The position numbers and the translations under genes were made by a program. A DNA stretch of 64,000 nucleotides from Hyphomicrobiales bacterium (GTDB taxonomy: Bacteria; Pseudomonadota; Alphaproteobacteria; Rhizobiales; CAJQND01): contig JANQOW010000133.1 of assembly GCA_028285595.1 (NCBI GenBank), positions 1 to 64,000 on the forward strand, read 5' to 3'. This document shows, piece by piece, positions 1 to 64,000 of this stretch. Position 1 is the first letter of the stretch. Each line of letters begins with the position of its first letter. The notes under the pieces were generated by a model. The model ran no database searches. It had not been told where the DNA came from and saw only the letters and a list, made by a program, of their open reading frames with translations.

Positions 1-159
1 CGCCTTCTTTGCATTCTCAAAAAAATACTGAGCGCTCCGCTTATGCAAAACGTCAAAAACAACACCGCCAACAACAGCAATGAACATCAAAACCACATAG
101 GCTTGCATCAGCTCTGCGGGAAACGTCGCCGAAAGCTCGGCAAACGGATTGCTGAACAT
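1..159 (-). CDS. Membrane protein, N-terminal part only
   Basis: Only the first 53 codons lie in the window; the gene runs off the left edge. It starts at an ATG preceded by a strong GGAGGAGAGGAG ribosome site. One hydrophobic segment spans roughly residues 19-38, starting AYVVLMFIAVVGG, followed by a basic cytoplasm-like stretch (HKRSAQYF). I do not recognise the family. It is on the same strand as the alcohol dehydrogenase upstream, with about 170 bp between them, so the two may be co-transcribed. Function is unknown. Confidence 0.6.
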   Translation of the reverse strand, partial: MFSNPFAELSATFPAELMQAYVVLMFIAVVGGVVFDVLHKRSAQYFFENAKKA

Positions 160-331
160 GAAACCGCTCTCCTCTCCTCCCTGTCACTCAATCACAGCGC
201 AAGGGCTTGTTTTTTCACGCGATCGCTACACCTAGCAGCCAGAGCACACGGTGGGCTATTCAGCTCTTTCTATCATCCATAATATGAGACCTATTTTGTC
301 TCTGTCAGTTGAACTTGCGTGCTCGTTTTTG

Positions 332-1447
332 TCATGCAGCGGCAGCTCCCAAGGCTTCGGCCGCCTTCAGAAATCGCTCTTTGCTCCCGATGAAGTTCTT
401 GCCGCGCTCGCCGTCGAACGCGCCGTCCACCAGCCCGCGCCACTCTGCGTCGCTAACGCCATGGTCTGCCGGCAATGTCGAGACATCGAGGTTATGCAGA
501 AATTCTGACATGCGTTTGACCGCGCCCTCAAGATCGTCATCGAAGATGCGTCTCAGGGCGTCTTCACAAAGACCTCCTGAGCCACGTACCGCTTCGATGA
601 CGATGGGCAGAGAAAAAGAGCAGGCAATACCGTGAGGGACATTGTGATTCAGGGTAATAGGATAGGAAAGAGAATGGGCGATCGCGGTCTTGGTGTTGGA
701 GAACGCCAGACCAGCGAACATTGCCGCCTGGGCCATGCGGCTGCGCAGTTCAACATCGCCCAAGTTTTTGACCAACTTTGGAAGCACGGACAAGACTTCC
801 CGCGAAGCGAACACGGCATGGTTCGCTGAGACCGGATTGGCATTGACATTCCAGAGGCTTTCCAAAGCGTGAGAGAGAGCATCCAGCCCCGTACTGGTTG
901 TGAGTTCCAAAGGCTTACCGCACATCAGCTCTGGATCTATCAGTGCAAGTTCAGGATAGAGATTGGGACGGGCAAGTGAGAATTTCTTGCCGGCCGCCTC
1001 GTTCCAAACCGTAGCCCAGCAGGTAACTTCCGAGCCGGTCCCTGCAGTTGTTGGCACCGCGATTATGGGCGTGGCGGAAAGGGCATCTGCGCCCTTGCCG
1101 GTTTCCAGGTATTGAGAGACGCTCGAAAACTCGCCATTGGCCGCGGCAAACACCTTGGCTGAATCGATCACCGATCCACCGCCCAGTGCAACCCAAACTT
1201 CCGGTTCGCCCGTCTGGGCGATGCGCCGTGTTTGGGACGCCAGAAGCACATAGTCGGGGTTTGCTGCCACGTCATTGATTACCACTGAGGCCGGGCCTGC
1301 AGCGGCTGCGAGCTGCTCAGTCAACCGCGTGCAAAAGCTGTCAGGATAAGTGACGAGCCCATAAGCTCGGCCCCCAAGATGAGATGCCAGCGCGCTAAAA
1401 CGGCCCGGGCCGAAATCAATTTTCACAGGATTGCTGTAGGTCCACAC
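332..1447 (-). CDS. Iron-containing alcohol dehydrogenase (phosphonoacetaldehyde reductase-like)
   Basis: A 371-residue group III, metal-dependent NAD(P) alcohol dehydrogenase. The nucleotide-binding GGGSVIDSAK is near residues 89-98, the phosphate-contacting VPTTAGTGSE near 131-140, and the metal ligands are visible as Asp189, His193, His258 and His272 (GLDALSHALESL and HNVPHG regions). I chose the GTG start because AGAGAGG lies just upstream and the family begins with the WTYSNPVKI segment found immediately after it; an ATG 23 codons upstream is the alternative. The opening segment resembles phosphonoacetaldehyde reductases, so a role in reducing a short functionalised aldehyde is an inference. 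The family assignment is firm, the substrate is not. Confidence 0.85.
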   Translation of the reverse strand: MWTYSNPVKIDFGPGRFSALASHLGGRAYGLVTYPDSFCTRLTEQLAAAAGPASVVINDVAANPDYVLLASQTRRIAQTGEPEVWVALGGGSVIDSAKVFAAANGEFSSVSQYLETGKGADALSATPIIAVPTTAGTGSEVTCWATVWNEAAGKKFSLARPNLYPELALIDPELMCGKPLELTTSTGLDALSHALESLWNVNANPVSANHAVFASREVLSVLPKLVKNLGDVELRSRMAQAAMFAGLAFSNTKTAIAHSLSYPITLNHNVPHGIACSFSLPIVIEAVRGSGGLCEDALRRIFDDDLEGAVKRMSEFLHNLDVSTLPADHGVSDAEWRGLVDGAFDGERGKNFIGSKERFLKAAEALGAAAA

Positions 1448-1737
1448 ACTGAGTACCTCTCTGGGATGGTTGTCCAGGCTATGGCCCCATGATGCACAGA
1501 TCAAATACATATTCATGACCGATGGGCAGGCTTGAAGCTATGAAGCATACCCGGCATAGATCGTTTCACGCTGTAGTTTTGCAAGCTAGAGCGTGGGCTG
1601 ACAAAATCGGCCCTAGCCGCTCGGGCTGCCGTGTTTCCAACCGGGCGCAGCATCGCCCCTGACCCAGGCGTGACTGGACTGTGAGGCCCTCTCGAAACTA
1701 GTTTTAAGTTTATGGGGTTCCAAGCAGGAGTGTCCAA
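1448..1737. other. Intergenic region between divergent genes
   Basis: About 290 bp separate the divergently read alcohol dehydrogenase and DUF3179 genes. Both promoters should lie here. I see no RNA gene, no convincing palindrome and no reading frame with a supported start. Confidence 0.4.
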
Positions 1738-3165
1738 GTGCGCGCGCCCTCATTGAGAGATGTCGCTTTTGTTCTAAGCTTCGTATTCATCTGCCTTGCG
1801 GCCGGATTGGGACGAGGCGCGTTGGCCGACGCGAAGGGAGCGGACATCGCCGCGCTTTCCTTGAAGCTCTTCACAACCCACGGGTCTGAACGCCAAGACG
1901 CTATCGATGCCCTCATGGCCACCAAAGATACCAGTCTTATTCCAACCTTCGTATTGGCGTCCCGTTGGACCGGAGAGGAACGTCAGATTACTGAAGCCCT
2001 GTCGGTCTTGACCGGGAAAAACATCAAAACGTGGCACGATGCGATGAGGTGGCAAGAAGTGCGCCCGGACCTTGTTCCCCACGCAAGTTACCGCGCCATC
2101 AAGCTAAGGTTTTTTGGAAACACGGATCGCCGCTTCTTGAGGTTCTTCAACGGTCCGGGCACCACACGCAAAGAGATGAAGATCCGCTTTGAGGAAATTA
2201 CCTGGGGCGGTGTTTTGATGGACGGTATCCCGCCGCTGGACACGCCTAACCAGGTTTTGTCCGGGTCTGCCGAAGCGGCATATCTGCGAGACGAGGATCT
2301 CGTTTTCGGCATCTCCATAAATGGCGATGTGCGGGCTTACCCGCTGCGCATCATGGGCTGGCATGAGATGGTCAATGATGTGATCGGTGGTGTTCCCGTA
2401 ACCTTGGCCTACTGCACGCTCTGCGGCGCCGGCATTCTGTTTGAGACAAAGGTAGAGGGCCACGACGAAGCGTTGACCTTTGGATCGTCCGGCTTCCTTT
2501 ACCGTTCCAACAAGCTGATGTTCGACCGCAAGACGCACTCACTGTGGAACCAGTTCACTGGTAAGCCGGTCTCTGGGCCGCTCGTCAAACAATCCATCAC
2601 GCTCAAGCAGCTTCCTATTCTCATCACAAGTTGGAAGGGCTGGCGTAGCGAGCATCCGTTGACCAAAGTGCTGTCCATGGAGACCGGGTACACCCGCGAC
2701 TATGGTTCCGGCGTTGCCTATCATGATTATTTTGCAAGCCCGGATTTGATGTTCCCGGCGCGGGTCCAGAACACCGGCTATGCCAAGAAGAAAGACTATG
2801 TTTTTGGGGTTCGTCAGTTCGGAGCCTCGAAAGCCTGGCCATTGAACGCGTTCAAAGACAATCCCGTTATCAACGACACGATTGGTCAAACGAACATCGT
2901 CCTCATTGGCAATTCGGATACGCGTTCCGTACGTGCTTATGAGCGCAAGAATGAGATGTTCAAAGTGGGCGGTGCGGGCCCGAACTCGCTGTTAAGCGGG
3001 TCCGCCACCTGGGCGGTCACCGAACAGGCCTTGATTTCTCCTGGCCGTCGTTCCTTGCCACGCGTGGCCGGACACATCGCCTATTGGTTCGCCTGGGACA
3101 ACTATCTGGGACCGCAAACTGAACTCTATGAAGTGCCTGTTGAAGGAGCCCCGGTCGGAAACTGA
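1738..3165 (+). CDS. Exported DUF3179-family protein
   Basis: This 475-residue protein opens with a hydrophobic signal segment (about residues 8-30) and carries a DUF3179 domain from about residue 165 onward, marked by VTLAYCTLCGAG with Cys226 and Cys229. The family is found exported or membrane-attached in many bacteria and archaea and has no assigned reaction. The start is a GTG with AGGAG seven bases upstream. The region before the domain (about residues 35-110) looks helical and repeat-like. It stands alone: the next gene is convergent. The two cysteines suggest a metal or redox site, which is only a guess. Confidence 0.8.
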   Translation: MRAPSLRDVAFVLSFVFICLAAGLGRGALADAKGADIAALSLKLFTTHGSERQDAIDALMATKDTSLIPTFVLASRWTGEERQITEALSVLTGKNIKTWHDAMRWQEVRPDLVPHASYRAIKLRFFGNTDRRFLRFFNGPGTTRKEMKIRFEEITWGGVLMDGIPPLDTPNQVLSGSAEAAYLRDEDLVFGISINGDVRAYPLRIMGWHEMVNDVIGGVPVTLAYCTLCGAGILFETKVEGHDEALTFGSSGFLYRSNKLMFDRKTHSLWNQFTGKPVSGPLVKQSITLKQLPILITSWKGWRSEHPLTKVLSMETGYTRDYGSGVAYHDYFASPDLMFPARVQNTGYAKKKDYVFGVRQFGASKAWPLNAFKDNPVINDTIGQTNIVLIGNSDTRSVRAYERKNEMFKVGGAGPNSLLSGSATWAVTEQALISPGRRSLPRVAGHIAYWFAWDNYLGPQTELYEVPVEGAPVGN

Positions 3166-3194
3166 GATGAGAGCGGTGTATGGTCCGGCCCGGA

Positions 3195-4112
3195 TCAACC
3201 AACTGCACCGCAAGCCCTCAGCGCCTCCTCCGTCTCAGCCGCGTATGATCGCAAAGCCTCAATCAAGATGCCGCCCAAGTGGGAACCCGGTCTATATGCG
3301 GAGCTCATCAACGCAATCTCAAATGACAGTTCCGGGCGGAACAGCCGCCATTCCAGATCGCGGCCCGCGTAGTCAATGGCTGTGAGCGCATCGACAATCG
3401 CGATGCCGACGCCGCGCGCAACAAGCTCGCACGCCACCTGTGTGGTGAAGGTGTCTACGCGGCGAATGGGCCGAGCACCGCTGTTGTCGAGAGCGGTCTC
3501 CACCGCCAAGCGCCATTGATCGAAGTTGGACAAAGTGATCAAGGTGTGCGGTGCAAGATCCTTGGCGACCACAACGGTTTGATCGGCCAATGCATGATTT
3601 GCCGTGATCACGCAAACCAGCGGCACACGCATAATGTGTTCATAGTGGACGCCAGCCGTATCCCCCATTTTAAGGCCAATGCCGATATCAACCTGACCGG
3701 CCGAAACCGCATCTGCAATCCACCCGGAACTTCGGATGGGCAAAGAGAGCGACACATCGGTGTTTTCGATCAGGAACGGGCCGAGCATTTCAGGCAGCCA
3801 CCTTCGTGCCAGCATGGGCATGGCGGCAACTGATATCTCACCTGCAGGATGGTGCTTCAGTCCGGTCACAAATCGCGATAGCTGATCGAGCCCGCGGTAG
3901 CTGCGTTCCACTTGATCAAACAAAGTGGTGGCTTCCAAGGTGGGAACAAGCCGATTTCCGGTGCGCTCAAACAGCTTCAGTCCTGTGTCCTCTTCAAGCA
4001 ACTTGAGGTACTTGCTGACAGCAGGTTGGGAGATGTTCAGCTTCTGGCTCGCTGCCGTTACGGATCCTGATTCCATGACGGCCTTGAATATCTCGATCTG
4101 ACGAATGTTCAT
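3195..4112 (-). CDS. LysR-family transcriptional regulator
   Basis: A 305-residue LysR regulator. The N-terminal winged helix-turn-helix is clear (SVTAASQKLNISQPAVSKYL, about residues 17-36), followed by the usual linker and a periplasmic-binding-like effector domain to the C terminus. It is divergent from the M24/TRAP operon across 131 bp, the classic arrangement for a LysR protein controlling the neighbouring operon and itself. The effector is probably the TRAP substrate or its first breakdown product. The family call is secure; the target is inferred from position. Confidence 0.9.
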   Translation of the reverse strand: MNIRQIEIFKAVMESGSVTAASQKLNISQPAVSKYLKLLEEDTGLKLFERTGNRLVPTLEATTLFDQVERSYRGLDQLSRFVTGLKHHPAGEISVAAMPMLARRWLPEMLGPFLIENTDVSLSLPIRSSGWIADAVSAGQVDIGIGLKMGDTAGVHYEHIMRVPLVCVITANHALADQTVVVAKDLAPHTLITLSNFDQWRLAVETALDNSGARPIRRVDTFTTQVACELVARGVGIAIVDALTAIDYAGRDLEWRLFRPELSFEIALMSSAYRPGSHLGGILIEALRSYAAETEEALRACGAVG

Positions 4113-4243
4113 GTTCGATGCCTCTCCTTGGAAACATGAAATATAGCTTATTTTAAGAGCAGGGAGAGATTTTCATATTTGTAGCTATGACGGTAACCGG
4201 ACATACTCTCAGTGGTGAAAGCGAATGAAACCGATGATCCGGC

Positions 4244-5434
4244 ATGAGTTTGACTGTTTCCAAAACCGCTCACGCTTCTGAGCCCAAAGCGAGCATTCTT
4301 CCGGCATCTTACGGCATCTATGAACGCCGGCTTGCCAGAGTTCAGACAGACCTACGCGAACGCGGCATGGCCGGCGCCCTGATTTTCGACCCAGAGAACC
4401 TGTTCTGGCTGACCGGCTATCAAACCATTGGGTATTTTACGTTTCATGCAACCTTCATCGGAGCGAATTCGGCTCCCATTGTTATCGGACGTGTGGTCAA
4501 TCGCGACCTCGCTCTGGCCCATCCAACCATCGCCGGCTTCGAACCGATCATCGACACCGCGGATCCAATCGAGGTGCTGACCACATTCTTAAATGGAAAA
4601 CTGCAAGGCGCAGAGATCGGCATTGAGACAGGGGGGCGGTACCTATCGGTGGCAGATCACGCCAGATTGGTGAGCGCGTCATTGTCCTCCTTTGTCGATT
4701 GGAACGGTGTCATTGAGGAGCTGCGCCCGTCCAAGGATGATTGGGAAATCGATAACATGCGCCACGCCGCTCGAGCTGCTGAGGCCGGGCTGCAGGCGGC
4801 TATCGAGGAAATTGCGCCCGGCAAGACCGAAAACGATATTGCGGCCGCGATGTATGAGGCAAGTATCCGGGCGGGCAGCGAGTACCTTGGTCATGCACCA
4901 TTGGTGGTGGCTGGCGAGACGACATCGCTGTGCTTTGCCATGTGGAGACGGCGCGAGATTGCGATGGGGGATGTGGTTCTCCTTGAAGCGGCTGGCTGTG
5001 TTGAGCGAATGCACGCCATGCTGTCGCGTCCAGTGGTGGTTGGGGAACCGAGTGATGAACACATCGAAGCAGCGGACGCCTTAAAGGGCGTTTTGGAATC
5101 GGCGATTGAGGCCATCAGGCCTGGGCTGACCGCCGGCGAAGTTGATCGCCACTGCCGCAGTGTTGTTGAAAAACGTGGGTTAGGGGATTTTTTCAGGCAT
5201 CGGGCGGCATATGGCATTGGCATCGGTTTTCCTCCGAACTGGTCCGAAGGTCATATCTACGCCATTCGTCCGGATGATCCTTTGGTGTTGCAGCCCAACA
5301 TGACATTCCACGTCATCCCCACCTTATTCAAACCCACCTTCGGCATGTGCTTCAGCGACAGCGTGCGTGTGACGGATGATGGATGCGAACTGCTGACCAA
5401 CTTCCCCCGGCGTCTTTTCAGCGTCGGGGATTAG
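4244..5434 (+). CDS. M24-family (creatinase/aminopeptidase P fold) protein, metal ligands missing
   Basis: A 396-residue protein with the creatinase N-terminal domain (about 25-155) and a pita-bread M24 catalytic fold (about 165-390). Metal-dependent members use two Asp, one His and two Glu. Here the aligned stretches read GDVVLLEAAG, RMHAMLSRPV, AYGIGIGF, NMTFHVIP and CFSDSVRVTDDGCELL, so all five ligands appear replaced. Creatinase and ectoine hydrolase are known metal-free members, so this may hydrolyse a small C-N bond substrate rather than a peptide. It is the first gene of a unit with dctPQM, only 27 bp before dctP, which suggests that it acts on what the transporter brings in. No strong ribosome site precedes the chosen ATG. 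Confidence 0.8.
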   Translation: MSLTVSKTAHASEPKASILPASYGIYERRLARVQTDLRERGMAGALIFDPENLFWLTGYQTIGYFTFHATFIGANSAPIVIGRVVNRDLALAHPTIAGFEPIIDTADPIEVLTTFLNGKLQGAEIGIETGGRYLSVADHARLVSASLSSFVDWNGVIEELRPSKDDWEIDNMRHAARAAEAGLQAAIEEIAPGKTENDIAAAMYEASIRAGSEYLGHAPLVVAGETTSLCFAMWRRREIAMGDVVLLEAAGCVERMHAMLSRPVVVGEPSDEHIEAADALKGVLESAIEAIRPGLTAGEVDRHCRSVVEKRGLGDFFRHRAAYGIGIGFPPNWSEGHIYAIRPDDPLVLQPNMTFHVIPTLFKPTFGMCFSDSVRVTDDGCELLTNFPRRLFSVGD

Positions 5435-5461
5435 CCATTCAACCCAAAAGAGGGAAAGCCA

Positions 5462-6463
5462 ATGACCACATCAGAGATATCACGTCGAACCATTCTTCAA
5501 GCCGGCACAATGGGCTTTGCCACCGTAGCGCTGATGCCAAGTCTTTCTTTTGCCGCGACGTCTTGGGACATGCCGAGCGCCTATGGCGCCGGCAACTTCA
5601 TCTCAAAAGCCTATGTGGCGTTTGCAGAGGATGTGAAGAAACGCACCAACGGTGGCCTTGAGATCAAGGTGCACCCTGGAGGCTCTCTTTATAAGGGCTC
5701 CGATATTATGCGCGCTGTGCGTGAAGGCCAGGTGCCGCTTGGCGGCCGCTTTTTGGGCGCTCACACGAAAGAGGCGCCCATTTTGGGACTGGACACGGTT
5801 CCTTTCCTGGCCACCAATCGCGCTGAAGCAAAAAAGCTGTATGACGTCTCAAAAGAGCAAATCAACGCCGCGCTTGCCGAACGTGGCATGAAGCTTTTGT
5901 TCGCGCCCACTTGGCCGCCACAGGGGCTCTTCTCCAAAAAAGCCGTGACAAAACTGGAAGACATGAAGGGCGTTAAGTTCCGCGCCTACAATGCCTCCAC
6001 AACGAGGCTTGCAAATCTGATGGGCGCTGTGCCGACCAAGACCGAAGCAAGTGAGATCGCTCAGGCCTTTTCCACCGGTGTGGCCGAGGCCATGATGGCC
6101 TCAGGCGCAATTGGGATCTGGCAGAAAATCTGGGACTATTGCGACCACTATTACGAGGTCAACGCTTGGCTGCCGAAATCCGGAGTGATCGTCAATGCAG
6201 ATGCCTGGGGCGCTCTCGACGGGGCGACGCAATCGGCGGTGAACGAGGCTGCGGCTGCTGCTGAAGCTGCGGTCTGGGATGAAATGGAAAACCAAAATGC
6301 CGGGTACATCAAAACGATGAAAGATAACGGCATGAAGGTGGAAGCGCCGTCTGATGAGCTGCAGGCCGGGCTGAAAAAGATCGGTGATACGATGGCGGAA
6401 GAGTGGAGTGCCTCTGCGGGGGATGCTGGCGCGAAGGTGATGGCCGCCTACCGGGCGGCTTGA
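5462..6463 (+). CDS. dctP: TRAP transporter substrate-binding protein (DctP family)
   Basis: The 333-residue periplasmic receptor of a TRAP uptake system. The leader has a Tat-like SRRTILQAG at residues 8-16 followed by a short hydrophobic run ending near SFAAT. The mature part has the DctP pattern: FRAYNASTTRLANLMGA region about 175-191, then EIAQAFSTGVAEAMM. AAAGG-type ribosome sites occur before it (AGAGGGAAAGCCA). TRAP receptors bind carboxylate or zwitterionic solutes and use an ion gradient. It is followed after 13 bp by the small membrane subunit. A Tat signal on a TRAP receptor is known but less common than Sec. Confidence 0.9.
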   Translation: MTTSEISRRTILQAGTMGFATVALMPSLSFAATSWDMPSAYGAGNFISKAYVAFAEDVKKRTNGGLEIKVHPGGSLYKGSDIMRAVREGQVPLGGRFLGAHTKEAPILGLDTVPFLATNRAEAKKLYDVSKEQINAALAERGMKLLFAPTWPPQGLFSKKAVTKLEDMKGVKFRAYNASTTRLANLMGAVPTKTEASEIAQAFSTGVAEAMMASGAIGIWQKIWDYCDHYYEVNAWLPKSGVIVNADAWGALDGATQSAVNEAAAAAEAAVWDEMENQNAGYIKTMKDNGMKVEAPSDELQAGLKKIGDTMAEEWSASAGDAGAKVMAAYRAA

Positions 6464-6476
6464 GGCTTAGGTTCAC

Positions 6477-7022
6477 ATGAAAACGGCGCTTGCAGCATTA
6501 GACCGTGCATTGAATAGACTTTACCTCTTGTGCGGGGTCATTGCTGCAGGTGCAATTGTCATGATCGCTGTTTTGGTGGCGCTCAGCATACTCTCGCGCC
6601 TTGCCGGTATCTATGTGGGTGGGCTCACGGAGGGAGCCGGATATGCCATGGCCGCCGCCGGCACGTTTGGGCTTGCCTACACGTTTGGTTCCGGCGGGCA
6701 CATTCGTGTTGATCTGGTTTTGAACCTGCTGCCAAGCAGACCGCGCGCCATAACGGAGTTGTTGGCGCTCGCTGTCACGACGGGTGTGATTGCCTTTCTC
6801 ACCTACTACTTCATCCGCATGGTCACGATCTCTTGGAAGTTTGGGGACCTGAGCGACGGGTCGGACGAGCTCCCGCTTTGGTTGCCCCAGTTCCCGGCGG
6901 CCTCCGGTTTTGCCGTTTTTGCCCTGGCCTTGTGTCATCACCTGATCCGTTACCTCGTCACACGTGAAGTCACCTGGTCGTCTGGTGCTGACAATCTTCT
7001 GGAAGAGCAGTCCGGAGACTGA
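6477..7022 (+). CDS. dctQ: TRAP transporter small permease (DctQ family)
   Basis: A 181-residue integral membrane protein with four hydrophobic segments, the standard size and topology for DctQ subunits. The segment GGLTEGAGYAMAAAGTFG (about 48-65) fits the family. It sits between the receptor and the large permease, with only 3 bp to the latter, so the three are surely translated together. It pairs with DctM to form the membrane complex; it has no transport activity alone. Confidence 0.88.
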   Translation: MKTALAALDRALNRLYLLCGVIAAGAIVMIAVLVALSILSRLAGIYVGGLTEGAGYAMAAAGTFGLAYTFGSGGHIRVDLVLNLLPSRPRAITELLALAVTTGVIAFLTYYFIRMVTISWKFGDLSDGSDELPLWLPQFPAASGFAVFALALCHHLIRYLVTREVTWSSGADNLLEEQSGD

Positions 7023-7025
7023 GAG

Positions 7026-8333
7026 ATGGATCCTGGGACAATGGCAATTGTGTTCGCGGCTATTTTGGTGGCCGTGCTCGCTCCCGGGGTGTGGATTGGG
7101 GCTGCATTGTTGGTGGTTGGTATTGCCGCCATGGCGCTGGGCTCACCGCGGCCTATCGGACCCGCGATGGCAACAACCGTGTGGTCACACATATCCCTTT
7201 GGGGTCTTGCCTCGCTGCCCTTGTTCATCTGGATGGGCGAAATTCTCTGCCGCACAAGGCTGTCGGAGAACTTGTTCAATGGTCTTTCGCCGCTGTTGCG
7301 GCGACTGCCAGGGGGGCTGCTGCATGTGAACGTTGCAGGGTGCACGGCGTTTTCTGCTATCTCGGGCTCCTCCGCGGCCACACTCCTCACGGTGGGTAAG
7401 ATCACCATGCCGGAGCTGAAGCGCAGAGGCTACCCGGACGCAATGGTTGGCGGCACCTTAGCGGGCGCAGGGACGCTGGGTCTTTTGATCCCGCCTTCTA
7501 TTACCATGATCATCTACGGCATCATGGTGGAGGAATCGATTGCGCGCTTGTTCATGGCAGGCTTGGTCCCGGGCCTGATGCTGGCCGGCCTGTTTGTGCT
7601 GTACAATATCGGCTGGGGACTGTTCACCGAAACAGGCCGTGCCATGCGCGAGGAACCGGCAGACTTCAAGCAAAAGCTATCGGGCCTGATGGAGTTGTTT
7701 CCCATCGTTGCGCTCATTGTGGGGGTTATCGGTTCGATCTACACGGGCATTGCCGCGCCGACGGAGGCAGCCGTATTGGGTGTTGCGGGTGCTCTTGTTC
7801 TTGCGGCTTTTCAAGGATCTCTGTCGTACGCGACTTTGTCTGAGTCTTTGATGGGCACGGTCAAGACCACCTCGATGATAACACTGCTGCTCGCAGGATC
7901 TGCCTTTCTAACCCTTGCGATGGGATTTGCCGGCCTGCCGCGGGCGTTGGCCGAGTGGATCGGCGCGATGCAGCTGTCGGCCACCGCTCTCATCATTGCT
8001 CTGATGGTGCTATACATGCTCCTGGGGTGTTTTCTTGACGGCATTTCAATGATCGTTCTAACGATCGCAGTCGTTGAGCCGCTCGTGAGAGCAGCCGGTA
8101 TCGATATGATTTGGTTTGGGGTCTTCGTGGTTCTGGTGGGTGAGATGGCTTTGATTACGCCTCCAATTGGCTTCAACCTTTTCTTGGTTCAAGGCATGAC
8201 AGGTCGCGACATTGGCTTTATTTCGCGTGCCGCTGCACCGATGTTTGGCTTGATGCTGCTCGGCGTGGTCATTCTGATCATGTTTCCCCAAATCGCACTA
8301 TGGCTACCGGAGGCCATGAGTTCTCAGAACTGA
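7026..8333 (+). CDS. dctM: TRAP transporter large permease (DctM family)
   Basis: A 435-residue, highly hydrophobic protein of the DctM/ion transporter superfamily with about twelve membrane segments. Family marks include ISGSSAATLLTVGKITMPE-like sequence near residues 117-135, LAGAGTLGLLIPPSITMI near 146-163, and GCFLDGISMIVLT near 336-348. It provides the sodium-coupled translocation path for the solute captured by DctP. It ends the M24-dctPQM unit; the next gene, selD, is convergent 54 bp away. Confidence 0.92.
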   Translation: MDPGTMAIVFAAILVAVLAPGVWIGAALLVVGIAAMALGSPRPIGPAMATTVWSHISLWGLASLPLFIWMGEILCRTRLSENLFNGLSPLLRRLPGGLLHVNVAGCTAFSAISGSSAATLLTVGKITMPELKRRGYPDAMVGGTLAGAGTLGLLIPPSITMIIYGIMVEESIARLFMAGLVPGLMLAGLFVLYNIGWGLFTETGRAMREEPADFKQKLSGLMELFPIVALIVGVIGSIYTGIAAPTEAAVLGVAGALVLAAFQGSLSYATLSESLMGTVKTTSMITLLLAGSAFLTLAMGFAGLPRALAEWIGAMQLSATALIIALMVLYMLLGCFLDGISMIVLTIAVVEPLVRAAGIDMIWFGVFVVLVGEMALITPPIGFNLFLVQGMTGRDIGFISRAAAPMFGLMLLGVVILIMFPQIALWLPEAMSSQN

Positions 8334-8387
8334 TCGTATTGAGCTCAGCGACCGGATGGCAGAGATGATGCCTCGATGCTGCATCTC

Positions 8388-10634
8388 CTAAACTATAGAG
8401 AACGGCGTTGCCTGATCCTTCACTTCACCAATCACGGCCGCGGCGTCATAGCCGGCTTGTTGTAGAGCGTCGACACACTGCCGTGCGGACGCCGCTGGAA
8501 TACCTGCAAGCAAACCGCCGCACGTTTGAGGGTCAAAAAGGAGCCCCCTTTGCGAAGCCTGCACGGAAGCTACCTCCAAGCCGAAGGACTTGGCCGCCTG
8601 CATGTTTTTGGGTGCGCCTGAGCTCTCTATATCGGAGCCGAAACACTCAAAAACGCCCGGCAGCGCCGGTATCGCGCTGAGCCGAAGTTCGGCCGATGTG
8701 GACGATGCGCGCAACATTTCTCCGAGGTGTCCCAGAAGGCCAAATCCGGTGACGTCCGTGCACGCTGTGGCGCCGCATTCGGCCAGAATGCTGGCGGCCC
8801 GCGCGTTTGAGTGGCACATTGATGAGATCGCCTCATCTATCCAGCTTCCCTTTGCGACAAGCCGCATTTCGGCTGCAAACAGAACGCCGGTTCCAAGAGG
8901 TTTACACAATACCAGCTGATCGCCTGGCTGCAGCCCACCCTTTGCAAGCAGCCTCCCCGCATCGGCCAAGCCGTTTACCGTGAACCCCAGGGAGACGTCA
9001 CCAGCTTCCCCGGTGTGCCCGCCAATGACCGTCGCACCGGCTTGGTCGAATTCATGGACGGAACCGGACATTAACTGGAAAAGAAGTTCCTCAGCTTTTG
9101 AGGTATTGGACGGCGGCAGCGTTGCAATTGCTAGAGCAGACAAAGGCTTGGCACCCATAGCGTAGATGTCGCCAAGCGCGTGGAGCGCCGCAATGCGGCC
9201 AAACAGATAAGGGTCATCCACAATCGCCGTGAGGACATCTACCGACTGGACAAGTAGCTTGCCGGCAGGTACGGCGAAGCTTGCCGCGTCGTCCCAGAGT
9301 GTTGGGCGCTCGCGGGGAGTTTCCGGTCTATCGAGGTAAAGGTTCTGGAGTACGCTGCTCAATACCGTTTGGCCGACTTTTGCTCCACAGCCTCTGCACT
9401 GCATGGTCAGGCTCTGCATGAGAGTTGCCGTCGTCGCATCGGCGAGTCCTTGGGCGAGTGCAGGGGGTTCGGGCACTGGCATGGGTGGCAGAACGTTGAA
9501 CGCTTTCATGAAGCGCTGGTCGATCCAATCCTTGTAGCGCCAAGCCCAAGGGCCTTGTGCCACCAGATGGCCGCGCGCGGCGATCGCAGAACGCTTGCCT
9601 GTAGAGATCAATCTTAAGAAATCCTGTTGCGGCTTATAAGTGATGAGCGGCGCGCCACTGGCAGCCCTTCGCAGATTCTCAGCCAGTGGGGGACCTTCCC
9701 GGACTGCATAAACACCAGCGCGCGGCACATTATAGCCTCTAATCGCAGCAGTATCGCCGGCAGCGAAGACGTTCGGATGAGAAACGGACCTGAGCTCGGC
9801 GCTAACCTGCACAAACCCTCGGTTATCCAAGGCCAGTCCTGTGTCCGCGAGCCATTGAGGCGCCATCGCATCGGTGGCCCAGATGATGCTGTCCAACTCC
9901 AGATTGGAGCGCCCGTCAAACTCCACATGGGTCGGTGCGACCCGGGCAACCGGGTGCCCGAGGTGCAATTTTATGTCAGCATCCACGAGCGTCTGGTGAG
10001 CGCGGCGACGCACTTGCCGGTTGTTCTGAGCCAAGATCTCCGCGGCACGGTCAAGCAGATGGAGTTGCACCCTCGGCGCACCGCTGGATGTCCGAAACGT
10101 CTCAAACCGTTGCTTCAAAGCCAAGATCAACTCGACACCGGCAGCTCCTGCGCCAACAACGCCAATGGTGAAGTGGCCGGTGCTCTGTTGTAGGTGCGCC
10201 TCGAGCGTTTCCAGATAGGCGATGAAGCGATCGATCGGCTTAACGGTGACGCTGTGTTCGGCCGCCCCCTCGACCTTGCGTGTATCAGGCGTCGAGCCGG
10301 CGTTGATTGACAACAGATCGAACGCAACAGGCGGTCGGTCGTGACAGAGAACCTTGTTGCTTTCCAGGTCAAGCCCGACCGCTCGGCTACGGATCAGGCG
10401 CACGCCAGCGAACTGGCAAAGAGGACCAAGATCAATGTTCGTCTCGTCTTCACGATAATGACCTGCGATGTAGCCGGGCAGCATACCGGAGTAGGGTGTC
10501 AGAACGGTGGGGCTGATCAACGTGATGCGCAGGCCGGCCATCGGCTTCATACCAAAAGCCTTCAGAACGGTGACATGACTGTGACCTCCGCCAATCAGGA
10601 CAAGGTCCTTGGCCACCGGCAAGACTGACTTCAT
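8388..10634 (-). CDS. selD: Selenide, water dikinase SelD fused to an N-terminal FAD/NAD oxidoreductase
   Basis: A 748-residue fusion. Residues about 8-370 are a pyridine nucleotide-disulfide oxidoreductase related to NADH dehydrogenase type II (LVLIGGGHSH, GVVGAGAAGVE, NVFAAGDTA). Residues about 405-745 are SelD, which makes selenophosphate from selenide and ATP. The SelD active site reads CRGCGAK: by alignment to E. coli Cys17/Lys20, Cys416 and Lys419 are the catalytic pair. The ATG at 10634 is used; a longer frame would run into the tRNA-Sec gene. It is the last gene of the sel locus, starting 36 bp after selC. Such fusions are known; the oxidoreductase half may reduce selenium species for the kinase, which is inference. 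Confidence 0.93.
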   Translation of the reverse strand: MKSVLPVAKDLVLIGGGHSHVTVLKAFGMKPMAGLRITLISPTVLTPYSGMLPGYIAGHYREDETNIDLGPLCQFAGVRLIRSRAVGLDLESNKVLCHDRPPVAFDLLSINAGSTPDTRKVEGAAEHSVTVKPIDRFIAYLETLEAHLQQSTGHFTIGVVGAGAAGVELILALKQRFETFRTSSGAPRVQLHLLDRAAEILAQNNRQVRRRAHQTLVDADIKLHLGHPVARVAPTHVEFDGRSNLELDSIIWATDAMAPQWLADTGLALDNRGFVQVSAELRSVSHPNVFAAGDTAAIRGYNVPRAGVYAVREGPPLAENLRRAASGAPLITYKPQQDFLRLISTGKRSAIAARGHLVAQGPWAWRYKDWIDQRFMKAFNVLPPMPVPEPPALAQGLADATTATLMQSLTMQCRGCGAKVGQTVLSSVLQNLYLDRPETPRERPTLWDDAASFAVPAGKLLVQSVDVLTAIVDDPYLFGRIAALHALGDIYAMGAKPLSALAIATLPPSNTSKAEELLFQLMSGSVHEFDQAGATVIGGHTGEAGDVSLGFTVNGLADAGRLLAKGGLQPGDQLVLCKPLGTGVLFAAEMRLVAKGSWIDEAISSMCHSNARAASILAECGATACTDVTGFGLLGHLGEMLRASSTSAELRLSAIPALPGVFECFGSDIESSGAPKNMQAAKSFGLEVASVQASQRGLLFDPQTCGGLLAGIPAASARQCVDALQQAGYDAAAVIGEVKDQATPFSIV

Positions 10635-10670
10635 CACTGCTGTTCCAACCCGCTGCTCGGCTGAGCCGTT

Positions 10671-10764
10671 TGGCGGAAGAGGTAGGAGTCGAACCCAAAG
10701 GCGCGCAGTGCGCTCCTCCACCGGATTTGAAGTCCGGGCACCCCACCGGGGGAGATACTCTTCC
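10671..10764 (-). tRNA. selC: tRNA-Sec (anticodon UCA)
   Basis: The minus strand gives a 94-nt tRNA from GGAAGAG to CTCTTCC-G-CCA, with the CCA encoded. The anticodon arm is CCGGA-CUUCAAA-UCCGG, so the anticodon is UCA, reading UGA. There is a long variable arm with a GCGC-ACU-GCGC core, a D arm with a CCCC/GGGG stem, and a T loop UUCGACU. The 3' side of acceptor plus T stem is 12 nt rather than the usual 13 of bacterial tRNA-Sec. It lies between selB and selD on the same strand, 31 and 36 bp from each, and must be cut out of their common transcript if they are one operon. Confidence 0.95.
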
Positions 10765-10795
10765 GCTGATCAAGATAAGGCATACCGGTTTCGGT

Positions 10796-12718
10796 TCAAT
10801 CCGTTTCAGCCGTAAACAATTCGTCAGCAGGGCGTCGAAGGGTGCGATGGTTGTCCTTGCGGATTGTTAATCCTGCAAGGTCGAAAAACTCCAGTATTTC
10901 AATCGTGAGATTGCGCCCAAGGTCGCTATGGTCACGAAACATTTGCGCCGTAAACCCAGCATCCGGATGGTCGCTCGCGAGCCGTTCGGCCAGCCCGGCC
11001 AGGCTCGCCAGTTGTTCGGCTAGAAAGTACCGCGTGCTGCTCACTTGGGTCACATGCCCACGCCGGGCCATACGCGCCAGGAAGTCGTGCAAGTCTTCCT
11101 CGGAGATGTGCAACGCGTCTGAGGCCTCCGATACCATCGGCGCCCGCGTGCCGAAAGACCGGTAGAGTGCGCGGAGCTCGGCCAGCCGGGCTTGATCGGT
11201 GTCGGATATGCGGGCCTTGTGTCCAAGAAGGTGAAGCCAGGCACCTGAACGCTCAAGGCGCTTCTCCGCTAGCATTCGCGCAATCGCCGATGCAAAGAAC
11301 TGCAGGCTCGGTCGGGGAACCAGACAGGCGCGCAGTTCGGCCAGCGTTGCGCCAGGGCTTTCCGGCCGGGTGTCATGCCACTTCTTCAGGCTCTCCGTGA
11401 CATTTAAGACGAGGTCTTGCCAGTGCTGCGGATCCAAGGCCACCGTAGCTGAAGGCAGGGTCAGATCAATGGTCGGCACAGACGCCGCGATCCGTTCACG
11501 CTCAGTATCACCCAGGTTGTGCATCCAGGCATATCTCGCCAGGTCTGCGCCTTCTGGGTTCGCTTGAAGGAGCGCGCGAAACGCGTCCGCATCAGGTGGT
11601 TTGGCGAGCAATTCCAGAATCTCCAAACGCTCGGGCCGCGCCCGTCCGCGTGCTGGGGCGCCGGGGTCGATCACGAGACCGCCTGCAAATGTACTGGTCG
11701 CCGAGAGATCGCGAAGCACAAACCGGTCTCCGGCGAGGCAGGAGACGGGCTGTTCGAAAACCAGCTGTGCCAACCGATCTTCTCCCGGGGGAAGGCTCCT
11801 GCCTTCCAGGATATGAATGCTGGCGACAATATCAGCGGTGCCCAGGTGAATATGAGCTCGTGCGCCGGAGCGGATCGGCTTTTCACTTCCGGGTGTAAGC
11901 CTGATCCGGCAATCGGCCCGCTCCACCGGGTGATGCACCTCAGGCGCGACAATCCAGCTTCCTCTGCGGACCATGTCAGCAGAAACATTGATATTGAGGG
12001 CACATCTGTGACCTGCGGCGGCTTCGGTCGCTTCCAAACCGTTGACCCTGAGGGAACGAATGCGCACCTCCAGGCCTTGGGGTGAGATCACGCATCGCTC
12101 ACCGTTTTGTACTGTGCCACAGGAAATGCTGCCCGTTACGATGGTGCCTGTTCCCTTCAAGGAGAAGACGCGATCGACAGCCATTCGGAAACGCCCTTCT
12201 CTTGGGCGCCGCTGATAGCTGGCTGCCAAAGAGGCCAAATGACCGGTCAAGGCTTCTATGCCTTCACCTGACAGGCTAGACACACAGAACACAGGCGCGC
12301 CGCTCAAAAAGCTAGGAAAAGCTGAGGCTTCCAGCTCTGCAAGCAGTTGGTTCAACCTTTCTTTGTCCACCAAGTCTGTTTTCGTGACGATAATGGCGCC
12401 GGAGGTCACGCCGAGTGAAGTCAGGATCGTGAGGTGCTCATGGGTTTGTGGCATGATGCCGTCATCGGCGGCGATAACCAGCAGCGCATAGTCGACCGCA
12501 CCCACGCCTGCCGCCATGTTGCGGATAAAACGCTCATGGCCGGGAACATCCACAAAGCCAATGCGCGTGCCGTTGTCCAAGGCAAGGTAGGCAAAGCCAA
12601 GATCAATCGTCAGGCCGCGGCGCTTTTCTTCAGGCAATCTGTCCGTATCGATCCCGGTGAGCGTTTTGACGAGGGACGTTTTGCCATGGTCCACATGACC
12701 GGCCGTGGCAACGATCAC
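10796..12718 (-). CDS. selB: Selenocysteine-specific elongation factor SelB
   Basis: A 640-residue translational GTPase. The G1 motif AGHVDHGKT (residues 5-13), the G3 DVPGHE and the G4 TKTD are all visible, followed by EF-Tu-like beta-barrel domains (about 170-340) and a C-terminal winged-helix region (about 390-635) that in known SelB binds the SECIS hairpin. It delivers Sec-tRNA(Sec) to UGA codons carrying a SECIS. Its ATG overlaps the selA stop as ATGA, showing translational coupling. Length matches SelB of other bacteria. Confidence 0.95.
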
Positions 12719-14133
12719 CGCTGAGCACTCCTACCCGACACATTGAGCAGCTTGAGCTGATCGACAAAGGTTTGAGTGTCGTCAAGGCAGCGCAAGTCCA
12801 TGATGAAGCGGTTGCCGGTCAGGCGGCCGATGACCGGCACGGGAAGTTGACGGAATGCGGCGCTGAGCCGGGAAAGGGAGCTGCTTGTCTTAATGGCGAT
12901 CCCTGCGCTCTGTGTCTCGGCTGTGGGGAGCGCCCCGCTGCCCACTTGGCTTTTGCAGGAGACAATCTCGGCCCGGCCGGTATGGCCCAAAGCCTGTTCG
13001 ACGACCGGTCTCAGGTTCTCAGCTTGGCGTTCAATATCGGCCAGTGAGCGGTTCAGCATGCGCAGGACCGGTATTTTGTCTGCCACCTTCTGCGGGTCCA
13101 GGTAAAGTTGGAGCACGGCCCTCAAAGCTACGATCGACACCTTGTCCATGCGCATTGCCCGTTTCATTGGGTTGCGCTTGATGCGATCGATCAATTCGGC
13201 TTTGCCGACAACGATCCCGGCTTGAGGGCCACCCAGGAGCTTATCACCGCTGAAGGTGACTATGTCCGCGCCCGCTGCAACCACATCAGCGACTGTCGCC
13301 TCATTTGGGAGGCCAAACTGCTCAAGCTTGACCAATGTGCCGCTTCCCAAATCGACCATGAACGGCACAACATGTTGTTGTGCGATCTTGGCGAGATCAG
13401 AGGTCGGGACGGCTTTTGTGAAGCCGTTGATCAGGTAGTTGCTGGTGTGCACCTCCATCACAAGACCTGTGGTGCGGCCGATGGCGTCGGTGTAGTCGTG
13501 GGCATGGGTGCGGTTGGTGGTGCCAACCTCGTGCAGCTTTGCGCCTGCCCGCTTCATGATATCGGGCATACGGAAGGAGCCGCCAATTTCGATGAGCTGG
13601 CCGCGGGCCACCAGAACTTCCTTGCGCAGCGCCAGCGTGTTCAAGCTCAACATTACGGCAGCCGCATTGTTGTTGACCACCGTGGCGGCCTCTGCACCGG
13701 TTAGACTGCAAATTAGGCGCTCCAGATGCGTGTCCCGGTCGCCGCGCCGTCCGCGCTGCAGATCAAATTCCAGGTTGGAGGGATAGCGCGCCGCTTGTTC
13801 CATCGCGGCAATGGCTTCTTCGGGCAAGGGCGCACGTCCGAGGTTGGTGTGGATGACGGTTCCGGTCAGATTAAACACGCGCGCAGGGGTTGCGGTGATC
13901 AGCTGAGCCAGATCCTCTCTCACCTTGGCGGCCAGATGTGCGGCGGGATTGCTGGTGAGATCAACCGATCCGCCTTCGTCAAACCGCCGGCGGACATCCG
14001 CAACCGATTGCTGTACTGCGGCCAGCACATGCGCGCGGCCAAATTCCTGGACGACATCGCTCAGTTCATCGCTTCTAAGAAGTTCATCGATCGATGGGAT
14101 TTTTCTGAGTTCTGCCTTCGTGGGTGACGCCAT
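12715..14133 (-). CDS. selA: L-seryl-tRNA(Sec) selenium transferase SelA
   Basis: A 472-residue PLP enzyme that converts Ser-tRNA(Sec) to Sec-tRNA(Sec) with selenophosphate. The PLP lysine is Lys298 in FSGDKLLGGPQAG; upstream marks include GTVIHTNLGRAPL (about 91-103) and TVVNNNAAAVML (about 151-162). I start at the ATG that opens MASPTKAEL; a TTG 12 codons upstream is possible but lacks a ribosome site. It follows the selenoprotein gene after about 135 bp and overlaps selB by ATGA. Confidence 0.95.
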   Translation of the reverse strand: MASPTKAELRKIPSIDELLRSDELSDVVQEFGRAHVLAAVQQSVADVRRRFDEGGSVDLTSNPAAHLAAKVREDLAQLITATPARVFNLTGTVIHTNLGRAPLPEEAIAAMEQAARYPSNLEFDLQRGRRGDRDTHLERLICSLTGAEAATVVNNNAAAVMLSLNTLALRKEVLVARGQLIEIGGSFRMPDIMKRAGAKLHEVGTTNRTHAHDYTDAIGRTTGLVMEVHTSNYLINGFTKAVPTSDLAKIAQQHVVPFMVDLGSGTLVKLEQFGLPNEATVADVVAAGADIVTFSGDKLLGGPQAGIVVGKAELIDRIKRNPMKRAMRMDKVSIVALRAVLQLYLDPQKVADKIPVLRMLNRSLADIERQAENLRPVVEQALGHTGRAEIVSCKSQVGSGALPTAETQSAGIAIKTSSSLSRLSAAFRQLPVPVIGRLTGNRFIMDLRCLDDTQTFVDQLKLLNVSGRSAQR

Positions 14134-14268
14134 TTCCAGGGTGTCTGACGCCAGTCGCGCCGGCGGCAACCATGTATTGTTAGAGGACGAAAAACCCTCT
14201 AACAGTTGGCACCTGCAAAGGCAAGGATCTGAGCACCCTTCGCAATCAAGGGCTTACGCTGAACGCTC

Positions 14269-15483
14269 TCACAGCTCCAATGCTTCGACCCAATCTCTCG
14301 GCACCAGGCCGGAGCTCCCGACAATCTTAAATCGGCGATCTTCGGTTTCCAATCCTTGGCGTCTCAGATCTACAAGGATCTGAGCCGCCACAGTGTGTCG
14401 CCAGAACCATTCGCCCAGTTGCCAGGACGACGGTCTGCCGCCATGTGCGGCTGCCTCCATGTAATAGGCCTTCAGGTCGTCGGCCCCGAAGCGCAGTGTC
14501 ATCGCGGCTGACAGATCTGCCCGTGGGCTGTTTTCGTGGGGGCCGCTCAGGAAAGAGACCACGTGCTCAGCGATCGTGCTCATGTGAAGTTTGGAGACGC
14601 CGACGGTTGTCCGACCTTTGTCGGCCACCGCTCTCGCATATAACGGCTGAAGATTGGAAATCTCCGCCTCAAGAGACCTCAGAACGGCTGCGCCGTCGGT
14701 AAGATCCACCGATCCGCAAGTCTCCCAGGGGGCTTGCCAGCTCTCATCACGCTCTGCGACATCGCCGTCATACTCAAAATCGACAAGCACCGCAGGGCCA
14801 TCGTCGCTTTCCAGCAAGCTCAGCGCGCGTGCCAACACTTGGCGCTGCAGTGCCGGATCGTTGGGTGGCCCAAGCGGGCGGCCAAGCTCAAATGGCACCC
14901 AAACCGACCGTGGAGGCTTTATCTTTTCCGCATGCAAACGGATCAAGCTGATGCCTGTTGTCGCCAAGCCTTCATCTTCCAGAAAGTGTCCGAGTACGCT
15001 CACGGCGCACGTGCAGAACGGTCAAACGGGAAGAAGGAGGACGGTGTCGACGTTATCGGCCTTCAGCGCTCCAGCAAGCTCGCGGGCATGGGGCTCCATA
15101 GTCAGAGCATTGGCGCCTCCCATGAACGAGTAGTGCGTCGATGCAACGGAGCCGATCTTACCTTCATCGGCCAAACTGGCCATGTGCTGAAGCGGAAAGA
15201 TCGCCTCCAAGTCCTGCTGATAGGCCGTGCGATCGTATCCCAGCGAGATATGGCTCATAACGATGTCATTGCTATCAGTGTCGTTCGGAATTGCCCGATA
15301 GCTGGGATCGTTGCCGGTGAAGTGCGCATCGTCACGGCGATGAATACCTGCCGACGACACGATTGCAATACGACGCTCATTCAACGAACCGCCCGTCACC
15401 CAGGGTGTTGCTTCAAACTCCGGGCACTCCAGGCGCTTAATATTCTCTCGCGAGATATTTGTTAATTTTGACAGCTCTACCAT
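14269..15483 (-). CDS. Selenoprotein B-family reductase (glycine/betaine/sarcosine/proline reductase family) with in-frame UGA as Sec154
   Basis: Two adjacent same-frame reading frames are joined by a single UGA at 15024-15022. Read through as selenocysteine they make one 404-residue protein. The first part ends VDTVLLLPV, then U154-P-F-C157-T-C159, then VSVLGHFLEDEG and PPRSVWVPFELGRPLG. This order (hydrophobic strand, Sec, UxxC motif, helix, then PPR...PLG) is that of the selenoprotein B family that includes GrdB-like and PrdB-like proteins. It lies directly upstream of selA, selB, selC and selD, and a hairpin follows the UGA. Known relatives reduce C-N bonds of glycine derivatives through a partner complex; no GrdA, GrdC or GrdD partner is seen here, so the substrate and reductant are unknown. 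The ATG start has AAAGG upstream. Confidence 0.88.
14990..15021 (-). promoter_or_regulatory. Candidate bacterial SECIS hairpin
   Basis: Immediately after the in-frame UGA the mRNA has an 11-nt spacer, then GUGCGC-CGUGA-GCGUAC, a six-pair stem (one G-U) with a five-base loop containing GU. The first three bases after UGA (CCG) can also pair with CGG just past the stem. In E. coli fdhF the SelB-bound hairpin likewise begins 11 nt after UGA and has GU in its loop. The position and loop support decoding of the UGA as Sec; binding has not been shown. Confidence 0.65.
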
Positions 15484-15604
15484 AGGCTTGCCTTTGTCGG
15501 TTGGAACCTGCCACCATCATAGGTGGCCGCTAATCGCTGTCCAGAAGATTCGAATTGGACTGACTGTTTCAGGGCGGCGTTCCCGGAGATTAATCGCGGC
15601 TTTG

Positions 15605-16504
15605 CTATTTGGTCTTCTGCGAGGCAAACATATCTGCAAAGAAATCGACCATCTGAGGAATCATTTGATCGCCTCGCCCTTGCGTGAGAGCAATCGACAT
15701 TGCCTGCTTGGCGCTCTGAGACATCAGACTGGGAACGCCGGCATCGTCTGCCATGGTAGAGTAGTAGCCGATATCCTTACGACCATTCTTGATCGCAAAC
15801 TCAAGTAAATTCGGATTGCCATCGACGGCGTAGCCTTTGACGAAATCCATCACACCTGAATGCAGTGGACCAGCAGACATCACATCATAGAGCGTTTGCC
15901 GGTCAACCGATGCAAGATCCGCCATGGCGAAGGCTTCCGACATCGACGAGGCCACAGTCATTGCGAAGAAGTTGTTGATGAGTTTGACGGTGTGCCCGGC
16001 CCCGAGTGGACCAAGGTGAAAAACGTTCTCGCCGAGATCATCAAGCACAGGCTTGACGCGGTCGAACACAGCCTTTTCTCCCGCCCCCATGATGTTAAGC
16101 AAACCATCAACGGCGTGCGCAGGTGTGCGTCCGAGGGGCGCATCCATGTAGTCTGCTCCTGCGGCCGAAACTTCTGCCCCAAGTTCACGTGTTGAGGCCG
16201 GCAGCGATGTGCCGAAGTCTATAACCGTCATGCCGTCTGATAGGCCTGCAATGACACCATCAGCGCCGCGCATGCGGGCTTCGACTGACGCGGAAGTGTC
16301 CACGCAAAGCATGACCACGTCGCTGGCTTCCGCCAACTCTCGACACGTTTTGAACTCCGTCGCACCTCGGGCGACGGCGGCGTCGACATTGGCGCGGCTG
16401 CGGTTGGCGATGACATTGAGCTGATAATCGAGCGTCTGCAGCCTCTGGGCCATCGCGGAACCCATTAGGCCGAGGCCAATAAATCCAATTGCCGGTTTGG
16501 TCAT
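15605..16504 (-). CDS. NAD(P)-dependent beta-hydroxyacid dehydrogenase
   Basis: A 299-residue protein of the 3-hydroxyisobutyrate/6-phosphogluconate-type family. The Rossmann motif GFIGLGLMG is at residues 6-14, the substrate-side signature DAPLGRTP near 119-126, and the catalytic lysine lies in GHTVKLINNF near residue 172. The start is the ATG opening MTKPAIGF, with GGGGAG upstream; a longer frame upstream lacks support. It oxidises a beta-hydroxyacid or reduces the semialdehyde; the substrate is not visible. It is on the same strand as the selenoprotein gene, 121 bp upstream of it, and could share its transcript. Confidence 0.88.
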   Translation of the reverse strand: MTKPAIGFIGLGLMGSAMAQRLQTLDYQLNVIANRSRANVDAAVARGATEFKTCRELAEASDVVMLCVDTSASVEARMRGADGVIAGLSDGMTVIDFGTSLPASTRELGAEVSAAGADYMDAPLGRTPAHAVDGLLNIMGAGEKAVFDRVKPVLDDLGENVFHLGPLGAGHTVKLINNFFAMTVASSMSEAFAMADLASVDRQTLYDVMSAGPLHSGVMDFVKGYAVDGNPNLLEFAIKNGRKDIGYYSTMADDAGVPSLMSQSAKQAMSIALTQGRGDQMIPQMVDFFADMFASQKTK

Positions 16505-16775
16505 TTGTCTGATTTCTCTCCCCTTGGACGAAAAGCTATTCGCCTCTGATGTGCACAATCACTCTACGAGTGCCGTCTTTGTGCACTATTCGCAGTCCAA
16601 GGCAAACACGTTTCCAAACATGGCTCCCAGAAGGACTATTCGGCTTCAGTATTCGTCTTGGAACGACTTTTGCCTCGAAGGTCATCTTAGAAAACGTGTG
16701 TTTCGTGATGAAACACCGTTGGCACATTCAGCCGTTCACCGGGCAGTGAACTGTTGGCGCCAAGAAAGAGAGGCA

Positions 16776-16970
16776 ATGAAGATGAAATTCGTTATCGTAA
16801 TGACGGCGCTTGTCGCTGGAGTTCCCCAAAAATACGAGATTCCTACGTCACCGGCCTATGTTCACGACCAACAGGTTTGTAAGCGGGTTGCGCATAAGAT
16901 CGCTCATAAATACGAAGCTACCCAAGCGCAGTTCAAGGTCACTGGGTATCGTTGTGTTCGTTTGAAGTGA
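16776..16970 (+). CDS. Small hypothetical exported protein
   Basis: A 64-residue product starting at an ATG with AGAGAGG five bases upstream. Residues 1-15 (MKMKFVIVMTALVAG) are hydrophobic enough for a short signal or anchor, and two cysteines follow in a basic stretch (QVCKRVAHKIAHK and YRCVRLK). No family is recognised. A strong terminator follows at about 60 bp, which supports a real transcript. The frame is open further upstream but without a credible start. Confidence 0.5.
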   Translation: MKMKFVIVMTALVAGVPQKYEIPTSPAYVHDQQVCKRVAHKIAHKYEATQAQFKVTGYRCVRLK

Positions 16971-17030
16971 TCGAAACTTCTTGGTTTGGCGGACGCTGGG
17001 GACTTGATCTGGCCAAACAACGGTTTGCGA

Positions 17031-17064
17031 GGTGGCCCCGGGCAACATTGGAACCGGGGCCGCC
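17031..17064 (+). terminator. Stem-loop terminator between convergent genes
   Basis: GGTGGCCCCGG and CCGGGGCCGCC form an 11-pair stem with one G-U pair and a 12-base loop, followed by the T-rich TTGCTTTG. It lies between the small exported protein and the convergent NmrA-like gene and may serve the plus-strand transcript. Confidence 0.6.
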
Positions 17065-17079
17065 TTGCTTTGTGACCGC

Positions 17080-17943
17080 CTATGCGACCAACTCTGTGAT
17101 GAATTTCGTCAAATTGACACTCCCCTTTTTCGCGTCAGCATCGAGAAAATGAATGCGCCCGTTGTTTATGCTCTCGTGCATCTCCGCAATGGCCTCAGCT
17201 GATTGCTGAGAAAGGCCGCTTTGTTTGAGCTGGTCGACCCAAGCCTCTTGCGGCACGGGCACTGGGGTGATCTGACGATTAAGCGCGCTGGAAAGTGCTG
17301 AGGCGATGTCTTCAGCAGAGTACTGCTCGGCGCCTTTGAGCTCGACCACCCGATGCCGGACCGTGGGCGGATTGATCAGCGCCTCTGCAACTGCGAGCCC
17401 AATGTCCCTCGTTGCGACCATGTCTATCTTGAAGTCCAGCGGCAAAATCATACTGGGATAAACGCCCTCGTGCATGACTGCCGGCATCATGTCTTGGATG
17501 TTCTCCAGAAAATACCCGGGACGAACGGCAGTCAGAGGAATTGACGCTGCGATGAAGAGCTTTTCGAGGTGCGCGATCGTTGAAATGGGGCCGACTTTGT
17601 CGCCGTGCTGTGCGCCAACCGACGAAAGCACGACAGCATGCGGCAAGCGGGCGGCGGTGGCGGCTTTCACAATCGCTTCTGCACGCTTGAGGCTTTCGCC
17701 GATATAGTCTTCGTTCGTGAGTTCCGGGGGCAGCAGGAAGTATGCTCCGGTGGCGCCCTCAAGAGCTTTGGTCATAGCGGTTATGTCTTGAAGGTCGGCA
17801 GTGGCGACCTCTGCGCCCTTGGCTTTCCAGGGCGATCCCTTTTCTTCGGAGCGCACGATAACGCGGACAGATTGACCTTGGTCAAGCAACGCTTGAGCGA
17901 CGATCGACCCTGTGTTTCCGGTGACGCCTGAGATGACAAACAT
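17080..17943 (-). CDS. NmrA-like NAD(P)-binding protein (atypical SDR)
   Basis: A 287-residue Rossmann-fold protein with the atypical-SDR glycine motif GVTGNTGSIV at residues 6-15 and a following RVIVRSEEKG that should contact the cofactor phosphate. The family includes NmrA redox sensors and NAD(P)H:quinone or azo reductases such as QorB-like proteins. It is divergent from a LysR gene with under 90 bp between them, so the LysR protein probably regulates it in response to an electrophile or aromatic compound, which is inference from arrangement. Confidence 0.85.
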   Translation of the reverse strand: MFVISGVTGNTGSIVAQALLDQGQSVRVIVRSEEKGSPWKAKGAEVATADLQDITAMTKALEGATGAYFLLPPELTNEDYIGESLKRAEAIVKAATAARLPHAVVLSSVGAQHGDKVGPISTIAHLEKLFIAASIPLTAVRPGYFLENIQDMMPAVMHEGVYPSMILPLDFKIDMVATRDIGLAVAEALINPPTVRHRVVELKGAEQYSAEDIASALSSALNRQITPVPVPQEAWVDQLKQSGLSQQSAEAIAEMHESINNGRIHFLDADAKKGSVNLTKFITELVA

Positions 17944-18007
17944 GATTGGTTCTCCTTGTGGGTTTGAGTGATGGGGAGAACCTAGGGGAGGCGATTGAAT
18001 TTATCTA

Positions 18008-18035
18008 ATGCATGTTTTATATCAAATACATGCAT
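18008..18035. promoter_or_regulatory. Inverted repeat at the LysR gene start
   Basis: ATGCATG and CATGCAT form perfect seven-base arms 14 bases apart, the spacing expected for a LysR dimer site. The repeat covers both possible ATG starts of the LysR gene and faces the divergent NmrA-like gene, so autoregulation by occlusion is plausible. Confidence 0.45.
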
Positions 18036-18962
18036 GAAACGAATATAAACAACGTAGATCTGAATCTCTTGAAAGCGCTTGATGCTCTTTTAGAAACAGA
18101 GAGCGTCAGCAAAGCTGCTGTCTGCGTAAACCTCTCTCAACCTGCAATGAGCCGGGCCCTCAATCGTCTACAACATGCCCTCAAAGATCCTTTGCTTGTT
18201 CGCTCGGGTCGCGGAATGGTCCTGACCCCGCGTGGCGAGGCACTGCGGACGCCGGTTCAGGATGCGTTGGGGCAGGTGCGGGGAGTGTTCAAGCCGCATG
18301 TGTTTGATCCCTCAAAAGCGCAAAACCGATTCCGCATCATCGCACCCGACTATCTGGCTCAAATGATAATGCCGCCCGTCCTCGGACAGGCCTTCAACCT
18401 GGCACCGGGGATCCAGATCGGTATGGAAAACCTCTCCGCATCAGGGATTTCAGAGATGTGCGAAGGGAAGGTTTCGCTTGGCTTCGGCGTTGCCCATGAT
18501 GGTCCCGATCTGGAGAATGTTGCCAGCCAGGCGCTCTTTGAAGATCGTCAGGTCTGTCTGGTCCGTAAGGGACATCCCCTGCTGCAAGAAGGAATGACCC
18601 TTAAAGGCTATGCCGCCTCATCACACGCCTTGCTCAGCATTACAGGAAGGGGTGGCAGTCGGATCGATGACGTTTTGACGGAGCATGGCCTAAAGAGGTC
18701 GATCGCCCTCAGGATCACGCACTTTATGACTATAAGCGCGGTGATCGCAGCAACAGATTTGATCATCACGGTGCCGGAACAACTGGCCAAACAGGTGATG
18801 ACTGATGAGCTTATGCTTTTGCCGCTTCCAGAAGAGCTACAAACACCTCCGTTCACTGTGTCGCAAATCTGGCATGAACGTTTTACCCAAGATGCAGCCC
18901 ATCAATGGCTCAGGCGATTGATCAAATCCGCATGTCGGGACCTGTGCTCGTTCCGTGCTTGA
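18030..18962 (+). CDS. LysR-family transcriptional regulator (NodD/PnbR-like)
   Basis: A 310-residue LysR protein. The helix-turn-helix is SVSKAAVCVNLSQPAMSRAL (about residues 26-45), and the effector domain runs from about 90 to the end. The N-terminal form NVDLNLLKALDALLETESVSKAA is typical of the NodD/NahR-like branch that responds to aromatics. I use the ATG at MHETN; a second ATG six codons upstream is possible, and neither has a clear ribosome site. It is divergent from the NmrA-like oxidoreductase, the likely target. Confidence 0.87.
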   Translation: MHETNINNVDLNLLKALDALLETESVSKAAVCVNLSQPAMSRALNRLQHALKDPLLVRSGRGMVLTPRGEALRTPVQDALGQVRGVFKPHVFDPSKAQNRFRIIAPDYLAQMIMPPVLGQAFNLAPGIQIGMENLSASGISEMCEGKVSLGFGVAHDGPDLENVASQALFEDRQVCLVRKGHPLLQEGMTLKGYAASSHALLSITGRGGSRIDDVLTEHGLKRSIALRITHFMTISAVIAATDLIITVPEQLAKQVMTDELMLLPLPEELQTPPFTVSQIWHERFTQDAAHQWLRRLIKSACRDLCSFRA

Positions 18963-19055
18963 CGTTTTTTGACCACTTCAGCACTTGCAGGCGGGAGTTT
19001 GCTCATTGCAAACTGGACGAACGCTTGAGACTGAACCCTGGAGTTGGAGGCGGCG

Positions 19056-19595
19056 ATGGCACAAACCGAGGACACGGCATTTGATCTGGAAGCGCTGGTC
19101 GCTGAACTGAAATCCGCAAGCCGCTCTGGGAACGCCGCAACAGAAATGCGATCCATTATGGACCAGGCGTTTTCAGACCCTGAGAACGTGGCAAGACACA
19201 TTCCTGAATTTGCCGAAGATGACACGGTGATTTATGAAGATGATCACCTTTCCATCTGGCATTGCAGATTTCAGCCAGGCGACCCGGTGCCCCCGCACGA
19301 TCATCAAGTCTCAGCGATCATCGGCATCTATGCTGGGGTGGAAAGAAACGCCTTCTACAAGAGCAACGATGGCGGCATCGAGCACAGTTCGGACGTCATG
19401 CTCGGCCCAGGAGAGGTCCTCTCAATTGGCCCATCTGCGATTCATTCGGTTGAATGTGCCAGTGAAGAACCATCATGCGGTATCCACGTCTATGGTGGCC
19501 CGCTCACGCGGATTGAGCGGAACCTCTTCGACCTTGAAGCCGGAGAACGAATGGCGTTTACCGACGAGGCCTACGAGCGGCTGAAAGGTGCGTAG
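19056..19595 (+). CDS. Cupin-fold cysteine dioxygenase-like protein
   Basis: A 179-residue double-stranded beta-helix protein. Cupin metal ligands are visible in PPHDHQVSAIIGIYAG (two His) and in SIGPSAIHSVE (third His), with the loop GPLTRIERNLFD near the end. This layout matches the cysteine-dioxygenase superfamily, which uses Fe(II) and oxygen on small thiols. The start is the ATG with GGAGG five bases upstream. It stands between LysR and a convergent AraC gene. The exact thiol substrate is unknown. Confidence 0.75.
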   Translation: MAQTEDTAFDLEALVAELKSASRSGNAATEMRSIMDQAFSDPENVARHIPEFAEDDTVIYEDDHLSIWHCRFQPGDPVPPHDHQVSAIIGIYAGVERNAFYKSNDGGIEHSSDVMLGPGEVLSIGPSAIHSVECASEEPSCGIHVYGGPLTRIERNLFDLEAGERMAFTDEAYERLKGA

Positions 19596-19604
19596 CCCGG
19601 CAAC

Positions 19605-20618
19605 CTACCTTCGGTATGATCCCGGTGTCCGGTTGGTCCACCTTCGAAAAGCCCGATGAAAGTTTGCCGGAGCCGAGAATCCGGTATCAAAGGCGATCTG
19701 CTCGACACTGTCGCGCCCTCTTTGAAGGGCACGAATGGCGATATCTCGGCGCAGCGCGTCTTTGATATCCTGAAAAGTTGTCCCTTCATCTTTGAGCCGC
19801 CGGTTCAGTGTGCGAGGCGTCATTTGCAGTGCTCTGGCGGCGTCAGGTAGCTGGCAGGTTTGCCAGGTCGCGCTGTAAAGAAACGCGCGCACACGCAAAC
19901 TGTTCGTGTGAGCACGCGAACTGGTGAAGATCCAGTCAAGCGGCGCCCGCTTAAGAAACACTGCCGCCTCAGAGGCGCTGCGCGCGATCGGGGTGGGGAA
20001 CTGGTGTGGGTCGAAAAGGATACCGGTTTGCGGTGCTGCGAACTCCACGGGGCACGGAAAAACAACCGCATAGTCAGCCGCGAAATGTGGCCTGGAGAAC
20101 GAAAAACGTACGGCCTTAACCGGTATCTCGGAGCCTCCCAACCAGGACAGTAAGCCATGCGCCAGCTTCAGGATCAGCATATGGCCGAAACGCTGAGGGC
20201 GCGTTTCGGAACTGTAAGGAATTAGGGCAAGTTCCACCTGCTCAGGGTCGCTGCGCAGATCCAGATGAAAATCGTCCAAAAGCAAATTCCAGAACGTGGA
20301 GAATCGGAAAAGCGCCGAATTCAGGCTACTTGCTTCGCGTTGAACGGTTACGAGATGTTGTAGAGCGCGGGGCCGGATTTTGCGGCTCCAAAGACCCATC
20401 ATCTCGTCTCCGGTCTCAGGCGCCGCAAGCTGGTAGAGCCCGGCAATCTCGTTCAGCGTAACGCGCTGTGTGGGGGCCATTGAGCCAACCGGGAGGCCTG
20501 AGCGCTCCAGCAATGACTGCATGACGTCGGGCGTACAGCGCGAGCGTAGGGCTTCCAGCCAATCCTCAATGAATCCAGCGGAAACGGTTGTCAGCGAGAT
20601 GGGATCGTTGCCAGTCAC
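19605..20618 (-). CDS. AraC-family regulator with arabinose-binding-type N-terminal domain
   Basis: A 337-residue regulator. Residues about 20-200 match the N-terminal domain shared by OruR/VirS-type AraC proteins, and residues about 240-335 hold the two helix-turn-helix units (LPDAARALQMTPRTLNRRL and VEQIAFDTGFSAPANFHR). It is divergent from the acyl-CoA dehydrogenase/crotonase pair with 117 bp between, and a direct repeat spaced two helical turns lies in that gap. It probably controls that pair. Confidence 0.9.
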   Translation of the reverse strand: MTGNDPISLTTVSAGFIEDWLEALRSRCTPDVMQSLLERSGLPVGSMAPTQRVTLNEIAGLYQLAAPETGDEMMGLWSRKIRPRALQHLVTVQREASSLNSALFRFSTFWNLLLDDFHLDLRSDPEQVELALIPYSSETRPQRFGHMLILKLAHGLLSWLGGSEIPVKAVRFSFSRPHFAADYAVVFPCPVEFAAPQTGILFDPHQFPTPIARSASEAAVFLKRAPLDWIFTSSRAHTNSLRVRAFLYSATWQTCQLPDAARALQMTPRTLNRRLKDEGTTFQDIKDALRRDIAIRALQRGRDSVEQIAFDTGFSAPANFHRAFRRWTNRTPGSYRR

Positions 20619-20633
20619 CGGCGAACCTCACTT

Positions 20634-20678
20634 TTTGGCGTAATCCGATAATGATTTGGCAAAAAATGAGCTTATCGG
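20634..20678. promoter_or_regulatory. Candidate AraC operator in divergent promoter
   Basis: TTTGGC occurs at 20634 and again at 20655, 21 bp apart, as expected for two AraC half-sites on one helix face. An inverted pair CCGATAA/TTATCGG (20645 and 20672) overlaps it. The elements lie between the AraC gene and the acyl-CoA dehydrogenase gene. Confidence 0.4.
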
Positions 20679-20735
20679 CAAGTCATATGCGCACTAGATG
20701 ACGCAAAGCCATAACCATCGTCAAGGAGCCTTGGC

Positions 20736-22499
20736 ATGTCGTACCAGCCACCTGTGCGGGATTTGATGTTTTGCATTGAACACCTGTCCCATTGGGACAA
20801 GGTGTCCGCGATGGAGGTTTATTCCGACGTCGACCTGCCCGATATCGAGGCTGTTCTGGAAGGCTATGCCCGGTTCTGCGGCGAGCGGATTGCGCCCTTA
20901 TCCCATGTCAGCGATGAGCTTGGTGCAACGTTCGACAATGGCCGCGTGTCCATGCCCGAGGGGGACGTGGAGGCCTATGCGCAGTTTGTGGAGATGGGCT
21001 GGCAGGCTCTCATTCATCCGCCTGAATATGGCGGGATGGGATTGCCTCGGGTGGTTGGTGCGGCTGGGGTTGAGATGCTGAACGCTTCTGACATGAGCTT
21101 CGGTCTTTGTCCGCTCCTCACCGATGGGGCGATCGAGGCGCTTTTGCTCACCGGTTCCGACGAGCAGAAAGAGACCTATCTGGAGCCGCTCATCGCCGGA
21201 CGTTGGTCCGGCACGATGAACCTGACCGAGCCGCAAGCCGGCAGCGATTTGGGACGCGTCGCAACGAAAGGGGTGCGGCGCGGCAATGGGAGCTATGGCA
21301 TCTCCGGGACCAAGATCTTCATCACCTATGGCTCTCATGACCTGACCGAGAACATCATCCATCTTGTGCTAGCCCGCACACCTGACGCGCCGGCCGGGCC
21401 CAAGGGCCTCAGTCTCTTCATTGTGCCGCAAAAGTTGGTGGATGCAGACGGAACCCCGGGGACCGAGAACGCTGTCAACTGCCTCAGCATCGAACACAAG
21501 CTGGGGGTTCGGGCAAGTCCCACGGCCGTGCTGGAATACAAGGACGCCACCGGCTTTCTCATTGGTGAGGAAAACCGTGGCCTGGAATACATGTTCATCA
21601 TGATGAACGCGGCGCGCTTTGCAGTGGGTGTACAGGGGATTGCGACCTCTGATCGGGCCTATCAACGGGCGCTCGCATATGCCCGCGACCGGGTGCAAAG
21701 CCGTCCGGTGAATGGCTCGGCCAAAGATGCGGTGGCCATCATTGAGCACCCGGACGTGCGCAGGATGTTGTTGCGGATGCGGTCACTGACCGAGGGTGGG
21801 CGGGCTATGGCCGCCGCTGTGGCGGGTTTGCTTGATCTGGCACATCGCAACGAAGATCCGGATACGATGGCATTGGTTGAGTTTATGGTGCCGTTGGTCA
21901 AAGCCTTTTGTTCTGAACGCGCGGTAGAGGTTGCCTCGCTTGGCGTGCAGATCCATGGCGGCATGGGCTTCATTGAGGAGACCGGAGCAGCTCAGCACTA
22001 TCGTGATGCTCGCATCTTGCCGATCTACGAAGGCACGACCGCCATCCAGGCGAACGATCTTCTGGGCCGCAAGGTGATGCGCGACGGGGGCGAAACCGCT
22101 CGCCGCTTTGCAGCAAGGATAACGGAAACCGAGGATGCACTGGCCCAAGGTTGCGCCACCGCGCAAACGATTGGTGCGGCACTGACGCAGGCTCGGGCCG
22201 CGTTTGAAACGTCCCTGGATTGGATGCTCGACACCAGCCGGAAAGACATTGATGCGGCCTTCGCGGGATCTGTGCCGTTTCTGATGCTGGCTGGAACGCT
22301 CGCCGCAGGCTGGAAACTGGCCAAAGGCGCACTTGCCGCGGAGACTAGCCGGCAAGCTGGCCAAGACGTGGAGTTCATGACCCAAAAGATCGCCACGGCG
22401 TTGTTCTTTGCGCAGCATATTCTGCCCGAATGCAGCTCCGAACAGATCCGCATCGTCCACGGCTCGCGCAGCCTCCTAGATGCGGCATTCCCCGAATAA
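20736..22499 (+). CDS. Acyl-CoA dehydrogenase (DmdC-like)
   Basis: A 587-residue flavoprotein of the longer acyl-CoA dehydrogenase class. FAD and substrate motifs are present: TMNLTEPQAGSDLG (about 165-178), the VQIHGGMGFIEETG signature (about 405-418) and the IYEGTTAIQANDLLGRK segment after it. Length and the N-terminal HLSHWDKVSAMEVYSDVD style fit 3-methylmercaptopropionyl-CoA dehydrogenase (DmdC) and relatives from marine bacteria. It is followed after 21 bp by a crotonase. A DMSP-derived thioether acyl-CoA is one possible substrate; a branched or ordinary acyl-CoA cannot be excluded. Confidence 0.9.
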   Translation: MSYQPPVRDLMFCIEHLSHWDKVSAMEVYSDVDLPDIEAVLEGYARFCGERIAPLSHVSDELGATFDNGRVSMPEGDVEAYAQFVEMGWQALIHPPEYGGMGLPRVVGAAGVEMLNASDMSFGLCPLLTDGAIEALLLTGSDEQKETYLEPLIAGRWSGTMNLTEPQAGSDLGRVATKGVRRGNGSYGISGTKIFITYGSHDLTENIIHLVLARTPDAPAGPKGLSLFIVPQKLVDADGTPGTENAVNCLSIEHKLGVRASPTAVLEYKDATGFLIGEENRGLEYMFIMMNAARFAVGVQGIATSDRAYQRALAYARDRVQSRPVNGSAKDAVAIIEHPDVRRMLLRMRSLTEGGRAMAAAVAGLLDLAHRNEDPDTMALVEFMVPLVKAFCSERAVEVASLGVQIHGGMGFIEETGAAQHYRDARILPIYEGTTAIQANDLLGRKVMRDGGETARRFAARITETEDALAQGCATAQTIGAALTQARAAFETSLDWMLDTSRKDIDAAFAGSVPFLMLAGTLAAGWKLAKGALAAETSRQAGQDVEFMTQKIATALFFAQHILPECSSEQIRIVHGSRSLLDAAFPE

Positions 22500-22520
22500 T
22501 TCCCCAGAAGGACAAGACCA

Positions 22521-23330
22521 ATGCATGACGTCGTGAACCCAGCCAACTACGAAAATCTCGCTATCTCCGAGCGTGAGAACGGGCTGTATGTGGTGACCCT
22601 CAACCGTCCGACCAAGCGCAATGCCCTTGATATTGCGACAATCGAAGAGCTGATCCGCTTCTTCAGTGGCGCGCGCTTGGCCGGGGTTAAGGCCGTTTTG
22701 CTGGCGGCTGAAGGCGATCACTTCTGTGCGGGTCTTGATCTTGTTGAGCATTGGAAGGCCGATCGAAGCCCCGATGATTTTATGCATGTGTGCCTGAGGT
22801 GGCACGAGGCATTCAACAAGATGGAATATGGCGGCGTGCCGATCATTGCCGCGCTGAAGGGTGCGGTTGTGGGCGGTGGGCTGGAATTGGCCAGTGCAGC
22901 CCATGTGCGGGTCATCGATCCGGGCACCTACTTCGCATTGCCTGAAGGCCAGCGCGGGATCTTCACCGGGGGCGGGGCGACCATCCGGGTGTCGGACATG
23001 ATCGGCAAGTACCGCATGATCGACATGATCCTGACGGGCCGCGTTTATCAGGGCCAGGAGGCCGTCGATCTGGGACTGGCGCAATATATCACTGAGGAGG
23101 GCGGCAGCTTCGATAAGGCGATGGAGATTGCGGAGAAAGTTGCACAGAACTTACCCCTGACGAACTTCGCCATCTGTTCGGCCGTGAGCCATTTGAACAA
23201 TATGTCCGGCATGGACGCCGCCTATGCCGAAGCGGTGGTGGCTGGGGTCGTCAACACCCAGCCTGCTGCCCGTGCGCGGCTCGAGGCGTTTGCGAACAAG
23301 ACTGCCGCGCGCGTGCGGCCAAACAGCTAA
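22521..23330 (+). CDS. Crotonase/enoyl-CoA hydratase family protein
   Basis: A 269-residue crotonase. The oxyanion-hole segments are HFCAGLDL (about 69-76) and [12 protein letters not shown] (about 115-126), and a second glutamate lies in LPEGQRG (about 141-147), giving the two-Glu pair of hydratases. It is co-transcribed with the acyl-CoA dehydrogenase and should act on that enzyme's enoyl-CoA product. By analogy with DmdC-DmdD, hydration and hydrolysis of an enoyl thioether is possible but not shown. AGAAGGA precedes the ATG. Confidence 0.9.
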
Positions 23331-23350
23331 GGGGGCGGTTTGGATGCCAA

Positions 23351-23368
23351 CGCGCACCTCGGTGCGCG
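23351..23368 (+). terminator. Short hairpin between convergent genes
   Basis: CGCGCACC-TC-GGTGCGCG is a perfect palindromic hairpin in the 75-bp gap between the crotonase and the convergent alpha/beta hydrolase. It lacks a T run on either side, so it is a weak intrinsic terminator at best. Confidence 0.4.
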
Positions 23369-23405
23369 CGAGCAGCCTTGCTGAACCGACGCCGTTTCGA
23401 GAGCG

Positions 23406-24215
23406 CTAGAGTGCGTTGAGCAGTGATCCCAGCAAAGCCGCCGGCGCGTCTTCATGAACGATATGCGACGCATCCTCTATGGGCGTGAAGCTCTTTGCCT
23501 TTAATAGCTCCTGCACCTCGCGACCCTGTTCAGAGGGGATGAACGTATCTCGCATCCCCCATGTTATATGCACATCAAAATCGGGGGCATGATAGAGCTT
23601 TTGCGCTTCCGAGATATTGGCCAGATTTGCTTGGGCGATCTGTTGGTAGAAGGCCGTCTGGCCAGCTTCGCCGGACCAAGGTTCAAAATACATTTGAGCT
23701 GAGTCCTCGCGCAACGGGTAATGCGCTGCGGCCTGAATGTACGCCCGAAAGAGCGCTTCATGCGCGTAGTGCGGCAGGCCCGCGAAAGCCGGTTCATGGT
23801 TGGCGACATGGGCGTAGAACGGAGAGCCCGATGGCAACACGGCAACCGCATTCACAAGATGCAGCTTAGAGAAGTCGATGCCGTTGATGAAATGACCGCG
23901 CAGCGCACATAAGCCACCGAAATCGTGGCCAACCACCTGTGGACGCTTAAGGCCCCAATCACCAATCAAGGCTTCCAGGAGATCGCTTTGCACAGATTCC
24001 GTCACAGACTGATTGGGATTCTTCTCGGATAGGCCTGTGCCTAGCATATCGAAGTAGAAGACTTGATGGGTCTTCGCCAACCAAGGTGCAATGGCCCGCC
24101 ATGCCTGTGCGGACCATGGAAACCCGTGGATTAAGACGATGGGCTCGCCTGTTCCGATTGATCCCCAGGCTACCGACTGTCCATTGTAGAAAAACCGTTC
24201 ATTCAGCTTTAACAT
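23406..24215 (-). CDS. Alpha/beta-hydrolase (epoxide hydrolase/dehalogenase-like)
   Basis: A 269-residue alpha/beta hydrolase. The oxyanion segment HGFPWSAQAW is near residues 30-39; the nucleophile elbow is VGHDFGG with Asp (about residue 96) in place of Ser, as in epoxide hydrolases and haloalkane dehalogenases; a candidate acid is in WGMRDTFIP and the catalytic His in DASHIVHED. An Asp nucleophile points to C-O or C-halogen cleavage rather than ester hydrolysis. It is divergent from an ArsR-type regulator with 51 bp between, so probably regulated by it. Confidence 0.87.
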   Translation of the reverse strand: MLKLNERFFYNGQSVAWGSIGTGEPIVLIHGFPWSAQAWRAIAPWLAKTHQVFYFDMLGTGLSEKNPNQSVTESVQSDLLEALIGDWGLKRPQVVGHDFGGLCALRGHFINGIDFSKLHLVNAVAVLPSGSPFYAHVANHEPAFAGLPHYAHEALFRAYIQAAAHYPLREDSAQMYFEPWSGEAGQTAFYQQIAQANLANISEAQKLYHAPDFDVHITWGMRDTFIPSEQGREVQELLKAKSFTPIEDASHIVHEDAPAALLGSLLNAL

Positions 24216-24249
24216 GGGTTTCGTGCCGTATAAATTAGGTATATAGCAG

Positions 24250-24259
24250 AATAGCTATT
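24250..24259. promoter_or_regulatory. Palindrome between hydrolase and ArsR genes
   Basis: AATAGCTATT is a perfect ten-base palindrome within the 51-bp divergent gap and just before the ArsR start. The short AT-rich palindrome is a candidate operator for the ArsR-type protein next door. Confidence 0.35.
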
Positions 24260-24266
24260 TAGATAT

Positions 24267-24587
24267 ATGACTAATAGAACCGACCAAGTCAAGGCTCTTG
24301 CAAACGACACTCGCCTTGAGATGCTCCGGCTTTTGGATGAGCCCGGCGTCCATTTTTCAAAGCAAGAATCTGCCGATCCCGTTGAGATGGGCGTGTGTGT
24401 CCAATTCCTCGCGGAGCATTTTGGCGTCAGTCAGCCCACCATGAGCCGGCATGTGGAAGTTCTGAGGCGATCGGAGTTTTTGGTGACCAAACGGCATCAG
24501 AACTGGACCTACTGTTCACGAAATGAGCCAGCCCTTGCGGACTATGCTGAATGGTTAAAGGGCACCTTGAACATTAAAGGGATCTGA
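24267..24587 (+). CDS. ArsR-family winged-helix regulator
   Basis: A 106-residue ArsR-type repressor. It begins with VKALANDTRLEMLRLLDE (about 8-25), and the recognition region reads FGVSQPTMSRHVEVLRR (about 52-68) followed by the beta-wing VTKRHQNWTYCSRN. The metal-site ELCVCDL motif of arsenic sensors is absent; two cysteines (in GVCVQ and YCSRN) remain. It is likely a non-metal sensor for the divergent hydrolase gene. Confidence 0.85.
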   Translation: MTNRTDQVKALANDTRLEMLRLLDEPGVHFSKQESADPVEMGVCVQFLAEHFGVSQPTMSRHVEVLRRSEFLVTKRHQNWTYCSRNEPALADYAEWLKGTLNIKGI

Positions 24588-24689
24588 AAGCGGAAGCTTC
24601 ACGATTGGTCCAAGTGTGCGCTGCGGTTCGGCAGCTGATCCATTAACCGACATCCCTCACATGTCTTGCAATCGACGTGCGGTTCCCAT

Positions 24690-24710
24690 AATATGAACAT
24701 CGTTCATATT
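24690..24710. promoter_or_regulatory. Strong operator-like inverted repeat before membrane-protein gene
   Basis: AATATGAAC-ATC-GTTCATATT is a perfect nine-base inverted repeat, 14 bases before the next start codon and overlapping a possible -10 (CATAAT). Its form resembles operators of ArsR/SmtB and TetR regulators. The regulator is not certain; the nearby ArsR gene lies just upstream. Confidence 0.55.
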
Positions 24711-24724
24711 AAGAGGGTAGTTCC

Positions 24725-25207
24725 ATGTTTTTTATCAGCTCAGTGATCTTCTATTTGTATGTGACGCTGGGCCTTGCCATCTTCTCGATTCTTGATCACC
24801 AGCCGATTGAAGACTTCTACATCATGGCGGCCATTCAAGTTCCGATCGTTGCCTGTTCTTTCCTATCGACTGCGATCCTGGACCGGTTCATCAAGGTATC
24901 CCGTGGCAATGGGGTGTTGCATTTTGTCAAATTCGGTCTCATTGGCGCCGTCGGAACGTTGGTTCTGACGCTTACAATCGATGCGAACGAAGCCTACTTC
25001 ACCGATGTCGGCCTTACCTGGCAAATACAACTGCCCAGCTTCATGATCGGAGCGCTGAACGGCTTGTTCGCAGCTTACATCACTCGCAACAAAGACGACG
25101 GTGATAGTCCAGATTCGCTCCCCTTGTTGCGTGCCGCATGGACCGGCGGTGCCGTTGCTGTCATGCTCGCTCTCACGGCGGTCTATTACTTTGGCTGGGA
25201 GAAATAA
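24725..25207 (+). CDS. Four-helix integral membrane protein, unknown
   Basis: A 160-residue protein with about four hydrophobic segments (residues about 3-22, 32-50, 68-86 and 138-156) and a short polar loop NKDDGDSPD before the last. AAGAGGG lies ahead of the ATG. I do not recognise the family. The perfect inverted repeat at its promoter says that expression is tightly switched. It is monocistronic; the following gene is convergent. Confidence 0.7.
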   Translation: MFFISSVIFYLYVTLGLAIFSILDHQPIEDFYIMAAIQVPIVACSFLSTAILDRFIKVSRGNGVLHFVKFGLIGAVGTLVLTLTIDANEAYFTDVGLTWQIQLPSFMIGALNGLFAAYITRNKDDGDSPDSLPLLRAAWTGGAVAVMLALTAVYYFGWEK

Positions 25208-25393
25208 GCGCCCGGTACTTGTGTACAACGGGGCGTGAAAAATAGTGTCTGGTACGTTGAAGGTCATCTGATGGGGACATATCGGCTGAGGGAGTGGCGC
25301 GGTAAGCTGTCCAAAACCTCTTCCAGAACGCGAATGAGGAGGCGCGACCGTTCGGATTCAACGACGGTTCAGCGAGAAAGGGTCAACCATTCC

Positions 25394-26428
25394 TTAGAGG
25401 CGATAGACCTGCGCCGCGGTGCCGTGAAACAGCCTCTCCATCTCGGCCGGCCCAGCCCCTGATGCAATTCGTTTGAACGCGTTCCAGAGCACGGCGTAAC
25501 AGCAGCTGCCCTTATCAACCGGGAAGTTGCTTTCGAACATGCATCGACGCGGTCCGAATAGCTCAATGCAGGTCTCAATATAGGGGCGCCACGCGGTGGC
25601 CAGGGCCTCAGAGGAGGGTGGGCGGTCCTTGTCGCCAAATCCGTGCCCGAACACCTTCATCCCAAGACCGCCTAGTTTGACAAAGGTGTTTTCACATCGC
25701 GCAAGTTCGCGCATGCCGGCGCTCCACTCGGCAAACACTTCATTCTGCGCTCCAGCATATGGACCTATGCCGATCGCCCCACCTGTGTGGTTGATGATAA
25801 TTTTCGTGTGGGGTGCGGCCTGAGCAAGATCCAGCAGTTCTCCGAGCTGGGTGTGATAGACGAAGGTATCGAAGGTCAGTCCGGCCCGCTCCACCTCCTT
25901 CATGCCTTTGCGGAATTCAGGATCCAACAGTAGATCAGATGGTGGAGAGGCAAGAGACCCGCGCGCTGCTGGATCTTCGTGCCACGCGGCAATCTGGCGG
26001 ACCCCTCTCAAACGCTGGCCCGATGCCGTGATCTGAGCTTGAAGCACAGCCTCGAGGCGCTCGCCTAGCAGCAGATCGCCATACCCGATGATGCCGTCAC
26101 AAACCCTATATTCGCCAAACGAGCCGCTGGCGCCCATGGCCGCATTACCGGCCGCGAACTCAACCTCCCCAACACACCGGAGTTCGTCCGGGCCGGAGTT
26201 CCTGTACATTGTTCCACATTCCATGAAGATGCTGGCCTGAATGTTATGACCCGTCTCAACATCATTCAGATAGTCGAGGAACAGATAGCGGCTCTCTGGT
26301 CGCTCCCAGAGGTGATGGTGAGCGTCAATGATCGGTTGATCCGGGGCGATGATCGCCTCCTGGTGCAAGCGCAACCAGTCCTCACGAACCGGGAAGTGAG
26401 GGCTGGGGGTGTTGGGACTGATGCTCAT
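25394..26428 (-). CDS. Amidohydrolase family 2 protein (lactonase-like)
   Basis: A 344-residue TIM-barrel hydrolase of the Amidohydro_2 family. The metal motif IDAHHHLWE is near residues 34-42, further ligands lie in INHTGG (about 208-213), and MFESNFPVDK (about 295-304) is the C-terminal family motif. Relatives include L-fuconolactonase, rhamnonolactonase and 2-pyrone-4,6-dicarboxylate lactonase. It is the last gene of a three-gene operon with an aldo-keto reductase and an isopropylmalate-type dehydrogenase, which fits oxidation of a sugar to a lactone followed by ring opening. Confidence 0.88.
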   Translation of the reverse strand: MSISPNTPSPHFPVREDWLRLHQEAIIAPDQPIIDAHHHLWERPESRYLFLDYLNDVETGHNIQASIFMECGTMYRNSGPDELRCVGEVEFAAGNAAMGASGSFGEYRVCDGIIGYGDLLLGERLEAVLQAQITASGQRLRGVRQIAAWHEDPAARGSLASPPSDLLLDPEFRKGMKEVERAGLTFDTFVYHTQLGELLDLAQAAPHTKIIINHTGGAIGIGPYAGAQNEVFAEWSAGMRELARCENTFVKLGGLGMKVFGHGFGDKDRPPSSEALATAWRPYIETCIELFGPRRCMFESNFPVDKGSCCYAVLWNAFKRIASGAGPAEMERLFHGTAAQVYRL

Positions 26429-26455
26429 ATGAAGCCTTGACGGATATAGCCAGAT

Positions 26456-27475
26456 CTATGAGGGAACGGGGGCGTCTTCCCGGATCAGGTTTTCCGCCTT
26501 GAGCGTTTGCCAGAATGTTGGAGGAATTGGCAGCTTCAGAGCTTCCAAGTTTTGTTCCACCTGGCTTGGTGAATTTGAGCCGGGAATCACGGAGGACACA
26601 AGTGGATGCGCAAGGGGGAACTGGAGCGCTGCAGCGCGTAATGGGATGTCGTTCTCCAAGCAGAGTGCTTCAAGCTTTTGGGCTCTGGCGATAACGTCCG
26701 GGGGAGCATCCTGATAACCGTACGATCGGTTGTCGTTAGGACCGGTCGCCAGGATGCCTGAAGCGTACACGGCCCCGATCACAACGGATGCGTCATGCTT
26801 TGCGCAGTGCGCGAAGTCTTCATCCAGCGCCGTTTGGTCGAGAAGCGTGTAGGGCATTGCCACCAGAAAATAGTCTATTTCAAAGCGTTCCAAGAAAAGA
26901 GGGATCATGCCAGTGTGGTTGATCCCCACGCCAATGGCCTTGATTTCACCGCGGTCTTTCATGTCCCGGAGAGCTTGATAGCCTCCTTCATGCGATAGTT
27001 GGTTGAGGGCGTGCTTAACTCCCTCGTCCGTCTTCTGGTGTTTGAGATCAAGGTCGTGGATCGCAAGCGCGTCCACAGTGTTGAGCCCCAAGCGCATCAG
27101 ACTGTCTTCGTAAGAGCGCAAGATCCCTTCTCGCGAGTAGTCAAACCTTAGATCGAAAGGCAAGCCACCTTTCCACCGTGCCATCCATGGAGATGTGTGG
27201 AAAGTCTTGGGATCAGCCGGGCGGCTGTAGACACGCCCCACCTTGGTGGTGACGATGAACTGTTCCCTCGGCTTCTGGCGCAAGAAGTAACCAAGCCGGT
27301 GCTCGCTTTGAGTGTTGCCATACCAAGGCGCAGTGTCGAAGTACCTGATACCTCCATCCCAAGCTGCCGAGAGCGTGGCTTGAGCCTGCAGTTCCGATAT
27401 GACCTCGTCCGGGTCGCCGAGTGTTCCGCACCCAAGTCCAATCTCTGGTAAGGTGAGGAGTGTCGTGTTGGTCAT
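26456..27475 (-). CDS. Aldo-keto reductase (aldose/pyridoxal dehydrogenase type)
   Basis: A 339-residue NAD(P)-dependent oxidoreductase. The catalytic region FDTAPWYGNTQSEHRLG (about 46-62) and the lysine in VTTKVGRV (about 75-82) fit the AKR family; the length and sequence style resemble D-threo-aldose 1-dehydrogenase and pyridoxal 4-dehydrogenase, which make lactones. Its ATG overlaps the upstream dehydrogenase stop as ATGA, and 27 bp separate it from the amidohydrolase. Confidence 0.9.
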   Translation of the reverse strand: MTNTTLLTLPEIGLGCGTLGDPDEVISELQAQATLSAAWDGGIRYFDTAPWYGNTQSEHRLGYFLRQKPREQFIVTTKVGRVYSRPADPKTFHTSPWMARWKGGLPFDLRFDYSREGILRSYEDSLMRLGLNTVDALAIHDLDLKHQKTDEGVKHALNQLSHEGGYQALRDMKDRGEIKAIGVGINHTGMIPLFLERFEIDYFLVAMPYTLLDQTALDEDFAHCAKHDASVVIGAVYASGILATGPNDNRSYGYQDAPPDVIARAQKLEALCLENDIPLRAAALQFPLAHPLVSSVIPGSNSPSQVEQNLEALKLPIPPTFWQTLKAENLIREDAPVPS

Positions 27476-28578
27476 GATATCTCTTCGACAGGGTGGCCAA
27501 GGGCTTCACAAATGGCATCTGCGCAACCCATCGTCGTGCCGTCGCCACCTACATCACCGGTAACATGTTGACCCTCTGCAAGGACCTTTTCTGTGGCCAA
27601 GCGCGTCCGATGAGCCGCTGCGGTCAAAGCTTCATCATGATGTTTTGCTCCAAGCCATTCCAGCATGAAAGCGCCTGACAGTATGGTTGCGACCGGGTTC
27701 GCGATGCCCTTTCCCGCAAGTGTGGGCGCGGACCCGTGGGAGCCTTGAAACAAGCCATGCACGTCTCCCGTTTCACCTGAGGGAGCCAATCCCATGCCAC
27801 CCATCATGGCAGCCCCGAGATCGGTCAGAATATCTCCGAAGATGTTCTCGCACACCACCACATCAAAATGCTGCGGCCTCTCCAGCATATGAACGGTCAT
27901 GGCATCGATAATGATGTGCTCAACTTCCAGATCGGGGTAGTCGGAGAGCACTTCATCTGCCACCTGCCGGAAGAAAGCATAACTGCGGAGCACATTCGCT
28001 TTGTCGACCACAGTGACGCGCTTGACACCATCGGCGGGGGCGCCTCGGCCAGCCTGCGCGATTGCGGCGGCTCGGCGGACGATGCGCTCAACACCTTTGC
28101 GTGTGATCACCAAGGTGTCGGTTGCAAGTTCATCGCGCAGCACATTCCCGCCATTCCGAGCGGCATAAAGGCCCTCGGTGTTCTCACGCACTATCGTGAA
28201 ATCCATCTGGCCGGGCTCCACGCCGGTTAAACGGCGTGGTGCGCCTTTCATCAGCCTTATCGGTCTGATGTTCGCGTAGAGGTCGAGTGCAGACCGGCTC
28301 TTCATAGGAAAGTCCTGGCCGGCTTCGGTACCGTCAGGATACACCACATCCGGCAACCCAGCGGCGCCGTGCAGCACGGCATCGGCTTCCTTGCACGCCG
28401 TCAAGGTTTCGTCTGGATAGGCAATCCCGGTTTTCACATAGCATTCCGCGCCTGCCTCGTATGATGCAAATGAGACGGAAGCCCTGTCGCCTAACGCCTG
28501 TTTCAGGACCTGGACGGCAGCAGAACTGACTTCCGGCCCTATGCCGTCTCCCGGCACCACGGCGATCGAATACCTCAT
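27472..28578 (-). CDS. Isocitrate/isopropylmalate-family dehydrogenase (tartrate dehydrogenase-like)
   Basis: A 368-residue beta-decarboxylating dehydrogenase. It opens with SIAVVPGDGIGPEV and carries REN-TEG (FTIVRENTEGLY, about 127-138), VDKANVLR (about 186-193) and the metal-binding segment DILTDLGAAMMGGMG. It oxidises and decarboxylates a malate-like hydroxyacid. As first gene of an operon with an aldo-keto reductase and lactonase-like enzyme, and opposite a GntR regulator, it may handle the hydroxyacid end of the same pathway. The ATG at MRYSIAV is preferred; a GTG five codons upstream is the alternative. Confidence 0.9.
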   Translation of the reverse strand: MRYSIAVVPGDGIGPEVSSAAVQVLKQALGDRASVSFASYEAGAECYVKTGIAYPDETLTACKEADAVLHGAAGLPDVVYPDGTEAGQDFPMKSRSALDLYANIRPIRLMKGAPRRLTGVEPGQMDFTIVRENTEGLYAARNGGNVLRDELATDTLVITRKGVERIVRRAAAIAQAGRGAPADGVKRVTVVDKANVLRSYAFFRQVADEVLSDYPDLEVEHIIIDAMTVHMLERPQHFDVVVCENIFGDILTDLGAAMMGGMGLAPSGETGDVHGLFQGSHGSAPTLAGKGIANPVATILSGAFMLEWLGAKHHDEALTAAAHRTRLATEKVLAEGQHVTGDVGGDGTTMGCADAICEALGHPVEEIS

Positions 28579-28602
28579 ACTGCGGCCCACCACTCTGGTT
28601 GA

Positions 28603-28622
28603 TTATGAAATATATTTCGTAA
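28603..28622. promoter_or_regulatory. Candidate GntR operator
   Basis: TTATGAAATATATTTCGTAA is a 20-base inverted repeat with one mismatched pair and a perfect 12-base core GAAATATATTTC. It lies in the divergent gap between the isopropylmalate-type dehydrogenase operon and the GntR gene, 24 bases before the dehydrogenase start, where a repressor would block transcription. Confidence 0.6.
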
Positions 28623-28705
28623 TATGTTTAAACAACAGACACAACCACTTCCTCAAGGGGGCGGCTCTGAAGAACACAGCAAGTCAACTGGTTACTGAAG
28701 GACGG

Positions 28706-29386
28706 ATGCCCGAGGACGCCCGAAAGCCATCCCAAACCGAGGCAGCCTACGCACGTTTGAAAGCTATGATTACCTCAGGGGAGATCAGTCCGAGCGAGCA
28801 GGTTGATGCAAACCGGCTGGCAGAGGCGCTGGGGCTTGGCCGCACACCGGTGCGCGAGGCGCTGCTGCGTTTGCAGACTGAAGGCATCGTCATCATCATG
28901 CCAAAGCGTGGTGTTCAGGTGGCGCCTCTGACAGCCGAAGAGATCATGGAGATTTACCAAGTGATATCTGCTGTAGAAACAGAAGCGGTCCGCCTTCTGA
29001 CTATGAGTGGACCCTCGAACGAACAGCTTGAATCACTCCGGGTGTATGCCAAGAAGATGATGAGGGCAGCGGAGGCTGAAGATCGGGAGTCCTGGATTGC
29101 CGCCGACGAAGATTTTCATCGTCAACTGCTCAAACTGAACCCCAATAAGCGTTTGCGCGATGTTGGTTTGCTGCATCGCGATCTCGCGCAGAGAGCGCAT
29201 TTTGTGGCGCTCCGGCTGTTGCGTTCAGAACAGCAGGCGAAATCTGCTCGCCAACACAAAAGACTGATCAAGCTGATCTCATCCGGTGATGCGGTTGCAG
29301 CGGCGGAAACACATCAGGTGCAACGTGATAGGGGCGCGAAGATGCTGGTTGGCGTTCTGCGTGCCCACGGCCTCACGAAGCTTTAG
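28706..29386 (+). CDS. GntR-family regulator (FadR/FCD subfamily)
   Basis: A 226-residue regulator. The winged-helix motif is LGLGRTPVREALLRLQTEG (about 39-57), and the C-terminal all-helical FCD domain (about 90-215) carries the DEDFHRQLLK pattern with metal-binding His residues. Members sense sugar acids and other carboxylates. The ATG has AAGGA five bases upstream; a longer frame would overlap the divergent gene. It is the likely regulator of the divergent dehydrogenase operon and perhaps of the aldo-keto reductase that follows on the same strand. Confidence 0.9.
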   Translation: MPEDARKPSQTEAAYARLKAMITSGEISPSEQVDANRLAEALGLGRTPVREALLRLQTEGIVIIMPKRGVQVAPLTAEEIMEIYQVISAVETEAVRLLTMSGPSNEQLESLRVYAKKMMRAAEAEDRESWIAADEDFHRQLLKLNPNKRLRDVGLLHRDLAQRAHFVALRLLRSEQQAKSARQHKRLIKLISSGDAVAAAETHQVQRDRGAKMLVGVLRAHGLTKL

Positions 29387-29460
29387 GAGCGCCGGGTCTT
29401 CTAAGCTCAACGCACAGCGTCTTGTCAGAAAATTAACAGCTCTCGCCAATGGAGAAGAAA

Positions 29461-30447
29461 ATGAAACTCAAAAGTTTAGGCAACACAGGCGTACAGGTTT
29501 CGGAGTTGTGCTTTGGAACGATGTCCTTTGGAGGTGACGCTGATAGGGAAGAGTCAAAACGGATGTATGGACGGTGCAGGGATGCGGGCATCAACTTCTT
29601 CGACTGTGCCGATGCCTACTCTGCAGGCCGCGCCGAGACAATTCTCGGTGAGTTGGTTGGCGATCATCGCAATGAACTGGTGATCACATCCAAGTGTTTC
29701 ATGCCCATGCCCGTTGATGGCAATGCAGGCGGTGGCAACCGGAGGCACATTCTGGCCGCCGTCGAGAGCAGTCTGAAACGTCTGAAGACCGACCGCCTCG
29801 ACATTCTTTTCATGCACCGCTGGGATCCGGTGGTTCCGCTTGAAGAGACATTGCGCGCGCTTGAGCAGTTGGTCCTTGATGGCAAAGTGGTTTACCTCGG
29901 CGCCAGCAACTATGCCGCCTGGCAAATCTCTAAAGGGTTGGGTCTTTCTGCCAGAAACGGGTGGTCGCGGTTCGATGTTATCCAACCCATGTACTCGTTG
30001 GTGAAGCGTCAGGCTGAAACGGAGATCTTTCCACTTGCACTTGCGGAGGACTTGGCGGTCGTGACCTATTCGGGGACCGGGGGCGGGCTTTTGAGCGGTA
30101 AGTATGCTCCGGGGAAACGGCCGGATGAAGGCCGCATCGTGACCAATCAGGAGTATGCCGCTCGCTACAGCGAAAGCTGGGTGTTCGAGACGGCGGAAGC
30201 CTTCACGGCGTTGGCGCAGGAGCGGGGCGTACATCCCGTCACTCTCGCTATCGCTTGGGCAGCCGCACACCCGGCCGTGACGTGTCCGATCATAGGGGCG
30301 AGAAATGTAGGGCAGCTGGAAGCTTCTCTTGGCGCAGTGGAGGTGGATATGACTGCAGAGCTTCACGCGGAGATCGCAGCCCTCTCACGAACACCTGCTC
30401 CCGCGACGGATCGCCTTGAAGAGCAACTGCGCGCGGCTGGCTCTTGA
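29461..30447 (+). CDS. Aldo-keto reductase
   Basis: A 328-residue AKR, YhdN/Tas-like. The active-site Asp and Tyr are in FFDCADAYSAGRAE, the lysine in VITSKCFMP, and the NADP-binding end is CPIIGARNVGQLEASLGA. The ATG chosen has GGAG six bases upstream; another ATG four codons earlier lacks a site. It follows the GntR gene by 74 bp and is probably part of the same regulated group. Substrate unknown. Confidence 0.9.
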   Translation: MKLKSLGNTGVQVSELCFGTMSFGGDADREESKRMYGRCRDAGINFFDCADAYSAGRAETILGELVGDHRNELVITSKCFMPMPVDGNAGGGNRRHILAAVESSLKRLKTDRLDILFMHRWDPVVPLEETLRALEQLVLDGKVVYLGASNYAAWQISKGLGLSARNGWSRFDVIQPMYSLVKRQAETEIFPLALAEDLAVVTYSGTGGGLLSGKYAPGKRPDEGRIVTNQEYAARYSESWVFETAEAFTALAQERGVHPVTLAIAWAAAHPAVTCPIIGARNVGQLEASLGAVEVDMTAELHAEIAALSRTPAPATDRLEEQLRAAGS

Positions 30448-30461
30448 TCGTGCCGTCCCCA

Positions 30462-31994
30462 TCAGTCTTTGAAGAACATCTGAATGCGATGCACCAGCTC
30501 TCGGGTGGTTTCCGAGAGCCGGTCGGCAAGGCTTTTGCCGTCACCGTCACTGACCGCAGTCTCCGTTGACAGTCGGCGCTGGGCCATAAGGCGTGCGAGG
30601 TCTTCGGCCAGGTTGGGGCGCTCTAAAAGAATGGGCGCCATTGCAGATTTTGGGATTTCCAGAACGCGGGCTTTCGTGTGTGCAGAAACGCTCGCAGAGC
30701 GCTTCTCGCCGGTCAGCAAGGACATCTCTCCAAAGTAGCTTCCCGACCGAAGCCTGGCCAAATCCACCTGAGGTCCATCCGCATGATCTGCGGGTCTGAA
30801 CACGCGTACCATGCCAGATAGAACGACGAAGAAAGATTGGCCCTCGTCACCATATTGGACAATCGGTGCGGCCTCCGACAGTTCGTAGACCGTGCCGGCA
30901 TCGATCAGGCTTTTCTTTTCATTGGCATTGAGTGGGTTGAAGAGCTCGACATCATCAATACTGACCGTGTCACGAGGATCGCTGAAATTGAGCATGTTCG
31001 GCCGACTAACCTCTATTTGCTGAGTATCGGCCGCAATTTCGGCGCCGGCCTCCTGAAGAAGCCGCCAGGCGTTTTGGAGAAACGACTCTCGTGCGACAGG
31101 ATGATCACCATAGTCTTCACAGTGCAGAAGAGCGAGGTATCGAATCGGGCGCTGTTCCCCATCGGCAATGCGGACGATCGGTGCTGGATCCTCACAAACA
31201 GAGGGCGCCGCTATAGCGGCCTCAAGAAGCAGACGGCTCACCTTCCAGGGAGGAAGCGCTGCCGACACAGAAATGTAGACCTTCAAACAGTAAGTCGGTC
31301 CGGGGCGACTGAGATTGTGAATGGCCGTGTTGGCGATCTTGTTGTTGGGTATGACGTGGGTCGTGTTGGACAGCGTGCGCAGTGTCGTCGCCCTCCAGTC
31401 AATGGCCTCCACGCGCCCACAGGTTCCCGCATCAGATTCAATCCAGTCTCCGACCGCAAATGGTCTTTCGATTGCTAACGAGATGCCACTTATGATGTCA
31501 GTAAGCGTTGATTGGAATGCGAGACCGAGCACACCAAGCGCAATGCCGGAAGACACCAGCAGGCCGGTGACAGGTTGCTCGAAGACGTACGCCAGAATTG
31601 CATAGACTGCGGCGAGGTAGACGAAAAACGTCAAAAGGTTGCGCAAAATCCCAGGCAGAACGCGCGTATAACGCTGCAATGGTCCTTGCCACACAAACAG
31701 CGTAAGCGCACGGTTGGCCAAGTAGGCAAATATCAGCGCCTGAAGCACACCTTTGATTTCGTGAACCCGGCTGAACCAGATGTTTGTTTTGTCCAGCCCG
31801 AAGAACGTGACCGTCACAGCCGCCATGTAAGTCACGGCGAGTGGGAGGACGAGGAGTTCCGCCAACCAGAATAGGCGATTGTCCCGGTACGTATTGGGAA
31901 TGGCACGCAAGGCGATGGAGAGAATCGCAAAGCCCAAGCATCCGGCAAGCAGAGCAAATGCCCATTGAGACAACAGGGATGTCAACGTCACCAC
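30462..31994 (-). CDS. Mechanosensitive channel (MscS family) with C-terminal cyclic-nucleotide-binding domain
   Basis: A 510-residue inner-membrane protein. About four hydrophobic segments occupy residues 1-175; the MscS pore and beta domain follow (LGVLGLAFQSTLTDIISG, about 155-172, then AVGDWIESDAGTCGRVEAI). Residues about 365-485 form a cNMP-binding domain with SGSYFGEMSLLTGEKRSAS, whose Glu and Arg fit phosphate-cassette residues. Channels of this type (bCNG) are known to be gated mainly by nucleotide with little mechanical response. It is convergent with the aldo-keto reductase, 14 bp away. Confidence 0.88.
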   Translation of the reverse strand: MVTLTSLLSQWAFALLAGCLGFAILSIALRAIPNTYRDNRLFWLAELLVLPLAVTYMAAVTVTFFGLDKTNIWFSRVHEIKGVLQALIFAYLANRALTLFVWQGPLQRYTRVLPGILRNLLTFFVYLAAVYAILAYVFEQPVTGLLVSSGIALGVLGLAFQSTLTDIISGISLAIERPFAVGDWIESDAGTCGRVEAIDWRATTLRTLSNTTHVIPNNKIANTAIHNLSRPGPTYCLKVYISVSAALPPWKVSRLLLEAAIAAPSVCEDPAPIVRIADGEQRPIRYLALLHCEDYGDHPVARESFLQNAWRLLQEAGAEIAADTQQIEVSRPNMLNFSDPRDTVSIDDVELFNPLNANEKKSLIDAGTVYELSEAAPIVQYGDEGQSFFVVLSGMVRVFRPADHADGPQVDLARLRSGSYFGEMSLLTGEKRSASVSAHTKARVLEIPKSAMAPILLERPNLAEDLARLMAQRRLSTETAVSDGDGKSLADRLSETTRELVHRIQMFFKD

Positions 31995-32500
31995 AAAGTT
32001 GTCAGTCGCAGAACCTAAGATAACTCCCTCCCTCCTTGTTGCGAGAAATGCGTGCCTGCCAGGTTCCCAGAAGTTTGCATGGGATTACTGGCGCCTGAAC
32101 GTTTCTGTTCGCCTTTCAGGATTTCCCGCCCAAACGCACAATAAAAAATCAACTCTACTGGTGACGTCAATGGTTTCCTCATGGTCCGAACGGACGCCAA
32201 ATGTGTTGATTGAGGTGCTGAACCCAGTTCGAAGTCATGAGGATGACACCAGTTATGCTCAGTCGCCGTCTCTCTTCCCGCCAATTCAAGATTAGCTTCT
32301 GTTTCATTTTCTGCCTGTGCGAATTGCCACGTTAGATGTACCGCGGCGAAGGACTGCGACGACCCAGTGTTGACGGGATGTGGGGGGTCTTCATTTCAGT
32401 GTTCGTAGGACTGGATTAATGTTGGGATTGGCGGCACTATCGAGAGTGATGGTTCTGTGAACACGGGCGGGAGCAAGCCCGGACTTTAAGGGAGAAAAGC
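31995..32500. other. Intergenic region upstream of phnD
   Basis: About 500 bp separate the MscS-type channel and phnD starts, which diverge. Frames of 90-98 codons here lack ribosome sites and resemble no family. Promoters for both sides must lie here. I see no RNA gene or large repeat. Confidence 0.4.
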
Positions 32501-33460
32501 ATGCGTAAGATTTTTGGTGCACTGTTGACGTTGATCTTTACCGCTTTTGCCGGCCCTGCGCTGGCAGAGGAGTGTCCAAGGGGAACGTTGGATAAGCAGT
32601 ATTGCGACCGCAACAACGACCAAGTTGCAGATCTGCCGCTTGATGATAGCAAATGGGTTGATCCGTCCACCATTATCTTCTCTTACACGCCGGTTGAAGA
32701 TCCTGCTGTTTACGCAAAGGTCTGGGACGGTTTCATTAAACACATGTCCGAGGTGACCGGGAGGAAGGTTGTGTTCTTTCCGGTGCAATCCTATGCGGCC
32801 CAATATGAAGCAATGCGGTCTGGTCGGCTTCACATTGCCGGCGTGAATACCGGCGGCAACCCGGTGGCCGTGTCCTGCGCAGGAATGGTGCCCTTTGCCA
32901 TGATGGCCGCTAAAGACGGCTCGTTCGGCTATGAGATGGAAATCATCGTTCCGGCAGACAGTCCGATCCAAGCTCCTGCCGACTTAAAGGGCAAGACGCT
33001 GGCGTTCACTTCGCCCACGTCCAACTCGGGCTTTAAAGCGCCATCGGCTATCTTGAAGAGCAGCTTTGGCATGGAGGCCGATAAGGATTTCAAGACCACT
33101 TTCTCAGGCAAGCACGACAACTCGATCCTCGGCGTTGCGAACAATGACTATGAAGCGGCAGCAGTGGCCAACTCGGTGTTGAAGCGGATGATCCGCCGCA
33201 ACGCGGTTGATCCTTCCAAGATCCGCACCGTTTACAAGTCCCAGACGTTCCCGACCACAGGGTATGGCCATGCTCACAACCTTCATCCCGTGGTGGCCGC
33301 AAAGATCAAGCAAGCGTTTTTTACCTTCCCCTGGGAAGGCTCTGAACTCCAAAAAGAGTTCAAGAAGGAGGGGCGCTTCGTCTCCATCCATCATAAGAGC
33401 GACTGGGCCGTTATTCGCCAAATCGATGCGGCAAACGGTGTGACGTACGATTGCAAATGA
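32501..33460 (+). CDS. phnD: Phosphonate/phosphite-type ABC transporter substrate-binding protein
   Basis: A 319-residue exported receptor. The signal peptide ends near ALAEE (residue 22). The PhnD core is clear: PVQSYAAQYEAMRSGRLHIAG (residue range about 85-105, split by the usual turn), LAFTSPTSNSG (about 167-177) and FKTTFSGKHDNSILGV. The mature N terminus carries an extra calcium-loop-like stretch DRNNDQVAD (residues 36-44) between two cysteines, not usual for PhnD. It feeds a PhnC-PhnE-PhnE importer. The ligand may be phosphonate, phosphite or another phospho compound. Confidence 0.9.
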   Translation: MRKIFGALLTLIFTAFAGPALAEECPRGTLDKQYCDRNNDQVADLPLDDSKWVDPSTIIFSYTPVEDPAVYAKVWDGFIKHMSEVTGRKVVFFPVQSYAAQYEAMRSGRLHIAGVNTGGNPVAVSCAGMVPFAMMAAKDGSFGYEMEIIVPADSPIQAPADLKGKTLAFTSPTSNSGFKAPSAILKSSFGMEADKDFKTTFSGKHDNSILGVANNDYEAAAVANSVLKRMIRRNAVDPSKIRTVYKSQTFPTTGYGHAHNLHPVVAAKIKQAFFTFPWEGSELQKEFKKEGRFVSIHHKSDWAVIRQIDAANGVTYDCK

Positions 33461-33485
33461 GGTGATTGCATCACCTATGGAAAAC

Positions 33486-33518
33486 GAACTGCCGGCTCTT
33501 GAACGAGACCGGCAGTTC
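33486..33518 (+). terminator. Intercistronic stem-loop after phnD
   Basis: GAACTGCCGG and CCGGCAGTTC are perfect ten-base arms with a 13-base loop, followed by a short T-rich stretch. It lies between phnD and phnC, where such hairpins commonly stop part of the transcription or protect the receptor mRNA, giving more receptor than permease. Confidence 0.65.
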
Positions 33519-33554
33519 TTCTGTTGTCAGGTGGGGTTATGAGGGGCCCGGTCC

Positions 33555-34379
33555 ATGCTGCGTCTTGAAGGACTGCATAAGCGCTATCGCACTGGCGATG
33601 AAGCTTTGAAGGGTGTTGATTTGGACGTCCCAGACGGCCAGGTCATGGCTCTCATCGGGCCCTCTGGTGCGGGTAAATCCACGCTGATCCGATGCATAAA
33701 CAGGCTGGTCGAGCCAACCTCTGGGCGAACGGTTCTGAATGACACCGACCTGACCGCGCTCTCCCAAAGCGGGCTTCGCGCCGCCAGACGGCGGATGGGC
33801 ATGATCTTTCAGGAATATGCCCTGGTGGAGCGTTTAACGGTGATGGAGAATGTGCTCTCTGGCCGGCTTGGGTACGTTGGGTTTTGGCAAAGCTGGTTCC
33901 GAAGGTTTCCAGGCGATGATGTGCAAGAGGCATTTAGATTGCTTGACCGGGTCGGGCTTGTTGAGATGGTGGACAAACGGGCGGACGAACTCTCAGGCGG
34001 CCAACGCCAACGGGTTGGCATCGCCAGAGCCTTGATCCAGAACCCGGAACTTCTCCTGGTCGACGAGCCCACAGCAAGCCTTGATCCAAAAACATCACGC
34101 CAAATCATGCGTTTGATCTGCGAATTGTGCAAGGAACGGGGGCTTGCCGCGATCATCAACATTCATGACGTCCTGCTGGCCCAGATGTTTGCCGAGCGCA
34201 TTGTGGGGTTGCGTTTGGGGGAGATTGTCTACGACGGTCCCCCGGATGGGTTGACGCCAGAGGTTCTTACGGAAATCTATGGTGAAGAAGACTGGGAAGC
34301 CACCATCGAACGCGTTGACGAAGAAGGCAGCCCGAACACAGAAGCCCTGGCTTCGGATATTGGTGCGGCGGGCTCCTGA
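33555..34379 (+). CDS. phnC: Phosphonate-type ABC transporter ATP-binding protein
   Basis: A 274-residue ABC ATPase. Walker A is GPSGAGKST (about 33-41), the signature [15 protein letters not shown] (about 142-156) and Walker [13 protein letters not shown] (about 162-173), with the H-loop in NIHDVLLAQ. It closely matches PhnC. It drives uptake through the two PhnE proteins that follow. Five bases separate its stop from the first phnE. Confidence 0.92.
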
Positions 34380-34384
34380 GTGAC

Positions 34385-35197
34385 ATGAGTGAGATCTCCG
34401 CCAACTCCTATCCGCGCTCATGGAAGAAGCCGCCGCTGATTGCCAACCGCCTGCTGCGCTGGTGTCTCTGGTTCGGCGCTGCCATCTATCTTGCACTGGC
34501 TCTTGGGACGATGGAGATCAACTGGGGCCGCGTGGCGGAAGGATTGCCTCGGGGTCAGAAATTCATCGGCGCCTTCTTTCCCCCGGATTTTGTCAGCCGA
34601 TGGGACTCGATTGTAGACGGTATTCTGGAAAGCATCTGGATGACCGTGATTGCAACCGTTGCAGGAATTGCCCTTTCTATACCGGTGGGGTTGGGGGCTG
34701 CGAACAATCTCGCGCCAACACCGGTCTACCTTTTCTGCCGCGCCGTAATTGCTTTGTCGCGCACCTTTCCTGAGGTCATTTTGGCGATCTTTGCCGTGAA
34801 GCTTTTTGGCTTTGGGCCCTTTGCCGGTTTCCTTGCGCTGTCCATTGCCACCGTGGGCTTTTATGCCAAGCTCCTTGCTGAAGACATTGAAGATATGGAT
34901 GCGCGCCAGGCAGAAGCGATCAAAGCCACCGGGGCTGGGTGGTTCCAATGGATCAACTATGCCATTCAACCCCAGGTGATGCCGCGCATGATCGGACTTG
35001 CGGTCTATCGCCTGGACATCAATTTCCGCGAATCGGCAGTGGTTGGGATCGTTGGTGGAGGCGGCATTGGAGCCACCCTGCTTACGGCATTCGATCGCTA
35101 TGAGTTCGATTCCGCCGCCGCCATTCTGGTCATCATCATCGTAATCGTGATGGTGCTCGAATACAGCTCCGGATATCTCAGGAAGTGGGTGCAGTAA
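34385..35197 (+). CDS. phnE: Phosphonate-type ABC transporter permease (first)
   Basis: A 270-residue inner-membrane permease with about six hydrophobic segments. The cytoplasmic EAA loop that docks on PhnC reads EAIKATGAGWFQWINYAI (about 178-195), and the C-terminal NFRESAVVGIVGGGGIG (about 216-232) is typical of PhnE. It forms a heterodimer with the next gene product. It overlaps that gene by 13 bp. Confidence 0.9.
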   Translation: MSEISANSYPRSWKKPPLIANRLLRWCLWFGAAIYLALALGTMEINWGRVAEGLPRGQKFIGAFFPPDFVSRWDSIVDGILESIWMTVIATVAGIALSIPVGLGAANNLAPTPVYLFCRAVIALSRTFPEVILAIFAVKLFGFGPFAGFLALSIATVGFYAKLLAEDIEDMDARQAEAIKATGAGWFQWINYAIQPQVMPRMIGLAVYRLDINFRESAVVGIVGGGGIGATLLTAFDRYEFDSAAAILVIIIVIVMVLEYSSGYLRKWVQ

Positions 35198-36009
35198 TGC
35201 CGGTGCTCGACACAAACGAAGGCCCCGTCTGGCGCCGCCGCACCACCGCCGCACAATGGGCAATTTGGGGCGGTTGGTTTGTTGGCGTTGCTATTGTCGT
35301 TTACTGCTGGAAGTTGGTTTCAGACAAGACCGTCTGGTTCTTTGTCACGGATGCCGGCCGGCAGGCTGCGGACATGGCTTCACGCATGGTGCCGCCGAAA
35401 TGGAGCTACATGGAGACGCTATGGCGACCGGTTTGGGACACCATCAATATCGCCACACTCGGTACCTTGTTGGCGATCGCCATGGCTTTCCCCATCGCCT
35501 TCCTGGCGGCGCGCAACACCACGCCGAACGCGGGTGTGCGCGCCATCGCGCTCCTGGTGATCGTATCGTCCCGCTCCATTAACTCCCTCATCTGGGCGCT
35601 TATGCTGGTTGCAATCATCGGTCCGGGCGTGTTCGCCGGGGTTCTGGCCATTGGCTTCCGGTCCATCGGGTTTTGCGCGAAGTTGCTCTATGAAGCGATT
35701 GAGGAGATTGACGCGGGACAAGTGGAAGCCATAGAAGCGACCGGTGCCAGTGGCGGACAAAAACTGGTCTATGGGGTAATCCCGCAAATCCTGCCGACGT
35801 TTGCGGGTATCTCGGTGTTCCGCTGGGACATAAATATTCGGGAATCAACGGTTCTCGGACTTGTTGGTGCCGGCGGCATTGGATTGCAGCTCGATGCGTC
35901 CATTTCGACACTCGCTTGGACGCAGGTTTCTCTCATCCTGATCGTTATTCTGGCAACCGTGATCGTGAGTGAATGGGTCTCCGCCCGCGTACGTCATGCC
36001 ATTATATGA
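35185..36009 (+). CDS. phnE: Phosphonate-type ABC transporter permease (second)
   Basis: A 274-residue second PhnE protein with six hydrophobic segments. The EAA loop is EAIEATGASGGQKLVYGVI (about 182-200), and NIRESTVLGLVGAGGIG follows at about 218-234. Two PhnE genes in tandem are usual for this importer class. It ends the phnDCEE operon, with no C-P lyase or phosphonatase genes behind it. Confidence 0.9.
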   Translation: MGAVMPVLDTNEGPVWRRRTTAAQWAIWGGWFVGVAIVVYCWKLVSDKTVWFFVTDAGRQAADMASRMVPPKWSYMETLWRPVWDTINIATLGTLLAIAMAFPIAFLAARNTTPNAGVRAIALLVIVSSRSINSLIWALMLVAIIGPGVFAGVLAIGFRSIGFCAKLLYEAIEEIDAGQVEAIEATGASGGQKLVYGVIPQILPTFAGISVFRWDINIRESTVLGLVGAGGIGLQLDASISTLAWTQVSLILIVILATVIVSEWVSARVRHAII

Positions 36010-36082
36010 CCAACTGCAGCTTTTGTTTTTCGAAGTCCATTGACGTCGCGGCGGTGTGGATCGGCATGATGCAAGAAAGTTT

Positions 36083-36148
36083 GCCCGGCCAGCCCCCTCA
36101 GCTAGCCGGGCCAAGCCACTTTTGATCCCCCTATGGATGAAGTGGCTT
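36083..36148 (+). terminator. Tandem hairpins after the phn operon
   Basis: Two hairpins follow the second phnE: GCCCGGC...GCCGGGC (arms 36083-36089 and 36105-36111) and AAGCCACTT...AAGTGGCTT (36113-36121 and 36140-36148). The second is a perfect nine-base repeat. They lie between convergent genes and probably end transcription from one or both sides. Confidence 0.5.
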
Positions 36149-36159
36149 GTGTGTCCTAA

Positions 36160-36390
36160 CTAGCTGCTGGTTTCGGCCGCCAGGCGCCGTGCTTCTATCT
36201 CAGCCATGTTGAGCAGGTACGCTAAGAACTCATGGTGTTTCGCCCGGGCATAGATCCGGCACGTGCGAACCTGTTCGTTCAGCTCGCGCATCGCATCGTC
36301 TGCGCTGAGTTTGAATATCGCCGCGGTCGTTATGACTTCAGTTTCGCTAGCAAACTTAAGCTTGTGCATTGGTGCTGCCATAGTGGTCAT
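36160..36390 (-). CDS. Small hypothetical protein
   Basis: A 76-residue predicted helical protein, rich in Ala and Glu, with no membrane segment. It begins MTTMAAPMHKLK and has the amphipathic run DAMRELNEQVRTCRIYA in the middle. CAGG lies just before the ATG, a modest ribosome site. No family is recognised. It lies convergent with the phn operon and upstream of nothing obvious, so its role is open. Confidence 0.45.
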   Translation of the reverse strand: MTTMAAPMHKLKFASETEVITTAAIFKLSADDAMRELNEQVRTCRIYARAKHHEFLAYLLNMAEIEARRLAAETSS

Positions 36391-36542
36391 TACCTGCGTG
36401 CGCCGCATTCGTCCGATCGAATGGTGCGCATGGTGGTTTCACAGTGGTTGAAAGTTGACGGCCTTATAACCTCACGTTGGGGCACTTCGCATTCACAATT
36501 GGTGGCAGAAGAGTGCCTGTGTGGCGCCACTTGGTAAGCACG

Positions 36543-37568
36543 CTAGCTGCGCAGGAGATTGGGGGCTTTGCCATGCCAGCGTATGGCCGCTCGTGTGTAT
36601 GCGCTGGGGGCTGCGTATCCAAGCTTGCGGCTGATTTCAGACAGGGGGAGGTCGGTTTCCTTAAGGAAGCGCAGGGAAAGCTCTGTGCGTGTCTCCGTCA
36701 GAAGATCATGAAAGTTCTTGCCGGCCTTAGCCAGCCGGCGCTGAAGGGTCCGTTCACTTACTGCGAGCCGACCTGCGACCGCGGCAATCGATGTATCCCC
36801 GTTCTCCAGACTGCCCACCAGATCTTCCTTCACGCGCAGGACAATGCCTTTCTTTGTTTTCCGGTCATTCAGGATCTCGGCGCACTGTTTCGCCATCAGT
36901 TCAAACAAGACGGGATCGGCTGAAGGATTAGCCAGCTCAAGCAGCGAGGCCGGTAGAACCACCTGATTGCTATCGGCACCGAACCGAATGCGGGAGGAAA
37001 AGATGTTTTTGTGTAGGGACTTGTCTTGCGGTGGGTGTCTTTGGAGTTGTGTCTGAACCGGACGGAGCGGTTCACCCGCTGCACGCTCCAGTTCGCGCAT
37101 GATGAGGGACGCCGCATAGTCGTTGAACTGGTCGGTTTTGATGATCAAAGGCGATACGGCCCATTGGATGACGATCTGATCGCCATCGGTGATTAAGTTC
37201 AGCGCATCGAGGTCTACGTTTATGCCCACATATCTGACAAGGAATCTCAGGGCGTCCCGAAACGACGGGGCGTTGGTGAGACCGTAGCCAAACGGACCTG
37301 TCCCCCCAATCTTGTAATGCTGTCCATATTTCAGACCAAAGCAATCATCGCGCGTAACCGTCGCCAACAGATCCAGCAACCTGCAAAACCGATCCAAGCT
37401 AATTCGCAAAGGGAGCTGATCGAACTCCCCTGAGTTTAATCCAAGAGAACTGGCAAGTGGATCCAATGCCACGTTGTAGCCGCCGAGGAATTCCTGCAGG
37501 TGGCGGCCGTTCGTTGCCGCCACGCTGATCTGATCGAGCAACTCGTATGATTTTGCTGCCGGAGCCAT
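36543..37568 (-). CDS. AraC-family regulator with arabinose-binding-type N-terminal domain
   Basis: A 341-residue regulator of the OruR type. Residues about 25-205 form the N-terminal sensor domain, and the C-terminal DNA-binding part includes SIAAVAGRLAVSERTLQRRL (about 260-279) and LSEISRKLGYAAPSAYTRA (about 307-325). It is divergent from the PAS-like gene across about 100 bp. Neither gene hints at an effector. Confidence 0.9.
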   Translation of the reverse strand: MAPAAKSYELLDQISVAATNGRHLQEFLGGYNVALDPLASSLGLNSGEFDQLPLRISLDRFCRLLDLLATVTRDDCFGLKYGQHYKIGGTGPFGYGLTNAPSFRDALRFLVRYVGINVDLDALNLITDGDQIVIQWAVSPLIIKTDQFNDYAASLIMRELERAAGEPLRPVQTQLQRHPPQDKSLHKNIFSSRIRFGADSNQVVLPASLLELANPSADPVLFELMAKQCAEILNDRKTKKGIVLRVKEDLVGSLENGDTSIAAVAGRLAVSERTLQRRLAKAGKNFHDLLTETRTELSLRFLKETDLPLSEISRKLGYAAPSAYTRAAIRWHGKAPNLLRS

Positions 37569-37668
37569 TGGCGCCGAATGATAAGCATTTGTCAGCGCGT
37601 GTTAACAGAAATCCGCCTCGCCGGTTTGCGGTTCCTCTAGACAGTCTTGACAGGATTGGGAGGTAACT

Positions 37669-38118
37669 TTGTCAAACACAATCCCGGCAAGTGCGCCAAA
37701 AAGATTGATTGAGCTCTACGAGCAATGGAACGCAGTGGCCGAAACACGACTGCCGCGGAGAGAAGATTTGCCGTTCGATGCCTTGGTTGGGGCGCACCCG
37801 GGCTTAGGAGAATTGGTTCCAACGAGCGACAGGGGCGAACAAGATTTTCTGGTGGTGCAGATTGGGCCAGAGCATGAAGCGCGCACCCGCAGGGACATTA
37901 CTGGCATGTTGGCGGGCAAAGTCTCGCCCCCCTCAATCTCACCCTGGGTCTTAAAGGTCTACAATGAGACCCTGGCGGCCGGTGAGCCCAGATATTTGGA
38001 GATGCTGAGTTGCGTCTATGGCTTGGAACCCCTGGATTGTTCCAGGTTGATCGTTCCCCTCTTCGATGAAGACGGCACGCCGAGCCGGCTTCTCGACAGT
38101 TGGGTTTGGTTCGATTGA
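37669..38118 (+). CDS. PAS-like domain protein
   Basis: A 149-residue soluble protein starting at TTG with an excellent GGGAGGT site. The pattern LPRREDLPFDAL early, a central DFLVVQIGPEHEARTRRDITG, and LIVPLFDEDGTPSRLL at the end fit the short PAS_5-type proteins common in Alphaproteobacteria. Role unknown, possibly a ligand sensor. It lies alone, divergent from the AraC gene. Confidence 0.65.
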   Translation: MSNTIPASAPKRLIELYEQWNAVAETRLPRREDLPFDALVGAHPGLGELVPTSDRGEQDFLVVQIGPEHEARTRRDITGMLAGKVSPPSISPWVLKVYNETLAAGEPRYLEMLSCVYGLEPLDCSRLIVPLFDEDGTPSRLLDSWVWFD

Positions 38119-38198
38119 GCGTCGCCTCATCGCGCCGGAAGGTTCTTGACGTCTGGTCTGCCAGGTATCCCACGCGGCTTTTCAAACAAGACGAACGA

Positions 38199-39953
38199 CT
38201 AAAGACGCGCCAGGTTCCGTCCAGCAGGGCGAAAGTTTGAGCGCCTATCTATCAATCCGTAGCGTGGATGGTAGCCACGGTCCACGTCGCTGAGAACGTC
38301 CAGTTGAAGAGACACAAGAGGCGTGCTCGTGACCGATTGCAATGCAAGTTGGATGCGCTCGTCGATGGCCTCATCGTCAAAGTTCGACACGGCCGGGTTT
38401 GAAGTTGCCAGTCGAATGACCGCTTGCGTTCGGTAACGGGTTTCGTCAGACCATTCATTCATCTCTGTTAAACGGGCGGCGAGGTTATCTTCCAGATTGA
38501 TCTGGAAGCTTATTTCCTTCACCACCCCGTTCTGGTCGGCGGCCTTTAAGGATGCGAGTAGATCTTCGCGCTCGGTCCATTTGAAGCCCGGGCTCACACT
38601 ATGAGCGAACTTTGATCCGCTCTTTGCCTCGTGCGCGGAAGAATGAAACTTGCCGATATGCACATCTGGCCCATCCTCAGAGTCAAACTGAGCAAGCTCA
38701 TCTGCGAGATCGGAGAGGTCGCTGGTTCCAGAGACAAACTCCACGGCATCGATAAAGCCCGAACTGTTCTTACACTCACGCCACAGTTCATAGGATGGCA
38801 CGCCTGGATGAAACAGGCAGAATCGAATGCCTGTGGCCGCCCAGTCCCTAATCCGGGGGCCGTATTCCGGGTCCACCAGATCACTCAGCGGCGTGCGAAC
38901 GCGTTCAATACCCATTTGCCATAGACGCAGTAAAGGGTAGTCGTCTCGTGCACGTTTACGGCCAAATTCCTCCATGGGTCCGTTGTAAGGCAGGTCCACA
39001 GCGCGCGCCCAAGCGTGGCGCAGGTGGGCCGTGATCGTGGTGGGCGAAGGACGTACGGCAACCGGCTCGTCAATCGCAAGACCCTCGCCGGCGTCCAGAG
39101 TGCGGCCTTCCGTGGGAATAACGCGCAGCCGATGCCCTTCGTCATAAACGTCCACCAAAGCGTAACTGAATTTGCCGGTGTCGTTACGTCCGAATTCTGG
39201 CGCCGGCTCCACCGCATAGAGCTCGCTGTAATCCTGCCGGATAAAGCTGGTGGGTGGCAGGCAGTAAAACTTCACACCGCCGGCACGATTGTAGAAAAAC
39301 TGGTGAACATGCCCGCAGAAGACGGCCTCAACCTGATGCTTCTCAAGCAGGTCCAATAGCCAAGTGCGGCTGGAGGCCTCGTAGTTGTCGTAATGCAGTG
39401 GCTCATCTGTGCTGGTGATAAATGGAGGATAGTGAGAGAAGAGGAACAGGCGCTTGTCCTCATGTTCGGCAAGCTCCCGCTCTAGCCATTTTCGTTGCTT
39501 CTTCTCTAAAGCGTTCCCTGTCCCGGCCAGGGAAGAATTGATGATGATGAAGTGTATACCGGCGTGCTCGAAGCTCGAGCAGTCCTGACCGAAAAAGCGT
39601 TTATAGAGCCCTGCAGTTTCTTCGGTGACCGGTCCGGCGGGAGAGCCGGCCATTGGTTTGTCGCCAATGTCATGATTGCCGGGGACGTAGTGGACGTTGT
39701 CACCAAGTGGCTCAAAAATGCTCAAAGCTTCTTCTGCGGCCTCGGCATAGGTCGGCAGATGCGGCAAGGGGTGGACCATATCGCCAAGATGAACGGTGAA
39801 GTCCGGTCTATGGCCAGCGATTGAAGCCACGGCAAACCGCGCCCGGCCGTTGGCCAGATCGTTCACAGGAAAGGGGGACGATTCATCCCCACTGGGAGGG
39901 CGGATGTGCGTGTCCGTGATGATGGCGAAAGTAACGATGGGATCACTGCTCAT
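38199..39953 (-). CDS. Metallophosphoesterase with a C-terminal domain of unknown function
   Basis: A 584-residue protein. Residues about 5-290 are a calcineurin-like phosphoesterase: DTHIRPP (about 14-20), GDMVHP (about 57-62), GNHD (about 97-100), and FCGHVHQFF late in the domain give the two-metal ligands. Residues about 310-570 form a second part with no motif I recognise. It starts 1 bp after the tctA stop on the same strand, so it is the last gene of the tctB-tctA unit and probably processes a phosphate ester or diester linked to the imported acid. Confidence 0.85.
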   Translation of the reverse strand: MSSDPIVTFAIITDTHIRPPSGDESSPFPVNDLANGRARFAVASIAGHRPDFTVHLGDMVHPLPHLPTYAEAAEEALSIFEPLGDNVHYVPGNHDIGDKPMAGSPAGPVTEETAGLYKRFFGQDCSSFEHAGIHFIIINSSLAGTGNALEKKQRKWLERELAEHEDKRLFLFSHYPPFITSTDEPLHYDNYEASSRTWLLDLLEKHQVEAVFCGHVHQFFYNRAGGVKFYCLPPTSFIRQDYSELYAVEPAPEFGRNDTGKFSYALVDVYDEGHRLRVIPTEGRTLDAGEGLAIDEPVAVRPSPTTITAHLRHAWARAVDLPYNGPMEEFGRKRARDDYPLLRLWQMGIERVRTPLSDLVDPEYGPRIRDWAATGIRFCLFHPGVPSYELWRECKNSSGFIDAVEFVSGTSDLSDLADELAQFDSEDGPDVHIGKFHSSAHEAKSGSKFAHSVSPGFKWTEREDLLASLKAADQNGVVKEISFQINLEDNLAARLTEMNEWSDETRYRTQAVIRLATSNPAVSNFDDEAIDERIQLALQSVTSTPLVSLQLDVLSDVDRGYHPRYGLIDRRSNFRPAGRNLARL

Positions 39954-39954
39954 T

Positions 39955-41445
39955 TCATCCGTCCGCTAATACGTTCCTCTTACCTTTGATCCGCTGATAG
40001 GTCATGGCGCCGACGGTGAGTGCGGTGAGAGCCCAGAAGAACCAGGTGATGTAGCTGCGCACAAAGATCGTGAAGTCACCCTTACCCAGAAGCAACGCTT
40101 GGCGGAAATTGTCCTCCAATAGGGGTCCGAGGATGAAGGCGATCAGGAACGGGGCCGCTGGAATACCCAACAGCCTCATCCCATAGCCGAAGATGCCCAT
40201 AATGAACATCACCAGCACATCGAAGATTGTATTGTTGATGGCATAGGCGCCAAACACACACAGAACCAACACCACCGGAAACAGAATTCGATGAGGGACA
40301 TCGGCAATCTTGGCGATGGCCCGGATCGAGAGCTTACCGACCACAAAGAGGTAGGCAGAGCTGAGCATGATGCCCATGAAGAGTGCGTAGATCAGATTGA
40401 TATTGTCCTGGAACAGAAGAGGGCCCGGACGAAGTCCGTGGATCATAAATGCGCCAAGGATGATTGCGGTGATGATATCGCCAGGCACGCCTAGCGCGAG
40501 CAGAGGGATGAGCGTTGCGCCGGCAACGCCGTTGTTTCCGGCTTCCGCAGCGGCGACACCCTCCAATTCACCTTTGCCAAAGTTCTCGCCCTTTGGCGAA
40601 GTGCGCTTCGCCTCGCTGTAGGACAGGAACGCAGCCGGAGCGCCGCCGATCCCGGGGATGGCCCCTAGACTGACGCCAATCAGGCTACCTCGGATGATGC
40701 TCTTTAGGTTCTTGGTATAGTCGGAGAAAGAGGCAGACAGTCCGGCCAAGGCCGAGATCTCATGACCTTTGGCCTTGGTGGCGTAGAAGTTGAAAACTTC
40801 CGGCAATGCGAACAGCCCGATGAGCACTGGTATGAAATTGAGCCCGCTCATGAGCTGGTACTCGCCAAAAATAAAACGGTTGGAGCCGTAGACCAAATCC
40901 AGTCCAATGGTGGCGAGCACCAGTCCTAGGCAGGCCGACCCCAATCCCTTCAAGAGGTCATCGCCCGACACACCTGCAATGATCGTGAGCGAGAATACGA
41001 TCAGAGTGAAAAACTCAGGCGGTCCGAATTTCAAGGCGAAGCTTGCCAGCATCCCTGCTAAGAATATGAGAGACAGGTTGGAGATGAAATCGGCCGTACA
41101 TGACGCATAGAGTGCCATGTCGAGCGCGCGCCGAGCCTCGCCCTTCTTGGCCAATGGGTAACCATCCAGCCCTGTACACGAGGCGGCAGGCGTGCCCGGC
41201 GCGTTGATGAGGATTGCGGTGATGGAGCCGCCATACAGCCCGCCCTTGTATACCCCCAACAGCAACAGGATGCCTGTCACGGGCTGCATCGTGAAAGTGA
41301 ACGGCAGGGCGAGTGCCACGCCCATTGGTGTTGTCATTCCGGGAATGGCCCCAATGACGACGCCGAAGACCACGCCGATGAACAGTGCAATTGCATTTTC
41401 GAACGTGGCGAAAAGGGTGAAGGCACTGATGATGGTTTCGAACAT
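39955..41445 (-). CDS. tctA: Tripartite tricarboxylate transporter large permease (TctA family)
   Basis: A 496-residue membrane protein with about ten to twelve hydrophobic segments. Family marks are GAIPGMTTPMGVALALPFT (about 32-50), GGSITAILINAPGTPA (about 74-89) and the second copy ALGVPGDIITAIILGAFM. It is the permease of a TTT system that uses a periplasmic TctC receptor. GAGGGG precedes the ATG. It lies after tctB and directly before the metallophosphoesterase. Confidence 0.93.
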   Translation of the reverse strand: MFETIISAFTLFATFENAIALFIGVVFGVVIGAIPGMTTPMGVALALPFTFTMQPVTGILLLLGVYKGGLYGGSITAILINAPGTPAASCTGLDGYPLAKKGEARRALDMALYASCTADFISNLSLIFLAGMLASFALKFGPPEFFTLIVFSLTIIAGVSGDDLLKGLGSACLGLVLATIGLDLVYGSNRFIFGEYQLMSGLNFIPVLIGLFALPEVFNFYATKAKGHEISALAGLSASFSDYTKNLKSIIRGSLIGVSLGAIPGIGGAPAAFLSYSEAKRTSPKGENFGKGELEGVAAAEAGNNGVAGATLIPLLALGVPGDIITAIILGAFMIHGLRPGPLLFQDNINLIYALFMGIMLSSAYLFVVGKLSIRAIAKIADVPHRILFPVVLVLCVFGAYAINNTIFDVLVMFIMGIFGYGMRLLGIPAAPFLIAFILGPLLEDNFRQALLLGKGDFTIFVRSYITWFFWALTALTVGAMTYQRIKGKRNVLADG

Positions 41446-41455
41446 TTGCCGCCCC

Positions 41456-41959
41456 TCACAAGAGTATGGGTTCAAGAACGCCGGCGGGAATTGGGATGCT
41501 TGCGGCCTTGGTGAAGAACAGATAGAGCAGCATGGGTACGCCGATGGAGATGAGTGCTACGTGGATTGGTCGACGCTCACCGGCAAACAGCAGCAAAAGA
41601 GCGAGCGCAAGGGTGCCCGCCAACACAAAACCTAAGGGCTCCAGCACGTAGTAGAGAACGAATGTGCCGCCGATAACAACGCCAACACGCCAGAGGAGAA
41701 GGCCTTTAAAGGGTGAGGTTTGTGCCTCTGGATCCACCGCTCCGCCGCGCTTGTTCATCCAGAAGCGCACGAGCATGCCGGTGCCCAGTGCTGCGAGCAC
41801 CAAGCAGATGATCCGGGGCCAATAGGACGGTGCCAAGACGGCAAACTCAACATTTCCCGGCTCGTCGATGCCCACGGGGATAAGAACGAGCACAAGGAAC
41901 AGGCCGAGAGCTAGATAGACTGCGCCGGTGATCGTGTTTGGATTTATCCATTCCCGCAT
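41456..41959 (-). CDS. tctB: Tripartite tricarboxylate transporter small permease (TctB family)
   Basis: A 167-residue membrane protein with four hydrophobic segments, the standard TctB topology. The start at MREWINP has AGGGAGGT six bases upstream. It pairs with TctA. It is transcribed after the ROK regulator gene with 19 bp between them, so regulator and permease genes form one unit. Confidence 0.88.
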   Translation of the reverse strand: MREWINPNTITGAVYLALGLFLVLVLIPVGIDEPGNVEFAVLAPSYWPRIICLVLAALGTGMLVRFWMNKRGGAVDPEAQTSPFKGLLLWRVGVVIGGTFVLYYVLEPLGFVLAGTLALALLLLFAGERRPIHVALISIGVPMLLYLFFTKAASIPIPAGVLEPILL

Positions 41960-41978
41960 GAGCACCTCCCTTTGCTCA

Positions 41979-43178
41979 TCAAGCCGCCATCAGCTTCTCG
42001 ATGTTCAGTGCGTGAGAAAAAACAAATGCATCGAGCGCGACCCACACCGCCGAAAGATCGGTCGTAATGCTGCTCACCCTCACAGGCCACTCAGCTTCGC
42101 CAGGACGCATGATTGCCAAGGTCTCGTGCACGCCAGCCAGGAAGGCGGGGTGACGAGAGGTTTCGCCGGCGAGCAAGATGAGCTCTGGTTCCAGCAGTGC
42201 AAACAAGCAGTCAACGGCCCGACCCATCTGGCTTCCGGCGGCTCGAAACGCCTCTTCCACTTCCGGGTGACCGGCTCCCGCGTAGCGTGCCAAGCTGCGC
42301 AACCGGGCTCCGGGCTCGTCATCGGCGCTGCTTTCGGCCAAAGTCACGTGCTCCAGCTTGCGCAGGATGGATATGCCTGACGCTGTGGCGTTCAAACAGC
42401 CTCGGCGACCACAAGAGCACAACGTGTCATCGCCCCCGACAACCATATGTGCAATCTGGCCGACCGCATTTTCTGGTCCTGTGAGCACCCGGCCATCTGC
42501 CACAATGCATCCACCAAGCCACAGGCCATTGTTGATCAAAACAATGTTGTCGAGGCCCCGGGCCGCCCCTCTCCACATCTCCGCGGTGAGCAGGGCTACG
42601 GGCCGGCGCTCAACGCGAACAGGAATGTCGAGAGCCGCGGCGAACGCTTTACCCAGCTCGACGCGTTCCCATCCCAAGGGCTCTGACGTAGCCAAAAAGC
42701 CGGTTTCCGGATCAACCACGCCAGCCACAGATACCCCGCACCCGACAAGCCGCGAACGCTCTATTGCGCATGCTTTAAGAAGGGCATTGGCGGCGTCACA
42801 GATTTGCCCGATCACCTCATCTGGATCGCTTAGGCGCAAATTCTCCAGCAAGCTTTGGCCGATGATCTTGCCGCGGCTGTTGCTGATCGACACTGATTTG
42901 ACGTTGGCCGTGAGGGCGATCGCGAGAACGTAGGCGCCGTGATCCTCCAGCTCCAAGCATATATTGCGCCGGCCCACTTGCCCCTTGGTTTGAATGCTCT
43001 CGCCTTCGCGCACGAGGCCGGCGTCAATCAGTTCGCGTGTGATGCGGGAGACAGCAGCACCGGTGAGGCCGGTTTGACGTGCGATCTGGGTGCGGGAAAT
43101 GGAGGTTTCAGAGGCGATCGCACGGATCACCGCGTCTCGGTTGCGCCGCCTGAGTTCCGTTGCCGACCCGCCTTGCAT
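41979..43178 (-). CDS. ROK-family transcriptional regulator
   Basis: A 399-residue repressor. The N-terminal winged helix is SRTQIARQTGLTGAAVSRI (about 28-46); the ROK kinase-fold follows with a zinc motif CSCGRRGC (about 252-259) whose usual next Glu is replaced by Asn (CLNA). It is divergent from tctC, and a perfect palindrome lies between them. It probably controls the TTT transporter in both directions and senses a sugar-like or organic-acid effector. Confidence 0.9.
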   Translation of the reverse strand: MQGGSATELRRRNRDAVIRAIASETSISRTQIARQTGLTGAAVSRITRELIDAGLVREGESIQTKGQVGRRNICLELEDHGAYVLAIALTANVKSVSISNSRGKIIGQSLLENLRLSDPDEVIGQICDAANALLKACAIERSRLVGCGVSVAGVVDPETGFLATSEPLGWERVELGKAFAAALDIPVRVERRPVALLTAEMWRGAARGLDNIVLINNGLWLGGCIVADGRVLTGPENAVGQIAHMVVGGDDTLCSCGRRGCLNATASGISILRKLEHVTLAESSADDEPGARLRSLARYAGAGHPEVEEAFRAAGSQMGRAVDCLFALLEPELILLAGETSRHPAFLAGVHETLAIMRPGEAEWPVRVSSITTDLSAVWVALDAFVFSHALNIEKLMAA

Positions 43179-43194
43179 GTGCAGTTCCTGAATG

Positions 43195-43206
43195 ACAATT
43201 AATTGT
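43195..43206. promoter_or_regulatory. Candidate ROK operator
   Basis: ACAATTAATTGT is a perfect 12-base palindrome 16 bases before the ROK start and in front of tctC. Another TAATTA lies ten bases on. AT-rich palindromes of this sort are bound by several ROK repressors. Confidence 0.5.
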
Positions 43207-43348
43207 TTACTGTAATTAACTATTGAACATTGACCATGTTTATGTCAAGTTTGAATTCATCGATTTGGCCAAAACGTCGGCCTCGTTGACCGGAAGCGGG
43301 CGAGCGCAGGCCAAATGGTGCGATAAATCTCGGGAGGAGAACGTTGAA

Positions 43349-44332
43349 ATGAGACCGATTCATAAGCTGGTCGCGGGTGCTGCGGCAGCGATTGCACTGA
43401 CCTTGGGAGCCGCTTCGGCCCAGGCAGAATATCCAACCAAGCCAATCACACTTGTCGCGCCCTACGGCCCGGGTGGGGCGGCTGATCTGCATGCGCGCAT
43501 TGTTGCCGGCGCCGCCCCGGCCTATCTGAAACAGGCTGTTCTTGTGGTCAACAAAACCGGGGCCGCTGGGGTTGTAGGGTCCACCTTTGTGGCCAAGGGC
43601 AGAAAGGACGGCTACACGCTTCTGTCTGCGCGCGTTGGATCGCAAGCCGGTGTGCCGGCCATGAATCCTAAGATCCCATACAAATGGGATGAATTCACAT
43701 TCCTTGGTCTCACGGAGCGCAATCCATTTGTGCTCGTGGTCAAAAAGGACTCACCCTACAAGAGCTTCAAAGATTTTGAGGCGGCCCTGAAATCGGGCAC
43801 TTCCTTGTCCTATTCATCTGCCGGCGTTGGAACCTTGCTCCACTTGGCGGCGCTTGTGATGGCCGACAAAATGGGCGTTGACGGCTCTAAGCTCACACAT
43901 GTGCCCTACAAGGGTGGCGGCAAGGCTCGCGCAGCACTGGTTGGCGGCCATGTTGACTTCCTCTGGCAGAACCTTTCCGGCGTGATCGGGGCGATCCAAG
44001 CCGGGCAGGCTGTTCCATTGGCGATCACCACAAGCGAGCGTTTCTCTGCCGTACCCGATGTGCCGACCGTCAAGGAATTGGGCTATCCGGAAATGGAAAC
44101 CATCATTGGCTGGAGCGGAATCTTTGGCCCTCCGGGAATGGACAAAGCTGCGGCGGACAGATGGGTGGCCACCCTTCAAGAGCTGAAAAAAGACAAGGCG
44201 TTCAATAAGCTGATCAAGGGCTTGGGCTCCATCCCCGACATCCGCAGTCCTGAAGACACCAAGTCTTTCGTTAAGGCCCAGTACGAGACTTTCCGAAGCG
44301 TCGTGGAAAAGCTGGGCATTGAAGTCAAATAG
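43349..44332 (+). CDS. tctC: Tripartite tricarboxylate transporter substrate receptor (TctC/Bug family)
   Basis: A 327-residue periplasmic receptor. The signal peptide ends at AQAEYP (residue 24). Bug-family features are YPTKPITLVAPYGPGG near the mature N terminus, SSAGVGTLLHLAA (about 155-167) and VPYKGGGKARAALVGG (about 184-199). The ATG follows GGGAGGAG by ten bases; an upstream start is not needed. Bug receptors bind mono- to tricarboxylates. The matching permeases lie behind the divergent ROK gene. Confidence 0.92.
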   Translation: MRPIHKLVAGAAAAIALTLGAASAQAEYPTKPITLVAPYGPGGAADLHARIVAGAAPAYLKQAVLVVNKTGAAGVVGSTFVAKGRKDGYTLLSARVGSQAGVPAMNPKIPYKWDEFTFLGLTERNPFVLVVKKDSPYKSFKDFEAALKSGTSLSYSSAGVGTLLHLAALVMADKMGVDGSKLTHVPYKGGGKARAALVGGHVDFLWQNLSGVIGAIQAGQAVPLAITTSERFSAVPDVPTVKELGYPEMETIIGWSGIFGPPGMDKAAADRWVATLQELKKDKAFNKLIKGLGSIPDIRSPEDTKSFVKAQYETFRSVVEKLGIEVK

Positions 44333-44348
44333 ACTTCACTGAATCATA

Positions 44349-44377
44349 AGGCGGGGTCTAATTTCTGGATCCCGCCT
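44349..44377 (+). terminator. Stem-loop after tctC
   Basis: AGGCGGGGTC and GATCCCGCCT pair over ten bases with one G-U and a nine-base loop. There is no long T run. It lies between tctC and the sulfatase gene and may trim or protect the tctC message. Confidence 0.5.
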
Positions 44378-44412
44378 AACAGCAACATTTCCCTAAAACC
44401 AAGGTTCTGGTC

Positions 44413-45957
44413 ATGGGCTCAAAACAGCCGAACATTCTTTTTGTTATGGCCGACCAACTCGCCGCACCCGCTCTGCCGGTCTACGGCCATCCCCTGGTCA
44501 AGGCGCCCAACATGGAGCGCCTGGCAGATCAAGGTGTGGTGTTCGAAAACTGCTATTGCAATCTTCCCATGTGCGGCCCGTCTCGGGCGTCAATGCATGC
44601 GGGCAAATTGCCGTTCTCAATCGGCATGTACGACAATGCCTCTGAGTTTCACGCCGCCATTCCCACCTTTGCGCACTATCTGCGCGGGCTTGGATACCGC
44701 GCGGAGATGTCTGGGAAGATGCACTTTGTGGGGCCAGATCAACTGCATGGTTATGAAAGACGCCACACCACCGAGATCTATCCTGGCAACTTCGCTTGGA
44801 CCGTCGACTGGTCCAAAGGACGGGAATATAGACCGACCAACTTGACGATGGCCCCGGTCATAGAATCCGGTCAGTGCATTCGCTCCTTGCAGATGGATTA
44901 TGACGACGAGGTTGAATATCATGCCGTTCAGGCGATCTATGATTTGGCCAGAAAGGACGATGAGCGGCCCTTCCTTCTGACGGTTTCGTTCACCAGCCCC
45001 CATTCTCCCTTTGTCATCGGCAAGGAGCACTGGGATCTCTACCATCACGACGATATCGAACTGCCCTCAGTGCCGGAGATTCCGCTAGAGGAAAAGGATC
45101 ATCTGAGCCGAAACCTGCATTATTGCCAGGGGCGGCACCAGTTTACGGTCACCGACGATCACCGCCGTACCGCGCGCCATGCCTATTTCGGCATGATCTC
45201 ATACATCGATGACAAGCTTGGCCGCTTGATGGAGACCCTCGAGCGCACCGGTCTTGGTGATAACACCATTATTGTCATGACTGCCGATCATGGGGAAATG
45301 ATGGGTGAGCGGGGCATGTGGTACAAGCAGCACTTCTTTGAGTGGGCCGCCCGCGTCCCGCTGATCGTGCGCTATCCAGGGGCAACGGGTGGGCGCCGGG
45401 TGTCTCAGAATGTATCCCTGATCGACCTCATGCCAACCCTGCTGGACGCTGCTAACGGCGGAACCTTCGATGAGTACGTAAGTCCCATCCAGGGCATCTC
45501 GCTCTCTGGCGCACTGCATGGCGATACGGCAAACCTGCCGGATCTGGCGATCTCTGAGTTTGCCGCCGATGGATCCACAGGGCCAAGCCGGATGGTGAAG
45601 AAGGGAGCGTGGAAGTACATGTATCTGGAAGGCGTTGATGAACTGCTCTACCAGGTGGAAGACGACCCACAAGAACTCAATAACTTGGCCGGTTCTCCCG
45701 CACACGCCGATATTGAAAATGAGCTGCGCGCAATTGCCATGGATGGATGGGACCCTGAGAGCCTCTACGAAAGCATTGCGGAGGACCAGCGCCGTCGGCT
45801 CAAGATTCACGCCGTAACAGGTGGCGACCCGACCTATGTGAACATTGTCCGTTCTGATGATGCCACGCGTTACATTCGCAATGCTGGAGCTGCCGACACT
45901 AAAGCAAGGGCTCGATTGCCCTATGTTCCGCCCGCAACTCCGGACAAGTCATCGTAA
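44413..45957 (+). CDS. Sulfatase, choline-sulfatase-like
   Basis: A 514-residue sulfatase with no signal peptide. Metal ligands lie at ILFVMADQ (Asp14), and the formylglycine site is Cys54 in MCGPSRAS, fitting C-x-P-S-R. The sequence from AHYLRGLGYRAEMSGK through FVGPDQLHGYERR closely follows choline-sulfatase BetC. It lacks the usual choline operon neighbours (betA, betB) except for a GMC oxidoreductase nearby. It presumably cleaves an imported sulfate ester, likely brought in by the TTT system. Confidence 0.88.
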   Translation: MGSKQPNILFVMADQLAAPALPVYGHPLVKAPNMERLADQGVVFENCYCNLPMCGPSRASMHAGKLPFSIGMYDNASEFHAAIPTFAHYLRGLGYRAEMSGKMHFVGPDQLHGYERRHTTEIYPGNFAWTVDWSKGREYRPTNLTMAPVIESGQCIRSLQMDYDDEVEYHAVQAIYDLARKDDERPFLLTVSFTSPHSPFVIGKEHWDLYHHDDIELPSVPEIPLEEKDHLSRNLHYCQGRHQFTVTDDHRRTARHAYFGMISYIDDKLGRLMETLERTGLGDNTIIVMTADHGEMMGERGMWYKQHFFEWAARVPLIVRYPGATGGRRVSQNVSLIDLMPTLLDAANGGTFDEYVSPIQGISLSGALHGDTANLPDLAISEFAADGSTGPSRMVKKGAWKYMYLEGVDELLYQVEDDPQELNNLAGSPAHADIENELRAIAMDGWDPESLYESIAEDQRRRLKIHAVTGGDPTYVNIVRSDDATRYIRNAGAADTKARARLPYVPPATPDKSS

Positions 45958-46012
45958 CGCCAGCCATCGGCGCGCGACATACCCCAGTCCAGTGCGTTGA
46001 GGCGCGGGAGCG

Positions 46013-47698
46013 TTAACCGCCCTGGCGGGCGAGCGCCGCGTTGCGGATCTCGGTGAGGGTCTTGTTCGTGGAGATTGCATCGGGATCCGTGACAAGTTCG
46101 ATAACCGCGGCACGGTCGCTGTCGAGCGCGCGTAGGAGAGCAGGTTCGAATTCTGCGTCCGTTCGCACAGTTTCACCAAATGCGCCGAATGACCGTGCAT
46201 AGGCCGCAAAGTCCGGATTGGTCAGATCGGTGCCAGGTTTCCGCCCGGGGAACTCTCGCTCCTGATGCATGCGGATCGTGCCATACATGCCGTTGTTGAT
46301 GACGAGAACAAGCGGCTTGGCCCCATGGTGCATGGCCGTGGCCAGCTCGCTGCCGGCCATCAGAAAGCCGCCGTCTCCCACAAAACACACGCTCAGGCGC
46401 TCGGGCATGGTGATGGCGGCAGCCATTCCGGCGGGCACGCCGTATCCCATAGCGCCGGATGTGGGGCCAAGCTGGCTGGGGAAACTTGAGAACCGCCAAT
46501 AGCGATGGGCCCAGCCGGAGAAGTTGCCCGCATCGTTGGAGATAATCGCATCCCCCGGCAACCGCGCGCGCAACACGCTCAGCACATGCGCCATGTCCAA
46601 ATCGCCCTTGGTGGGTTGGATTTCGATGAAAGCCTCGTAGTCCGCGTGAGCTCTGGCCGTTCGGTCCTTCCATCGCGGATTTTCGAGACCGGGCAGACCC
46701 TTTGCGGCGGCGGCAAAGGCGGCCATGCCGGAATTGATCGCAAGATCAGGCTGGTAAACGCGGCCTAATTCTTCAGCGCTCGCGTGCACATGGACGACGG
46801 GTAGCTGTGGCGTGGGAATGTCGAGCAAGGAGTACCCTTGCGAGGTCAGCTCGCCGAGCCTTGGTCCAGCCACAAGCAGAAGATCGCTCCCACGGATAAG
46901 TTCGAGAACAGCCGGATTGGGATTGAGGCCAAGATCGCCCACGTAGCTGTTGTGAAAGTTGTCAAACCGGTCCTGGTTGCGGAAGGCGCAGGCAACAGGG
47001 AGATTATAGTTTTCAGCAAACGCGGTGATATCTGCCGCGGCGTCTGGCGTCCAGCCGCCTCCTCCCAGAAGCAGAACCGGGCATTCGGCTTCAGCCAGAC
47101 GTTGTGCTAACTCGGTCAGATCCTCTGGTCTTGGTGCAGGCTGAACTTGAGAAGCCGGCCGGGCATCCATCGCGCTGGAGAGATCCACCAGCATATCTTC
47201 CGGCAACGCCAGTGCCACCGGACCCGGTCGGCCTGCCATTGCGGTATAGAAGGCATGCGACATCATCTCAGGGATCCGGTCAGCGCTTTGAATTTGGCCG
47301 GTCCACTTCGTGGTTGTCTCGAAGACCCGTCGGTAGTCCATTTCCTGGAAAGCTTCACGGTCTTCCATGTCTCGGCCGATCTGACCGATGAGTAAAATCA
47401 TTGGCGTTGAATCTTGGAAGGCCGTATGCAGCCCCACAGCGGCGTGACACGCCCCGGGTCCCCTGGTGACAAAGCAAATGCCGGGACGTCCGGTGAGCTT
47501 ACCATGAGCCTCTGCCATGTTGGCCGCCGAGGCCTCATGTCGGCAGGTTATGAGGGTGATCTTGTCCTCAACATCTGCAAATGCATCGAGCGCAGCCAGA
47601 TAGCTCTCGCCAGGCACGCAAAAGACATGCGTGGCGCCGTGGACGATGAGCTGATCGACAAGGAGTTTTCCCCCCGAGCGCATATTGTTCTTGGTCAT
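46013..47698 (-). CDS. Thiamine-diphosphate-dependent enzyme (acetolactate synthase-like)
   Basis: A 561-residue ThDP enzyme. The catalytic Glu lies in TCRHEASAANMAEAHG (about 52-67) and the cofactor-binding GDGGFLMAGSELATA with the matching NN (about 430-460) is intact. The family includes acetolactate synthase, glyoxylate carboligase and 2-oxoacid decarboxylases. No regulatory ilvN-type subunit is nearby, so a catabolic carboligase or decarboxylase is likelier than branched-chain synthesis. It follows the GMC oxidoreductase with 21 bp between them. Confidence 0.9.
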   Translation of the reverse strand: MTKNNMRSGGKLLVDQLIVHGATHVFCVPGESYLAALDAFADVEDKITLITCRHEASAANMAEAHGKLTGRPGICFVTRGPGACHAAVGLHTAFQDSTPMILLIGQIGRDMEDREAFQEMDYRRVFETTTKWTGQIQSADRIPEMMSHAFYTAMAGRPGPVALALPEDMLVDLSSAMDARPASQVQPAPRPEDLTELAQRLAEAECPVLLLGGGGWTPDAAADITAFAENYNLPVACAFRNQDRFDNFHNSYVGDLGLNPNPAVLELIRGSDLLLVAGPRLGELTSQGYSLLDIPTPQLPVVHVHASAEELGRVYQPDLAINSGMAAFAAAAKGLPGLENPRWKDRTARAHADYEAFIEIQPTKGDLDMAHVLSVLRARLPGDAIISNDAGNFSGWAHRYWRFSSFPSQLGPTSGAMGYGVPAGMAAAITMPERLSVCFVGDGGFLMAGSELATAMHHGAKPLVLVINNGMYGTIRMHQEREFPGRKPGTDLTNPDFAAYARSFGAFGETVRTDAEFEPALLRALDSDRAAVIELVTDPDAISTNKTLTEIRNAALARQGG

Positions 47699-47719
47699 TA
47701 AGGTCTCTTTGCTGTGCTG

Positions 47720-49315
47720 TTAGTGAGCATCTTCGAGGATCATGTGTGCGCACTTCTCGCCGATCATGATCGCTGGTGCATTGGTGTTGCCGGACACGAC
47801 GGTGGGCATGATGGATGCATCCGCAACACGCAATCCGTCCACACCGCGCACGCGTAACCTGTCGTCGACCACGGCCCGGTCGTCGTCTCCCATACGGCAA
47901 GTTGAGGTGGGGTGGAAAATGGTGTTCCCTTTCTCGCGCGCAAACGCGAGCAAAGCCTCATCGCTCGCGGCCTCATCGCCTGGCTCGTGTTCCATCTCCA
48001 CATAGTCCGCAAAAGCAGGTTGCGAGACGATCCGCCGGGCCTCCTTCAGACCTTGAACGATAATCTGCCGGTCATACTCAGTTGACAAATAGTTGGGGGT
48101 TATGCGCGGATGGACAAGCGGATCGGCCGACTTGATCATCACCTCTCCACGGCTTTCCGGCCTGAGTTGGCACACCGAAACTGTGACGCCCGGGAAGGGG
48201 TGCAGCTCGCCGCCGAGCTTAGTGGCGCTGAACGGTATGAAGTGGATCTGCATATCGGGCGTTGCTGACTGCGGAAGTACCTTCGTGAACACGCAGACAT
48301 GACCAGCGCCAAACGTCATTGGCCCTTCGCGAAACAGGATGTAGCGCAAGCCTGTCCAAGCCTTACGCGCAATGCTGTTGACTTCGTCATTGACGGAGAG
48401 GGGGCGATTGAGCCTAACGACCAGACGTGACTGATAGTGATCTTGCAAGTCGGCTCCAACTCCGGGCAAATCGTGCACGACATTTATGCCGTGTTCCTGC
48501 AAAAGTGCCGCTGGTCCGACGCCGGATAGTTGCAATAACTGTGGCGAGTTGATCGCTCCTCCAGAAACGATGATTTCGCGCCGCGCCGAAACGGTCTTGT
48601 CTACGCCATTTTGACGATAGCTGATGCCTGTTGCCCGTTTGCCGTCGAACAGGATTTTCAGCGCCATAGCATCTGACTCAACATGCAAGTTAGCTCTGTC
48701 ACGTACTGGCTTGAGATACCCGACATAGCTCGAACACCGCCGGCCGTTGAACGATGTGGTTTGGAATGGTCCAACGCCTTCCTGCTCGGCACCGTTAAAA
48801 TCGTCATTGTGGGGAATGCCTGCTTCCACCGCCGCGCGGATGAAGGCATCGCAGACTTCTCGCTTGTCGGGGATATCGGAAACCTTCAGAGGGCCACCCA
48901 CGCCATGGAAGTCGTCTGCACCGCGTTCTTGATGTTCGGCTTTCTTGAAAAAGGGCAGAACCTCCTCGTACCCCCATCCCTTGTTGCCAAGCTGGCGCCA
49001 GTGATCATAGTCTTGTTTTTGGCCGCGAATGTAGACCAGACCATTGATCGAACTGGTTCCGCCGAGCACCTTGCCGCGTGGCCAGATGAGACTCCGTCCC
49101 GCGATCCCCTCATCGGGTTCGGTCTCGTAACCCCAGGACAAGGGCGATAAGATGTTGCGGTAGTAGCCGATTGGGATGTGGATCCAGACATTGCGGTCTT
49201 TAGGCCCCGCTTCAAGAAGCAAAACCCGATTTGAGGATTGCTCGGAGAGCCGGCTGGCGACGGCACATCCCGCTGAGCCGGCTCCTAAAACGATGTAGTC
49301 AAAGGTCTCGGTCAC
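47720..49315 (-). CDS. GMC oxidoreductase (choline dehydrogenase-like)
   Basis: A 531-residue flavin-dependent oxidase or dehydrogenase. The FAD-binding YIVLGAGSAGCAVASRL is at residues 7-23, PRGKVLGGTSSINGLVYIRG (region about 79-98) and SGGAINSPQLLQLSG (about 250-264) follow, and the active-site HPTSTCRMG with the later NTNAP motif is intact. It oxidises an alcohol. It is the first gene of a two-gene unit with the ThDP enzyme, so the aldehyde or oxoacid made here may feed that enzyme. Confidence 0.92.
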   Translation of the reverse strand: MTETFDYIVLGAGSAGCAVASRLSEQSSNRVLLLEAGPKDRNVWIHIPIGYYRNILSPLSWGYETEPDEGIAGRSLIWPRGKVLGGTSSINGLVYIRGQKQDYDHWRQLGNKGWGYEEVLPFFKKAEHQERGADDFHGVGGPLKVSDIPDKREVCDAFIRAAVEAGIPHNDDFNGAEQEGVGPFQTTSFNGRRCSSYVGYLKPVRDRANLHVESDAMALKILFDGKRATGISYRQNGVDKTVSARREIIVSGGAINSPQLLQLSGVGPAALLQEHGINVVHDLPGVGADLQDHYQSRLVVRLNRPLSVNDEVNSIARKAWTGLRYILFREGPMTFGAGHVCVFTKVLPQSATPDMQIHFIPFSATKLGGELHPFPGVTVSVCQLRPESRGEVMIKSADPLVHPRITPNYLSTEYDRQIIVQGLKEARRIVSQPAFADYVEMEHEPGDEAASDEALLAFAREKGNTIFHPTSTCRMGDDDRAVVDDRLRVRGVDGLRVADASIMPTVVSGNTNAPAIMIGEKCAHMILEDAH

Positions 49316-49779
49316 GTTCTGACACGCTTAGGTCAAGTTGGGTCGAAGTTCATTTGCCTGAGCGTGCAACAAGCTAAGGCCAGTGTCACGAGAAAATGCG
49401 GGTTGAAACGGACATGCACGTGAGTTTGAAGGATGTTGATAGGGTTGGTTGCACAGGAGACGCGTGCCGATCCTCTATCAATGCGCGGCGGTGCGCCGCA
49501 GTCTATCTTTGGGCGTGTGCCGTCAGAGCATGTGAAGCTGGAACGCGCGCACCTTGTTCCATTTGGAAATTTTAATTCTCCCGAAAAAAGTTGACATTTC
49601 CTCTTTGGCTTGTTCGATAACACGTGCTCGCTCTTTGCCAGGGGTGAGGAGCGTGGGATCTGGTGGGAGAAGACAAATGGAAGTCGTTCGTTTGGCGCTC
49701 AGAGAACCTTCTGCGAAGATTGCTCTGGCGCGCTTTAGTTTGCGCGGGGAGACGGCAATGAAAAGGCGAGGTCCAGAAG
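49316..49779. other. Intergenic region with plus-strand promoter
   Basis: About 460 bp lie between the GMC oxidoreductase start and the cupredoxin gene. It holds a good plus-strand promoter (see next entry) and a possible small frame at 49679. I see no RNA gene. Confidence 0.4.
49591..49620 (+). promoter_or_regulatory. Sigma-70-type promoter for the cupredoxin gene
   Basis: TTGACA at 49591 is followed after 17-18 bases by TCGATAA, a reasonable -10. This points to transcription toward the cupredoxin gene about 160 bases downstream. Confidence 0.45.
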
Positions 49780-49790
49780 ATGCGAGATGA
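49679..49790 (+). CDS. Possible small protein overlapping the cupredoxin start
   Basis: A 36-codon frame (MEVVRLALREPSAK...) starts at an ATG with GGGAGAAG upstream and ends 11 bp inside the cupredoxin gene in another frame. It could be a small protein or a leader that couples translation, or chance. No family is recognised. Confidence 0.25.
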
Positions 49791-50280
49791 GAAGGCAGAT
49801 CCTTCGCGACGCAGGGTGCTCCAAACCGCCGTTGCTGTCTTGTGTTGCGGTGGTGCAGGCGTAGACGCGGCAATGGGTTCACAAGCCAAGACCGTTGATC
49901 AGATTACGGACCCAACGACCACCGCTGCAAAGAATATGTTCCGCTTCGAGCCTAACTTCGTTGCACTCTCTCCGGGTGATGAGCTGGTGTTTCTCAACAG
50001 CACAGCCGAACACACGGTTCATTCGGTCAAGCAGCTCTGGCCAAGCGGTTCGCCCCCGGTCAAGATCTTCAACAAAAAAGAGGCTAAGGTGCGATTTGAC
50101 CGTGAAGGCTTCTACGGCTTTCGATGCCAGAGACACGGGCCGTATGGCATGGTGATGCTCGTGGTGGTCGGTCATCCTCAAAACACGCGCGAGATCAGGT
50201 CAATTGTGGAGACCATGCCGGCGAAGGCGCGAGAGCGCTCAGGGTTTATGGACCTGCTGAACCGATATGAGCGCGCCTGA
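49780..50280 (+). CDS. Tat-exported pseudoazurin-like blue copper protein
   Basis: A 166-residue cupredoxin. The leader has a twin-arginine motif SRRRVLQTA (residues 9-17) before a hydrophobic run. Copper ligands fit type I: a His in AEHTVHS (78 or 81), then Cys116, His119 and Met124 in FRCQRHGPYGM, the C-x2-H-x4-M spacing of pseudoazurin. It carries electrons in the periplasm. It stands alone before the creatininase gene; its redox partner is unknown. A 30-residue tail after the domain is longer than usual. Confidence 0.85.
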   Translation: MRDEKADPSRRRVLQTAVAVLCCGGAGVDAAMGSQAKTVDQITDPTTTAAKNMFRFEPNFVALSPGDELVFLNSTAEHTVHSVKQLWPSGSPPVKIFNKKEAKVRFDREGFYGFRCQRHGPYGMVMLVVVGHPQNTREIRSIVETMPAKARERSGFMDLLNRYERA

Positions 50281-50384
50281 GGATTGCCCGAGCTAACGAA
50301 CACCAATCTGAGTGCTGGCCACAACACGGCATTAAATGTCAGGATATCCCTCGATTGTCGGCTACCACCAATGGAAGGGATAAA

Positions 50385-51197
50385 ATGGCGGAAGTAGATT
50401 GGGCGCGGCTGAAGGCACATGAACTGCGGACCTTGGCCAATGAGGGTGCCGTAGTGATCTTACCGATTGCGTCGATAGAGCAGCATGGGCCGCACTTGCC
50501 GGTGATGACGGACACGCGTTTGGGGCAGGAAGTCGCCCATCGCGCGGCCCGAAAAGCATACAGCACCAGACCCGTGGTTGTGACACCGGTGGTTTGGTCA
50601 GGTTTGTCTGAGCATCATATGCCGTTCGGCGGCACTTTAATCCTCAGTCATGACACGTTCCGCCGCGTTGTGCGGGATCTTGTCCACTCCATTACACGTC
50701 ACGGCTTTCGGGATATCCTGATTTCGAACTCCCACGGTGGCAACATAGTCGCGATGCAACAAATCCTGGATGAATTGACGCCGACAACGGAGGCGACCTT
50801 GGTTGCGACCACCTATGTGAGCGAGGCCGGCGAAGACCTGTCTCAGCACCTTGAAGACCAGCCAGGTGTGATGCACGCGGGCGAGGCGGAAACGTCCATG
50901 ATGATGGTATGCGAGCCCGGCCTGGTCGATGACAGCAATCTTGCCGAATTGGCGAGCCCTGAGGGCAGAACCAGGTTTCTGCAAGCTGGCGCCGGGTCTT
51001 ACCGATGGCGGCCATTTGCGCACGTGACTGCGAACGGCGTGTTTGGAAACCCGGCACGGGCTAATGCGAGCAAAGGCGAGAAGCTGCTGGAAGCAGCCGC
51101 AGATGCATTGGCTCGTTTAATATGTGATCCCGAGACTTGGGCCTCTCCTGATGATATGCGTTCGGACAGCGTTGGAGGGGTGCCGTTCAGAACGTGA
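50385..51197 (+). CDS. Creatininase-family amidohydrolase
   Basis: A 270-residue metal-dependent hydrolase. Ligands are visible in SIEQHGPHLP (Glu, His), TDTRLG (Asp), SNSHGGN (His) and HAGEAETS (Glu). Known members open creatinine, hydrolyse formamide bonds in cofactor pathways, or act on lactams. AAGGGA precedes the ATG. It begins a run of hydrolase genes (M20, M81) ahead of a dipeptide importer, which suggests cleavage of a cyclic or N-substituted amide. Confidence 0.88.
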   Translation: MAEVDWARLKAHELRTLANEGAVVILPIASIEQHGPHLPVMTDTRLGQEVAHRAARKAYSTRPVVVTPVVWSGLSEHHMPFGGTLILSHDTFRRVVRDLVHSITRHGFRDILISNSHGGNIVAMQQILDELTPTTEATLVATTYVSEAGEDLSQHLEDQPGVMHAGEAETSMMMVCEPGLVDDSNLAELASPEGRTRFLQAGAGSYRWRPFAHVTANGVFGNPARANASKGEKLLEAAADALARLICDPETWASPDDMRSDSVGGVPFRT

Positions 51198-51389
51198 TGC
51201 GGCCTGGTCCAAACCGGCTAACCTTGGACACTGAACACGCGTGTCGACAGATACCGCGTTCAAGCAAATGCACACTCTGTCCGTGACCTTCGTCAGTTTC
51301 TGTTTTATCAAATTGGCGGTACGGACAGTGGGCCCCCATTTGATTTGGCGGGCGCGGCCTCACACGAAACACCCTGCAAACGGAGGAGC

Positions 51390-52817
51390 ATGATGCAGAA
51401 TACGGATCCAATTTGGGACAATGTCGACATGCACCGGGAAACATTTATCGGGCTTTCCGATCGGGTGTTCGATACTCCGGAGACCCTCTACAATGAATTT
51501 GGCTCAGTGGCTGAGCACCGGGCAGTGCTGGAACAGCAGGGCTTCGATATCACAGAAAACGCAGCGGGTATTCCAACGGCCATATTGGGCGAGGCAGGAA
51601 GCGGCGGACCTGTCATCGCCATCCTCGGCGAGTTTGATGCGTTGCCCTACCTCAGCCAGGCGCCCGGTGTGGCGGAACCACGCCCACTTCAAGAAGGTGG
51701 CAACGGCCACGGCTGTGGGCATAATCTCCTGGGCTCTGCAGCCCTGCTGGCGGCAACCGCTGTCAAGGATTGGCTAGCAGCATCAGGTATAGAGGCGCGC
51801 GTTCGATATTACGGCTGTCCCGCCGAAGAAGGTGGCGCGGCGAAGGCCTTCATGGTCCGCGATGGTTTGTTCGATGATGTCGATTTGGCCATCTCGTGGC
51901 ATCCAGCCACGTTCACCGCAGTCAACAAGGCAAACTCGCTGGCCAACACGCGCATTGACTTCACTTTTCACGGCAAAGCGGCCCATGCTGCCGGAGCACC
52001 GGAACTGGGGCGCAGTGCGTTGGATGCCGTAGAGCTCATGAATGTCGGCGTAAATTACATGCGAGAGCATATGCCGGACGATGCGCGCGTTCATTACGCG
52101 TACCTGGATGCTGGCGGCGTGGCGCCAAATGTCGTTCAGCATCGCGCCACGGTGCGCCAACTGGTCCGTGCCCGAGATCTGTCAGGGCTTCGTGTGTTGG
52201 TCGATCGGGTCAAGAAGATCGCCGAAGGCGCTGCGCTGATGACCGAGACGCGCGTTGAGCACAGGGTTTATACCGCTGTCTCCAATCTGCTTGGAAACAG
52301 ACCGCTGGAAGAAGCCATGCAGTTGGAGATGGAGCGCCTTGGACCCGTCGTGTTCGACGACAAAGATCGGGCATTTGCAAAAGAAATACAGAGCACGCTA
52401 ACCGATGAAGACATTGCTGTATCGTTCCGCCGATGCGGGATGCCGCCGCCCGAGGATGGGTTGGCCCTTTGCGACTTTATCGCTCCGCTGGACCTCGAAG
52501 GTGAAGGCGGCGAAGGCTCGACAGATGTGGGTGACACAAGTTGGGCGGTGCCCACAGTGCAGGCCCGCGTCGCAACATGTGCTGTGGGAACACCGTTTCA
52601 CACGTGGCAAACGGTGGCCCAGGGCAAAACCCCGGCCGCACACAAGGGGATGGTCTATGCGGCCAAGGTGATGGCTGCAACTGCGAAGAAGGCGATTGAA
52701 AACCCTAAGCTGATCGAAGCCGCCAAGGCCGAGCACCAGTCTCATCTGGCGAAAACACCTTATGTGTGTCCGTTGCCTGACGATGTTGAGCCGCCAATCA
52801 TAAAGTCCGCGGCGTAA
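51390..52817 (+). CDS. M20-family amidohydrolase (AbgB-like)
   Basis: A 475-residue peptidase/amidase. Metal ligands fit GHGCGHNLLG (His, Cys, His near 107-111) and PAEEGG (Glu pair near 146-147), with Asp in GEFDALP; the dimerisation domain lies at about 195-300. The family includes aminobenzoyl-glutamate hydrolase AbgB and aminoacylases. It follows creatininase by about 190 bp and overlaps functionally with M81. GGAGGAGC stands before the ATG. It should cut an N-acyl or N-aroyl amino acid. Confidence 0.9.
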   Translation: MMQNTDPIWDNVDMHRETFIGLSDRVFDTPETLYNEFGSVAEHRAVLEQQGFDITENAAGIPTAILGEAGSGGPVIAILGEFDALPYLSQAPGVAEPRPLQEGGNGHGCGHNLLGSAALLAATAVKDWLAASGIEARVRYYGCPAEEGGAAKAFMVRDGLFDDVDLAISWHPATFTAVNKANSLANTRIDFTFHGKAAHAAGAPELGRSALDAVELMNVGVNYMREHMPDDARVHYAYLDAGGVAPNVVQHRATVRQLVRARDLSGLRVLVDRVKKIAEGAALMTETRVEHRVYTAVSNLLGNRPLEEAMQLEMERLGPVVFDDKDRAFAKEIQSTLTDEDIAVSFRRCGMPPPEDGLALCDFIAPLDLEGEGGEGSTDVGDTSWAVPTVQARVATCAVGTPFHTWQTVAQGKTPAAHKGMVYAAKVMAATAKKAIENPKLIEAAKAEHQSHLAKTPYVCPLPDDVEPPIIKSAA

Positions 52818-52820
52818 GAC

Positions 52821-54341
52821 ATGTCCGGCCCGCGTGTTGCTTTGTTGGGCATGATCTTGGAGTCCAACCGCTATGCAAAGCCGGCAGAGCGGGCGGATTT
52901 TGAGAGCCTGACATGGATGGGCGGAGAGGCCTTGATGTCCGAGGCCCGTAGCGCCACACCCTCCATTGCCCGGGAGTTCTGTGCCTTCGTCACTGCCATG
53001 GACGCGACCGGACCTTGGACACCGGTACCTCTGTTGCTCGCAGCTTGCCATCCGCATGGGCCGGTTAAGGAGGACGTGTACGAGGCCTATTGGCAGGCGG
53101 TTGAAACAGGGCTGGAGGCGCCGCTGGATGCTGTTTATCTCTGCCACCACGGAGCTATGGTGGCGACCCATCTGGATGATCCCGATGGTGAGCTTGCAGC
53201 GCGCGTACGTGCCAAGGTTGGGCCGGATGTTGCCGTCGTGCAGACGTTGGACCTGCACGCAAATCTGTCCGACAAGATGTGCGCGAGCACCGATTTGATC
53301 TGTGGCTACCGGACCAACCCGCACGTGGATATGATCGAGCGTGGTGAAGAGGCCGCCTTCACCTTGCGGCAGATCCTCGCCGGACAAGCCTCTCCTAAGA
53401 TCTCCCATGTGAAGCTGCCGTTGGCGCCGGCCTCAGTCACGTTGTTGACCGCCAGCGGACCTTACGGCGAACTGATCGATTATGGCCAACGGCGTCAGGC
53501 CGAATTGGCGGGCGAGATTTTGAATGTCTCGATATTCGGCAACTTTATCTTCTCAGACGTCCCGGACAACGGCATCTCGGTTGTCGTGACCGCCCGACAT
53601 GATTTGGCGATAGCAGATAGACTGGCCCATGAGATCGCCCGCAAAGCCTGGGAGATGCGCGAGCGGTTTGTCCGCAGTCTGACGCCTGTGGCCGAGGCTA
53701 CAATGCTTGCTCAGCGGGAAGACGGAGCGCCCGTGATCTTTTCCGATGCCGGGGACAACCCCGGTGGCGGGGGCAGCGGTCGCACGACGGAGCTGTTGTC
53801 AGCGCTGTATTCGGCAGGGGCTCAGCAAGTCTATTACGGGTCATTCTTCGATCCCGCTTTGGCGCACGAGGCGCATGTGCTTGGAGAGGGGGCGACTTTT
53901 ATAGCCCAATTCAATCGCGAAAGAGCTGACAACCCGTGGGAGCAATGGGACACGCCCTTTCAAGCCGAGGCCCGCGTTTTGGCTGTGCACGATGGCCAGG
54001 TCACCGGCCGGCTGGGCCTTTTCGCCGGGCGACGAATGCACCTGGGTGCAGCGGCCTTGCTACAGCTTGGCGGCATCAAGGTCGTCGTCATCTCAGACAG
54101 AACCCAAACGGCAGATCCGATGTTCTTTGAAATGTTTGGCCTGGACATTGCGGACGCGCGTACCGTCTGCGTCAAATCCCGCGGTCATTTCCGTTCGGGT
54201 TTCCTGCCCTGGTTTCCGCCAGAGAATGTCTATGAGGTCGATACGGCCGGACTGACATCACCGGTGCTCAGCCGGTGGCCTCTGGAGAGGGTCCCGCGGC
54301 CGAGCTTCCCATTGGACACTGATACGGTCTGGGAGGCTTGA
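52821..54341 (+). CDS. M81-family metallopeptidase (MlrC-like)
   Basis: A 506-residue protein of the family named for MlrC, which finishes microcystin breakdown. Marks include GMILESNRYAKP near the start, YLCHHGAMV (about 108-116), LDLHANLSDKM (about 143-153) and NPGGGGSGRTTELL (about 313-326). It starts 3 bp after the M20 gene and sits directly ahead of the importer, so it probably works on the same peptide- or amide-like compound. Microcystin itself is not implied. Confidence 0.9.
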   Translation: MSGPRVALLGMILESNRYAKPAERADFESLTWMGGEALMSEARSATPSIAREFCAFVTAMDATGPWTPVPLLLAACHPHGPVKEDVYEAYWQAVETGLEAPLDAVYLCHHGAMVATHLDDPDGELAARVRAKVGPDVAVVQTLDLHANLSDKMCASTDLICGYRTNPHVDMIERGEEAAFTLRQILAGQASPKISHVKLPLAPASVTLLTASGPYGELIDYGQRRQAELAGEILNVSIFGNFIFSDVPDNGISVVVTARHDLAIADRLAHEIARKAWEMRERFVRSLTPVAEATMLAQREDGAPVIFSDAGDNPGGGGSGRTTELLSALYSAGAQQVYYGSFFDPALAHEAHVLGEGATFIAQFNRERADNPWEQWDTPFQAEARVLAVHDGQVTGRLGLFAGRRMHLGAAALLQLGGIKVVVISDRTQTADPMFFEMFGLDIADARTVCVKSRGHFRSGFLPWFPPENVYEVDTAGLTSPVLSRWPLERVPRPSFPLDTDTVWEA

Positions 54342-54461
54342 TGGCTGACAGCCAAGTCGGTTTCGACAATGGGGCTTTGCAAAAGATGCCTAGGTGTTAA
54401 AGTTGCCTATCAAATGGGGGCAGATGCAATTTGCTCCAGGGATCAATAGGGAGCTTTCAAC

Positions 54462-56039
54462 ATGAAACTCAAGCAATCACTCTGTGTTCTCTTGGCGACC
54501 ACGGCGCTCGCCATACCCGCCGCTGCTGAAGAATTGACGATTGGTCTGGCATCCGAGCCGACCGCGATGGATCCCTATTTCCATAACCTGGGGCCTAACA
54601 ATGCGGTGACGCGCCACATCTTTGACCGCCTCATCCTGCAAGATGAAAACCAAGGCATGAAGCCAGGGTTGGCCACCGAGTGGAAGGCGATCGATGATCT
54701 GACTTGGGAATTCAAGCTTCGCCAGGGCGTTAAATATCACGATGGCTCGCCGTTCAACGCCGATGACGTGGTGTGCTCTTGGGAACGCGCGCCAAACGTC
54801 CCGAATTCGCCCTCATCTTTCGGCACCTACACCAAAGGCAAATCTGTGGTGAAGGTGGACGAATACACAGTCCACATCAAGACCGAGGCGCCTTATCCGC
54901 TTATGCCGAATGACGTCTCAAACATCGCCATTGTTTCATCGGATAGCGGCTGTGAAGCCACGACAGAAGATTACAACACAGGTTCGGCCAGCATTGGCAC
55001 AGGTCCATTCAAGTTCGTCAGTTATTCGCCTGGAGACTCGATCGTTCTGGCTCGCAATGACGACTATTGGGGTGACAAACCCATCTGGACGAAAGTGACA
55101 CTGAAACCCATCAAATCAGGACCCTCTCGCGTGGCAGCATTGCTGGCCGGCGATGTGGACATGATCGACCAAGTTCCGACGACCGATATCTCCACATTGG
55201 AGAAAAAAGCTGATCTGGCCCTCAGTCAGGGCGTTTCGAACCGGGTGATTTACCTGCATCTGGATCACAAACGTTCCGACAGCCCATTCGTGAAAGCAAA
55301 TGGGGGCGGTGCCATTGATAACCCGCTGCGCAAGCTGGAAGTACGCCAGGCCATATCAAAGGCCATAAACCGCGATGCCATCGTCGAACGCGTTATGGAA
55401 GGTGTCGCGATCAAGGCGGGCCAGCTTTTGCCTGAAGGCTTCTTTGGTGTTTCCGACAAATTGGCCCCGGTCGACTATGATCCGAATGGCGCCAAAGAGC
55501 TCCTTGCGGCGGCGGGCGTGCCGGACGGGTTTGAATTGACCATTCACGGACCGAACGACCGGTACATCAATGACGCAAAGATTGCAGAAGCAATTGGTCA
55601 AATGCTGACCAGGATAGGCATTAAAACGGACGTGGAGACCATGCCGCGCTCGGTTTATTTCAAACGCGCTTCGCGGGGTGGGCCGAACGAAACACCAGAG
55701 TTCTCTTTTGTTCTGGTGGGCTGGGGTGCAGGTTCCGGTGAAGCCTCTTCTCCCTTGAAGTCACTTGTGTCCACGCACACACCTGCTAAGGGCTGGGGTG
55801 CATCGAACCGCGGACGTTACTCCAATCCGGAGGTTGATGGCCTGGTTGAAAAGGCGCTGGCAACCGTGGACGATGATGCCCGGCAGAAGCTTCTGGCGCA
55901 GGCAACCGAGGTGGCGATTAACGATGTTGCGATCATCCCGCTGCACTACCAGGTCAACACCTGGGCGGCGAAGAAGGGCTTGAAGTATATCGCGCGCACC
56001 GATGAGGCGACCCTAGCTATAGGGGTCGTTAAAGAGTAG
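54462..56039 (+). CDS. Dipeptide/oligopeptide-type ABC substrate-binding protein
   Basis: A 525-residue periplasmic receptor of the SBP_bac_5 family. The signal peptide ends near AAAEE (residue 23). Family features include PGLATEWKAIDDLTWEFKLR (region about 68-87), FNADDVVCSWERA and YNTGSASIGTGPFKF. It feeds the DppBCDF-type genes that follow. The exact ligand (peptide, or another compound such as a modified sugar amine) is not shown. Confidence 0.92.
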   Translation: MKLKQSLCVLLATTALAIPAAAEELTIGLASEPTAMDPYFHNLGPNNAVTRHIFDRLILQDENQGMKPGLATEWKAIDDLTWEFKLRQGVKYHDGSPFNADDVVCSWERAPNVPNSPSSFGTYTKGKSVVKVDEYTVHIKTEAPYPLMPNDVSNIAIVSSDSGCEATTEDYNTGSASIGTGPFKFVSYSPGDSIVLARNDDYWGDKPIWTKVTLKPIKSGPSRVAALLAGDVDMIDQVPTTDISTLEKKADLALSQGVSNRVIYLHLDHKRSDSPFVKANGGGAIDNPLRKLEVRQAISKAINRDAIVERVMEGVAIKAGQLLPEGFFGVSDKLAPVDYDPNGAKELLAAAGVPDGFELTIHGPNDRYINDAKIAEAIGQMLTRIGIKTDVETMPRSVYFKRASRGGPNETPEFSFVLVGWGAGSGEASSPLKSLVSTHTPAKGWGASNRGRYSNPEVDGLVEKALATVDDDARQKLLAQATEVAINDVAIIPLHYQVNTWAAKKGLKYIARTDEATLAIGVVKE

Positions 56040-56046
56040 GTCAGGT

Positions 56047-56072
56047 GCAGGGCGGCGTTAAGCCCGCCCTGC
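56047..56072 (+). terminator. Intercistronic stem-loop after the receptor gene
   Basis: GCAGGGCGG and CCGCCCTGC pair over nine bases with an eight-base loop, just after the receptor stop and before the permease gene. It likely keeps receptor mRNA higher than permease mRNA. Confidence 0.6.
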
Positions 56073-56091
56073 CACCCATCGGGCCGAAGTC

Positions 56092-57069
56092 GTGACCGTC
56101 TTCATCATACGGCGCTGTCTGCAGGCGGTGATCGTCGTTTTCATAATGTCGCTGATCGTTTTTTTCGGCGTCAACGTGATTGGCGATCCGGTGGACATGT
56201 TAATCAATCCGGAGGCTGATCAAGCTGAAATCGAGCGCACGATCAGAGCGCTCGGGCTGGATAAGCCGATCCATGAACAATATCTATATTTCTTAAAAGG
56301 CATTGGTTCTGGCGACTTTGGCAAGTCGTTTATCTTTGGCGAGCCCGCGCTCAAGCTGATCTTGCATCACATGCCAGCGACCATCGAGCTGGCATTGGTG
56401 TCTCTCATCATGGCAATCATTCTGGGCATACCGCTGGGTTTGTATGCCGGTTTGTTTCCTGAGCGCCGAAGCTCACGTCTGATCATGGCGGGATCCATCT
56501 TGGGGTTCTCTCTGCCCACATTTTGGGTCGGGCTGATGATGATTATGCTGTTTGCTGTCCACTTGGGCTGGCTGCCTTCGACGGGGCGAGGAGACACAGC
56601 AGTCTTCCTCGGGATTGAATCAAGCCTTTGGACACGGGACGGGCTGTCCCATCTTTTCATGCCGGCGTTGAACCTTGCGCTGACGAATATCAGTCTTGTC
56701 ATTCGCCTGACGCGAGCCGGCGTGCGCGAGGCAATGCATCAAGACTACATCAAGTTCGCCCGAGCAAAGGGCTTACATCCGCGCAGGGTTATCGGCGTGC
56801 ACTTGATGAAGAACATCCTCATCCCGATCATTACGGTGCTGGGTCTGGAGTTTGGCAGTCTGATGGCGTTCTCCGTGGTTACGGAGTCGATCTTTGCCTG
56901 GCCCGGTATGGGGAAGCTGCTGATTGACAGCTTGCTGCAGCTGGACCGCCCCGTTGTCGTTGCTTACCTGATGATCATTGTGCTGTTCTTTGTGGTCATC
57001 AATCTTGTGGTTGATATTCTCTACTCAGTCTTGGATCCACGCGTACGGCTTAAGGATCAGGGCTCATGA
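56092..57069 (+). CDS. Dipeptide-type ABC permease (DppB family)
   Basis: A 325-residue membrane protein with about six hydrophobic segments, starting at GTG. It opens FIIRRCLQAVIVVFIMSLI and has the EAA-type loop YIKFARAKGLHPRRVIGVH (about 215-233) and the late ESIFAWPGMGKLL. It heterodimerises with the next protein. Its stop overlaps the next ATG as ATGA. Confidence 0.93.
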   Translation: MTVFIIRRCLQAVIVVFIMSLIVFFGVNVIGDPVDMLINPEADQAEIERTIRALGLDKPIHEQYLYFLKGIGSGDFGKSFIFGEPALKLILHHMPATIELALVSLIMAIILGIPLGLYAGLFPERRSSRLIMAGSILGFSLPTFWVGLMMIMLFAVHLGWLPSTGRGDTAVFLGIESSLWTRDGLSHLFMPALNLALTNISLVIRLTRAGVREAMHQDYIKFARAKGLHPRRVIGVHLMKNILIPIITVLGLEFGSLMAFSVVTESIFAWPGMGKLLIDSLLQLDRPVVVAYLMIIVLFFVVINLVVDILYSVLDPRVRLKDQGS

Positions 57070-57962
57070 GTCAGGCGGCCGGCCTTCTGGTGGAAACACC
57101 CTTACAACGATTTCGTGCCGAGTTCCGCGAGAGCAAGATCGCTGTGGCAGCGCTTTTGGTCTTGGCCATCATCGTGCTATTGGCGCTGCTGGCGCCTTGG
57201 ATAACGCCGCAAAACCCCTACGATTTGGCGCAAGTTGACGTCCTGGACGGAAAATTGAAACCGGGGTCTGAGGCGTTTGCCGGCTACACGATGTGGCTCG
57301 GGTCAGATGGGGCGGGTCGGGATCTTTATTCTGCGATCCTCTATGGATTGCGCGTATCGCTTACCGTAGGCCTGGCGGCAGGGTTCTTGGCCTTGGTTAT
57401 CGGTACGGCCATCGGGCTGATCGCTGCGTACAGCGGGGGCAGGACAGAGAGCCTCATCATGCGCGCGGTGGACATACAACTGTCCTTTCCGGCCGTTCTG
57501 ATCGCGCTGATGCTGGTGGCGATCCTGGGTCGTGGCATCGACAAGATCATCATTGCTCTGGTTGCCGCGCAATGGGCCTATTACGCACGGACCGTGCGCG
57601 CCACGGCGTTGGTGGAAAGCGCAAAGGAGTATGTGGAAGCGGCTCGATGCCTGGGGCTCTCCCACGCTCGGGTGGTGTTCCGTCACGTACTGCCCAATTG
57701 CCTGGCACCTCTGATCGTCATCGGAACGGTGCAGACAGCCTCGGCGATTGCACTGGAATCGACCCTGAGCTTCCTGGGCGTAGGGCTTCGCCAAACAGAA
57801 CCATCATTGGGCGTGCTGATTTCGAATGGGTTCGAATACATGATGTCTGGGCGTTACTGGATCAGCTTTTTCCCAGGCATTGCTCTGTTGGTGACGATCG
57901 TATCGATCAATCTGGTGGGAGACCAACTGCGCGATGTCCTGAATCCGAGGTTGAAGCGGTGA
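57066..57962 (+). CDS. Dipeptide-type ABC permease (DppC family)
   Basis: A 298-residue membrane protein with about six hydrophobic segments. WLGSDGAGRDLYSAILYGLR (about 78-97, broken by the usual helix start) and EYVEAARCLGLSHARVVFRH (about 187-206) are DppC signatures. It overlaps the ATPase gene as GTGA, so all importer genes are translationally linked. Confidence 0.93.
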   Translation: MSQAAGLLVETPLQRFRAEFRESKIAVAALLVLAIIVLLALLAPWITPQNPYDLAQVDVLDGKLKPGSEAFAGYTMWLGSDGAGRDLYSAILYGLRVSLTVGLAAGFLALVIGTAIGLIAAYSGGRTESLIMRAVDIQLSFPAVLIALMLVAILGRGIDKIIIALVAAQWAYYARTVRATALVESAKEYVEAARCLGLSHARVVFRHVLPNCLAPLIVIGTVQTASAIALESTLSFLGVGLRQTEPSLGVLISNGFEYMMSGRYWISFFPGIALLVTIVSINLVGDQLRDVLNPRLKR

Positions 57963-58933
57963 GCGTTCTTTCTGTCAGCGGGCTGAAAACCCACTTCTTC
58001 ACGCGAGACGGGGTCGTGCGCGCAGTAGATGGAGTGGACTTTGAGCTGGATCGCGGTGAGGTTCTGGGGTTGGTTGGCGAGTCGGGATCCGGGAAATCGG
58101 TGACGGGCTTTTCTCTCCTCGGTCTTGTTGATCCGCCAGGGAAGGTGGTTGAGGGCAATATTCTTTTTTGCGGGCAAGACCTCACCACGGCTTCGCAACA
58201 GCACATGCAAGAGTTACGCGGGTCGCGCATCGCAATGATCTTTCAGGACCCTATGATGACCCTGAACCCTGTCCTGCGCATCGACACGCAAATGATTGAG
58301 GCCATTCTTGCTCACGAGAAACTCCCACGCAAAGTGGCTTGGACAAGAGCGCGTGATGGCCTCGCCCAAGTGGGCATTCCGAGCCCCGAACAGCGGTTGC
58401 GGGCATATCCGCATCAACTGTCTGGTGGCATGCGCCAGCGGGTGGCTATTGCCATAGCATTCTTGAACAATCCGGATCTCCTGATCGCTGATGAACCCAC
58501 AACTGCCCTGGATGTGACCATCCAGGCGCAGATCGTTCACGTTGCTCAAACTCTTTGCCGCGAGCGGGGCACGGCCCTCATCTGGATCACTCACGATCTG
58601 GCTGTCGTGGCCGGGTTGGCCGACAGAATAGCCGTTATGTATGCAGGCCGAATCGTGGAGGCCGGCGCGACTGACCAGATTATCGATCACCCGCGACACC
58701 CCTATACCGTGGGTTTGCTCGGATCGGTGCCGTCAGCCAACCGCAGAGGGCAACGATTGGCTCAGATCCCGGGCATGACGCCCAACATGCTGTCCTTGCC
58801 GAACGGGTGCGCCTTCCAGGAACGCTGCACGCGTGGTGATGAGTTATGCCGAGGCGATGTGGACGCAACTTTTGATGAGGCCGGCGGATATGTCCGCTGC
58901 TTTCATCCCCATGGTTCGGAGGCTGGTGCATGA
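57959..58933 (+). CDS. Dipeptide-type ABC ATP-binding protein (DppD family)
   Basis: A 324-residue ATPase beginning at a GTG that overlaps the permease stop. Walker A is [11 protein letters not shown], the signature [15 protein letters not shown] and Walker [15 protein letters not shown] are all intact; the C-terminal oligopeptide-transporter extension has the cysteines of [15 protein letters not shown] for an Fe-S site. The same frame is open 222 codons further upstream, but that part is a shadow of the permease gene. Confidence 0.93.
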
Positions 58934-59925
58934 CCGCCTTGATGGAAGTGCAGGGATTGTCCAAGCGCTTCGTCAAGCGGTTGGATCTGGCGGCGAAAAT
59001 CGCATCAAAACTGGGTGCGGACGTTCAAGAGGAGGTCGTTCACGCGGTCGATGACGTGAGTCTCGTCATTCAACCTGGCGAGGTTGTGGGCTTGGTTGGA
59101 GAGTCAGGCTGCGGAAAATCAACGCTTGGGCGCATGGTCGCCGGGATTCTGACGCCCACTGAGGGCACAGTTCTGCTCGATGGAATAGACACCGCCGGAC
59201 TGTCCTCGTCTGATCAGAGCGCTGCAGCATTGGCGGTGCAGATGATATTCCAAGATCCGTTTGCCAGCCTCAACCCTCGTATGCGCGTTGAACAGATTGT
59301 TGGAGAGGCCCCTTTGGTGCATGGCCTTGTCGACCGCGCCGGGCTTCCGTCCTATGTGGATGATATCCTTCTGAAGGTTGGCCTAGACCCGTCCATGAAG
59401 CGGCGTTATCCCCACCAGTTTTCCGGAGGGCAACGGCAGCGTATTGGGATCGCGCGCGCGCTGGCGGTTCGGCCTCGGTTCCTGGTGTGCGACGAGGCCA
59501 TTGCCGCTCTCGATGTATCCATTCAGGCGCAAGTGCTGAATCTCTTCATGGACCTCAGAGAAGAACTGGATCTGACATATCTCTTCATCTCTCATGATCT
59601 GGGAGTGGTTGAGCATATCGCCGATCGGATTGTGATCATGTACCTTGGCCGGGTGGTGGAGGCAGCACCGACTGAGGCGCTGTTTGCTGATCCCAAGCAT
59701 CCATACACCCAGGCCTTGTTGGCAGAGGTCCCGCGACTTGATCAGCGCAAGAGAGATTTCACGCCAATCGCCGGAGAAATCCCATCTCCACTTGCCCCGC
59801 CATCAGGATGCCACTTCCATCCACGCTGCCCGCACGCTTCAGACATCTGCAAAACCACCGTTCCGAGCCTGAGCCGCCTCCAGAAGAGTTGGGATGTTCG
59901 TTGCCATCTGCACACTGCCGATTAA
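58930..59925 (+). CDS. Dipeptide-type ABC ATP-binding protein (DppF family)
   Basis: A 331-residue ATPase. Walker A is GESGCGKSTLG, the signature QFSGGQRQRIGIARAL, and Walker B reads FLVCDEAIAALDVS, slightly off the usual DEP. The C-terminal Cys motif SGCHFHPRCPHASDIC is present. It completes the importer and overlaps the previous gene as ATGA. A hairpin terminator follows. Confidence 0.93.
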   Translation: MTALMEVQGLSKRFVKRLDLAAKIASKLGADVQEEVVHAVDDVSLVIQPGEVVGLVGESGCGKSTLGRMVAGILTPTEGTVLLDGIDTAGLSSSDQSAAALAVQMIFQDPFASLNPRMRVEQIVGEAPLVHGLVDRAGLPSYVDDILLKVGLDPSMKRRYPHQFSGGQRQRIGIARALAVRPRFLVCDEAIAALDVSIQAQVLNLFMDLREELDLTYLFISHDLGVVEHIADRIVIMYLGRVVEAAPTEALFADPKHPYTQALLAEVPRLDQRKRDFTPIAGEIPSPLAPPSGCHFHPRCPHASDICKTTVPSLSRLQKSWDVRCHLHTAD

Positions 59926-59940
59926 GTCTCGATGAGATGG

Positions 59941-59965
59941 TGTGGAGTTCAGCTTGAACTCCACA
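59941..59965. terminator. Hairpin terminator between convergent genes
   Basis: TGTGGAGTTCA-GCT-TGAACTCCACA is a perfect 11-base inverted repeat with a three-base loop between the importer operon and the convergent LysR gene. It has no T run but is strong and may act in both directions. Confidence 0.6.
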
Positions 59966-59977
59966 TGTGCAAACGGC

Positions 59978-60928
59978 TTATGCAGTGACCTTGCCGCTTT
60001 CGTCTGTTTCAGGCGCGTTTGATGCGAGTTCCAAGAAGGCGCGGATCATTGGATTTTGTGCGGTTTCGCGGTGGGCAATCATGCATACGCCGGTTCTTTT
60101 GTTCGCGATGCATGGGAGGAGTGGTCGGATTTCTCCGCAGTCCACCCAATGCTGAGCAAAGTGATCGGGAAGATAACCGAGATAATTGCCGGTTCTGACG
60201 AGCAGCAAAACGCCTTCGGTGGAGTTTGAGGTTGACGTCTCGCTGAAGCAGAATTGTTCTAAGGCTTGAACATCGGCACTTGCATAACCGTGTTGCACGA
60301 ATTTGTGCTCATGTAGAACTTCCGGCTTGAGATCCTTGTCTGGAGTATCAAAAAGCGCGTGACCCTTGCCGCAGTACAGGCTGTTTTCTTCGTCAAACAA
60401 ATGGCAAGAGTGAATGTCCTTCCACTCATTGCGTGCTAGCGTTACGCCAACATGGATGCGTCGTTCCTGAACAAGCCGATCAATCTCGACTGCTGAACCC
60501 GTTAAGATTTTCAGATGCACGTCTGGATAGGCTGATGTGTACGCGTTAAGGATCGTTTGTAGACGTGATCCATGACTTGTTACGATCGCGTCGATGAGAC
60601 CCAAATACAAGTCACCCGAATAGCTTGTGTGGAAGGCGTTCACGTGCGAGCGAAAATCTGCAAGCGCAACGAACAGGTTCTTCGAGGCTTCGTAAACAAC
60701 CTCGCCCTCACTTGTGAGCGCGAAGCCCGCTCGCCCGCGTTGGCAAAGGCGAACGCCAAGCCGTGTCTCAAGATCGCTCAGTTGCCTGCTGATCGCTGAT
60801 GTTGAAATCCCAAGCTCAGCTTCCGCAAGCGCGAAGCCGCCGCACTCTACGACGCTGCGGAACACCTTGAGCAGCTTCAGTTCGAAGTCGCCAAGTTCAC
60901 CAACAAACAGTCTTTGAGGAAGAGGCAT
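59978..60928 (-). CDS. LysR-family transcriptional regulator
   Basis: A 316-residue LysR protein. The helix-turn-helix is FALAEAELGISTSAISRQL (about 32-50) and the effector domain follows. It is convergent with the importer and divergent from the SelA-like enzyme and RidA pair, so the latter are the likeliest target, though the importer may also be included. Confidence 0.9.
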   Translation of the reverse strand: MPLPQRLFVGELGDFELKLLKVFRSVVECGGFALAEAELGISTSAISRQLSDLETRLGVRLCQRGRAGFALTSEGEVVYEASKNLFVALADFRSHVNAFHTSYSGDLYLGLIDAIVTSHGSRLQTILNAYTSAYPDVHLKILTGSAVEIDRLVQERRIHVGVTLARNEWKDIHSCHLFDEENSLYCGKGHALFDTPDKDLKPEVLHEHKFVQHGYASADVQALEQFCFSETSTSNSTEGVLLLVRTGNYLGYLPDHFAQHWVDCGEIRPLLPCIANKRTGVCMIAHRETAQNPMIRAFLELASNAPETDESGKVTA

Positions 60929-61102
60929 AGTGAGACAGACTTATCAACAAAACTTCACTCCTCACATGAGCTTATGGAGAGTCATGAACGATCGCAAGAC
61001 AGTTGCGGAATTCGCCAAGTTGACTTGCTGAGACGGTCATTGAAGCCCCTGTGCCCAAGTCCCTATTCTTCGCCACACACCCATCTACGAGAGCATTGGA
61101 AC

Positions 61103-62245
61103 GTGAGCACCCTTCTTGACCACCTGAACATCAAACGAACGATAAATGCTTGTGGCATCTACACGGACCTTGGTGGCTCAAGACTGTCCGATGGCGTGTT
61201 GGCGGCAATGCTGAGCGTCAACCGCGATTTCGTTCAGCTTGGACCTTTGCTCGATGAAACAGGCCGCTGGATCGCACAAACCTTCCATGCAGACGCTGCT
61301 CGCATCACGCCTGGTGCAGCGGCTGGCATAATGTTGGGCACGGCGGCATGCCTGGCAGGCTCCGATGGGCACTATTCTGAGCGTTTGCCGGATGTAACCG
61401 GCATGAAGCCTAAAGTGCTCATCCAAGCCCCCCACCGTTACAAGTACGACCGGCAAGTGAGTTTAACCGGCGCCGCTCTCACGTGTCTTGGCACCGAAAA
61501 CGGCACGCGAGCCGATCAGTTCCATGAAGCTTTGAGCAAGCAGGATGTCTCAATGATCTTGCATCCAGCACACCTTGATGGAAAGGCCGGCACGCTGTCG
61601 TTGGAAACGGTTGTAGAGATTGCGCGCCAGTATCAGATCCCGGTCCTGGTTGACGCTGCCTACATGGTTTATCCCGTTGACACGCCCGGCACATACATTG
61701 CCCGCGGCGCAGATCTGGTCACAGTGAGCTCGAAGTACTACGGCGGACCCAACGCCGGTGGTTTCATCATGGGCAGGCGTGATCTTGTGGAGGCCGTATC
61801 GAATGTCCACTTCACGGCCTATGAGTCCGGGACAGTGTTGAAATTCGGTCGCCCGCTCAAGATGGACCGGCACACGATTGTCGCCGTCGTTGTTGCTCTG
61901 GATGAATGGCTCAACGCGGATCATGAAGCGCGCCATGAGGATTACCGCAAGAAGGTGGAGCATCTAAAAGCTCAACTGAATGGAATTCCTGGTCTTTTGC
62001 TGGAGTCCAAGTGCTTTACGATGGATGAGCGCTTTGAGGACGCTCCGGTCAATGCCTTGTTGATTACCGTGGATGAAGCCATCACAAAGCGCAGCGCGGC
62101 ATCACTTTCAGACGAGTTGTTTGAGCAAACACCCTGTATCGCCACAATCCAAGAAGGTGACAGGATCGGTGTGGTTATGGAGGTGCTTAACGATGACGAA
62201 GTGGTCGTTATCGGTGAGCAAATCCGGCATGTCCTTGGGGCCTAA
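61103..62245 (+). CDS. SelA-like PLP-dependent enzyme (ammonia-lyase type)
   Basis: A 380-residue aminotransferase-fold enzyme of the group that includes SelA and D-glucosaminate-6-phosphate ammonia-lyase. Asp184 in VLVDAAYMVY should bind the PLP ring and Lys211 in VTVSSKYYGGPNAGG holds PLP. It opens INACGIYTDLGGSRLSD, the SelA-like entry motif. The GTG start fits the family length; the frame is open further upstream without support. True selA is elsewhere in the window, so this one is not for Sec synthesis. The RidA gene 23 bp later supports a lyase that releases an enamine. Confidence 0.85.
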   Translation: MSTLLDHLNIKRTINACGIYTDLGGSRLSDGVLAAMLSVNRDFVQLGPLLDETGRWIAQTFHADAARITPGAAAGIMLGTAACLAGSDGHYSERLPDVTGMKPKVLIQAPHRYKYDRQVSLTGAALTCLGTENGTRADQFHEALSKQDVSMILHPAHLDGKAGTLSLETVVEIARQYQIPVLVDAAYMVYPVDTPGTYIARGADLVTVSSKYYGGPNAGGFIMGRRDLVEAVSNVHFTAYESGTVLKFGRPLKMDRHTIVAVVVALDEWLNADHEARHEDYRKKVEHLKAQLNGIPGLLLESKCFTMDERFEDAPVNALLITVDEAITKRSAASLSDELFEQTPCIATIQEGDRIGVVMEVLNDDEVVVIGEQIRHVLGA

Positions 62246-62268
62246 ACGTAGAAACGGGAAGCGTGCGA

Positions 62269-62643
62269 ATGTCACTCTCATTTATCTCTGGAGAAAACGC
62301 CGAAGGGCTCCCGCTGTCGGAGGCTGTTCGCGCCGGGGACCTGCTTTTTGTATCAGGTATGGTCGGGTTCGGCCCGGACGGCGCTGTGGTAAGCGGTGGC
62401 GTGACCGCTGAAACGGATCAAATCATGAGAGATCTGAGCGATATCCTTGCCCGTTCTGGAACCACCCTGGAGAAGATCGTCAAGGTTAGTGTGTTTCTCA
62501 CCGATGCCAGCGATTTCCAGGCGTTCAATGACGCTTACATGAAGCACTTTCCGGGCAGGAAACCTGCACGCGTCGGCATTGTCTCGGGCCTGACAATCGA
62601 CGCAAAAGTGGAGATGGATTTTATAGCTTACGTTGGGGATTGA
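62269..62643 (+). CDS. RidA/YjgF-family enamine/imine deaminase
   Basis: A 124-residue RidA-like protein. The end motif RKPARVGIVSG with its arginine is the substrate-carboxylate site, and LFVSGMVGF opens the fold. RidA proteins hydrolyse the unstable enamines released by PLP lyases. Its place right behind a PLP lyase-like gene fits that role directly. A GTG two codons earlier is an alternative start. Confidence 0.88.
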   Translation: MSLSFISGENAEGLPLSEAVRAGDLLFVSGMVGFGPDGAVVSGGVTAETDQIMRDLSDILARSGTTLEKIVKVSVFLTDASDFQAFNDAYMKHFPGRKPARVGIVSGLTIDAKVEMDFIAYVGD

Positions 62644-62735
62644 TGCTTTAGGCCTTCAGAAGGTCAAAGGGGTTTGGGGCCCAACTCAGCTGACATGTTT
62701 GATCGCAGGTGATTTCGGTGCATCTCCGGCAGTGT

Positions 62736-63107
62736 TCAGTCGGGCCCTTGCGTTAGAGCAATTCGATTGCCTTCGCTGTCTTCGAACTCGGCCACGTAGC
62801 CCGCTTCCCCAAGGTTTTTCTTGGAATAGAGTACCTTTGAGCCGCGCCCCACGGCGCGGGCAAGAACGGCATCAATATCGGTGACATCGAAATAGATGAG
62901 GCAGCCGTCATGAGACGGTTTGTAAACATCGCCACTGGCCAGAGCACCGCTGGCGCCGGGCTGACCGTCATCGCGTGGAAAGAAAGCCATATCGTAGCCG
63001 TCCACAGATTGCCGGCTCAATTGGAGGCAAAGCACGTCTTGATAGAACCCGATGGCGCGCTCCATGTCGGTCACGGGTATCTCAAAATAAAGAACTGGAT
63101 TGACCAT
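62736..63107 (-). CDS. VOC (glyoxalase/bleomycin resistance) family protein
   Basis: A 123-residue single-module VOC protein. VLYFEIPVTDMERAIGFYQ at the N terminus and EFEDSEGNRIAL near the C terminus are the two half-module motifs; the Glu in EFED is the usual metal ligand. The real start is MVNPVLYF; the longer frame upstream lacks support. Substrate unknown. It is divergent from the hydrolase at the right edge. Confidence 0.85.
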   Translation of the reverse strand: MVNPVLYFEIPVTDMERAIGFYQDVLCLQLSRQSVDGYDMAFFPRDDGQPGASGALASGDVYKPSHDGCLIYFDVTDIDAVLARAVGRGSKVLYSKKNLGEAGYVAEFEDSEGNRIALTQGPD

Positions 63108-63308
63108 TATGAGCGCCCCTGGATTTGAGTATCCATTATCCTTCACGGATGAGGAATTGCAAGCAACCCGCATAGGCTTTCTTGCCGCCCCAAGCGCATT
63201 CCGGTGGGTGGGACGGGGTGCTTGGTTCCGTGCGCGGCGCAGGTCGACTATCATCTCGCTTAAGTTCCAGAGCGATCTGAAAAAAGTAGGCTGAGGGAGG
63301 ACGATCGA

Positions 63309-64000
63309 ATGGTGAATATGGTGCCGCAAACGGCCGGTGCGATTGATATCGTCGAGACCTTTCCCCGTTCGATCCGTGTCATTGAAGACCTGAGAATACC
63401 TGTTGCCGACGGGGTGGAGCTGTCCGCTCGTGTTTGGCTGCCGATTGATGCAGACCAGGATCCTGTGCCCGCCATCGTCGAGTACGTGCCCTTTCGCCAC
63501 CGGGACTTCACGGCACCCCGGGATGCGGCTCTCCATCCCTGGTTTGCAGGCCACGGTTATGCGTCAATCCGCCTGGAACTGAGAGGCTCCGGCGATTCCT
63601 CCGGCATACCCATGGACGAATACGTCAAGCAAGAGCAGGATGATGGCTTAGCGGCACTTGAATGGATCGCAGAGCAGCCTTGGTGCAGCGGCAATACGGG
63701 GATGATAGGTATCTCATGGGGTGGTTTTTCCGGGTTGCAGATTGCCGCGCGCAGACCGGACTCACTCAAAGCCATCATCACCGTTGATTCCACAGATGAC
63801 CGGTTCAACGACGACATTCACTACATGGGGGGCTGCCTCCTTTATGCCAACCTGTCCTGGGGTACTCAGTTGTTCACCTACATGATGCGGCCGCCCGATC
63901 CGGCACTGTCCGGGGAAGGCTGGCGGCAGAAATGGCTTGAACGATTGGAGCATGCACCATTTGTGCTGGAGGACTGGACCAGCCATCAGAGCAATGATGC
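63309..64000 (+). CDS. CocE/NonD-family hydrolase (S15-like), cut by window end
   Basis: The frame stays open to the right edge, giving at least 230 residues. It starts at ATG with GGGAGGA upstream. VRIEDLRI-like IRVIEDLRIPVADGVELSARVWLP opens in two parts at about 22-45; the nucleophile is Ser136 in IGISWGGFSG, and RLELRGSGDSSG (about 88-99) is the family's oxyanion segment. The family covers cocaine esterase and X-Pro peptidases, which cut esters or peptides. With creatininase, M20 and M81 genes upstream it fits a local set of amide/ester hydrolases. Confidence 0.87.
   Translation, partial: MVNMVPQTAGAIDIVETFPRSIRVIEDLRIPVADGVELSARVWLPIDADQDPVPAIVEYVPFRHRDFTAPRDAALHPWFAGHGYASIRLELRGSGDSSGIPMDEYVKQEQDDGLAALEWIAEQPWCSGNTGMIGISWGGFSGLQIAARRPDSLKAIITVDSTDDRFNDDIHYMGGCLLYANLSWGTQLFTYMMRPPDPALSGEGWRQKWLERLEHAPFVLEDWTSHQSND

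Follow-up and report, generated by a model that had tools for sequence, protein, structure and literature searches.

A gene on the minus strand (14269–15483) of the window, i.e. of the complete stretch of 64,000 nucleotides that was analysed, is interrupted by an in-frame UGA, which raises the question whether this codon is translated as selenocysteine (Sec) and what kind of protein is then produced. Two open reading frames in the same frame, 15483–15022 (153 aa) and 15003–14269, are separated by one TGA (15024–15022). Readthrough from the ATG at 15483–15481 to the stop codon TGA at 14271–14269 yields a protein of 404 aa with Sec154 in the context LLPV-U154-P-F-C-T-C-A-V, which contains the redox motif U-P-F-C. 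The earlier note had described the same two stretches, single UGA, protein length and U154-P-F-C-T-C motif without giving the strand; the plus strand of 14269–15483 was rejected as the gene, the coding strand being the minus strand. A promoter-like site upstream of the gene scored no better than chance. Frames of comparable size joined by a TGA occur only twice in the window. The second case is the TRAP transporter pair dctQ (6477–7022) and dctM (7026–8333) on the plus strand (window 6471–8333), again in the same frame with a single TGA in between. This TGA mimics the signal of a Sec codon and is most simply explained as an ordinary stop followed by a start.

The surroundings contain selA, selB, selC and selD, all on the same strand as the selenoprotein gene and in the order selenoprotein gene, selA, selB, tRNA-Sec and selD, as had been proposed earlier. 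The selenocysteine synthase gene selA (12715–14133, minus strand) matches TIGR00474 with 584.6 bits; its putative start is the ATG at 14133, the mechanical ORF beginning at 14169. Its end overlaps by 4 nt with selB, encoding the Sec-specific elongation factor (10796–12718, minus strand; TIGR00475, 404.4 bits). The tRNA-Sec gene selC (10671–10764, minus strand) was detected by ARAGORN and by Rfam model RF01852 (62.6 bits, cut-off 47). It lies 31 nt past the selB stop codon without being nested in selB (10671–10796, minus strand); nesting of tRNA-Sec within selB is described for many Rhizobiales (PMC8124441). The selD gene (8388–10634, minus strand) encodes a fusion with an N-terminal pyridine-nucleotide-disulfide oxidoreductase domain (TIGR00476, 282.9 bits; TIGR03169, 470.9 bits). 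Its start is likewise putative; the mechanical ORF from 10721 would overlap tRNA-Sec. The fusion additionally matches the NCBIfam model TIGR04369 (506.6 bits, below the cut-off of 700), whose name ‘fusion_not_SelD’ could thus mislead the annotation of true Sec loci. A beta-hydroxyacid dehydrogenase-like gene (15605–16558, minus strand; PF03446/PF14833) is located 122 nt upstream of the selenoprotein gene and is a putative member of the operon. Between the selenoprotein stop codon and selA, a perfect 9-bp inverted repeat, TGTTAGAGG/CCTCTAACA, was found at 14178–14204. It is not followed by a T-run and possibly forms a regulatory hairpin.

The set of homologs was drawn from relatives, GTDB contigs and a sample of 385 genomes of the class. 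Comparison of position 154 across related genomes, proposed in the earlier note as a check, yielded TGA in 42 and a Cys codon in 3 of the 45 full-length homologs, while P155 and C157 were invariant in the same alignment (n = 45). The dN/dS values downstream of the UGA are mostly 0.08–0.18, with a maximum of 0.43, indicating purifying selection. Among the 385 sampled genomes, selA was present in 29 of the 30 with the full-length Sec form, compared to 27 of the 355 others (Fisher p = 6e-27), and in none of the three Cys-form genomes. The single Sec-form genome in which selA was not found (G304, locus L069) is rated 100% complete; an assembly gap, a contaminant contig or decay may account for this case.

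A SECIS apical hairpin was located at 14994–15010 on the minus strand, with the stem formed by 15010–15005 and 14999–14994 and the loop CGUGA at 15004–15000. In the family, a five-base loop CGUGN begins 17 nt past the UGA. The bacterial SECIS model places the loop 16–37 nt from the UGA and features an early G followed by G or U (PMC13188914), with which the distance of 17 nt and the G followed by U observed here agree. Codons of the hairpin are fixed at their synonymous sites, namely CGC in 34/35 (expected 0.47), GCC in 40/40 (0.45), GTG in 36/40 (0.38), GGC in 18/18 (0.62) and GCG in 22/22 sequences (0.40). Inside the long family alone, the covariation of the stem is moderate. Short Sec paralogs of ca. 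300 aa form the stem from CAGAC/GTCTG, as compared to CGCGC/GCGCG in the long family, around an unchanged loop. When both groups were combined, 93% of the stem cells were paired, 49 cells were doubly changed (17.6 in shuffles) and the covariation score was 0.688 (0.228 in shuffles). The fold of the single sequence is unremarkable (z = −0.13), i.e. the signal is a comparative one. Based on the TGA/Cys column, the selection past the UGA, the SECIS element and the co-occurrence with selA, the gene almost certainly encodes a genuine Sec protein, as the earlier note had claimed.

The protein consists of a Sec domain (residues ca. 32–240) and a helical domain of ca. 150 residues (ca. 264–404). Its best NCBIfam match is TIGR04483 (PrdB), with 102.8 bits over residues 33–238 and an equivalog cut-off of 300. 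The search against PF07355, also proposed earlier, gave 38 bits, which is above the cut-off of 22, the match covering only profile positions 222–344 of 347. The GrdB models TIGR01917 and TIGR01918 reached 39.3 and 43.6 bits (cut-offs 602.2 and 65.45), with matches confined to profile positions 222–423 and the N-terminal half of the profile left unmatched. In a maximum likelihood tree of the Sec domain, in which the bootstrap was not fully settled and GrdF formed a long branch, all 40 long proteins clustered in one group (100/99) and the paralogs of ca. 300 residues in another (99/92), with PrdB outside both. By these sequence comparisons, the protein is neither GrdB nor PrdB, but falls into a clade of its own. 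Its previous assignment to the selenoprotein B family therefore holds at the level of the PF07355 superfamily and not for GrdB as such, since the nearest model is PrdB, the clade is separate and a C-terminal domain is added. The short alphaproteobacterial PF07355 paralogs, which are annotated as ‘glycine/sarcosine/betaine reductase selenoprotein B family protein’, are the sister group; they often contain Sec, then with the identical SECIS loop, but are devoid of the 150-residue C-terminal domain and feature the motif UPVCHQT. Four of them (L119, L121, L122 and L126) have U-P-L-D-H-Q-T, with Asp at the position of the resolving Cys, hence Sec without a partner thiol. Plasmid matches were restricted to PrdB and short paralogs and aligned across the Sec domain, and no homolog was found in phage records.

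The AlphaFold2 model shows a Rossmann-like domain in which Sec154 is located between strand 147–152 and helix 155–170 (pLDDT 83.8). The Sec domain retains H78 and the YDR motif common to PrdB and GrdF, and the region of H78, D84 and R85 is invariant in the family. The C-terminal domain is confidently predicted as seven helices (pLDDT 90.8). Residues 245–404 matched no Pfam or PHROGs family, and a fold search of this domain alone against the PDB gave nothing convincing (best Z 3.3), which is not proof of a new fold. With the whole model, only generic Rossmann or periplasmic-binding-like folds were retrieved (best Z 8.6, rmsd 3.6, 140 aligned residues), Foldseek returned nothing below 1e-3 and the family profile matched no PDB sequence.

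D-proline and glycine reductase chemistry depends on a pyruvoyl subunit. The GrdE/PrdA pyruvoyl subunit (PF09338) was detected in none of the 34 family genomes, while it was found in two clostridial plasmids that served as positive control. GrdA (PF04723) was likewise not found in the 34 genomes, in a search run without a positive control. The earlier statement that partner subunits are absent is in line with both results.

Of 46 loci examined, 14 have sel genes at most 8.5 kb away from the selenoprotein gene (selD in 11, selB in 10, selA in 7), as identified by clustering with the sel proteins of the window. Recurrent catabolic neighbours include CoA transferase III, SDR, Zn-ADH, D-2-hydroxyacid dehydrogenase and a xanthine-dehydrogenase-type enzyme; acyl-CoA dehydrogenase, TauD dioxygenase and glutathione S-transferase (GST) genes also recur, the latter concentrated in few lineages and hence suggestive. 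No neighbour is universal, and the neighbourhoods differ among lineages, so that no single pathway emerges from the context. The GST, CoA transferase, dehydrogenase and dioxygenase neighbours suggest that an organic acid is broken down or detoxified.

The source genome contains one PF07355-type homolog, while many sister genomes have additional Sec paralogs. No TGA was present among the FdhA-like and peroxiredoxin matches listed for the source genome and SelW is absent from it, i.e. a second selenoprotein was not found among the families tested (FdhA, peroxiredoxins, SelW). Sec-FdhA occurs in only 5 of the 31 Sec-form genomes. The 26 carriers without it, together with the outcome of the searches in the source genome, fit the earlier idea that this selenoprotein alone may keep the Sec machinery, and the linkage to selA-selB-selC-selD suggests that the protein is a main client of this machinery in the lineage. 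Two COX1 (cytochrome-oxidase subunit I) genes in the source genome fit aerobic respiration, and thereby the ‘likely aerobic’ lifestyle assumed before.

We infer, at a probability of roughly 0.55, that the protein is a stand-alone PrdB-related reductase, in which a selenolate attacks an electrophilic small substrate and is then released by Cys157. In GrdB and PrdB, the selenolate attacks a C–N bond. In the proposed mechanism, the Rossmann-like domain would present Sec154 where a helix begins, and its selenolate would attack the electrophilic centre of the substrate. Cys157 of the U-x-x-C motif would resolve the Se adduct, giving a selenenylsulfide that cellular thiols could then reduce. Activation of the substrate as a Schiff base on a pyruvoyl subunit would be impossible where this subunit is lacking; substrate binding or dimer formation would probably be taken on by the C-terminal helical domain. 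The GrdB-like Sec protein FarB (fluoroacetate reductase) of Cloacibacillus, for which attack on a C–F bond was proposed from genomics and transcription, is comparable in that cleavage of a non-amino C–X bond is assumed, but it originates from an anaerobe and acts together with FarE and the glycine reductase complex (PMC10838667).

The U-x-x-C motif alone would also fit a general thiol-disulfide or peroxide reductase, and the Sec form of G304 without detected selA is a further point against the small-substrate reductase. A thiol-redox selenoprotein on a PrdB fold, in which Sec154 and Cys157 act as redox pair on disulfides or peroxides without cleaving a bond in a small substrate, is a less likely reading. 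It gains support from the replacement of Sec by Cys in 3 homologs and from GST genes recurring nearby in several lineages. On the other hand, the model is Rossmann-like and not a thioredoxin fold, the other positions shared with PrdB and GrdF (H78, D84, R85 region) are invariant and the neighbours are catabolic rather than stress genes. That selA, selB or selD lie nearby in 14 of 46 loci could also point to an accessory protein of selenium metabolism, which delivers, stores or senses selenium on behalf of the sel operon instead of being a metabolic enzyme. We consider this improbable, as a delivery factor that itself needs Sec would be odd, the full-length Sec form is missing from 27 sampled genomes that have selA, and Cys forms are found where selA is absent.

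An identity as genuine D-proline reductase PrdB or as glycine-type reductase protein B is very improbable, although PrdB is the best NCBIfam match and PF07355 is exceeded. PrdB shares the homologous Sec domain (33–238), Sec at the same position, U-x-x-C and a conserved H..YD motif; GrdB, GrdF and GrdH (glycine/sarcosine/betaine reductase protein B) share the common family PF07355 and U-x-x-C. PrdB, in contrast, comprises ca. 240 aa with the motif UGTCHRS and has PrdA as pyruvoyl partner, as opposed to 404 aa, an extra helical domain, UPxCTRA and neither PrdA nor GrdE in the present family. GrdB has an N-terminal part of ca. 200 residues and the motif UxxCxxC, and needs GrdE and GrdA/GrdC, none of which was found here (GrdA without control). 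With a score of about one third of the PrdB cut-off, UPxCTRA in place of UGTCHRS or UGTCTRC, the missing pyruvoyl partner and the separate clade, the canonical proteins were rejected. Three further readings of the UGA, namely a true stop, pseudogene decay and an error in sequencing, have nothing but the stop codon itself in their favour and were rejected as having next to no probability in view of the identical codon in 42 homologs across many genera, Cys in 3 others, purifying selection past the UGA and the covarying SECIS.

Sec-containing ‘PrdB’ of marine bacteria has been catalogued computationally since 2005 and 2008: it belonged to the commonest selenoproteins both in the Sargasso Sea, with 42 genes (PMC1088965), and in the GOS data, with 235 sequences (PMC2398784), and was read as proline reductase in both. 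These UxxC Sec proteins from mostly aerobic waters probably include the present family. In the passages of the two reports that deal with them, they are named D-proline reductase, without discussion of the absent pyruvoyl partner or of the C-terminal domain. A 2026 catalogue of 119 families covers PF07355/TIGR04483 only by GrdB and D-proline reductase (PMC13188914). Judged by these catalogues, Sec-‘PrdB’ as such is already known, and what is new is the long subfamily, which has a C-terminal domain of its own and no pyruvoyl partner.

A bolder reading, which we hold as less likely than not, is a pyruvoyl-independent family of Sec reductases that carries a new helical domain and belongs to aerobic Alphaproteobacteria. 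It would cleave a bond reductively in the presence of air, in a reaction not described before, and would be the main reason for keeping the Sec machinery. If true, most of the ‘PrdB’ recorded in selenoproteomes of the surface ocean would be something other than D-proline reductase. Independently of this, alphaproteobacterial ‘PrdB/GrdB’ Sec genes occur without the pyruvoyl subunit, so that their usual name implies a wrong reaction. Proteobacteria usually retain selenocysteine for the sake of formate dehydrogenase. The 26 of 31 carriers devoid of Sec-FdhA keep their sel genes, often beside the gene described here, which turns the purpose of selenium in these aerobes into a testable question.
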